Part shown: positions 1 to 28,966 of the stretch, piece by piece
Position numbering within the stretch: position 1 is the stretch's first letter
Layout: every line of letters begins with the position of its first letter
Source of the DNA: a virus
Reading direction: 5' to 3' (one strand)
DNA: 28,966 nt
IMG/VR virus record: IMGVR_UViG_3300046724_000183
Location: 1-28,966 of that record
Notes under the pieces: model-generated
Told to the model about the DNA's origin: nothing
What the model saw: the letters and a program-made list of their open reading frames with translations, nothing else
Databases searched by the model: none
Program-made: the position numbers and the translations under genes

Positions 1-849
1 GTAGTGCTTCGGGGTAGGCTTCATTCCCGGTATCGGAGAGTTCTCGTCAAAACCCTTCATAATGGTCTGAGTGATGTGCTTGATCGCCAGGGACTCGCGC
101 CTCGTGTCGATCGCCTTGTCCGGTTTATCGAGCGTATTGAAGCGCCCCAGGACCATGCCGTAGCCCTTCGAGGTCAGGCTTCCGTCATTCTCCATCTTTA
201 GAATTTGCCGTGCGCTCGTGATCTGGCCGTTTGCTACCGCGTCAAGCGCGGCTGTGTATCCTGGCCCAAGGTTCATCATGTTCTCGCCGAATGCGAGAGA
301 CTGCATGGCGCCCTCGAGGTGCTGCTTGGTCTCGCCGTATTCCAGCCGCGGGTCCTCCCACATGGTTTTCGTCAGCATCTTCACGAGCTGCTGCTTCCTG
401 CCCAAGTCCATCTTCGGGTCGTCACGGAGCTGTTGTACCGCGTGCGAGTATGAGGCAACTCCGGTCTTGATGGCCTCTTCACGCGCCTTCCCGTTGATGC
501 CGTCCATGATCGCGTCGTTGGCGTACTCGCGCTTGAGGTGCGCCTTTGTTTTCATCCGCATTTCGGGATCGGTGATCGAATCTGCGGCGCGGAGAGCGTT
601 CTGTTGCTGCTCCGGCGAATATACGCCTGGCGTGGGCTCCGGTATTGGCGGAACGACTTGCTTGGGCTGCACGGTGGGGAGTTGCGGCTCCGGAGCCGGC
701 GTCTCCGTTGCCGGCGCATTTGCCTCTTTCGGCTTGAGATCCTTAACCTCGTCCTCGCTGAACCCGTTCTCCCTCATCTGTTTATAGAGGGTCGGGGGCG
801 GCGTGCCTGGATCCGGCGCGGACGTGCTAGGCTGTGGAGTGCCGTCCAT
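1..849 (-). CDS. Putative ejection/internal virion protein, N-terminal part (leaves window)
   Basis: An unbroken minus-strand frame runs from ATG at 849 to the window edge, giving 283 residues with no stop. The ATG overlaps the stop of the preceding gene (TAATG), so the two are translationally coupled. The first ~95 residues are rich in Pro, Glu and Ala (for example TPAPEPQLP). The rest looks alpha-helical and charged, with stretches such as YSPEQQQNALRAADSITDP and KTKAHLKREYANDAI. No catalytic motif is visible in this part. In T7-like gene order the last and largest internal core (ejectosome) protein follows the gp14- and gp15-type genes, and this gene sits in that position. The ejection role rests on position and helical character only. 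The C-terminal part, where a lytic enzyme domain could lie, is outside the window. Confidence 0.8.
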   Translation of the reverse strand, partial: MDGTPQPSTSAPDPGTPPPTLYKQMRENGFSEDEVKDLKPKEANAPATETPAPEPQLPTVQPKQVVPPIPEPTPGVYSPEQQQNALRAADSITDPEMRMKTKAHLKREYANDAIMDGINGKAREEAIKTGVASYSHAVQQLRDDPKMDLGRKQQLVKMLTKTMWEDPRLEYGETKQHLEGAMQSLAFGENMMNLGPGYTAALDAVANGQITSARQILKMENDGSLTSKGYGMVLGRFNTLDKPDKAIDTRRESLAIKHITQTIMKGFDENSPIPGMKPTPKHY

Positions 850-2462
850 TATTGCCCCGCTACCTGTGTGCCCTTGCCGCTCCATTCGAAGTGCATCGGG
901 TCGCGCGACGAGCCCGACCAATCGCCACCCCAAATCAAACCATATTTGGCGGCGATCTCGCGCACATTCGCCGGCATGTTACTCGGCCCGCCGCGCTGCT
1001 GTGGGTTCTCGTTCGGGTTGACATCGATGGCGTTGCCGAAAGCGTGCTCGGAATAGGTGTTGGTGCCGAATATCTTGCGATTAGAGTATCCGCCGATATC
1101 CTTTATCTTATAGCCGCTGTCGGTGAGCTCTTTCAGGAAGCCCGCGAAGTGCGGCGCGGCGGCCTCGTTCACCTCTATCGTGTGTCCCTGGCTGTCGCCG
1201 ATCGTCGTTCGGCCTTGTGGTACGCCTTGGCGCCTGGCGGCTCCGGAGCTGAAAAAGTTTCTGTCCGTGTGAGCATCTACGCTCCGCCGTAGAGCCGCGT
1301 CGATCGCGCCCTGGCCTTCGCTCGTGGGTTTTGCCTCCGCCGCGAACGGCGTGCCAGGCGGATAGTCCTGCGACGTTTTCTGCTGAGTTGCTGCGTGACG
1401 CTTGATCCAATCCGCCCGGCTTTCTCCAGGGAGACGTGCCGTTGGATTCGACACCGGCGGCGAGCTCGGCGATCCATTTAGCTTCTCTTTTGCCTCGCGT
1501 ACCAGGCGATCGGGCTCCGACTCTCCTGGACGCGAAACCGCTGTCCCCGGCCGCAACGGTACGACATTATCCGGTGCCGGCTTCCCGCTTACAGTACGGT
1601 AGGTGTCCTCGCCCAAGACGGCCTTGTTGGCGTCCCAAATGCCCTGCCGCACCACGGGATCCGGTTGCGCGAAACCCTTCCGAAGCACGTCCGATTTCTG
1701 CTCGCTGGCGATCTCGGTCGCCCTTGCGCGGTATTTCTCGGCTAGTTGGGTGTAGCGGGGCCCTAGATCCTTCCTATGCGCTTCGACATAGGCGGCTCCT
1801 TCCGGGGCGTTGTGGACAAACATAGCCTCCGCGGCGCGGGCGTAAACGTAGGAGTCAGAGTTCTTTAGCGCCTGTTGCATTATGCCGGGCTGCGCCACAT
1901 TGCCCTCGGCTTGAATCTGCTTAACCGTAGCGTCCCTAGCCTTGTGGATCGCCTGGTCGACCGCTTCCGGATTGTTGTAGTTGTTGGCCGCGTCGTCGCC
2001 GGCCTGCGAGCTACTGGCCTCGTTCGTCTCCTTCGTGAACCTCTGCGCCTGTTGGACCGCGTGGGTCGATATCTTTCCGCCCAAGGTCCGGTACTGGTAG
2101 GGGCGGAATGCGGTATCAAACTGGTGCGCCAGGTTGGCCGGAAGTTGGCTGCGGTACTTATCGGCAATCTGTTCGAGGTTGTCTTTGGTTTTTTGTTCGG
2201 CCTCAAGCGCCTCGGCACCCTGCAATTTCGAAAACTTCTCGGTCTCCGCCTCCGCCTCTTTGATAGCGTTATTGAGCACGCTATCCTTCTGGATCTCGCC
2301 CCATGTATCGGCGGCCTTCTCTACGCCCTGGCCGAATTGCTGCAATCCCTGCGCGATGTGCCCGCCGAATGCGCCAGGTCTTACGTCAAGGTGGAAGTAA
2401 TCGGACGGCGGTGCTGCCGCCGGCTCGTTGGTAGGAAAGGGTTTGTAGGGAACCTGGGCGAT
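849..2462 (-). CDS. Internal virion/ejection protein with C-terminal M15 peptidase domain; apparent ATC start
   Basis: A 537-residue product if translation starts at ATC 2462. The first conventional start in frame is TTG at 2345, which gives 498 residues. ATC is preferred because AGGAG (2469-2473) lies six bases upstream, whereas TTG has no ribosome site and the 39 extra codons read as ordinary protein (AQVPYKPFPTNEP, then DYFHLDVRPGAFGGHIAQG). Residues 1-350 are helical and rich in Gln, Ala and Glu, like phage internal core proteins. The C-terminus (about 410-530) is a D,D-peptidase-like M15 domain: SEHAFGNAIDVN carries H473 and D480, and DPMHFEW carries H524, the expected zinc ligands. It probably travels in the virion and cuts peptidoglycan cross-links during DNA entry. 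A lysis role is also possible, because no endolysin is seen in the window. Confidence 0.88.
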   Translation of the reverse strand: MAQVPYKPFPTNEPAAAPPSDYFHLDVRPGAFGGHIAQGLQQFGQGVEKAADTWGEIQKDSVLNNAIKEAEAETEKFSKLQGAEALEAEQKTKDNLEQIADKYRSQLPANLAHQFDTAFRPYQYRTLGGKISTHAVQQAQRFTKETNEASSSQAGDDAANNYNNPEAVDQAIHKARDATVKQIQAEGNVAQPGIMQQALKNSDSYVYARAAEAMFVHNAPEGAAYVEAHRKDLGPRYTQLAEKYRARATEIASEQKSDVLRKGFAQPDPVVRQGIWDANKAVLGEDTYRTVSGKPAPDNVVPLRPGTAVSRPGESEPDRLVREAKEKLNGSPSSPPVSNPTARLPGESRADWIKRHAATQQKTSQDYPPGTPFAAEAKPTSEGQGAIDAALRRSVDAHTDRNFFSSGAARRQGVPQGRTTIGDSQGHTIEVNEAAAPHFAGFLKELTDSGYKIKDIGGYSNRKIFGTNTYSEHAFGNAIDVNPNENPQQRGGPSNMPANVREIAAKYGLIWGGDWSGSSRDPMHFEWSGKGTQVAGQ

Positions 2463-2468
2463 GGGAGG

Positions 2469-2473
2469 CTCCT
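2469..2473 (-). promoter_or_regulatory. Shine-Dalgarno AGGAG that points to an ATC start
   Basis: On the minus strand AGGAG is followed by CCTCCC and then ATC at 2462-2460. It lies just after the TAA and TAG that end the upstream gene. No ATG, GTG or TTG in any frame sits at this distance, and the next in-frame candidate (TTG, 2345) is 117 bases away. This site decides the start chosen for the M15-domain ejection protein. Confidence 0.75.
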
Positions 2474-2474
2474 A

Positions 2475-2981
2475 TTAGGTCGTAGTAAACCCGGACGGAC
2501 TAAACCATTTTGCTGCGGCGCTGGTGAAACTGCCCGCCGCCCCAAGCTCGGCGCCCTTCAAGGCTTGCGGTGCCTCGTAGGAGTAGAGCCCGGCTTGTGC
2601 CTGGTAGTTCGTGGCCTGAGTTCTGTAGCCGTAGGCTGCAAGTTGGGCCTTGTTCATTTCCTGCTCGGTGTCCAGCTTGCGGAGCTCGCGCTGCGATACC
2701 TGCACGTCTTTGTTGGACCCGGTATTGACGTCGACACCGCCCGCGGCCTGCGCCGCCTTGATGGCGCCGCCCTCTGCCGCATATTCCATAGACTTAGCCG
2801 CTGTCTTTGCCTGGCCGGCCTCGATCGTGTATTGCGCGTTTTGTTGGGCAATAATCGCGTTTTCCTGGGCAACCTGCGCCTGGTAGTTCAACGCATTCTT
2901 TTGCGCGATACCGCCCATGATGGTGCCAACGGCGGAGATGCCGGCGCCGACTAGCCCGATGATGGGGAGAGCAAAGGCCAT
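2475..2981 (-). CDS. Internal virion protein B-like (T7 gp14-type) ejection protein
   Basis: 168 residues. The N-terminus is one hydrophobic segment (FALPIIGLVGAGISAVGTIM, residues 3-22), followed by a long Gln/Ala-rich helix (LNYQAQVAQENAIIAQQNAQ). A membrane-capable N-terminus followed by an alanine-glutamine coil is typical of gp14-type proteins, which form the outer-membrane part of the DNA ejection channel of T7-like phages. It starts two bases from the stop of the gp13-like gene and ends 12 bases before the ATC start of the next ejection gene, so it sits in an ejectosome cluster. Assignment rests on composition, size and order; I see no residue-level signature. Confidence 0.8.
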   Translation of the reverse strand: MAFALPIIGLVGAGISAVGTIMGGIAQKNALNYQAQVAQENAIIAQQNAQYTIEAGQAKTAAKSMEYAAEGGAIKAAQAAGGVDVNTGSNKDVQVSQRELRKLDTEQEMNKAQLAAYGYRTQATNYQAQAGLYSYEAPQALKGAELGAAGSFTSAAAKWFSPSGFTTT

Positions 2982-2982
2982 T

Positions 2983-3522
2983 TCAGTCCGCCCCTATTTG
3001 TCGATAAGCCATAACCTTAGCGTATCCGGTCCCAAGAGGCAGCCGCACTTCTGTTTCCTTTAATTGCCGCGCTATTTCTTTTCGGCCAAAGCGCGACGAC
3101 GCAGGCAACACATACTCGCCGTCTGTCTCCGGCACAAATCCCATGAAGATAGCGAAGCGTTCGCTCGCCTCGTCGCCCTCGAGAATCGTAGTAATCAGGA
3201 AGCGTTTTGTTTGCATGATCTCTGCTATTTGCCGGCGCATAAGCTTGACCATCGCTACCGGGTATTTCGTGGCAGCATTAGAGAATGCAAGCCAAATCAG
3301 ACCATACGAGGATAGCGCCGTGCCGGTCACGCCGCCGATCGAGGCAATCTTGCCATCGATGAACCATGCTCTCTTGTAGGTGGACTCGTCGAATGCGGCG
3401 CGGAGCTCGCGGTGCGAATTGAGACCAACCATCGCTACCGCCTTTTGATGCTCGAGGCGGAGAACCCGGCTCATCGCGCCGCAATGCCATGATTTCCCTT
3501 CTACGAGCTCAAACTTCGGCAT
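2983..3522 (-). CDS. Gp13-family phage protein with GNAT acetyltransferase-like fold
   Basis: 179 residues. The sequence has the layout of the DUF2833/gp13 phage family: an N-terminal MSRVLRLEHQKA stretch, a central HRELRAAFDESTYKRAWFIDG segment, then IASIGGVTG and GLIWLAFS strands, and a late EASERFAIFMGFVPE segment like the end of a GNAT fold. In T7 the gp13 protein is needed for virion assembly and is linked to the internal core. Whether this member acetylates anything is unknown. Its ATG overlaps the TAA of the glycine-rich nozzle gene (TAATG), and it precedes the gp14-like gene, so it begins the ejection-protein block. Confidence 0.8.
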   Translation of the reverse strand: MPKFELVEGKSWHCGAMSRVLRLEHQKAVAMVGLNSHRELRAAFDESTYKRAWFIDGKIASIGGVTGTALSSYGLIWLAFSNAATKYPVAMVKLMRRQIAEIMQTKRFLITTILEGDEASERFAIFMGFVPETDGEYVLPASSRFGRKEIARQLKETEVRLPLGTGYAKVMAYRQIGAD

Positions 3523-6488
3523 TACTTATCCCCCTTACCCCGTCGCTGCGGCGCCTCTTGCGCTGGCTTATCGCCGCTAAGGATCTCAGGAACGTAATCG
3601 AGCACCTGTAGCGGCAATGGGTTGAGCTGCTGCACGGCAACCTGGCCCCTCGTATTGAACCCGGACGGGATCGGGACGCGAACATCTCCGGTGAATAGTG
3701 GAGTGGCCGGGCTGTTGAACGGCGCTATCGCATGGGTAGGTGCAGGCACCATGTTCTGCCATTCTGGCGCAAGCTGCTGCGGACTCTGCACGGATCCGTC
3801 CGGCTGGTTGCCGCCGATCTCGAATGCCGCGGATTGCTCTATGCGGACCGTCACCTCCGCGACCTTCTTGCGCTGTCCTTGCACGGTTGGCTCGCCAGCA
3901 TCCAGGTAGGTGCTCTGCAATTGAGCCTGGAAGCCCAATCCTACAATGATCGCCGATGCCGGCTTCGCTAGGGTAACGATGCCGTCTGCCGGCACAATGG
4001 TCGGAGGAATAACCTGTCCATCCGCCAGGCCGGTGATTTCAAAACCAATGAGCTGCGGCAGATAAAAGGATGATATCGGCTCGGTCATAGTCCAACTGCC
4101 GCTCAATTGCGTAATCACCTGGTCCGTATTGATCGGGTCGTCGGGCTGGACGCGCACAATCGGCGAGATCATTTGCGCGATCACGGTCTGCGTATCGACG
4201 AAGCTTGTAATTTCCGCCACGCCGTAGCCGGCGCGGATCACGCTGCCAACATCGCCGCTAGAAAAGACTGCTGCCGACGCAACGAATGTGACCGAGTTGT
4301 CCAGTGTAACGGTTGCACTAGCCCCGCTGCCCGTATTCTCAGGATCATTGAACACGAGGTTGGGAAAGACATAGCCGGATCCGGCCGGCGAGAACGCGAT
4401 CGCCGTGATGACCCCGGAGACAATAGTCAGGTTCACGAGGGCTCCGGCGCCTGGGCCCAAGCCGTTGCCGTCGACTAACTCTGCGGTTGTCGCGCTGGAA
4501 TAACCCTGGCCGCCTACCAGGTCGGTAACACCCGTTGGAATGCCGGACCCGACAGCCGAGCTTGCAATCAGGTTGGCGTCCGGAGTCGGCCGCGCCAGCG
4601 TAAACCCGCAATCAACGCACCAACAGTTTTCGACCGTGGGCCACACCCGGTTATCAAGGCGCTCGATGATGAAGCCGGCCGGGGGAATGACGGGTGGCGG
4701 AGGCGGAGCTACGGCGTCATAGGTTACGATAATTGCTCCCTGTGAGCCCGCGCCGACAACGGCAAGCTGAAACGTGAAAACGGAACAGCCGCCGCTACCG
4801 GCGCCGTATAGTCCGGCATTCCCGGCGGTTACGACGCCAGAGTTACCGTTTGATCTATTGCCGCCGCCGCCGCCACCGGCGCCCTGTGTACCTAGCTCTG
4901 TCCCATTAGCACCATTTCCGGCGGCAGTGCCCACGCCGTCTCCGGCCGTTCCCCCAATTCCGCCACCACCACCGTCACCGTCGCCGCCGACTGTTGTGCT
5001 TGGCGGGCTGGCACCTCCTGGGCTGTCTCCGCCGTTAGTGCCGGGACCTAGTGGCCCGGCGCCACCACCGCCGCCAGTGCCGATGTTTCCGTTGCCTGGA
5101 CCGATTGTGTTTTCAACTTCTCCACCTCGCCCTCCGGCATAAATTAGATCTCCGATCGACCCGGTGTTGCCACCGGCGCCGCCTGGAATAGCTGGCGGCG
5201 GTATGAGCTGTATGCGCTGTTGCCAAGCGCCTCCGCCGCTGCCGCCCTTTGCCAGCACGAGCGTTGGAGACAAAAGGAATGTGTCGCCGCCGGATGCCCC
5301 TAGATGGCGCGTTTGATTGTGAATGACGTCGGGCGCGAGGGCCGTGTAAGCAAATCCGCCGGCGCCGATGAAATATGGAACGGTCTGCCCCGGAGTAAGT
5401 GGTACGTTATTAGCCTGGGCATACGCGCCACCACCGCCACCTGCCGCTCCAAAGTCCTGCACGTTACAGCCTGATCCGGCTCCCGCCCCGCCACCCCCGA
5501 TGCAGCCGATGGAATTGTTGTCAGGATCAAAATCGGACGGGACCGTCCAAAAATTCATTAGGTCGGCACCGCCGCCATTCGTTCCGACAAGAGCATCGTC
5601 GTTATAGGTGCTTACGCCGCTCTCGCCTGGACCGTTAGGCCCGGCCGCGCCGCCGCCGCCGGTAGCCGCCTGCACCTCGAGGCAATTTTGGCTCTCTCCG
5701 CCGTTTCCTCCGGACCACAATGTCGACCCGATGCCTTGGGCCGCGGAGCCACCAGGGCTGGCGGGGATATATGAACTAGGTGGATTTGATCCGCCCGAGC
5801 CATTGGCACCGCCGCCCGCCGAGCCGCCCTTTGCTCCGACACTGGCAATACCGAAGCTCGCGCCGTTGAACCATGTGTCTGTGCCGGCATTCCCGTTTTG
5901 AACAGTCCCGCTTGTAATATTCGTGATTGCGGCGCCGCCGGCCCCCACATTGTAGGCGGCCGTGCCGCCTGGCGTAAGCGTGATGTTTGTCTCTTTGGAA
6001 TAGGCGCCCCCGCCTGCCCCGGTTGCGGTCCCGGTTGGTCCGAAAATAGTTGATGACTTTAGGCAGGCGCCGCCCGATCCGCCGGCTCCTATGCACTCCA
6101 CTGAATTGTTTGCGCTGTTCCAATCGCTAGGGACACTCCAGGATCCGGAACCTACCGTAAGATATAGCGGCCCCACTGGCAGGAGAGATTGCGTGCTGAC
6201 ATAGCGAATAATGATAAGACCGTTACCGCCGGCGCCGCTAATCGCCCCTGGCTGGCTGTTCTTACTCGCGGCGCCTCCGCCCCCACCGCCATACAGGCCG
6301 CCAGCGCCACCATGAACAACCACAAGATTGCCGGAGTATCCGCAGCCACCACCACCGCCACCGGCTCCATGGGAGCCGTCAAACTCGGTCCCGGCCATGC
6401 CGGGGCTAGCCGTGCCCGAGAGGCTACCGGCGCCGCCAGCGCCACCGTTCACTAACGGTAAATCGGTGAGAATAATCTGGACCGTCAT
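3522..6488 (-). CDS. Glycine-rich tail protein carrying the apparent C-terminal part of the tail nozzle
   Basis: 988 residues in two parts. Residues 1-592 are glycine-rich and hold two full repeats (about 117-312 and 314-592) plus an initial half repeat (about 33-98). Each full repeat opens with VPSDW/VPSDF, has a GGGAY turn and LTPG, and the last ends GAIIVTY. A Pro linker (594-603) leads to residues 605-988, which begin FIIERLDNRVWPTVENCWC. In related phages, as I recall the family, a motif like this follows directly after the AVERH segment that ends the neighbouring gene. Residues 630-700 carry GxGY beta repeats. The ATG overlaps the stop of the upstream nozzle gene (ATGA). Probably a tail tip/nozzle component with surface-exposed, possibly receptor-binding, glycine-rich domains. 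Confidence 0.85.
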   Translation of the reverse strand: MTVQIILTDLPLVNGGAGGAGSLSGTASPGMAGTEFDGSHGAGGGGGGCGYSGNLVVVHGGAGGLYGGGGGGAASKNSQPGAISGAGGNGLIIIRYVSTQSLLPVGPLYLTVGSGSWSVPSDWNSANNSVECIGAGGSGGACLKSSTIFGPTGTATGAGGGAYSKETNITLTPGGTAAYNVGAGGAAITNITSGTVQNGNAGTDTWFNGASFGIASVGAKGGSAGGGANGSGGSNPPSSYIPASPGGSAAQGIGSTLWSGGNGGESQNCLEVQAATGGGGAAGPNGPGESGVSTYNDDALVGTNGGGADLMNFWTVPSDFDPDNNSIGCIGGGGAGAGSGCNVQDFGAAGGGGGAYAQANNVPLTPGQTVPYFIGAGGFAYTALAPDVIHNQTRHLGASGGDTFLLSPTLVLAKGGSGGGAWQQRIQLIPPPAIPGGAGGNTGSIGDLIYAGGRGGEVENTIGPGNGNIGTGGGGGAGPLGPGTNGGDSPGGASPPSTTVGGDGDGGGGGIGGTAGDGVGTAAGNGANGTELGTQGAGGGGGGNRSNGNSGVVTAGNAGLYGAGSGGCSVFTFQLAVVGAGSQGAIIVTYDAVAPPPPPVIPPAGFIIERLDNRVWPTVENCWCVDCGFTLARPTPDANLIASSAVGSGIPTGVTDLVGGQGYSSATTAELVDGNGLGPGAGALVNLTIVSGVITAIAFSPAGSGYVFPNLVFNDPENTGSGASATVTLDNSVTFVASAAVFSSGDVGSVIRAGYGVAEITSFVDTQTVIAQMISPIVRVQPDDPINTDQVITQLSGSWTMTEPISSFYLPQLIGFEITGLADGQVIPPTIVPADGIVTLAKPASAIIVGLGFQAQLQSTYLDAGEPTVQGQRKKVAEVTVRIEQSAAFEIGGNQPDGSVQSPQQLAPEWQNMVPAPTHAIAPFNSPATPLFTGDVRVPIPSGFNTRGQVAVQQLNPLPLQVLDYVPEILSGDKPAQEAPQRRGKGDK
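4713..6392 (-). repeat. Two and a half glycine-rich protein repeats inside the tail gene
   Basis: Unit A (6195-6392) is a C-terminal half unit, unit B covers 5553-6140 and unit C covers 4713-5549. Units B and C share VPSD(W/F), NNS(V/I)xCIG, GGGAYxxxxN, LTPGxT and an AGG turn. Units A and C share GTE, GAGGGGGG, AGLYG and an ending LIIIRYV or AIIVTY. The likeness is at protein level; the bases differ at many synonymous sites, so the duplication is not recent. Confidence 0.8.
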
Positions 6489-9319
6489 GCTGGCGCGTGC
6501 CTTTCGACGGCAAAATAGACTGCATCCGCCTTTTGCGCCGGAATATCTCCGAGCTCCGGCGTGGCGATTATAGGCTCAACAACCGACGCAACGCTCCAGA
6601 AATGTCCGTTGGTATCATGCCGCGCCCATCCCGCGACTTGCTGCTGCTTTAGAAAGGTAAGAGACAGTAGAACACCGTCATTGCGGATCGTCCAAATCAG
6701 TTTGAACGGCGTTTCGGCCCATGTGTGTTCCCGCAATGTGTAGTCGTCGAATAGGTGCGAGGAAAAGATCGTAAGGTCGATCGGCTCCGACAAAGCGTAG
6801 AGCTGGTAGGGCAGATCGAAGTAATACGAACCCTTCGACGCCACATAGAGAATATCGTAATTGATCTTAATCGGCGGCAGCAACGGAGAGCACCCACTAA
6901 AGGCAAGAGGCTGCGCTACCTGGCTCGATGGCGAGATCGGTTGCACATTGGTTGCGAAGCTGCCGGCGCCGACCAAGAGCCAGGCCGATAGACCGGTCAT
7001 TGTCAGGAGGCCGGCCGGCATGACCACAAAGAACTGAATGCCATTGACCTGTAGCGACCATGGCGTGCCGGTGATTGCATCCGAGTCGATCGTGGGGATC
7101 CTGGCGTCAAAGTTCTTAAAGGCACCAGGTTGACTCATAAAGTAGGTGTCTGGATTGTTCAGCGTATCGCCGAACACCCTGCGTTGCTGGAAGTAGCTCG
7201 GCACACCAGGATAGGTGCCCGTCTCAGGTCCGATTGTCAGGTGCCCGGTGGCTCCAGCGCCGTCCCCGACAATGCTTAGTGTGTCGCCGGTCACATAGCC
7301 GCCGCCGTTGTCGACAACCAAGAGCGCCACGACGCCGCCGCTGACAATCACCGCTTCTATGATGGCGCCGGTTCCTGCCCCGGAGGTGACGGTGACGGTG
7401 GCAAAGGTGTATCCGCTTCCAGGGTTGTCGATGACCGCACCGATTATCTGCCCGCGGGCAAAAGGATCGCGGTGCAGGGGCGGCACTTGTTGAAAGTCCG
7501 CTATGATATTGCTGTCGACAAATTGATTGCCAAAGGCCGTTCCGGCGTACCCAAAGAGAACGCCGACCGGAACGGGGTTTGCGTGCCCGTAAGACACCTC
7601 GGCTTTATAGATATTATAGGTGACTGCGTCGGCGACTGTCGACCAAGTGACTGTGATGGTCCCTGCGGCGGCAGCAATGTCGACATTCGTTTGCAGGCGC
7701 GCGATTGGCCCCGCCACGCTTTCCGTGCCGTCCTTGGCAACCGCGGTTACACAATACGCATAATTGACGGTCGCGGTGCCGGTCGCCCCTGAATGGTCTA
7801 AGGTTGTCGTTGTAGGTGGGACAATGCTGGCAACTGGAATAACAGGCGTAAACGTCCAACTGGTGTCCGAAAGGCGGGCCAAGTCTTGCGGTGGATACTC
7901 CGTTCCGGTGTCCTGATTGACGCAGCAAAGCGTCATTACGTCGGCGGATTGCGTGAATTTGATCCACTCCAGGTCGGCGTCCGAATAGATCGTCGTCAAA
8001 GTGAAAATGCGCGAAACCGTGCCGCCGGAGGTGTAGGCCGGGAAGCCTGTCGTATCGACCGGATTTCCAAAGACGTCTGCCAGGGAAAATGTAGTCCCCG
8101 TGAGCACGGTTATGATGAAGGTTTGATTATTGAGCTGCGTCATTCCGCCGACGCCGGAAATGAACACCCAATCTCCGGTAACGAAACCGTTGTCTCCGGA
8201 GCTCGATATGACGTTGAACAGGGCGCCTAAGCCAGATCCGCTAGTCGATGCTTGGCCGACCGGATTTGACGGGAATGTCGTATAGACGCCAGGATCGCTA
8301 ACAGTGACGGCGGCCGGGGCCATGATGGCCGATTGGAAGGTAGCTCCGGTCCCGCTGCCGCTTGTCGACCCTTGCGTGAAGGCGTTGCTGGCCGGATTGG
8401 CGCTATAGGTTCCACCGACCGTCACCGCGATCGCGTTGATGCCCATGAGGACGGTTATATTGCAGGCCGCGAGGCCGCCGCCCGTGACCGGCTCCTGGAG
8501 AGGAACCGCTGGATTGGTCGTATAGGATCCTGGATCTATGATTGATCCGACGGATGCCAGGACTCCAGTCCCGTCGATAACCCCGTTCACTTGAAAATGG
8601 ACGCCTGTCCCCGTCGTCCCGACAAGAACAACCGGACCTGGTGTGCCGCCGGTGCCTTGGTCTGCGCCTGGAATCAGAGCAACAGCGATTACTTTTGTCG
8701 TCACCACGGCCACGACTGCGGCAACGCTGTGTGTACCGCCGGCAAGCGTGATCGTATCGCCAGGCGCGTACCCTGGGGAAGATCCTAATTGCGATACATT
8801 GCCAGAACTATTGATGGCGCACGAAAGCAGCGTCGTATCGGTAACGGAGAGCACGGCGGGCGTAGTAAAGACACCGCCGGCGAGCGTGATGGTGTCTCCT
8901 GGAGCATAGGCTGCGAGGATCGAAGTATTGACCGGCGTGGCCGATACCCCGCTACTCGAGCCGCCTGTCGTTACGACGCCTGGATTAGCCTGAGAGACAT
9001 CGACGATGGCAATCGGATTCTCTGTGACTTGGGCCCCATTAGAGATCACGCGCATATAGAAATTGCCGAACTCGAGGATCAATCCCTGATTGATGCTGAA
9101 TTGGAACGGAATAAGCCGCGGAGGGAATGGACGGCCAAATTGCGCGGACCAACCGACGAAGCGCGTACCAGGCCGCGAGTAGGCCCCGCCTTTGTACGAT
9201 GCAAACATATTCCGCATCGTCGACGCTGCTGTGTGCAGCCGCGCGAGATCTTGGCGCCCGAAGAGATTAGGAGCGACTTCGCCCGTAGTGAACGCCGGCT
9301 GCAATACGGGAGTTGCCAC
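6485..9319 (-). CDS. Tail nozzle / tail tubular protein B-like, N-terminal and middle part
   Basis: 944 residues from a GTG start at 9319, with GGGAG nine bases upstream. The N-terminus (LQPAFTTGEVAPNLFGRQDL, then YSRPGTRFV and LIPFQFS) is the hallmark opening of the T7 gp12-like nozzle family, which seals the distal end of the tail tube. Beta-rich insertions follow: two copies of YAPGDTITLAGG (about residues 130-230), several STSGSGxGA units, a segment resembling an FCCH-type domain (LNNQTFIITVLTGTTFSL), a fibronectin-like stretch near 500-580 and a GSGY unit near 620-690. The last part (RRVFGDTLNNPDTYFMSQPG, then HTWAETPFKLIWTIRNDGVLLSLTF) is again nozzle core. It ends abruptly at AVERHAPA, where I expect the core to continue; that continuation seems to lie in the next gene. 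Confidence 0.9.
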   Translation of the reverse strand: MATPVLQPAFTTGEVAPNLFGRQDLARLHTAASTMRNMFASYKGGAYSRPGTRFVGWSAQFGRPFPPRLIPFQFSINQGLILEFGNFYMRVISNGAQVTENPIAIVDVSQANPGVVTTGGSSSGVSATPVNTSILAAYAPGDTITLAGGVFTTPAVLSVTDTTLLSCAINSSGNVSQLGSSPGYAPGDTITLAGGTHSVAAVVAVVTTKVIAVALIPGADQGTGGTPGPVVLVGTTGTGVHFQVNGVIDGTGVLASVGSIIDPGSYTTNPAVPLQEPVTGGGLAACNITVLMGINAIAVTVGGTYSANPASNAFTQGSTSGSGTGATFQSAIMAPAAVTVSDPGVYTTFPSNPVGQASTSGSGLGALFNVISSSGDNGFVTGDWVFISGVGGMTQLNNQTFIITVLTGTTFSLADVFGNPVDTTGFPAYTSGGTVSRIFTLTTIYSDADLEWIKFTQSADVMTLCCVNQDTGTEYPPQDLARLSDTSWTFTPVIPVASIVPPTTTTLDHSGATGTATVNYAYCVTAVAKDGTESVAGPIARLQTNVDIAAAAGTITVTWSTVADAVTYNIYKAEVSYGHANPVPVGVLFGYAGTAFGNQFVDSNIIADFQQVPPLHRDPFARGQIIGAVIDNPGSGYTFATVTVTSGAGTGAIIEAVIVSGGVVALLVVDNGGGYVTGDTLSIVGDGAGATGHLTIGPETGTYPGVPSYFQQRRVFGDTLNNPDTYFMSQPGAFKNFDARIPTIDSDAITGTPWSLQVNGIQFFVVMPAGLLTMTGLSAWLLVGAGSFATNVQPISPSSQVAQPLAFSGCSPLLPPIKINYDILYVASKGSYYFDLPYQLYALSEPIDLTIFSSHLFDDYTLREHTWAETPFKLIWTIRNDGVLLSLTFLKQQQVAGWARHDTNGHFWSVASVVEPIIATPELGDIPAQKADAVYFAVERHAPA

Positions 9320-9334
9320 GGGATTATGCTCCCG
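9319..9334 (-). promoter_or_regulatory. Small hairpin over the nozzle ribosome site
   Basis: CGGGA (9334-9330) pairs with TCCCG (9323-9319) around a six-base loop. The left arm contains most of the GGGAG ribosome site and the right arm reaches the first base of the GTG start. The stem is only five pairs long, so a regulatory effect is possible but unproven. Confidence 0.35.
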
Positions 9335-9347
9335 ATAGCATCAGGTC

Positions 9348-9827
9348 ATGGGAAACATCACAGCCGAGCGCCTTCGCGAAGCCCTGCACTACGATCCGGA
9401 GACGGGGTCGTTTACTTGGAGGATCAATAGGCGCGTTATCCGCGCCGGCAACGCTGCCGGAACCAAAAAGTCGAACGGGTATATACAGATCAGGATCGAT
9501 CAGAAAAACTACTTGGCTCACAGACTTGCATGGCTCTACATGACGGGAGATTGGCCGCCCCACACAATCGATCACTCTAACACCGATGTATCCGACAATA
9601 GATTTCGTAATTTGCGTGAAGCGACGCAATCTCAAAACAACGGAAACGCCAACCTGACAAAAAAGAATACCTCCGGACGCAAGGGGGTTTCGTGGAAGAA
9701 GTCCCGCGGAAAATGGGTGGCCTCCATCCACCAGAAGCACATTGGCATATTTGAAAACTTGGACGACGCCGCAAAAGCCTACGCTAAGGCGGCACAAGAG
9801 TATTTTGGAGAATTTGCGAGATGGTGA
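9348..9827 (+). CDS. HNH homing endonuclease with AP2-like DNA-binding domain
   Basis: 159 residues on the strand opposite to the tail genes. An N-terminal half with AHRLAWLYMTGDWP (H58), IDHSN (D75, H76) and DNRFRNLREAT (N84, N88) gives the HNH_3 pattern of free-standing homing endonucleases. Residues 108-157 (TSGRKGVSW, KWVASI, IGIFENLDDAAKAY, FGEFAR) form an AP2-type DNA-binding domain. Such enzymes cut an allele that lacks them and spread by repair. The gene fills nearly the whole gap between the third tubular A-like gene and the nozzle gene, which are otherwise adjacent, so it looks like a simple insertion. The ribosome site is weak (AGG two bases before ATG). Confidence 0.92.
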   Translation: MGNITAERLREALHYDPETGSFTWRINRRVIRAGNAAGTKKSNGYIQIRIDQKNYLAHRLAWLYMTGDWPPHTIDHSNTDVSDNRFRNLREATQSQNNGNANLTKKNTSGRKGVSWKKSRGKWVASIHQKHIGIFENLDDAAKAYAKAAQEYFGEFARW

Positions 9828-9829
9828 CA

Positions 9830-10726
9830 TCAGTAGGCGGTCCCATCTGAGAATCCGCACGAGTCCCAAGACCCGCCGCCCCAAGGAACACCTGGTCCAG
9901 CTCCGTCGCCCCATCCCCCGCTCCCCCATCCCCCCGATCCACCAGTTCTCCTAGCCGCCATCCAATCTACGCTTAGGTTGGAGCTATAGGTCCCTTCATT
10001 CCCGTCCCTGATACGCGCCTGCTCGATCTTGGCCTTGGCGACCGCGATGTTCTGCGCCCGCATGGTGAGGCCAAACTTCTTGTCGGCCGATAGAGGTAGC
10101 GCGATCTCGCTCGCCAGATAGGAGACGAATGCGGCGCGGAACAGCGGATCCCATACGCTCGGGTAGAGCATAAGGGACGTGTAGATCAGGCAAGCATTTT
10201 GCACGTTGGTCAGAATGACCGTCCTGCTTACCGGGCTAACCCCCTGCACCTCCCACGTCACAGAGCCCGCCGGCGGTGGGTAGTTTGGATCGGTAGCGAT
10301 CACGAAGCGCGCCGGCCGAATGCGCTGGCCTGTTAGCTGCGGATTGCCAAGCCCCGTCATGGTCGGCGAGGCCGGGCTAGGCGGCGTAATATTGCCCGAC
10401 GGGATACCGGGATTTTGAAATGGCTGATTCCACGGGATAAACCGCGCCTTCATGCAATCGACAGGATACTCGTATTCATACACCCACGGCACTGGCACAA
10501 GTGTTCCCACATCCGGCGTGTTGCCGGTAGCGTCCGCCAGGAGATTGAGCGGCGCGGTCTTGCGCGCGAAGTCCCAATTGGCGCCGCGAAGTAATTGCAT
10601 CAAACATTGCTGATAGGCGCGTAGGAGCACCTGGGCCGGCCGCGACCCGTCCTCGATATCGCCAAGCAGGTAATCGAGACCGGAGGCGTCGATCGCTTGC
10701 TGTGCTACGTCGGTCGGGAGGTTCAT
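9830..10726 (-). CDS. Tubular A-like head-tail adaptor, third tandem copy (long)
   Basis: 298 residues, the longest of three adjacent paralogs. Shared family features: a helical N-terminus (AQQAIDASGLDYLLGDIEDGS), then LLRGANWDFARK, then WVYEYEYPVDCMKAR, and a helix-rich segment WDPLFRAAFVSYLASEIALPL. Proteins of this type form the ring that joins portal and nozzle in T7-like phages. This copy has an extra insertion (about 125-170, Pro/Gly-rich) and a Gly/Trp-rich C-terminal tail (GGSGGWGSGGWG). Its ATG overlaps the stop of the second copy (ATGA). Downstream is the HNH insertion. It is the copy nearest the nozzle gene, which suggests it contacts the nozzle; this is inference. Confidence 0.85.
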   Translation of the reverse strand: MNLPTDVAQQAIDASGLDYLLGDIEDGSRPAQVLLRAYQQCLMQLLRGANWDFARKTAPLNLLADATGNTPDVGTLVPVPWVYEYEYPVDCMKARFIPWNQPFQNPGIPSGNITPPSPASPTMTGLGNPQLTGQRIRPARFVIATDPNYPPPAGSVTWEVQGVSPVSRTVILTNVQNACLIYTSLMLYPSVWDPLFRAAFVSYLASEIALPLSADKKFGLTMRAQNIAVAKAKIEQARIRDGNEGTYSSNLSVDWMAARRTGGSGGWGSGGWGDGAGPGVPWGGGSWDSCGFSDGTAY

Positions 10727-11328
10727 GCCTGCTGCCTTTCAGCCAACGTCGTTTCTACCTGCTCGGCCTGTGCCTCGAGCTTCACCGCGTCCATGGTCGT
10801 AAGCAACGACGCCAGGCGACGTCCTAGCGCGGCAACAAAGGCTTCCACAAAATCAACCGGCATATCGGTAGGATTTGTGACCTGTCCGACGTAGGTGATA
10901 ACGGCGTTCCCCACCATGGACAGGATAACACGCTGATTGCCGTCATTGGCGACCGCGAAGAGATACGGCTGCGGACTGAAATTCGGAATGAAGATCGGCT
11001 GCGGCTTGACCGCACGCACCTTGATGCAATCGCTTGGGTAGGTGTATTCGAACAACCAAGGCAGCGGCGGATAGCTGACTTCGTCCCATACGGTTGGCGG
11101 GACATAGCCCCCGACGGGCGCTGATTTGATGAGATTGCCGACTAGATCGCGCTGCGCGAACGGCCAATCGCCCTGCCGCAACAGTTGGTCGCGCGTCTGC
11201 CCGTAGATATCAAGCGCATTCTTGGCCGCCCTGGACCCCTCGAACAGCGATCCAACGCGGTTCTTATAGCCAATCTGCGCCAGCGCCGCATTGACGATAT
11301 CGGCGGGAGATTGAAGGCTGGCAACCAT
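10723..11328 (-). CDS. Tubular A-like head-tail adaptor, second tandem copy
   Basis: 201 residues with the family layout: PADIVNAALAQIGYKNRVGSL, a GSRAAKNALDIYGQTRDQLLRQGDWPFAQR stretch whose core is LLRxxxWxFA, WLFEYTYPSDCIKVR, then a C-terminal helical part (VEAFVAALGRRLASLLTT). ATG follows the stop of the first copy directly (TAAATG), with GAGG upstream. Expected role: subunit of the adaptor or gatekeeper ring under the portal. It matches the other two copies in motifs but not closely in overall sequence, so the duplication is old. Confidence 0.85.
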   Translation of the reverse strand: MVASLQSPADIVNAALAQIGYKNRVGSLFEGSRAAKNALDIYGQTRDQLLRQGDWPFAQRDLVGNLIKSAPVGGYVPPTVWDEVSYPPLPWLFEYTYPSDCIKVRAVKPQPIFIPNFSPQPYLFAVANDGNQRVILSMVGNAVITYVGQVTNPTDMPVDFVEAFVAALGRRLASLLTTMDAVKLEAQAEQVETTLAERQQA

Positions 11329-11898
11329 TTAGTCCTCTCTCGCTTCACCGATCGTCTCAAACGCTCCGCCGGACTCGAGATAGCTTTGGGCCGCATCCGG
11401 CTTGCCTGCAACCGCCATGGACAATTCGCTGGCGAGTAGTCGTACCACAGCCTCGCGGAAGAGCGAATCCCAAGTGTTCTCGTTCGGATTATTGTTGTAG
11501 GTCGCGTAGGCACTCGCCAGATTTGACCACACTACCCGTTGCTGCTGGCCGCCGACTACGGCATTCGCAATGCTCCAATTGAGCGGCAGTGGATTGTTGA
11601 CGTCACCTAGATTGTTAGGATGAACCTGCCACACCTCGATCCCGTTGGTCGGGTAGAGATATTCGAATGTCCATGGGAACGGCGGAGTGTTGCCGCTTAG
11701 GGTTAGCGCGATCGTGTTGCGCGCCATGTCCCAGGCAAATTGCCGTGCAACAGTCTGCACGCACGGAACGTATAGTTTGGAAAGGGCTACCCCGGCTGTA
11801 GAGCTGTCGAAGCTTGGCGCCTGCCCTGTGACAAGCGGTTGGTTGTCGCCTATGAGCTGGATAGCCTGGTTGGCGATATCATTTGATGTGATCGGCAT
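11329..11898 (-). CDS. Tubular A-like head-tail adaptor, first tandem copy
   Basis: 189 residues with the same plan as the next two genes: ITSNDIANQAIQLIGDNQ at the start, VARQFAWDMARNTIALTL (counterpart of LLRxxxWDFARxxxxL), WTFEYLYPTNGIEVWQ, and WDSLFREAVVRLLASELSMAVAG near the end. The ATG follows the stop of the signal-anchored gene 11899-12462 with no gap. Probably another part of the tail tube adaptor; whether all three are in the virion cannot be told from sequence. Confidence 0.83.
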   Translation of the reverse strand: MPITSNDIANQAIQLIGDNQPLVTGQAPSFDSSTAGVALSKLYVPCVQTVARQFAWDMARNTIALTLSGNTPPFPWTFEYLYPTNGIEVWQVHPNNLGDVNNPLPLNWSIANAVVGGQQQRVVWSNLASAYATYNNNPNENTWDSLFREAVVRLLASELSMAVAGKPDAAQSYLESGGAFETIGEARED

Positions 11899-12462
11899 TT
11901 AGCAATGGGTCACAATCCCGTTGACGGTGGCGAAGCTGCTCGATGGCGTGCCCGAGCATGTCACAGGTGCTATCGCCGTGCCATTGAAATTGAAGTTAAG
12001 CGTTTGCGGTGTTGCGGTCCCGGCCGCCCCGTAGCTTATCAGACCGCCGCTTAGGACGTTGGCGGAGAAGCACAGATAGTGATACCCGGATGTGCTGTTC
12101 GCAGGAGCGTCCAGGATGCACGCAACCTCGCCGTTGGGTCCTGTACCCTGCCCGACGAACGGCGCCGAACCGGTGCCCCGCGCTGTGATGTTGAGCTCGC
12201 TTAGGCCAAGGCCCGAGCCTCCACCACTTGCCGGACCGGAGTCCAATACAACAGCCTGGGATCCTGTCTGTCCTTGATTGATGTAAGCCGGAGCGTGGCC
12301 CTGTGTGGTTGGGCCGGCTTGCAACAGTGTGCCTTGCGACATTGCTGCGGCCGGTATTAGCGCAATCAGCGCAATCAGCGCCAGCGCGAGTGCCAGCCAG
12401 CGGGCATTGCGCCGTGAGGCCGGATCGTCGCCTACAAAGCCGTCAGGCCACAGCCACCGCAT
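11899..12462 (-). CDS. Membrane-anchored or exported virion-associated protein, unknown function
   Basis: 187 residues. After a 21-residue polar N-terminus comes one strongly hydrophobic segment (WLALALALIALIALIPAAA, about 22-40), then a Gly/Ser/Thr-rich beta-type region (TTQGHAPAYINQGQTGSQAV, then GLGLSELNI). Four cysteines lie in the C-terminal half, including the last residue. The hydrophobic segment could be a signal anchor or a cleaved signal with a long n-region. A good ribosome site (AGGGG, eight bases away) overlaps the upstream stop. I recognise this type only as a hypothetical protein of similar phages. Its place between small decoration-like genes and adaptor genes suggests a virion or envelope-contacting role. 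Confidence 0.8.
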   Translation of the reverse strand: MRWLWPDGFVGDDPASRRNARWLALALALIALIALIPAAAMSQGTLLQAGPTTQGHAPAYINQGQTGSQAVVLDSGPASGGGSGLGLSELNITARGTGSAPFVGQGTGPNGEVACILDAPANSTSGYHYLCFSANVLSGGLISYGAAGTATPQTLNFNFNGTAIAPVTCSGTPSSSFATVNGIVTHC

Positions 12463-12473
12463 CGAAAGGTCCC

Positions 12474-12662
12474 CTATTTTCTTGGTTTATTCTTTTTCCG
12501 CTTCGCCTTTGGCGACTCTGTGTCTGCGGAGCCGTTTTCCTCGAGCTTGGCCTTCGGCGGTTCCGGATCGGACACTACCAGTGTCGGTTTGCCTTTTACG
12601 GGCGGCGCTTTGTCATGGCGATGGTCGCCGTAGTTGGTATCTACAATTCTGACCGGGGGCAT
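12474..12662 (-). CDS. Small basic hypothetical protein
   Basis: 62 residues from ATG 12662 (MPPVRIVDTNYGDHRHDKA), ending in a Lys/Arg-rich tail (AKRKKNKPRK). A longer reading from 12695 overlaps the upstream gene and has a worse context; GAGG nine bases before 12662 supports the short form. The middle is Pro/Glu/Lys-rich and probably disordered. No family recognised. It lies four bases after the staple-like gene. Confidence 0.65.
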   Translation of the reverse strand: MPPVRIVDTNYGDHRHDKAPPVKGKPTLVVSDPEPPKAKLEENGSADTESPKAKRKKNKPRK

Positions 12663-12666
12663 GGCC

Positions 12667-12975
12667 CTATTCCTCTTCGTTCTCTTCTTCCTCACCCTCG
12701 CACTCTAGTCCTAACTCCTGAATTTGTATTTCGCACCGACATTTTTCGTCTTTTGGATCCTCTGGAAAATGAACGTCTATGATCTCGCCCTTGAAACGGC
12801 CCTCCACGATACAGCCTCGTTCGGCAACGGACGGGTCGCAGCCAAGTTTGGCAAACTCCTTGTGGGTCAACGCAATTTTCAGATGATAGGGGTATTTTGA
12901 GTTTAGAATTGGATTGACGGCCATGTGATCGAGCACATCGTCGTCGTCCTTCTCCATGCTTACAAGGTCAACCAT
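12667..12975 (-). CDS. Capsid staple-like small acidic protein
   Basis: 102 residues. After an acidic start (MEKDDDDV) comes YPYHLKIALTHKEFAKLG, then a short beta part (RGCIVEGRFKGEIIDVHF), CRCEIQIQELGLE and a poly-Glu tail. This resembles, from memory, the layout of small phage proteins annotated as capsid staple proteins (YPxxLxI, then ELQIExL), which lock neighbouring capsid subunits. Start at 12975 has GGAG upstream; an internal ATG at codon 7 is an alternative. The family link is by pattern and needs a profile search. Confidence 0.7.
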   Translation of the reverse strand: MVDLVSMEKDDDDVLDHMAVNPILNSKYPYHLKIALTHKEFAKLGCDPSVAERGCIVEGRFKGEIIDVHFPEDPKDEKCRCEIQIQELGLECEGEEEENEEE

Positions 12976-12978
12976 AGC

Positions 12979-13473
12979 CTACGCTCCTGGCTGTGGCATT
13001 CCCGGTGCGGCGCCCGGAGGGGCCGCTGCCATCGCTTGCGCGCCTGGTGCGGCCCCTGGAGCTGCACCCTCTGGCGTGCCTGGCATCATCTCTGCGCCTG
13101 GCCCCTGGGCCGCGGCGTTCATTTCCTCGAGGTGCCGGGTGTGCATCTCCTTATGCGCCTTCTGATGGCGCTCGTGCATCTTGCGGTGTTCCTCGCGGTG
13201 ATTTCCGTGCAGATCACGGCGCTCTGTTTCGTGCGAGCCGTGCATCGACTCACGCTCTTCGTGGTGGCGCTCGTGGATCGCCTTGTGTGGATGCTCCGCC
13301 TTCGGCTCGGCCTGCTTGGTATGACCTTCCTTCTCGGGCTTGGGCTCTTTCTCTGACTTCGGCGCGTGCTCTTTCCCGCCCTTGCCCTCTTCCTTATGCC
13401 GCTTGCTAGACGGGTGATCGTACAGCGAAGGCTTCTTCTCTTTTTTGCCCTCTTTGGCTTTTTCTTCGGCCAT
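12979..13473 (-). CDS. Charged His/Glu-rich hypothetical protein with LYDHP motif near N-terminus
   Basis: 164 residues from ATG 13473, chosen over an upstream ATG at 13554 because AGGAGC sits just before it and the longer form overlaps the previous gene. LYDHPSSK is at residues 17-24. Residues 75-135 are a regular Glu/His/Arg/Met-rich helix (HEREERH-like: HHEERESMHGSHETERRDLH), likely a single alpha helix or coiled coil. The C-terminus is Ala/Pro/Gly-rich and disordered. No family recognised. It shares the LYDHP motif with the next two upstream genes. Confidence 0.78.
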   Translation of the reverse strand: MAEEKAKEGKKEKKPSLYDHPSSKRHKEEGKGGKEHAPKSEKEPKPEKEGHTKQAEPKAEHPHKAIHERHHEERESMHGSHETERRDLHGNHREEHRKMHERHQKAHKEMHTRHLEEMNAAAQGPGAEMMPGTPEGAAPGAAPGAQAMAAAPPGAAPGMPQPGA

Positions 13474-13483
13474 GGTGCGGCTC

Positions 13484-13711
13484 CTAATCGGAATGAGACT
13501 TGGGGTGGTCGTATAACTTTGACTTGTGCCGCTTCTTGCCTGCGGCCATGGCATTACTTGCGAAAACAGCCTCTTTGCCCAACGTGCCGCCGGCGTGTTT
13601 CTTTTCCTGCGCGTACTCGCGCGTGGTCTTGCCGGCTCGAGCGGCCTTCTCGGCGAATAGGCCCGGATGCTTGGAAGCTCCCTTTTTGATCCAATTCTTT
13701 TTGCCGGCCAT
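13484..13711 (-). CDS. Small basic phage protein with C-terminal LYDHP motif
   Basis: 75 residues from ATG 13711 (MAGKKNWIKKGASKHPG). A longer form from 13750 overlaps the previous gene and has no better ribosome site. The body resembles small phage proteins of the type KKxIxKAIKxPGxLxxxAxxxG...YAxEHKH: here WIKKGASKHPGLFAEKAARAG and REYAQEKKHAGG. LYDHPKSHSD ends the protein (residues 66-75). Function unknown. Confidence 0.75.
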   Translation of the reverse strand: MAGKKNWIKKGASKHPGLFAEKAARAGKTTREYAQEKKHAGGTLGKEAVFASNAMAAGKKRHKSKLYDHPKSHSD

Positions 13712-13742
13712 TGTTCTGCTCGCTAGATCGGAAAGGGTAGGG

Positions 13743-13958
13743 TTAGGCATGTGACTTTGATCTCGGATGATCGTACAGGGCTGCGCGCCGGCCTTTCTTC
13801 TGGATCTTATTGCCTGTCTTGTTGGCCGTCGCGATCGCTATTCCTTCCGGTACTCCTTCCCTGACCATCGCAGTAGCTTGCTCCGCGGCTTTGCTTGCGG
13901 CTTTGCCGTGGAGCTTCTTGTTGTGCTTCGACGCGAAGCTTTTTGCATCCCACGGCAT
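13743..13958 (-). CDS. Small basic phage protein (MPWDAKSF type) with C-terminal LYDHP motif
   Basis: 71 residues. Starts MPWDAKSFASKHNKKLHGKA, followed by EQATAMVREGVPEGIAIATANK, a pattern I recall from small phage and bacterial proteins whose function is not established. Ends LYDHPRSKSHA (61-71). ATG follows the stop of the exported protein gene directly (TAAATG). The basic character and position next to two similar small genes suggest that the three act together. Confidence 0.78.
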   Translation of the reverse strand: MPWDAKSFASKHNKKLHGKAASKAAEQATAMVREGVPEGIAIATANKTGNKIQKKGRRAALYDHPRSKSHA

Positions 13959-14444
13959 TTAGTTGGATGAGCGCCAAGCCTTAGTCGTCGAGCTATAGGT
14001 GATGCACTGCGAGACCTTCGCTACGCCCGCGGCGAGCACGCTTGCGTCGATCGTCTGTCCTGTATTCGCAGTAAATGTGAGCGTCGTGGTCGTTTGATCG
14101 GCCCAATAGCAGAGCCGTTGACCGTCGCCGGGGCTTGCCGGGGCAGTAAGCGTAACCGCGGTGATCGTTCCGGTGGCATGACCAAAGACGTTCCATACGC
14201 CTGTGGTTGCCGTGTAGGCAGGGTCGGTCGTGATCGTGCCGAGATCCTTATAGCCCGATATCGCGGTGACTTGCGCCGCCGTCCCGTACACACTTCTCGC
14301 GGTCGGGGCGCCGCCTGGAATTACCTGGATTAGATCGGCGGTTGCATTAACAGCAGCAACTTGCGGGACCGGAACGGCTTGTGCCAGAGCGTAGCCGACA
14401 CCGAGCGCACCAGCGAGCAGGGTCGCTATAACAGTCTTTCTCAT
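13959..14444 (-). CDS. Exported beta-rich hypothetical protein with classical signal peptide
   Basis: 161 residues. Residues 1-21 (MRKTVIATLLAGALGVGYALA) form a textbook Sec signal peptide with cleavage expected after ALA. The mature part is Thr/Ala/Gly-rich and beta-type, with two cysteines (RLCYWADQ and SQCITYSS) that could form a disulfide in the periplasm. Strong ribosome site (AAGGAG) upstream. Located in the late operon between the S74-type fibre gene and small basic proteins. A signal peptide is unusual for a virion protein, because phage assembly is cytoplasmic; an envelope-acting accessory is possible. Confidence 0.82.
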   Translation of the reverse strand: MRKTVIATLLAGALGVGYALAQAVPVPQVAAVNATADLIQVIPGGAPTARSVYGTAAQVTAISGYKDLGTITTDPAYTATTGVWNVFGHATGTITAVTLTAPASPGDGQRLCYWADQTTTTLTFTANTGQTIDASVLAAGVAKVSQCITYSSTTKAWRSSN

Positions 14445-14454
14445 TTTCGTCTCC

Positions 14455-15411
14455 TTAGCGCGCTTGCGCGTGTTTTACAGGGATAGAAAGCTGACGCTTC
14501 AACTCTTCGATCTGAGCCTGTTGCTCTTGGATCGCTTTGACCAGGACGGGGATTACGCCAACATGATCGAATGAATTTGGTCTGCCTTCGGGGTCTGACC
14601 CCATAAGGACCGGCAGGACCGTTCCGCCCTGTTCCGCGCTAAAGCCGTAGAGCTCGTGGTCTGGATCACCATGATCGGCATTGAGCTTGTATCTGATTGG
14701 CTCCAGCGCCAGCACTTCCTTGAGGCCGGCCTCGAGCGGGATAACGTCATGTTTGAAGCGCAACGACGAGGTGCCCGCACAGATGCCGGCGGCGCCCGAA
14801 CCGAAAAAGATAGCGTGCGATGTCGTATCCTCACAGACCGTTGCGGTCGTGTGGGTTGCGTCCGTTCCGAAAGTCCCAACGGCACCAGCGGTAGTCCACG
14901 CCAACGTGGTGAACTTGCCAGCGAGCGGGGTCGTTACGCCAATGCTGGCGTTGTCGATCGTGCTGGCTGCTGTTGGGTTGACTGTGAGGGCACCGGTCGG
15001 AGAGATTGCAACCGTGCTAGACGGGGAGATTGCGACCGTTCCGGTCGGAGACAATGTGACGTTTCCAGACGCCCCAAGCGTCGTAAAAGCCCCGGTCGAG
15101 GCAACCGTGCTGCCGATCGGGCCTGGTGTGGCAAACCTAGCCGTAAAGCCCGCGCCAGACACCGTGCTGGAAGCAGAGAGGGTTGTGAATGCGCCTGGAC
15201 CGACCACACCGCCGCCTGCATTTACCCAGGTGGCGAGATTCGTGGTGCTGATCGCCGCGCTTTGCGGGCCCAACGTCTGTAGCGCGATAAGTTCATTGCC
15301 GGTCGGCGTAGTGACGATAATCTGCCCTGTGTTCTGGCCGAAAGCAGCGACACCGGCGATGACAGAGAGGGAGACCGCGCCGAGTAGGCTGAGATACCAT
15401 TTCCTAGACAT
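14455..15411 (-). CDS. Tail fibre/spike-like protein with signal peptide and degenerate S74 chaperone domain
   Basis: 318 residues. An N-terminal signal-like segment (MSRKWYLSLLGAVSLSVIAG, to about 24) precedes fibre-type repeats GAFTTLSASS, GAFTTLGASG and GKFTTLAWTT, and a run of SPTGTVAIS/SPSSTVAIS units (121-141). The C-terminus (215-310) matches the intramolecular chaperone/peptidase S74 pattern: SSLRFKHDVIPL, LALEPIRYKLN, YGFSAEQ, then a coiled coil ending VKAIQEQQAQIEELKRQLS. In active members a Ser-Asp pair is cut; here the pair is Ser215-Ser216, with Lys220 kept, so self-cleavage is uncertain. Ribosome site GGAG upstream. Confidence 0.85.
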   Translation of the reverse strand: MSRKWYLSLLGAVSLSVIAGVAAFGQNTGQIIVTTPTGNELIALQTLGPQSAAISTTNLATWVNAGGGVVGPGAFTTLSASSTVSGAGFTARFATPGPIGSTVASTGAFTTLGASGNVTLSPTGTVAISPSSTVAISPTGALTVNPTAASTIDNASIGVTTPLAGKFTTLAWTTAGAVGTFGTDATHTTATVCEDTTSHAIFFGSGAAGICAGTSSLRFKHDVIPLEAGLKEVLALEPIRYKLNADHGDPDHELYGFSAEQGGTVLPVLMGSDPEGRPNSFDHVGVIPVLVKAIQEQQAQIEELKRQLSIPVKHAQAR

Positions 15412-15423
15412 TCCAATTCTCCG

Positions 15424-15729
15424 TTAGGCTGTCACAGCCACTTTGTCGCCTGGCGCGACGGCGAAGATCATAGGCACCTTGGCCGGCAGGTACATTCCTG
15501 CCGCGCCAGTAGCGCCGGAAGCTCCGGTAGCACCAAACTTGAAGAAGCAGTCCGTATCGCCACAAATCAATACAGCATAGGTAGCTGCATTAAAGGCAGC
15601 CGAGAGGGTGCCCGCGCCGGTAAAGCCGAGAGCTTGTTGGGCAACGCCCGGCTGCGGCAACACGTCAGGAGCATACGACCCGATTGGGGACGCTGCGTTC
15701 CTAAATTCCGAGATATATACGGTTGCCAT
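15424..15729 (-). CDS. Small beta-rich virion-associated hypothetical protein
   Basis: 101 residues, opening MATVYISEFRNAASPIGSYAPDVLPQPGVA and ending MIFAVAPGDKVAVTA. A short collagen-like run (GATGASGATGAAG, 67-79) lies in the middle. The overall plan, short strands and no catalytic motif, resembles small phage proteins found beside capsid cement genes. Function not known to me. It begins 12 bases after the 251-residue gene and ends 12 bases before the S74-type fibre gene. Confidence 0.75.
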   Translation of the reverse strand: MATVYISEFRNAASPIGSYAPDVLPQPGVAQQALGFTGAGTLSAAFNAATYAVLICGDTDCFFKFGATGASGATGAAGMYLPAKVPMIFAVAPGDKVAVTA

Positions 15730-15741
15730 TGGCTATCTCGG

Positions 15742-16497
15742 TCATACCGTTTGACGGGCGGGGTCCATGATCGTGCCAAGGATCCGCTTTTCAACGAAGC
15801 GCCCAGGCGCGTTTGTGTGGTGGATATTGAGGCCGTCCTCGCCGGATTGGTTCTTGCCGGTGTGTTCTGCCTCTGGCTGGCTGACCTTGCGCCTTCCGGC
15901 TGAGATCGAAGCCGCGCCGCCATGAACGACAAGGCCGCCAGGAGTGATAGCAAGCGCATCCTCCGGCACTACGCGCACGGAGCTGCCAATCGATTCCATG
16001 AAAGCTTCGTGGATCGCCCTGGCCGTCTTATTTTCCGGCACCATGGCCTCGTTAGGAACGCCGTCCCAATCGATGATGGTCGGTTGGGCGGTGTGGTCCG
16101 ACGCAATCCAGAATGGCTCAACAACGCGATTAGCGAGCAAGACTTTCGCCTTCACTCTGTAGGCTGCCGGCTTTTTCGCGGCACGCGCGTCGATGATGAG
16201 TTTGGTCATCTTTTCGCGGGCTAGTTGCCGCGATCGAATAACCTCTGGAGCAACACGCTTTCGGCCTGTGCCCTGATCCGTAAGTTGCGAAATCTCCATT
16301 GCGAGAGCGCGCATCCATGTCGAATCGGAGCCCTGATCCTCTGTCCCGTGTTGCTTCCGGCCTTCCTTGAGGCTCTGTACGAGCTCGGCGACGGCGGCCG
16401 AAGCCGCCTCCGCCACTGCGCTCTTGAACTCGGCTGTTTGCGTAATCGATACAGGTTCGGTCATAGCCTTATCCCTTGGTGGTCTGCCTCGCGGCAT
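15742..16497 (-). CDS. Hypothetical phage structural-region protein
   Basis: 251 residues with strong ribosome site (AGAGGTG, spacing about six). N-terminal half is helical (EFKSAVAEAASAAVAELVQSLKEG), followed by WMRALAMEISQLTDQGTGRKRVAPEVIRSRQ and a beta part (AAYRVKAKVLLANRVVEPFW). A Pro/Gly segment ends the protein. I do not recognise the family with certainty. Its place directly after the cement protein, in step with the late operon, suggests a head-associated or assembly role. Confidence 0.8.
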   Translation of the reverse strand: MPRGRPPRDKAMTEPVSITQTAEFKSAVAEAASAAVAELVQSLKEGRKQHGTEDQGSDSTWMRALAMEISQLTDQGTGRKRVAPEVIRSRQLAREKMTKLIIDARAAKKPAAYRVKAKVLLANRVVEPFWIASDHTAQPTIIDWDGVPNEAMVPENKTARAIHEAFMESIGSSVRVVPEDALAITPGGLVVHGGAASISAGRRKVSQPEAEHTGKNQSGEDGLNIHHTNAPGRFVEKRILGTIMDPARQTV

Positions 16498-16527
16498 GGT
16501 TTCACCTCTAGTCCTTGAACAGACCGC

Positions 16528-17067
16528 TTACGCGACCTTGTAGTTGTTCGCCGCGTACTTGTTGAACTGATCGTCGCGGACGAAAGTGACAAGCGCGCTT
16601 GCAACCTGGCCCGTAGTGAACGTGCCGACAGGCGTGAACAGCAACCGTAGAAAGCGTGGGCGCTGATTTGCCGGGAACGGCGGAAGCCACGGGAAGCGAG
16701 CAACGACGGTGTTCGCCAGCAAGCTTGCTGTGACGATGGCGCCGGTTTCCGCATAGGTCACGTATGTACCTGGTTGGAAAGTCGGGGTGCCTGCATCCGG
16801 AGCTCCTTGCAGAGCTACGTTGAGCGACGTCCCGCCGGCCCAATTCGATGTGCCGAGCGTGATGTTTAGCTCCGGTCGAGCCCCGCCAACGCCCATCGCA
16901 TCGGCTTGGCCGAACAAGGTTACGTTGCCGATAATGCTTGCGCTGGTAGGATTCACACCGGCGCCAAGACCGAGTAGATCGATCACGTTTGGCGAGGCAA
17001 TCGCTGCCGAAGTCACGGTCAACGGGCTGCCGATCGGGATGAAGTTGAGTAGTGCGTCTAAGATCAT
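16528..17067 (-). CDS. Bbp16-like capsid cement protein
   Basis: 179 residues. The opening MILDALLNFIPIGSPLTVT, the central beta part (GGARPELNITLGTSNWAGGTSL), and the end (RFLRLLFTPVGTFTTGQVASALV, QFNKYAANNY) fit the Bbp16 family. In Bordetella phage BPP-1 the cement protein binds as dimers on the outside of the capsid and stabilises it. The gene directly follows the major capsid gene, as in BPP-1. Start ATG has AAAAGG upstream. Identification is from remembered family pattern plus gene order. Confidence 0.85.
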   Translation of the reverse strand: MILDALLNFIPIGSPLTVTSAAIASPNVIDLLGLGAGVNPTSASIIGNVTLFGQADAMGVGGARPELNITLGTSNWAGGTSLNVALQGAPDAGTPTFQPGTYVTYAETGAIVTASLLANTVVARFPWLPPFPANQRPRFLRLLFTPVGTFTTGQVASALVTFVRDDQFNKYAANNYKVA

Positions 17068-17104
17068 GGGATTTTTCCTTTTGTGAGCCCTTTGTCCGCC
17101 CGGA

Positions 17105-18151
17105 TCACGTTACGCGGGTTTCAGTGATGAGTAGTTGGTCCGAAATCTTGATCGGAATGCCGTTGATCCCATCGACGGGAACGCCTGCATAGTCCTCGAT
17201 CCGGAGCAACACGTTTCTGTCGCGCATTGCCTGCACGTCCATCCAATGCCGCCCGGTACGGTTCGTGTAGATGATCGGACGAATACCTGGAGACGGTTCA
17301 TCGACCGCGTCTGTCTTGGTGATGCCCGACGTTCCTTTGCTTAGGTGCGGAGGCAGCAAGAGCAATTCGCGGATCGTCGCGAAAATGTCGAGCGCATTCG
17401 GGCCAGCAAGGCCGGCCGTGGTGACGTCGACGTTGCAGATACGAGCTCCGTACCGCCAATCTTGCGGGCAGAGCCCGACCATTTGGCGGAACCAAGACGT
17501 GTAGGCTTCGAAGCGATTGCCCAAGCTGTCATAGCCGGGAACGGTGTCGCCCTTGTCCTCCATCGCCAGGCCGGCTTTCGTGCCGCGGGGGTAGAGACCG
17601 AAAATGGTCCGGGTGCCCCAACAGATAAGCCAGATAGAGAGGTTGCTCGATCCGGTGCCGCCACCGTCAAGGACGTTCGCTGCGTTCTGCGCGGTCGACG
17701 CTGAGACCGTGTTGTAGAACGTGGAGAAGCCCATAAACTCGGCTGGCGTCGTCGCCGTGTTGCCGTACCAGGTCGTTTGCTCGATCGTCTGTCCCATGCC
17801 TTCGAGGAACGCGACGTCCTCTCCTTCACGGAACTGGTCGATGTCGCCGGACATTTCTGCCAGCAACCTATCAACCTGGCTGTAATCTTCCAGGGTGCCG
17901 AGGCCAACGCGCGACTTCGCGGTTGTGCTCTTGCTATAGGGAACGCCCATGTTGATCTGGCGCCAGGCACCTGCCGGGATCGATGTACGGAACACAAACT
18001 CGTGCCCGCCCATCTCACTCGACTCGATAAAGGGCATATCTTCGGGGAGCGCGATGCTCTGAGAAAGCATCTCCGCAATAAGGTGCTGCTTGCCGGCGCC
18101 GTCCATGCGGCTCGTAAGATCAGCTAAGGTCGGCCACTGGCCCGTTGCCAT
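17105..18151 (-). CDS. Major capsid protein (BPP-1/GP7 type)
   Basis: 348 residues, the usual length for a HK97-fold capsid protein without a long delta domain. Features: an N-terminal helix (PTLADLTSRMDGAGKQHLIA), LPEDMPFIESSEMGGHEFVF, a KSRVGLGTLEDYSQVDRLLAEMSG spine-like helix, and a late strand-rich part ending ISDQLLITETRV. It sits between scaffold and cement genes, the expected place. Ribosome site GGAG eight bases before ATG. Assembles into the icosahedral shell around the scaffold in the host cytoplasm. Confidence 0.92.
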   Translation of the reverse strand: MATGQWPTLADLTSRMDGAGKQHLIAEMLSQSIALPEDMPFIESSEMGGHEFVFRTSIPAGAWRQINMGVPYSKSTTAKSRVGLGTLEDYSQVDRLLAEMSGDIDQFREGEDVAFLEGMGQTIEQTTWYGNTATTPAEFMGFSTFYNTVSASTAQNAANVLDGGGTGSSNLSIWLICWGTRTIFGLYPRGTKAGLAMEDKGDTVPGYDSLGNRFEAYTSWFRQMVGLCPQDWRYGARICNVDVTTAGLAGPNALDIFATIRELLLLPPHLSKGTSGITKTDAVDEPSPGIRPIIYTNRTGRHWMDVQAMRDRNVLLRIEDYAGVPVDGINGIPIKISDQLLITETRVT

Positions 18152-18181
18152 TTTAGTTCTCCGTCATTTGGTTGGGCATGG

Positions 18182-19081
18182 CTATTGCCCTTCCTGGTTG
18201 GTTCTTGTTTGCGAGTAGATATCGCGCAACCTACGGGCCGGTCGCTGACCATTGCCTGATGGGGGTCGCGGATTGGGTGGCGGCAGCGTTGGTTCATCGT
18301 ACAAACGCGCGGCCTGGTGCAGTATCCTAAGAAATTCCGGGTGGTCGCCGACGCCGGTAGCTGCCAGCATTTGCTCGAATGCCGGACGATGCTTTTCGGG
18401 GACAAGCAGATCACGCATACGAGCGACAGCGGTCATTGACGTCTGATAGCCAGATCCGCCTAATTCCGGGTCGCCCTTGGTCTGCTTGGCCCATCCCTGT
18501 TTGGTTTCGCTCCATACCCGCCGCATCTCGCTGTCGACGAATTTGGCGTATTCCTGCATCCGCGCTTCGTAAAGGTTGACAAGCGCTTGCGCGCCTTCTG
18601 CGGGGTTGGTGCGGAATGTATCGAAAGCCTTGTGGACGTCACCCCTTACGGCGTCGTCCATCTGCATCGATTCGGGCAGCGTATATTTGTATTCGAAAGG
18701 TGCGGCCGGAGCTGCGGGAGCCGCCGCCGCCGGAGCATCCTGTTTGGATGCCTCCGCCGGCTTTGGGGGCGAGGCTGGCGCTGCATCCGCGGGGGCGGCT
18801 GCTGGCGCCTTGGCGGTCGCCGCATCGGCTTTATCTTTGTCGAACTGCTCCAACAGACTGAGAGTAGGGGCCGGCGCTACCGGATCGGTGGTAGGCGCCG
18901 GCTCCGCCGGCTTTACCGCAGGAGTCGGCTCGGTCGTTACCGGGGAGGTTGCCGCCTGAGCCGGGGCTTGGGACGCGGGAGCCGGTTCGGCCACCGCGGG
19001 AGCGCTTACAGCGGCCAAAGGTATCTCTGCCGCAGCGGCGGGCGCGGGTGTCGATGGAACTGCTGGTACTGGATCGGCCAT
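18182..19081 (-). CDS. Capsid scaffolding protein-like, long Ala/Pro N-terminus
   Basis: 299 residues. Residues 1-125 are almost entirely Ala, Pro and Ser, with no expected fold. The second half is helical: FEYKYTLPESMQMDDAV, then YEARMQEYAKFVDSEMRRVW, and MLAATGVGDHPEFLRILHQAARLYDE. A GxGxHPEF(I/L)R motif near the C-terminus is common in phage scaffold-type proteins. ATG overlaps the previous stop (TAATG). Its position just before the capsid gene supports a role in shell assembly. No protease motif is visible, so I do not call it a prohead protease. Confidence 0.85.
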   Translation of the reverse strand: MADPVPAVPSTPAPAAAAEIPLAAVSAPAVAEPAPASQAPAQAATSPVTTEPTPAVKPAEPAPTTDPVAPAPTLSLLEQFDKDKADAATAKAPAAAPADAAPASPPKPAEASKQDAPAAAAPAAPAAPFEYKYTLPESMQMDDAVRGDVHKAFDTFRTNPAEGAQALVNLYEARMQEYAKFVDSEMRRVWSETKQGWAKQTKGDPELGGSGYQTSMTAVARMRDLLVPEKHRPAFEQMLAATGVGDHPEFLRILHQAARLYDEPTLPPPNPRPPSGNGQRPARRLRDIYSQTRTNQEGQ

Positions 19082-19488
19082 TACTTCTCTCGTTTAACCT
19101 GTGGCATTTTCGGTCTTTTGAACCGCGGATCGTGCTCGTCCTGCATTAGAAAAACGCCCTCGCGGGAAAGAGCAGTCCAACTTTGAAATAGGCGCATTCC
19201 GAACGAGCGAGCGCCCAAGTGGAACCAACTTGCCTCCGGCTGTGGAAACCCGTTGGGTCCAACGCCAAAGCGATCATCGAAAGTGCCTGCTTGTTGAAGG
19301 ATTCCCCACATCTCACTCCGCCCAATTGGGTCGGAAAAAACCTGTTGCCAAAACCGCTGAACATCGCGGTGACGGAGCGCCGCCTTAGTAAGTCGTTTGC
19401 GATGAACGACAGGATCGGCAGCATCAACAGGGCCCGTATCAGGCTGTGGCTCGTCGGCTGTGTCAGGAGGGTCCTCATCGCCATTCAT
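19081..19488 (-). CDS. Bbp19-like phage protein
   Basis: 135 residues. The core DVQRFWQQVFSDPIGRSEMW, GILQQAGTFDDRF and FHLGARSFGMRLFQSW follows the Bbp19 pattern: (V/L)FSxPxGRxxLxxLLxxxGxF, then GxRxxGLxLL. These small proteins occur between portal and scaffold genes of BPP-1-like phages; their function is not established to my knowledge. The N-terminal 30 residues are acidic and Pro-rich. ATG overlaps the stop of the upstream gene (ATGA) and its own stop overlaps the scaffold start. Confidence 0.85.
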   Translation of the reverse strand: MNGDEDPPDTADEPQPDTGPVDAADPVVHRKRLTKAALRHRDVQRFWQQVFSDPIGRSEMWGILQQAGTFDDRFGVGPNGFPQPEASWFHLGARSFGMRLFQSWTALSREGVFLMQDEHDPRFKRPKMPQVKREK

Positions 19489-19979
19489 TGAACCATGCTC
19501 TCGGCTGGCAAGATGATGCCGCCGGGCGATCGATTGTATCCGGATGGCCTGGTTTCACGGTGCGGCGGCACACCAGGCTTCGGGAGGATGGGACCAATTA
19601 TGTTGGTTTTCTTGGTTTGCAGCTCTTCTACCTTGCGGTAGGCGGCGCGGAGATTGTCGGCAAGCTTGACGAAAAGTGGGTGTATCTGACCTGGCGCTAC
19701 CTTTATCCGGACGCCTTCGGCATTCTTTACGCCGCGGAGCCAATCGCCCGCCCGTTTATGGGCGGATGCCATGTAAAGACCGATTTTGAGCCATCGGGCG
19801 TCGCCACCACGCCAAAAAGCAGCCTGGCGACAGGCGCCTTCGACTAGTCTGAGATTGTTTCGGAGATCGCTATAGGCTTTGCCCTTCCTGGCGGAAACGG
19901 CAAGAACGTCGCAATTCTGCGCCGCAAGGCGCAAATTGCTCTTGAGGCAATCGAAGATTTCGGCTTCCGACAGTGCCAT
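19485..19979 (-). CDS. Hypothetical phage protein upstream of scaffold
   Basis: 164 residues from ATG 19979; a TTG one codon earlier is less likely. N-terminal 115 residues are helical and basic (ALSEAEIFDCLKSNLRLAAQN, AYSDLRNNLRLVEGACRQAA, FVKLADNLRAAYRKVEELQ). The C-terminus is Pro/Gly-rich and ends PGGIILPAESMVQ. No clear ribosome site. Family not recognised. It is the first minus-strand gene after the plus-strand cassette, so its transcription needs either read-through of more than 3 kb antisense to the cassette or its own promoter in the short gap upstream. Confidence 0.78.
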   Translation of the reverse strand: MALSEAEIFDCLKSNLRLAAQNCDVLAVSARKGKAYSDLRNNLRLVEGACRQAAFWRGGDARWLKIGLYMASAHKRAGDWLRGVKNAEGVRIKVAPGQIHPLFVKLADNLRAAYRKVEELQTKKTNIIGPILPKPGVPPHRETRPSGYNRSPGGIILPAESMVQ

Positions 19980-20010
19980 CAACGATTAGTGCTATGGCCC
20001 CGATATACAC

Positions 20011-20025
20011 GCAACATGAGGTTGC
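20011..20025. promoter_or_regulatory. Hyphenated palindrome, candidate operator
   Basis: GCAAC-ATGAG-GTTGC is a perfect five-base inverted repeat with a five-base spacer. It overlaps the candidate -35 box of the cassette promoter by four bases. The first gene of the cassette encodes a small helix-turn-helix protein, so self-regulation here is possible. The repeat is short and could be chance. Confidence 0.35.
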
Positions 20026-20050
20026 AGTCATTGAGAATTAAAGGCATAAT
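20022..20050 (+). promoter_or_regulatory. Candidate sigma-70 promoter of the plus-strand cassette
   Basis: TTGCAG (20022-20027) and CATAAT (20045-20050) are separated by 17 bases, the optimal spacing. The -10 box matches 5 of 6 and the -35 box 3 of 6. It lies 25 bases before the ATG of the helix-turn-helix gene, in an AT-richer stretch. The strand switch here makes a separate promoter necessary unless transcription enters from elsewhere. Confidence 0.5.
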
Positions 20051-20074
20051 AAGTTAGTGAAAGGGTACAAAATC

Positions 20075-20290
20075 ATGCCACCGGAAGAGACCTGGTTATC
20101 CCGTAAGGCCGCCGCGATGTATCTGACGCGGATCGGCTGCCCCATGACCCACCGCACGCTCGAGAAGGTTGCCAGCAAGAACAACGCCGGCGGCGGGCCT
20201 CCCTTTGTGCGCGCCGGCTGGAAGGCGGTCCGCTACCGCCAGGCTGATCTCGATGCTTGGGCGAAAAAGCGCATGGTGAGGGTAGATTAG
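20075..20290 (+). CDS. Small helix-turn-helix (excisionase/AlpA-like) DNA-binding protein
   Basis: 71 residues from ATG 20075, supported by GAAAGGG nine bases upstream; a GTG at 20057 is in frame but has no ribosome site. WLSRKAAAMYLTRIGCPMTHRTLEKVA resembles the helix-turn-helix of excisionase/AlpA-type proteins, and AVRYRQADLDAWAKKRM matches their usual ending (YRxxDLDAW). It is the first gene of the plus-strand cassette and its stop overlaps the next start (TAGTG). It could regulate the cassette or, in a prophage, assist excision; no integrase is in the window, so regulation is the more economical view. Confidence 0.85.
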   Translation: MPPEETWLSRKAAAMYLTRIGCPMTHRTLEKVASKNNAGGGPPFVRAGWKAVRYRQADLDAWAKKRMVRVD

Positions 20291-21429
20291 TGGCAACCAT
20301 CGGCTTGTCTATGATCGTCAAGAATGAGGAAAAACTCATTCTCCGATGCCTCAAAAGCGTGGCCGCGCTGGCCGATTACGTCCTGATTTCTGACACCGGA
20401 TCGACCGACAGCACGAAAGATATCATCCGGGGGTTCCTGGCCGACCACGATATCGAGGGTAAGATCGTCGACGACCCCTGGATAGACTTCGCCAGTAACC
20501 GTAACCGGGCGCTCTTGGGCCTCAACCAAACCAAGGTTGATTATGCCTTTATGATCGACGCCGACGATGTTCTGGAGCTCGCCGACGGCTTCGACCTGGC
20601 CTCATTCAAGGCCAGAATGACCCGTGATATATACGATATCCCGGTGGTACACGCAGGCGTCCGCCATACCCGACCGCAACTCTTCCGCAACAATGGAAAA
20701 TACCGTTGGATAGGCGTTTTGCACGAATACCTTGAGGCACCACCGACAGCTACGCGCGCAACCGAGCTTGGATTGACGATAAAGGCCAGCATTGAGGGCT
20801 CTCGCAACGCAGATCCGCAAAAATTCCAAAAAGATGCCGAGATTCTAGAAAAAGCCTTAAAAACTGAAAAAACCCCTTATTTGCTGGCTAGATACCAGTT
20901 TTACTTGGCCCAAAGCTATCGGGACTGCATGAATTACGAAAAGGCCCTACAAAACTACCTAATTTGTTCAAAAATGGGGTTTTGGGACCAACAAGTGTAC
21001 GTTTCTCTGTTTGAGGCTATCCGTTGTTGCACAAGACTTGGCGGAGAGTTTGAATTTAACACCGCCTGTGCGGCTTTCATTCGTGCCCAGGAGACGTTGC
21101 CGTCCCGCGCCGAAGCCTGTCACGCCATGGCATTTCTCTGCCGAAAACTAGGCAGAAACAAGCAAGGTATGGATTCCGCGTGCCGCGGCATGGATCTGGC
21201 TATACCGCAGGGGCTCTTTATCGAGCCCTGGATCTACCATTACGGCGTGCGCGACGAGTTTGCCGTCAACGCCTATTGGTCCGGACACTATCTTGAAAGC
21301 CTGCAAGCCAACCTGAAATTACTGGCCGGGAAAAATACGCCGACAGACATGATCGAGCGCCTGGCGAACAATGCCATGGCTTCGCTAGTAAAACTCGAGC
21401 CCCGTCTTAACCTCGTATATTCGGATTAG
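20290..21429 (+). CDS. Family 2 glycosyltransferase with TPR-like C-terminus
   Basis: 379 residues from GTG 20290, which overlaps the previous stop and has GAGGG seven bases upstream; a longer ATG start at 20257 lies inside the previous gene. GT-A fold signatures: IGLSMIVKNEE, LISDTGSTDST (35-42) binding the sugar nucleotide, and IDADD (89-93), the metal-binding DxD. GVLHEYLE follows, as in related enzymes. Residues 200-370 are helical with TPR-like pairs (LARYQFYLAQSYRDCMNYEKAL). Bases 20810-21060 are clearly more AT-rich than neighbouring genes, a sign of different origin. The sugar and acceptor are unknown; likely targets are host LPS or capsule, or a virion protein. Confidence 0.9.
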   Translation: MATIGLSMIVKNEEKLILRCLKSVAALADYVLISDTGSTDSTKDIIRGFLADHDIEGKIVDDPWIDFASNRNRALLGLNQTKVDYAFMIDADDVLELADGFDLASFKARMTRDIYDIPVVHAGVRHTRPQLFRNNGKYRWIGVLHEYLEAPPTATRATELGLTIKASIEGSRNADPQKFQKDAEILEKALKTEKTPYLLARYQFYLAQSYRDCMNYEKALQNYLICSKMGFWDQQVYVSLFEAIRCCTRLGGEFEFNTACAAFIRAQETLPSRAEACHAMAFLCRKLGRNKQGMDSACRGMDLAIPQGLFIEPWIYHYGVRDEFAVNAYWSGHYLESLQANLKLLAGKNTPTDMIERLANNAMASLVKLEPRLNLVYSD

Positions 21430-21432
21430 CCC

Positions 21433-22980
21433 ATGCACGAAACTTCTAAGGCGGTGCAACGCCGCCTGCACGACTCCAACTTCATTACCCGCTACTTCCG
21501 CGGCAACGGGATCGATATCGGCGCCGGCAATGACCCGCTAGGCCAGTATATCGAGCTATTTCCGCTCATGGAGAGCTGCCTGTCCTACGATCGCGAGGAC
21601 GGCGACGCCCAAGACATGAAGGGCTGCAAGGAAGGACAATTCGACTTTGTCCATGCCTCCCACTGTCTCGAGGATCTTCACGACCCGCTAACGGGCCTGC
21701 GAAACTGGCTCAAGATACTAAAGCCTGGCGGGCACCTGATCGTGACCGTGCCTGACGAGGATATGTACGAGCAGGGGGTTTTCCCGAGCACCTTCAATTC
21801 CGATCACAAGGGCACGTTCACGGTTTTCAAGCCTAATTCCTGGAGCCCCAACTCCCACAACCTCCTATCGATGATCCTTCTGTTGGGAGATGTCGCCGAC
21901 CTCATCAAGATTGAGCAATTAACCGGCACCCACCGCTACGGCCTGGAGCGCCAGGACCAGACGCGGACGCCTATCGGCGAGTCGGCGATCGAGTTTGTCA
22001 TCCGCAAGAGGGGCAAGAGCGAAGCGAAGCTTGGCGATCGCCGCCTGACCGCGACGCAGGTTAAGCTATCCGAAAGACGTAAGATCGCCCTGCACCGGCC
22101 AGGAGCTATTGGCGATATCATTATGACGCTGGCGCTGGTCCCGTTGCTCAAGCAAAAGCACCCGGACCACGACATTCATTATTTCTGCAACGCTACGCTT
22201 GGGACAAGCCTGCAACGCCTGATGAAACAGGCCGGAATCGACGGCGGCTTTCCCGCGGAAGCCCTGGAGCAGAGGCAACGAGACTACGAAAAGGTCATCA
22301 ATCTGATCGGCTATCCGCTGCAAGATGGCTACCCGTACAAGCCCATGAGAAAGCATTTGATCCAGTATTTTGCAGCCGAAATGGGGATCGATCTTGACTA
22401 CATTCCTCACCTCTTACTGCAACCTAGCCAAAATCTTCCAGAAGTGCTGAAACTACCCTCACGTTATGCGACCATCCATCCGCAGGCCGGGTGGTCGGCT
22501 TATAAGAATTGGCCGACGGAACGATGGGAAGAGGTGGTCGCGAAGCGTCCGGACATTTCATTTTATCAGATCGGCAGCGCGACAGACAGAAAGGTTCTCA
22601 ATGCTGATCCTACATTCATGGGAATGCCCCTGAATGTCTCGATCGACCTAATGGCGGGGGCAAGCCTTCATGTCGGGGTCGACTCGTGGACAAACCATCT
22701 GACCAACATCGCATGGGGAGTGCGCGGCTTCACGCCCGCCATTATTCTGTGGGGATCGACCCAGGCTACGGCCGCAGGCTACCCGCGCAATACAAATATA
22801 AGCCTAGGGCTCGAGTGTCAGCCTTGCTTCCGCGAGGATCCTAAAATCTCTCGGATGCCGCTCGGCCCGTGTATCAATCCGCCCGGACAGGTTTACGAAG
22901 AGCCGAAGCACGCCTGCATGGCCGGGATCACGATCGACAACGTCCTCTTGGCGATAGAAAAGGTGTGGCCCAATGGCTGA
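21433..22980 (+). CDS. Methyltransferase-family 9 glycosyltransferase fusion protein
   Basis: 515 residues with two enzymes in one chain. Residues 1-195: class I SAM-dependent methyltransferase, with GIDIGAGNDPLG (26-37, motif I), FDFVHASHCLEDL (70-82), and LKPGGHLIVTVPDED (96-110). Residues 215-515: ADP-heptose:LPS heptosyltransferase-like GT9, with RPGAIGDIIMTLALVPLL (222-239), HPQAGWSAYKNWPTERW (349-365) and LHVGVDSWTNHL (412-423). Four cysteines (462, 465, 480, 495) in a CxxC...C...C array are common in one GT9 branch. It starts three bases after the family 2 gene and overlaps the next gene by eight bases. The two enzymes probably modify one glycan in sequence. Substrate unknown. Confidence 0.9.
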   Translation: MHETSKAVQRRLHDSNFITRYFRGNGIDIGAGNDPLGQYIELFPLMESCLSYDREDGDAQDMKGCKEGQFDFVHASHCLEDLHDPLTGLRNWLKILKPGGHLIVTVPDEDMYEQGVFPSTFNSDHKGTFTVFKPNSWSPNSHNLLSMILLLGDVADLIKIEQLTGTHRYGLERQDQTRTPIGESAIEFVIRKRGKSEAKLGDRRLTATQVKLSERRKIALHRPGAIGDIIMTLALVPLLKQKHPDHDIHYFCNATLGTSLQRLMKQAGIDGGFPAEALEQRQRDYEKVINLIGYPLQDGYPYKPMRKHLIQYFAAEMGIDLDYIPHLLLQPSQNLPEVLKLPSRYATIHPQAGWSAYKNWPTERWEEVVAKRPDISFYQIGSATDRKVLNADPTFMGMPLNVSIDLMAGASLHVGVDSWTNHLTNIAWGVRGFTPAIILWGSTQATAAGYPRNTNISLGLECQPCFREDPKISRMPLGPCINPPGQVYEEPKHACMAGITIDNVLLAIEKVWPNG

Positions 22981-23173
22981 CACATGCGGCAATTGTAAAT
23001 TCTATATCCGCGAGCCGCTACGTCCTGGCTACGGAGAGTGCCATGCCGGACGTCCTACGCTTGGTTACATTCAGAGACCGGAGGGTATTATGAATGTGGC
23101 CGGATGGCCGCCGACACAGGACAATAAGTGGTGCGGCGAGCACAAAGCTAAGGTAAATGGGCAAGCTCAATGA
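22973..23173 (+). CDS. Four-cysteine mini-protein, plus strand
   Basis: 66 residues. Cysteines at 5, 8, 23 and 54 (CGNCKFY, GECH, KWCGEH) suggest a small zinc- or iron-sulfur-binding fold. WPPTQDNKWCGEHK is a recurrent ending in small phage and bacterial proteins of this type; their function is unknown to me. Ribosome site AAGGTG seven bases before ATG, inside the end of the fusion gene. Its last seven bases overlap the end of a minus-strand gene that also encodes a four-cysteine protein. Confidence 0.85.
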   Translation: MADTCGNCKFYIREPLRPGYGECHAGRPTLGYIQRPEGIMNVAGWPPTQDNKWCGEHKAKVNGQAQ

Positions 23174-23334
23174 GCCTCAAATAGCTTGCACCAGGCGCCC
23201 GGCATTATCTGTCCCTTGACCAGCTCACACCTATTGTAGAGTGACTTGAAATGCTTGCACTTGTCGCAGCGTTCGCTCTTCATCGCCGCGACCGGGGTGT
23301 AGCCGACCTCAGTCTTTTCTTTTTTCTCAATCAT
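23167..23334 (-). CDS. Four-cysteine mini-protein (HiPIP-like pattern), minus strand
   Basis: 55 residues from ATG 23334; an ATG at 23370 would add 12 residues. The shorter form is preferred because its ATG overlaps the stop of the 48-residue ORF (ATGA). Cysteines 23, 26, 36 and 49 (RCDKCKHF, RCELVKG, AWCKLFEAH) fit small phage proteins often compared with high-potential iron-sulfur proteins; whether this one binds a cluster is not known. It is the last minus-strand gene before the plus-strand cassette, and its stop overlaps the cassette end. Confidence 0.82.
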   Translation of the reverse strand: MIEKKEKTEVGYTPVAAMKSERCDKCKHFKSLYNRCELVKGQIMPGAWCKLFEAH

Positions 23335-23477
23335 ATCGGATACACAAACCGAAACGCCGCCCAATGACATGATCCTGGCGCCAAATAGTGACGCCAGTAG
23401 GCCATCTCGCGCATTGCAAAATAGGCCGGAGGATTACAGGCCAAGGTCGCGAGAGCAAATGCGCGCATGGCAAACAT
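23331..23477 (-). CDS. Hidden 48-residue ORF after the portal gene
   Basis: ATG 23477 begins two bases after the portal stop and has AGGTGG six bases upstream, one of the better ribosome sites in the window. The frame stays open to TGA 23331, which overlaps the next ATG (ATGA). The product (MFAMRAFALATLACNPPAYF, then AMREMAYWRHYLAPGSCHWA) has one mildly hydrophobic helix, two cysteines and several aromatics. No family recognised. The case rests on ribosome site, fit into an otherwise empty gap, and coupling at both ends. Without it the four-cysteine gene would have a 109-base leader, unusual in this operon. Confidence 0.55.
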   Translation of the reverse strand: MFAMRAFALATLACNPPAYFAMREMAYWRHYLAPGSCHWAAFRFVYPI

Positions 23478-23479
23478 CG

Positions 23480-25321
23480 TCAGCCACCTAAGCCACCGCC
23501 GCCGGCTCCGCCTCCACCTAGCAGTTGCGCCAGGGCGCTGTTGTTATCTCCGACATTCGTGTCCGAGAGTGTCTTGGCAGCATTGACCGCGGCCATCGCC
23601 TGTCCAGGCACCTGCGCCTGTTGCTGTGCGTTCTGGCGGATCCTGTCGTGCTGTACCACTTCCTTGTCGGTGAACAGGCAATCGGTCGGGAAATTGGTCA
23701 CTTCTGCGAAACGCCGTCCCGACTTGTCCAGGTCGACGATACGCAGCGGATCGGGAACGCCGGCTGCCTTGGCCGCGGACGACAGTCCGCCCATAGTGCC
23801 GAAAAAATCCTTCATGCCGACGGCTTCGGCGGATTGCTGCGCCAGGCGCATGATCGAGGTGTATTTGATCTTAAGCGGGACGCCCTTGAGCGAGTTGGGC
23901 ATGGGCTTAAGGATTTTGCGCCTGGTCATAATGTCGAGCAGCCGTTCAAAGAACGGATTGCCAAATTCGTTCTCGAATAGCGTGATGAAGGGCCCGAGTT
24001 GCTGCAAGCGCTCCAGGTCGCGCTTCGTGAGCTCCAGCTCGTTGCGTGGCTGCACACCTTCCATGCGCGTGATCGCCATGAACACGTCGACGAAGAGGCA
24101 GCGCTCTATGCGTGCGGAGACTTTGTCTATGTCGGCGGTGATCCCGGCCAGCCATTGCGCCTGTGGTTCAAACAGGGGCCAGAATCCTTTTTTGCCGCCC
24201 TCCGTGCTCATGTAGGTAATCATCCCTGAGATGATCGACGATGGCTCGTTCTTTAATTCGACGTTGGCGCCCATTGGCGGGCGCACACCCTTATCGATAA
24301 ATTCGGCCTTGCGGCGGGTCTCGAGCTGGATCTGCTTGTTGTCGCCAAGCGCGTCCATGCACGGCGAGCGCCCGTAAGGGTCATTCGACACCGTGCTCCA
24401 GCGCGCGACCATGAACGGCTTTTTGTGGAAGCCGCGTTTGCTCAACGGTTGCGCTGTCCTGATCCCTTTGAGCCAGTAGAGCTCGCGGTAAGCGAACATG
24501 CCGGGGACGATCGTCACCTCTTCGTCGCCGCCCTGCTGCCTCGCCACGGCAAAATTCGGCTCGATGCAATGGGCGACGACAAATTCGTTGTCGAGGGATG
24601 CTCCGCCCTGCGCCCACATCTTTTTTACTTCGGCCGGGCAATTGGAAAGCTGAAACATATCGACGATCTCTTTTACCGTGAAGGTGAACTCACGATAGAG
24701 ATCGGTGACGTCTAGCCGCCCGCCCGACGCCAAGTAATACTCACCGGCGCACGGCAGGTAGAGCCGAATGATATCCTCGTAATCTTCATAGACGATCGGC
24801 GGGGCTGTTCCGAAAACGACAACGTCTTGGAACGCCTGCGCCATAGTCTGATAGAAATTACTTTGGGCAAGAACTTGGTACGCACGCTTCTGCGTATCCT
24901 CGAGCCAAGCCTTTCCTTCATTGTCCAACTCCAGCCAGGGCAGACCAATTTCGATCGCAAACCAAGGGCGCGACGGCGAAGTCATGCCGGTCCACAATCC
25001 GCTTGAGCAGATATTGACGGCGAGCGTCGGCGTGCAGTCTATGATCGCGTCATTGATTGGATTGCCGCGCGACATGCGATTGGCGACTACTAGCCAGTGA
25101 TAGCGCCGCGGCAAAAAAAACTCCGCCAGCCTGGCCCAATGCGCCCACCACGAGTAGCGCCAGTTGCGGAGCATCCCCAATCTCTGCTCGCAATGGAGAA
25201 AGAACGTGCTCCACGAGCTGTTCATCTTGTCGAGCTTGTCAGGCGCGGTTAGAGGCTGCTTCGATAGCGTCGAAGCCCCCATGTCCTCATAGGCTGCCGT
25301 GGCTGTTGCTTGCTCCGCCAT
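23480..25321 (-). CDS. Portal (head-tail connector) protein, T7/podovirus type
   Basis: 613 residues. The N-terminal helical part (RLGMLRNWRYSWWAHWARLAEFFLPRR), then IIDCTPTLAVNICSSGLWTGMTSPSRPWF, PYGRSPCMDALGDNKQIQ and MRLAQQSAEAVG fit the podovirus head-tail connector family (Head-tail_con). Twelve copies form the ring at one capsid vertex through which DNA is packaged and ejected. The C-terminus is Gln/Ala-rich and ends in a run of glycines, probably flexible. ATG follows the upstream stop directly (TAGATG), with AGGG as ribosome site. Position between terminase and scaffold is as expected. Confidence 0.93.
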   Translation of the reverse strand: MAEQATATAAYEDMGASTLSKQPLTAPDKLDKMNSSWSTFFLHCEQRLGMLRNWRYSWWAHWARLAEFFLPRRYHWLVVANRMSRGNPINDAIIDCTPTLAVNICSSGLWTGMTSPSRPWFAIEIGLPWLELDNEGKAWLEDTQKRAYQVLAQSNFYQTMAQAFQDVVVFGTAPPIVYEDYEDIIRLYLPCAGEYYLASGGRLDVTDLYREFTFTVKEIVDMFQLSNCPAEVKKMWAQGGASLDNEFVVAHCIEPNFAVARQQGGDEEVTIVPGMFAYRELYWLKGIRTAQPLSKRGFHKKPFMVARWSTVSNDPYGRSPCMDALGDNKQIQLETRRKAEFIDKGVRPPMGANVELKNEPSSIISGMITYMSTEGGKKGFWPLFEPQAQWLAGITADIDKVSARIERCLFVDVFMAITRMEGVQPRNELELTKRDLERLQQLGPFITLFENEFGNPFFERLLDIMTRRKILKPMPNSLKGVPLKIKYTSIMRLAQQSAEAVGMKDFFGTMGGLSSAAKAAGVPDPLRIVDLDKSGRRFAEVTNFPTDCLFTDKEVVQHDRIRQNAQQQAQVPGQAMAAVNAAKTLSDTNVGDNNSALAQLLGGGGAGGGGLGG

Positions 25322-25576
25322 CTATTGCCCTAGCATTGTTTTTTGGCCCGTCGGCGAAGTGAACTGCGGCGGCGGCGTTGCGTCTTTCGGTTCGCCCATC
25401 GTCATGCGCTCGTGCGCGGCATTATGGACGATCTCCGTATTGGCCCCGGACGATGTGTTCGGCGGCGTAATCGGCGCGGCCGGCGGTGACGGACTCGTGC
25501 CGAGAAATTGCGAAAATGCCGCCGTACTCGCTGCGGGCTGCATTGGCAGAGCCATGCGGGGTGCGGCGAACGACAT
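25322..25576 (-). CDS. Small Pro/Ala-rich hypothetical phage protein
   Basis: 84 residues, Ala/Pro/Thr-rich (FLGTSPSPPAAPITPPNTSSG) and probably mostly disordered. The stop abuts the portal start and the ATG is two bases after the previous stop. Not recognised. Small proteins of this sort between terminase and portal are frequent in podoviruses and have no agreed function. Confidence 0.75.
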   Translation of the reverse strand: MSFAAPRMALPMQPAASTAAFSQFLGTSPSPPAAPITPPNTSSGANTEIVHNAAHERMTMGEPKDATPPPQFTSPTGQKTMLGQ

Positions 25577-25578
25577 TG

Positions 25579-25815
25579 CTATGAGCCTAGCGTTTCCGAG
25601 CCCCGCGTCGTGTTTGGCTTGGGGGCGCCAAGCGACCCGGTCTTTATCGTATCGCTAAATCCTGCGCCGCTCGCTGCTGCTGCTTCCAAAGCTGCCTGCT
25701 GGCCGGCCTGCTGCACGCTTGTGCTCGCCATCGTCGCCGGATGCGGAGGCGGGGGAGGCAAAGGAGGCGGCGGTGGTGCCGCTCCGCCACCAAACAGGCT
25801 CGAGATAAATGACAT
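25579..25815 (-). CDS. Small polyproline phage protein (MSFxSxxFGGG type)
   Basis: 78 residues from ATG 25815, which has AGAGGA about nine bases upstream; a longer reading to 25890 overlaps the collagen-like gene. MSFISSLFGGG is followed by two proline runs, an alanine-rich helix (QQAALEAAAASGAGFSDT) and an ending NTTRGSETLGS. I recall similar proteins in podoviruses next to the portal gene; function not established. Confidence 0.75.
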   Translation of the reverse strand: MSFISSLFGGGAAPPPPPLPPPPPHPATMASTSVQQAGQQAALEAAAASGAGFSDTIKTGSLGAPKPNTTRGSETLGS

Positions 25816-25828
25816 GGGCTTCGTTCCT

Positions 25829-27262
<1,434 letters not shown>

Positions 27263-27265
27263 TTA

Positions 27266-27475
27266 TTAGCCTGTCGCGCCGGTGGCGCCCGTCGCTCCTG
27301 TGGCACCCGTCGCACCGGTTGCTCCGGATAAACCGAGGCCGCTGATGTAGGTTGCTAGATCAGCGGCCGTGATCCGTTGCTGGTCTTGCGACCCCGACTC
27401 GAAATAGAAAAGCTCCGTGCCGCTGAGTGTATGGACTGTTAAAGGGCCGATATTCGGGATAATGGGAGCGGCCAT
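27266..27475 (-). CDS. Short collagen-like paralog without a head domain
   Basis: 69 residues. IPNIGPLTVHTLSGTELFYF (6-25) and ITAADLATYISGLGL align with the start of the next gene (NIGPxTVxxLSGxExFxF, then TAxxLxxY). The end is only six GAT triplets and then two stop codons. Ribosome site AGGGG lies upstream, so it is probably translated. It may be a remnant of a duplicated fibre gene, or a short adaptor that shares the attachment site. Confidence 0.8.
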   Translation of the reverse strand: MAAPIIPNIGPLTVHTLSGTELFYFESGSQDQQRITAADLATYISGLGLSGATGATGATGATGATGATG

Positions 27476-27560
27476 AGAGAAAATCCCCTCGTGTCGCCAC
27501 GGAATAAGACGACGCGCACGTTAATGCACATAGGCGGGGGATACAAATGCCGTCCGTTGC

Positions 27561-27725
27561 CTATGCTTTCCCGCTTGCTAAGGTAGAAAGAGTAAGGGGT
27601 TGATTTTTTTCTAAATCTTCGACGCGCGCAAGCAGTTTGTTTATCTCTTGCAGCAACTTCACATGGTCCTCTTCCAAGCGCTCTAGCCGCTTGGTCAAAA
27701 GAAAAATGTTGTGGCGCTCGCTCAT
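27561..27725 (-). CDS. Hidden 54-residue coiled-coil protein after terminase
   Basis: ATG 27725 lies 11 bases after the terminase stop, with AGGGG seven bases upstream. The product (MSERHNIFLLTKRLERLEED, then HVKLLQEINKLLARVEDLEK) has Leu/Ile/Val at heptad spacing over about 35 residues, a clear amphipathic helix or coiled coil. It fills the space between terminase and the collagen-like genes. Family not recognised. Ribosome site, coiled-coil pattern and tight spacing make it a likely gene. Confidence 0.72.
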   Translation of the reverse strand: MSERHNIFLLTKRLERLEEDHVKLLQEINKLLARVEDLEKNQPLTLSTLASGKA

Positions 27726-27736
27726 TATACATTCCC

Positions 27737-28966
27737 CTAATTTGCATACGGATCGTAATCGTAAAGAAATTTGCTGGCCGGTCCATCGACGCCCCTGCCG
27801 GAATCCTTGAACGGATCGTAGGCGTACTGGTGGCGCGGCCTGCCGCGCACGTCCGCCGGCTGTACCGGCTCCGCGAATGTCAAAATGAAAGCATCGGCTT
27901 CGTCCGGAGAATTGCCGTTAAGTTTCGCCTTCACCATTTCCTTTGGCTCGATCAGGAACCTATCGCCGCGCTTTTCGTAGGTGTAGGTCGTCGCGGTCAA
28001 TTGGGCGAGCAGGTTGTCGTCTGGTGGAAGTGCCCCGCCTCGCTTGATCCAGTTGACCGCATCAAAATACATTTCCGCCCGCTTGTTCGCGTAACGCTGG
28101 CTCTCGTGCGCGTGGCCGGCAAACTGCACACCGATCGGCGCGTGGCCTAGCAGCATCAATCCATCGACCCACCCGGCTCCTGCGCCGCCGGTCGCGTCCA
28201 CGAACGCCGCCTGGGCGCCGTAGTCCTTCCACTCCCTAGAGACGATGCTGGCGCCCTGGCTTGGTTGCAGGTTGCGGTACTTCTTGAACGAAAGCATCTG
28301 CAAGCCCTGGCGGAAGGCGATGACGCTTTGGTCGTCGCCAAACAGCGCCACGTCGACACCGAGCACCTTTGCCGACTGCCCGAGCTCAAACTCGCGATAG
28401 TATCTCTTCATGCTGTCGCGTACTTCGTCGGGGCCGATCAGCGCATTGAATGATGACGGTGGGAAGCGGCCAAGGACGTTGACGAGCACGTAGGGGTGAT
28501 CGCGCCCCCACAGCTTAATCATATCCTTCGCCCATTGCAGCGAGATACGGGTAGAGCGCTTGGGATCATCCGGATCGCCGGTGATCTCAATCACCTTCCA
28601 CATTGCACGCTCGAGCGTGACCGCCCTATAGAGCGGTCCGGTCAGGTGCGTGGGGTTCCCCGCTTGGACGATATGGCCTTCGACGCAGCTCGAGAGAGCC
28701 GCCTCCGCCGTAACCATGACGGCGTCAGGAATGCCACCGCTTTCGTCCAGTAGGAAGAGAATGTAGTCCGCATGGCGGCCCGCCAACGTATTTGCTTGCT
28801 GGCTCTTATCAGCGCTCTGGCTCCATTGTCGGGCGGCCATCCACCAGGTCGTCTCGTATTGGCCCTTGTGGTAAATGCGCGTTTTTGTCCATTCGAAGTG
28901 TTTTTTAAGGAGCTCACTTTTACCCCTCCATAGGTCCATCTCGGTCCACAGGCCGTCGGCCAGGTT
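27737..28966 (-). CDS. terL: Terminase large subunit, C-terminal part (starts outside window)
   Basis: 409 residues are visible and the frame is open through the right edge, so the gene begins outside. An internal ATG at 28939 is not the true start. ILFLLDESGG is the Walker B and catalytic acidic pair of the packaging ATPase; the Walker A loop is missing with the N-terminus. The nuclease half shows VLGVDVALFGDD, FVDATGGAGAGWVDGL and DEADAFILTF, with aspartates in the expected RNase H-like order. It drives DNA into the prohead through the portal and cuts the concatemer. Next downstream, after 11 bases, is the coiled-coil gene. Confidence 0.95.
   Translation of the reverse strand, partial: NLADGLWTEMDLWRGKSELLKKHFEWTKTRIYHKGQYETTWWMAARQWSQSADKSQQANTLAGRHADYILFLLDESGGIPDAVMVTAEAALSSCVEGHIVQAGNPTHLTGPLYRAVTLERAMWKVIEITGDPDDPKRSTRISLQWAKDMIKLWGRDHPYVLVNVLGRFPPSSFNALIGPDEVRDSMKRYYREFELGQSAKVLGVDVALFGDDQSVIAFRQGLQMLSFKKYRNLQPSQGASIVSREWKDYGAQAAFVDATGGAGAGWVDGLMLLGHAPIGVQFAGHAHESQRYANKRAEMYFDAVNWIKRGGALPPDDNLLAQLTATTYTYEKRGDRFLIEPKEMVKAKLNGNSPDEADAFILTFAEPVQPADVRGRPRHQYAYDPFKDSGRGVDGPASKFLYDYDPYAN

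Follow-up and report, generated by a model that had tools for sequence, protein, structure and literature searches.

In the viral DNA analysed here (the window; 28,966 nucleotides of IMG/VR record IMGVR_UViG_3300046724_000183), an M15-domain gene on the minus strand appears to start truly at an AUC codon, ATC at 2462–2460, an attenuated start that would be rescued by a Shine-Dalgarno (SD) sequence and by coupling to the stop codon upstream; we give this reading a probability of about 0.7. Across the junction, the minus strand reads ...ACGACC TAA TAG GAG CCT CCC ATC GCC CAG GTT.... The upstream internal virion protein gene ends at the TAA of the tandem stops TAA TAG (2472–2477), with 12 nt between that TAA and the ATC. 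Next comes AGGAG (2469–2473), which shares bases with the TAG and lies 6 nt before the ATC, and from there the frame is open for 537 codons to the TAA at 851–849. The first-pass annotation had described an ATC at 2462, six bases after AGGAG, in frame with the long ORF and past the previous stop, all of which can be read directly. It had also called the ribosome site ideal; AGGAG is present, but the adjective is overstated, since, of the 34 gene starts tabulated by hand in the window (chosen ORFs, some overlapping and doubtful), 10 score better than its computed duplex energy of -6.5 kcal/mol. The pattern AGGAG-N6-ATC occurs once in the window against 0.68 expected in shuffles of the same composition, which is within chance, and it is the homology of the N-terminus that carries the significance. 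All other starts of the 34 are ATG, GTG or TTG, so that no genome-wide AUH use by the phage is seen among them, and the predicted RNA structure across the start is nothing unusual (z -1.06).

The M15 gene (849–2462, minus strand) encodes a C-terminal Peptidase_M15_4 domain at residues 466–527 (882–1067; PF13539, E=1.8e-15), and its protein matches phrog_1044 (E 4.1e-7), while the N-terminal part shows weak similarity to proteins of the Bbp11/Carin1 gp33 type (tblastn E 1e-3 to 7e-3). The gene sits after tail and internal virion protein genes on the same strand: immediately upstream lies a T7 gp14-like internal virion protein gene (2475–2981; phrog_418, ATG start), preceded by a second internal virion protein gene (2983–3522; phrog_308, ATG start) that served as a control gene. 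The downstream gene (1–849, minus strand) begins with an ATG at 849–847 that overlaps the TAA of the M15 gene (TAATG), and it is cut by the window end. Elsewhere, the window has matches to two other structural families, a T7-type major head protein (phrog_212) and a head-tail connector (phrog_332). Because of the M15 domain, the neighbours from internal virion and tail families and a gene order like that of Carin1 and BPP-1, the product is probably an internal virion protein of the ejection type that bears a wall-cutting domain, and it would be carried in the virion and injected into the host.

Two known phages, Bordetella phage BPP-1 (with bbp11) and Cobetia phage Carin1 (with gp33, a putative lysozyme of its virion gene cassette), share the gene order of the window, in which a tail (nozzle) gene is followed by one or two genes for small internal proteins, then by a long gene with a cell-wall domain and by a very long gene. 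Both proteins resemble the M15 protein in the N-terminal region, although the similarity is only 22–27% over part of the protein; Bbp11 has a transglycosylase domain by annotation whereas the window protein has an M15 peptidase, and bbp11 and gp33 begin with ATG. The likeness to T7 gp14-gp15-gp16 rests on the neighbouring gp14-like gene and the internal virion protein families. No isolated phage with a close homolog was found.

Where the protein begins is best judged from its relatives. In all 12 divergent syntenic homologs (L014–L018, L025–L027 and L029–L032), an ATG or GTG either aligns with the ATC or precedes it by no more than four codons, and from the residue aligned with the ATC onward the alignment runs without a break. 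The homologs share a conserved N-terminal block, (M)AxVPY...P...FGG, and three more remote annotated phage proteins start with MAKIP, MPRVP and MVKVP at the corresponding place. The N-terminus read from the ATC is thus, by this alignment, the homologous N-terminus of the family. Of the differences between the window and the related contig L002 in codons 2–39, 13 are synonymous and 2 nonsynonymous (pS 0.46, pN 0.02), a ratio that resembles that of the next 81 codons; since synonymous differences predominate, these codons evolve as coding sequence under purifying selection and are, on this comparison, translated as part of the M15 protein. Rare ATC initiation, as the first-pass annotation had proposed, is supported by the homologous N-termini together with the occurrence of the ATC in four contigs. 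The possibility, also raised there, that the homologs begin at the downstream TTG met the opposite outcome in the alignment, as their N-termini reach the ATC.

That TTG (2343–2345, codon 40) is the first conventional in-frame start; ahead of it, back to the last stop, the M15 frame holds no ATG, GTG or TTG. Translation from it, or from another internal conventional codon, would leave 2462 to 2348 untranslated, and we consider this very improbable. It is a conventional codon, and it is also found at codon 40 in L001 and L002; however, it has no SD match of at least 4 bases at 3–12 nt, in line with the earlier description of a TTG without a ribosome site. A start there would drop 39 codons, the lost residues include the conserved block, and the synonymous excess lies in precisely this stretch. 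Furthermore, an internal start is not conserved, because L045 lacks a conventional start after codon 4 until codon 133, L025 lacks one after codon 1 until codon 112 and L034 has none in the first 66. As the homologs reach this point with ATG or GTG, the ATC is most simply explained as a derived change of an ancestral ATG or GTG that has become established in natural populations.

The same ATC is present in L001, L002 and L003, which together with the window make four contigs from different IMG/VR records and of different haplotypes, with identities to the window over the shared stretch of 99.83%, 96.6% and 99.96%, respectively. Of the two origins suggested initially for the codon, base error or mutation of ATG, the first is excluded to the extent that assemblies can show. 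That sequencing or assembly turned an ATG into ATC is conceivable in that assemblies do differ by single bases (over 11.7 kb, L035 shows 19 mismatches to the window and a single gap), but the ATC is agreed on by four contigs that differ elsewhere, and three further lineages have ATC or ATA at this codon; because three other metagenome contigs contain it, such an error is very unlikely, and even less credible than an internal start.

Over 11.7 kb, the contig of L001 has 19 mismatches to the window and a single gap, which is the loss of one C from the SD–ATC spacer (window 2463–2465). The deletion puts the M15 gene out of frame with the gp14-like gene, while the SD and the ATC are kept, at a spacing of 5 nt. 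This bears on a further possibility, to which we assign the smallest probability of all, namely that ribosomes read through TAA TAG and so join the M15 protein to the gp14-like product. The two genes do share a frame in the window; nevertheless, two consecutive stops separate them, the L001 deletion breaks the frame link, the gp14-like gene of L045, followed onward in its matched frame, ends in another frame (TAA 4502–4504, by eye), and the SD and the homologous N-terminus explain the M15 start without a fusion.

The sequence of L002 before about codon 12 is almost that of the window, with one difference in the gp14-like gene. Near codon 12 (window 2420–2430), the comparison switches sharply to about 46% synonymous difference, and judged from this pattern the switch is a recombination junction. 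Since the upstream block of L002 is near-identical and L001 and L003 are 99.8–99.96% identical to the window, the ATCs of these contigs are best read as one evolutionary event present in several haplotypes.

A survey of 5' ends was performed with the gp14-like neighbour gene as bait, supplemented by loci from other homology and pattern searches; 80 candidate relatives from the bait search were kept, and 417 reported candidates lie outside the survey. Among the relatives listed, the ejection gene yielded 92 distinct 5' ends, for which the script called 70 ATG, 12 GTG, 5 TTG, 3 ATC and 2 ATA. In the count of AUH starts, L045 was entered as ATC according to its aligned first residue, though the script chose the GTG at codon 4, and L109 (ATC by script) was left out as ambiguous. 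An AUH codon at the homologous position is present in 5 of the 92 rows listed (the window, L002, L034, L045 and L121), corresponding to four lineages, with ATC in the window and L045 and ATA in L034 and L121, as L002 repeats the window. The ATA of L034 stands 5 nt behind AGGAGG; this locus was first met in a pattern scan biased toward AUH and was also recovered in the unbiased survey as L106. In L121, a contig of a Hyphomicrobiales MAG, the ATA follows GGAGG at 5 nt, and an in-frame TTG and GTG lie 6–9 codons upstream, within the SD region. An extra ORF between the gp14-like and ejection genes of this contig (L121:4515–5026), HNH-endonuclease-like by eye only, overlaps the ATA; the start codon may have changed when this ORF arrived.

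By the same method, 188 control 5' ends were collected among the relatives listed (95 gp14-like and 93 gp308-like), and these contain no clear AUH start (0/188) and one candidate, the ATT of the L129 gp14-like gene, with the control rows L109 and L119 being ambiguous. The L129 start (AGGAGG-5 nt-ATT) is plausible, and 10 codons ahead of it there is also an in-frame ATG. Because of this candidate, AUH starts may not be special to the ejection gene. Among 34 tail-gene 5' ends, there is one odd case, L108, which is either a CTG start or a frameshift. Under a strict criterion, in which no conventional start occurs from 30 codons upstream to 8 downstream, the counts are 3/92 rows for the ejection gene (two lineages), 0/95 for the gp14-like gene, 0/93 for the gp308-like gene and 1/34 for the tail gene. 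Counted by lineage, Fisher's test gives p 0.011 for 4/91 versus 0/188 and p 0.040 for 4/91 versus 1/188; it gives p 0.033 without the window lineage (3/90 versus 0/188) and p 0.058 against the gp308-like gene alone (0/93). The recurrence of AUH on the ejection gene (p 0.01–0.04) is thus suggestive only, because the test is small and was designed after the window had been seen, the hypothesis having been formed on it. A search for prophages across 397 genomes from the order to which G001 belongs gave 33 with a gp14-like match, and these held no new AUH start. Matches L037, L039 and L040 from a GGAG..ATH..(A[QE]VPY) scan were rejected as chance matches, as were the ATT rows L201, L223 and L224. 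In L060, the gp14-like gene has an in-frame stop within the matched stretch.

The computed SD pairing at the four AUH sites is -6.5, -9.3, -10.6 and -11.2 kcal/mol, stronger than at the 87 conventional starts of the ejection gene (Mann-Whitney p 0.018). The same tendency is described for GUG and UUG starts in gene-wide surveys (PMC5622118). In a tree of 87 loci, L121 groups with L090 (ATG) and L034 with L197 (which has an ATG nearby), so that the AUH starts of L034 and L121 are independent by tree; the window falls outside the pair of L045 (ATC) and L025 (GTG), with L026 (ATG) next. L045, at 36% identity, shares the ATC, but its grouping is with a GTG relative. From these groupings, AUH appears to have arisen three or four times, and the window and L045 may or may not share one origin.

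For initiation at AUC 2462, we propose that the AGGAG would position the 30S subunit on the codon, and that ribosomes finishing the gp14-like gene 12 nt away would supply initiation by coupling; such closeness of an upstream stop favours coupling, a principle treated in PMC2268962. The initiator fMet-tRNA would pair with AU, mismatch the third base and start despite the discrimination by IF3 against third-base mismatched pairs that PMC10158994 and PMC5472188 describe. The rate would perhaps be a tenth of the AUG rate or less. In Staphylococcus aureus, AUU and AUA starts with a strong SD gave about 10% of AUG, and for one gene up to 30% in rich medium (PMC13009471); weak third-base pairs in vitro gave reduced or no product (PMC10158994). 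AUC with CAU is a weak pair for IF3, so that M15 output could be too low to matter.

One of the closest known systems is infC, the gene of IF3, with an AUU start in E. coli and an ATC start in Streptomyces; its output is restrained by IF3 (PMC5472188). The M15 gene is like infC in its AUH start, at which fMet would initiate on a third-base mismatch; unlike infC, an autoregulated housekeeping gene, it belongs to the virion genes of a phage, and no feedback on it is known. It is likewise comparable to ccpN (AUA) and cvfC1 (AUU) of S. aureus, in which an AUH codon stands behind a strong SD; however, those starts are measured and conserved across species (PMC13009471), whereas the M15 AUC is deduced from sequence and conserved only within a single group of near-identical phages and, perhaps independently, in L045. 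Relatives of these phages occur in Hyphomicrobiales assemblies. In Hyphomicrobiales infC, an AUH codon lies where the start is expected, 14–17 codons before a conserved motif, in all 18 parsed loci (30 were fetched and 12 were not parsed by the expression), and 4 of the 18 also have a nearby ATG.

By analogy with experiments on other genes, the AUC would lower the M15 protein compared with the remaining virion genes on this transcript, and the downstream gene, joined by TAATG, would probably be lowered too. Keeping the M15 protein low relative to its neighbours would suit an ejection protein with a peptidoglycan-cutting domain that is wanted in few copies. The T7 ejection proteins are present in few copies, with four gp16 in the core, and gp16 is a low-copy protein that also has a peptidoglycan-cutting domain (PMC8954989); a low M15 output would therefore fit. 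Weak starts on the ejection gene may thus be a way to make little of the protein. The broader proposal, that the ejection gene of these uncultured, podovirus-like phages repeatedly evolves AUH (AUC, AUA) with a strong SD, selected for few copies per virion and synthesis sensitive to the IF3 level of the host, is speculative and in our view unlikely.

Alternatively, AUC is the start and is non-adaptive, a slightly harmful or neutral mutation tolerated by means of the SD and coupling; this we regard as a serious contender, if somewhat short of even odds. The ATC of the window is one recent event that spread with the upstream block, and its sister lineage has GTG; the ATA of L121 would be a side effect of the ORF inserted just upstream, which overlaps it; and the enrichment of AUH is weak. 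The recurrence of AUH in three or four lineages on the ejection gene and the stronger SDs at these sites speak against it. Gene finders limited to ATG, GTG and TTG would begin the M15 protein 39 residues late, and they would fare worse on L034, with no conventional start in the first 66 codons; a Neisseria gene with an ATG-to-ATC change was missed by automatic annotation (PMC10210955). If AUH does recur on the ejection gene, it provides a natural series of start codons on one virion gene, which could link initiation rate, virion stoichiometry and infectivity. To our knowledge, few AUH genes in bacteria are well described, and the open-licence PMC literature searched yielded no phage virion gene reported to start with AUH.

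Two further features of the window lie outside the M15 gene. ORFs of 944 and 988 aa (3522–9319, with an ATGA overlap) match successive parts of the tail family phrog_376 (712 positions), as if a tail protein had been split and enlarged there, and the first of them also has an E1_FCCH-like domain. At 20257–22980, two plus-strand genes stand amid minus-strand virion genes, one of which, with a TTG start, is glycosyltransferase-like (phrog_13126).

Follow-up and report, generated by a model that had tools for sequence, protein, structure and literature searches.

Phage cassette with a methyltransferase–GT9 fusion and its possible role in glycosylation of a collagen-like tail fiber

Glycosylation of a collagen-like protein by a GT2 enzyme has been described in C. 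difficile, where SgtA, consisting of a GT2 domain (residues 1–260) and TPR repeats (262–358), attaches beta-O-GlcNAc to Thr residues of collagen-like GPT repeats; its gene adjoins bclA3 (PMC7157674). TibC, a protein heptosyltransferase of the BAHT type, contains an iron finger with the cysteines Cys-339, Cys-342, Cys-358 and Cys-370 (PMC4358343). As for phages, the virions of Che8, Corndog and Myrna are glycosylated by phage-encoded glycosyltransferases, according to the work cited in PMC12363180 and PMC12619734. A literature search revealed nothing direct on glycosylated collagen fibers of phages.

A plus-strand block among structural genes

The window, i.e., the whole analyzed stretch of viral DNA with a length of 28,966 nt, contains four coupled ORFs on the plus strand (20,075–23,173), as was evident from the ORF listing. 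They encode a putative helix-turn-helix (HTH) DNA-binding protein (20,075–20,290; 71 aa), a GT2 glycosyltransferase of the GT-A type with C-terminal TPR repeats (20,290–21,429; 379 aa), a methyltransferase–GT9 fusion (21,433–22,980; 515 aa) and a small protein with four cysteine residues (22,973–23,173; 66 aa). The GT2 gene starts with GTG and overlaps the stop codon of the HTH gene by 1 nt, and the ORF of the small protein overlaps the fusion gene by 8 nt. The dN/dS values were 0.09–0.24.

Both flanking genes (19,485–19,982 and 23,480–25,321) are structural and are located on the minus strand. In distant relatives, the genes matching these flanks are only 50–90 bp apart; thus, the block interrupts the structural operon, in agreement with the preliminary description of this DNA. 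In addition, the portal gene and the next gene are directly adjacent in distant relatives or are separated by the HTH gene alone, which indicates that the genes for GT2 and the fusion were inserted later. According to synteny, the HTH gene occurs in more distant relatives with no accompanying glycosyltransferases, and it occupied the site before these enzymes. All four ORFs that were previously grouped into one cassette do exist, but their membership is uneven: the HTH gene is older at the site than the glycosyltransferases, and the four-cysteine gene is an inconsistent member.

The HTH protein (HTH_17/AlpA-like; alignment A3 of 11 homologues) is weakly recognized, with HTH_17 values of 0.039 and 7e-4 for the copies of two relatives (L005 and L038, respectively), both below the cut-off. 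This protein may regulate the block. The leader (20,024–20,074, plus strand) contains a weak promoter-like sequence, TTGCAG-N17-CATAAT, which matches the consensus at 8 of 12 positions by eye, and a ribosome-binding site, AAAGGG, upstream of the HTH ATG codon. As regards the earlier suggestion that the block has its own promoter-like site, the TTGC-N19-CATAA stretch and AAAGGG are kept in the closest relatives (L131, L005 and L010), but a promoter scan found nothing above chance.

The GT2 enzyme and the methyltransferase–GT9 fusion

The GT2 protein was assigned to PF00535 (1.1e-10, above the curated cut-off), and residues D90, A91, D92, H145 and E146, including a DxD-type metal site, are invariant among 28 sequences. 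Modeling using AlphaFold2 (pLDDT 94) yielded a GT-A domain followed by helices (171–368), and TPR proteins and the TPR region of OGT matched the GT2 profile at about 178–304. A profile search against the PDB revealed GmaR (8.6e-22), SunS (1.1e-15) and TPR proteins; the top Foldseek matches of the model were SunS (4.1e-16) and ThuS (8.3e-15). Identity to SunS and ThuS was 15–20%, and the SunS equivalog TIGR04195 was not reached (37.5 bits vs. 350 needed). Judging by the model, this enzyme is of the TPR-bearing peptide/protein glycosyltransferase type and not a typical LPS enzyme, and we propose it as a putative initiating protein O-glycosyltransferase. The AT-rich stretch reported earlier (20,800–20,999; 40.5% GC vs. 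about 55%) was located within the GT2 gene.

The fusion protein (model pLDDT 88) consists of a SAM-dependent methyltransferase (about 1–195), a low-confidence linker (201–213) and a GT9 domain with a GT-B fold (about 215–515). Its halves match PF13489 (2.3e-11) and PF01075 (1.1e-7; 31.9 bits vs. a gathering threshold of 22), respectively, both above the curated cut-offs, as does PF08241 for the methyltransferase half. Residues G26, D28, I29, G30 and G32 of the glycine-rich SAM motif are invariant in alignment A1. Foldseek assigned the GT9 half to the GT-B heptosyltransferase fold, with WaaF (5e-11) as the top match and TibC (9e-11). The TibC match was absent from PDB profile searches with the GT9 half, and the fusion protein alone, used as a sequence query against the PDB, gave no matches. 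Residues C462, C465, C480 and C495 are invariant, and four cysteines were found in 16/16 phage GT9 sequences.

In six relatives that are 58–69% identical, the fusion is found at the equivalent position as a single uninterrupted frame with an unchanged domain order, and it is under purifying selection; an exception is the relative L010, with a frameshift near position 4250. The conservation of this frame in six diverged relatives rules out an assembly artefact, which had been raised as an alternative. Such a fusion had been described as uncommon, and the searches detected it in no phage lineage other than this one. A scan of cellular genome contigs revealed methyltransferase relatives only and no fusion, and profiles detected neither a phage-type GT9 ORF nor a GT2-TPR one within about 6 kb of these relatives. 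A search with one member of the phage GT9 branch (L112) gave no match among 50,697 deposited phage records.

The resemblance of the GT9 half to WaaF and WaaC keeps LPS modification among the rival readings. GT2 and GT9 would then add sugars to the LPS core or another surface glycan of the host and the methyltransferase would cap them, so that other phages could no longer adsorb, as in superinfection exclusion or lysogenic conversion. The PF01075 score and the WaaF match of the GT9 half are in line with this, and cellular relatives of the methyltransferase are located next to genes of the heptose pathway in L062 and next to a GT9 gene in L079. Moreover, the phage has an epsilon15-type portal, and epsilon15 is known to change the host O-antigen. 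However, the GT9 half is far below the cut-offs of the LPS heptosyltransferase equivalogs (21.3 vs. 185.3 bits for TIGR02193 and 24.4 vs. 134.6 bits for TIGR02195), the GT2 enzyme bears TPR repeats and matches peptide glycosyltransferases, and no cassette ORF matched flippase or membrane glycosyltransferase families. The latter includes the components of gtrABC-type O-antigen conversion (GtrA flippase, GtrB bactoprenol glucosyltransferase and membrane GtrC), for which no Pfam or PHROG match was obtained. Such a role would also leave the association with Thr-rich collagen genes, considered below, unexplained, and we regard it as rather unlikely.

Homologues of the small four-cysteine protein were found only in the lineage of the window and in L019 and L007; this protein is an optional cassette member. 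SunS-like S-glycosylation of this protein, prompted by the fold match of GT2, was considered and dropped because the gene is missing in most relatives and its cysteine pattern looks metal-binding.

The collagen-like fiber and the distribution of the enzyme set

The protein encoded at 25,829–27,262 on the minus strand (477 aa) was attributed to collagen-like fibers based on PF01391 (4.9e-29), tail fiber PHROGs and its triplet composition. It contains 90 Gly-X-Y triplets with Thr at Y in 79% of them, vs. 31.6% across bacteria (PMC8968730), and no other structural protein counted is as rich in Thr (23.7%). Bacterial collagens for which no glycosylation is known can also show high Thr at Y. The fiber gene lies 4.8 kb from the cassette, on the opposite strand.

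The same enzyme set was found in unrelated phages when the preliminary proposal to search for it was followed. Five of them (L012, L015, L109, L112 and L113) carry single proteins of 900–931 aa with methyltransferase, GT2 and GT9 parts, and in L114 and L137 the GT9 and GT2 genes are close neighbors. Collagen genes were present in 34 of 50 GT2-phage records vs. 4 of 29 controls (p 5e-6), where the records are not phylogenetically independent and the controls are loci fetched for other reasons. The length-restricted comparison gave 27/43 vs. 4/26 (p 1.5e-4). A collagen gene was not seen in 16 of the 50 GT2 records, many of which are fragments. In large phages, GT2 tends to be located near collagen genes (p 0.024 initially and a combined p of 0.007 over 20 records after three large phages were added), so this proximity exceeds the random expectation only modestly; for example, the two are separated by 0.4 kb in a record of 354 kb and by 5.5 kb in the 309 kb phage Tunturi_5, which has a single collagen gene. 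Tunturi_5 is a cultured soil phage, and its GT2 gene (gp35) is the nearest homologue from an isolate. Within the podovirus family, the fiber was found in 4/4 cassette-bearing contigs covering the region upstream of the portal and in 0/14 cassette-less ones there, which may reflect a single gain.

These distributions also bear on whether a different virion protein, such as the capsid, the tail or the glycine-rich 988-aa protein, is glycosylated, as in mycobacteriophages. The protein-modifying type of GT2, the location of the cassette among structural genes and the established virion glycosylation in Che8, Corndog and Myrna are compatible with such an acceptor. On the other hand, cassette-less podovirus relatives share the capsid and portal, as well as several of the other structural proteins, whereas, among the genes examined, it is the collagen fiber gene whose presence follows that of the cassette, and the fiber also has the top Thr content; another acceptor therefore seems improbable. 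DNA is another possible target of phage glycosyltransferases (Pyle et al., 2024, cited in PMC12619734), and the enzymes could in principle add glycans to the bases of phage DNA, a hypermodification that would help it to escape restriction. However, no base-modification gene was recognized among the searched proteins of the window, which is a fragment, and by fold the enzymes are related to peptide glycosyltransferases and to heptosyltransferases, making this role very improbable.

Proposed role and comparison with known systems

Since the same enzymes recur in unrelated phages with collagen-like fibers, fiber decoration is the most likely role, and we give about an even chance to the cassette being a virion-glycosylation module that places a methylated glycan on the phage's own fiber. 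Of the two roles suggested earlier, this one is favored by the GT2 fold type, the SgtA precedent and the collagen co-occurrence, while superinfection exclusion is less favored, given the lack of flippase or membrane glycosyltransferase matches. Most likely, the TPR-bearing GT2 would act in the host cytoplasm and add the first sugar to Y-position Thr of the Gly-X-Thr repeats; the GT9 half would extend it, perhaps with heptose, and the fused methyltransferase would cap the added sugar. The fiber might thereby be stiffened or protected, with glycosylated Thr in place of hydroxyproline, which, to our knowledge, bacteria usually lack, and its exposed surface might be varied.

More tentatively, and with less than an even chance, these genes could represent a phage system, specialized and spread by horizontal transfer, for placing a methylated glycan on Thr of collagen-like tail fibers as a hydroxyproline substitute stabilizing the triple helix, either as separate genes (GT2-TPR and methyltransferase–GT9) or as a single methyltransferase–GT2-TPR–GT9 synthase. 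Collagen-like fibers occur in many phages, and the recurrence of the cassette with them provides named genes and a testable substrate for fiber glycosylation and stabilization. It also suggests caution with the default annotation of glycosyltransferases from phages as LPS- or DNA-modifying.

The GT9 half shares the GT-B fold and the conserved GD and YKxW motifs with WaaF, WaaC and TibC. The cysteine spacing is similar to that of TibC when only sequences are compared (C-x2-C-x14-C-x14-C in the fusion vs. C-x2-C-x15-C-x11-C), but the N-terminus of TibC is a beta-barrel and that of the fusion is a methyltransferase. SunS, ThuS and GmaR, the best structural and profile matches of GT2, likewise combine a GT-A domain with subsequent helical or TPR repeats and act on peptides or proteins; SunS and ThuS modify Cys of bacteriocins, and GmaR, a flagellin GlcNAc transferase, modifies flagellin.

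In Che8, Corndog and Myrna, phage-encoded glycosyltransferases decorate the virion, as is proposed here, and the likeness is one of role: the acceptor there is the capsid or tail tube and here would be the collagen-like fiber, and the present cassette differs in having GT9 and a fused methyltransferase. The SgtA–BclA3 pair belongs to a bacterial spore and not to a virion, and has no methyltransferase–GT9 fusion. The activity of SgtA is proven and that of the phage GT2 is inferred. The likeness concerns domain layout, size and genomic setting: both enzymes combine GT2 with C-terminal TPR repeats at a similar length (358 vs. 379 aa), and the gene of each shares its region with one for a Thr-rich collagen-like surface protein.

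Layout and history of the cassette site

The analyzed record (28,966 bases, uncultured virus) belongs to an epsilon15-type podovirus. Its portal gene (23480-25321, minus strand) matched PF12236 (8e-106), and the portal protein was 33-34% identical to those of epsilon15 and similar phages. The four coupled plus-strand genes that the preliminary description had placed inside the minus-strand structural genes were all found at their coordinates, namely a helix-turn-helix (HTH) gene (20075-20290), a GT2 gene (20290-21429), a methyltransferase-GT9 fusion of 515 aa (21433-22980) and a four-cysteine protein of 66 aa (22973-23173). Neighboring ORFs overlap or are separated by a 3-nt gap, and both flanks, the portal gene and gene 19485-19982, are located on the minus strand. 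A second small four-cysteine protein (23167-23370, minus strand) is kept between the portal and the cassette in cassette-bearing relatives. It looks like a HiPIP-type iron-sulfur protein, with all scores under curated cut-offs, including those of its homologues in the close relatives L009 (NCBIfam iron oxidase Iro, 6e-4) and L004 (PF01355, 0.018). Three genes in a row at 9830-11898 (minus strand) matched PHROG 394 (tail protein), which suggests a tandem duplication of one tail gene.

In the distant relatives L042, L044, L045 and L048, only 50-90 bp separate the portal from the next gene; in L034 and L036-L039, this position is occupied by an HTH homologue (43-49% identity) on the opposite strand, without glycosyltransferases. 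Profiles of the GT2 and GT9 families detected no such ORF in cassette-less relatives. In the closer clade (L003-L010), the HTH, GT2 and fusion genes are all present wherever the contig extends over them. Since distant relatives have nothing or the HTH gene alone at this site, the HTH gene arrived first and the GT2 and fusion genes later. Extra small genes at the site differ among relatives; outside the window lineage, only L019 and L007 were found to have a homologue of the four-cysteine gene 22973-23173. A small protein between HTH and GT2 in L007 (6383-6631) showed weak similarity to sigma-70 region 4 (0.002).

The methyltransferase-GT9 fusion

The N-terminus of the fusion (about 195 residues) is a class I methyltransferase. 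Cellular relatives of this domain, at 42-60% identity, occur in Rhodospirillales, Caballeronia, Belnapia and others. One of them, at locus L062 (6001-9614), adjoins GDP-heptose genes resembling GmhA, HddC and GmhB, a hint that the enzyme methylates a heptose; another, at L079, adjoins a GT9 gene. The C-terminal part has a GT-B fold, with WaaF, Veillonella GT9 and TibC being the nearest. This GT9 fold makes LPS modification the main alternative role for the cassette. RPGAIGD, GWSxYKxW and four cysteines were common to 16/16 aligned phage GT9 domains, and the cysteines (C-x2-C-x14-C-x14-C in the window) suggest a metal finger.

Judging by the sequences, the fusion is genuine and not an assembly artefact: it is identical at the protein level over its whole length in L002 and L003, and forms a single unbroken frame in each of the six contigs L004-L009 at 58-69% full-length identity. 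In L010 the gene is split into two ORFs by a frameshift (about 4247-4253), a single case for which a sequencing error is possible. The dN/dS values relative to the window, indicative only due to near saturation of synonymous sites, were 0.09-0.17 for the fusion, 0.16-0.24 for GT2 and 0.04-0.05 for the capsid, and point to purifying selection on both enzyme genes, which yet seem to evolve faster than the capsid gene.

A search for the enzyme set in other phages, as the preliminary description had proposed, recovered it in unrelated contigs, where the phage-type GT9 is accompanied by GT2. In L012, L015, L109, L112 and L113, it forms one protein of 900-931 residues in the order methyltransferase, GT2, (TPR), GT9. 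All four parts were called by Pfam in L109 and L112, the first three in L012 and L113, and methyltransferase and GT2 in L015; the GT9 assignment in L012, L113 and L015 is based on BLAST similarity (42-54%) to the GT9 of the window. In L114 and L137, the GT2 and GT9 genes are adjacent or near-adjacent. The joining of the three activities in a single protein is an argument for a common pathway. A few kb from its four-domain protein, L109 also encodes a 399 aa protein (3735-4931) with a weak GT9 match followed by a methyltransferase, the order opposite to that in the window.

GT2 and collagen-like fibres

The GT2 protein gave family profile matches to GmaR (8.6e-22) and SunS (1.1e-15) as well as to TPR proteins, among them the OGT TPR domain. 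In its AlphaFold2 model (pLDDT 94, pTM 0.89), TPR-like helices follow a GT-A domain, and the closest solved structures were SunS (4e-16) and ThuS (8e-15), both peptide S-glycosyltransferases. GmaR transfers GlcNAc onto flagellin (PMC9638930).

The collagen-like fibre of the window (25829-27262) contains 90 Gly-X-Y triplets (in runs of at least 5), with Thr at Y in 79% of them, compared with 31.6% across bacteria (PMC8968730). This share was 51-78% in cassette-clade fibres and 40-87% in GT2/GT9 phages; the lowest value of the clade, 51%, belongs to the collagen genes of L010. PF01391 was present in 34/50 GT2-family records versus 4/29 controls (portal relatives without the cassette, or records with the methyltransferase only; p 5e-6), in 27/43 versus 4/26 when only records of 8-100 kb were counted (p 1.5e-4), and in 7/9 GT2+GT9 phages outside the window lineage. 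In large genomes, GT2 lies closer to collagen genes than under random placement (combined p 0.007, 20 records), down to 0.4 kb in a 354 kb record. Tunturi_5, a 309 kb cultured soil phage, carries the nearest GT2 homologue in an isolated phage, 5.5 kb from its only collagen gene. Among podovirus contigs, the fibre was found upstream of the portal in 4/4 cassette-bearing contigs covering this region and in 0/14 cassette-less ones, a co-occurrence that could be a single evolutionary event. Because the records in these tests share ancestry and are in part fragmentary, and the controls were not drawn at random, the GT2-collagen link is supported rather than proven. The second alternative, after LPS modification, is that some other virion protein is the acceptor. 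Of the two roles initially put forward, fibre decoration is better supported by the collagen association and the GT2 type than superinfection exclusion through altered host surface glycans.

Proposed pathway and comparison with known systems

Beyond the enzyme assignments, we infer a scheme of fibre glycosylation in which the TPR domain would grip the fibre chain, GT2 would start O-glycosylation at Thr, the GT9 half of the fusion would add a second sugar and the fused methyltransferase would cap it. The second sugar may be heptose, a guess from the GT9 fold and the heptose genes near cellular methyltransferase relatives. Sugar on Thr can take the hydration role of hydroxyproline, so a steadier triple helix is a likely benefit; an altered exposed surface is another.

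No description of a glycosylated phage collagen-like fibre was found in the open-access papers searched, a set that omits most subscription journals, and the phage GT9 branch had no match among deposited phages (50,697 records, with one member, L112, as query). The cassette would be, in kind, a new variant of phage protein glycosylation. The protein heptosyltransferase TibC carries an iron finger of similar spacing (C-x2-C-x15-C-x11-C; PMC4358343), but its beta-barrel domain is absent from the fusion and the two gave no sequence match, so that the cysteine finger leaves TibC membership unproven. Clostridioides difficile SgtA, encoded directly upstream of bclA3, adds beta-O-GlcNAc to Thr within the BclA3 GPT repeats, which are collagen-like (PMC7157674), and by its published description, rather than by sequence, it has the same two-domain plan as the GT2 of the window.
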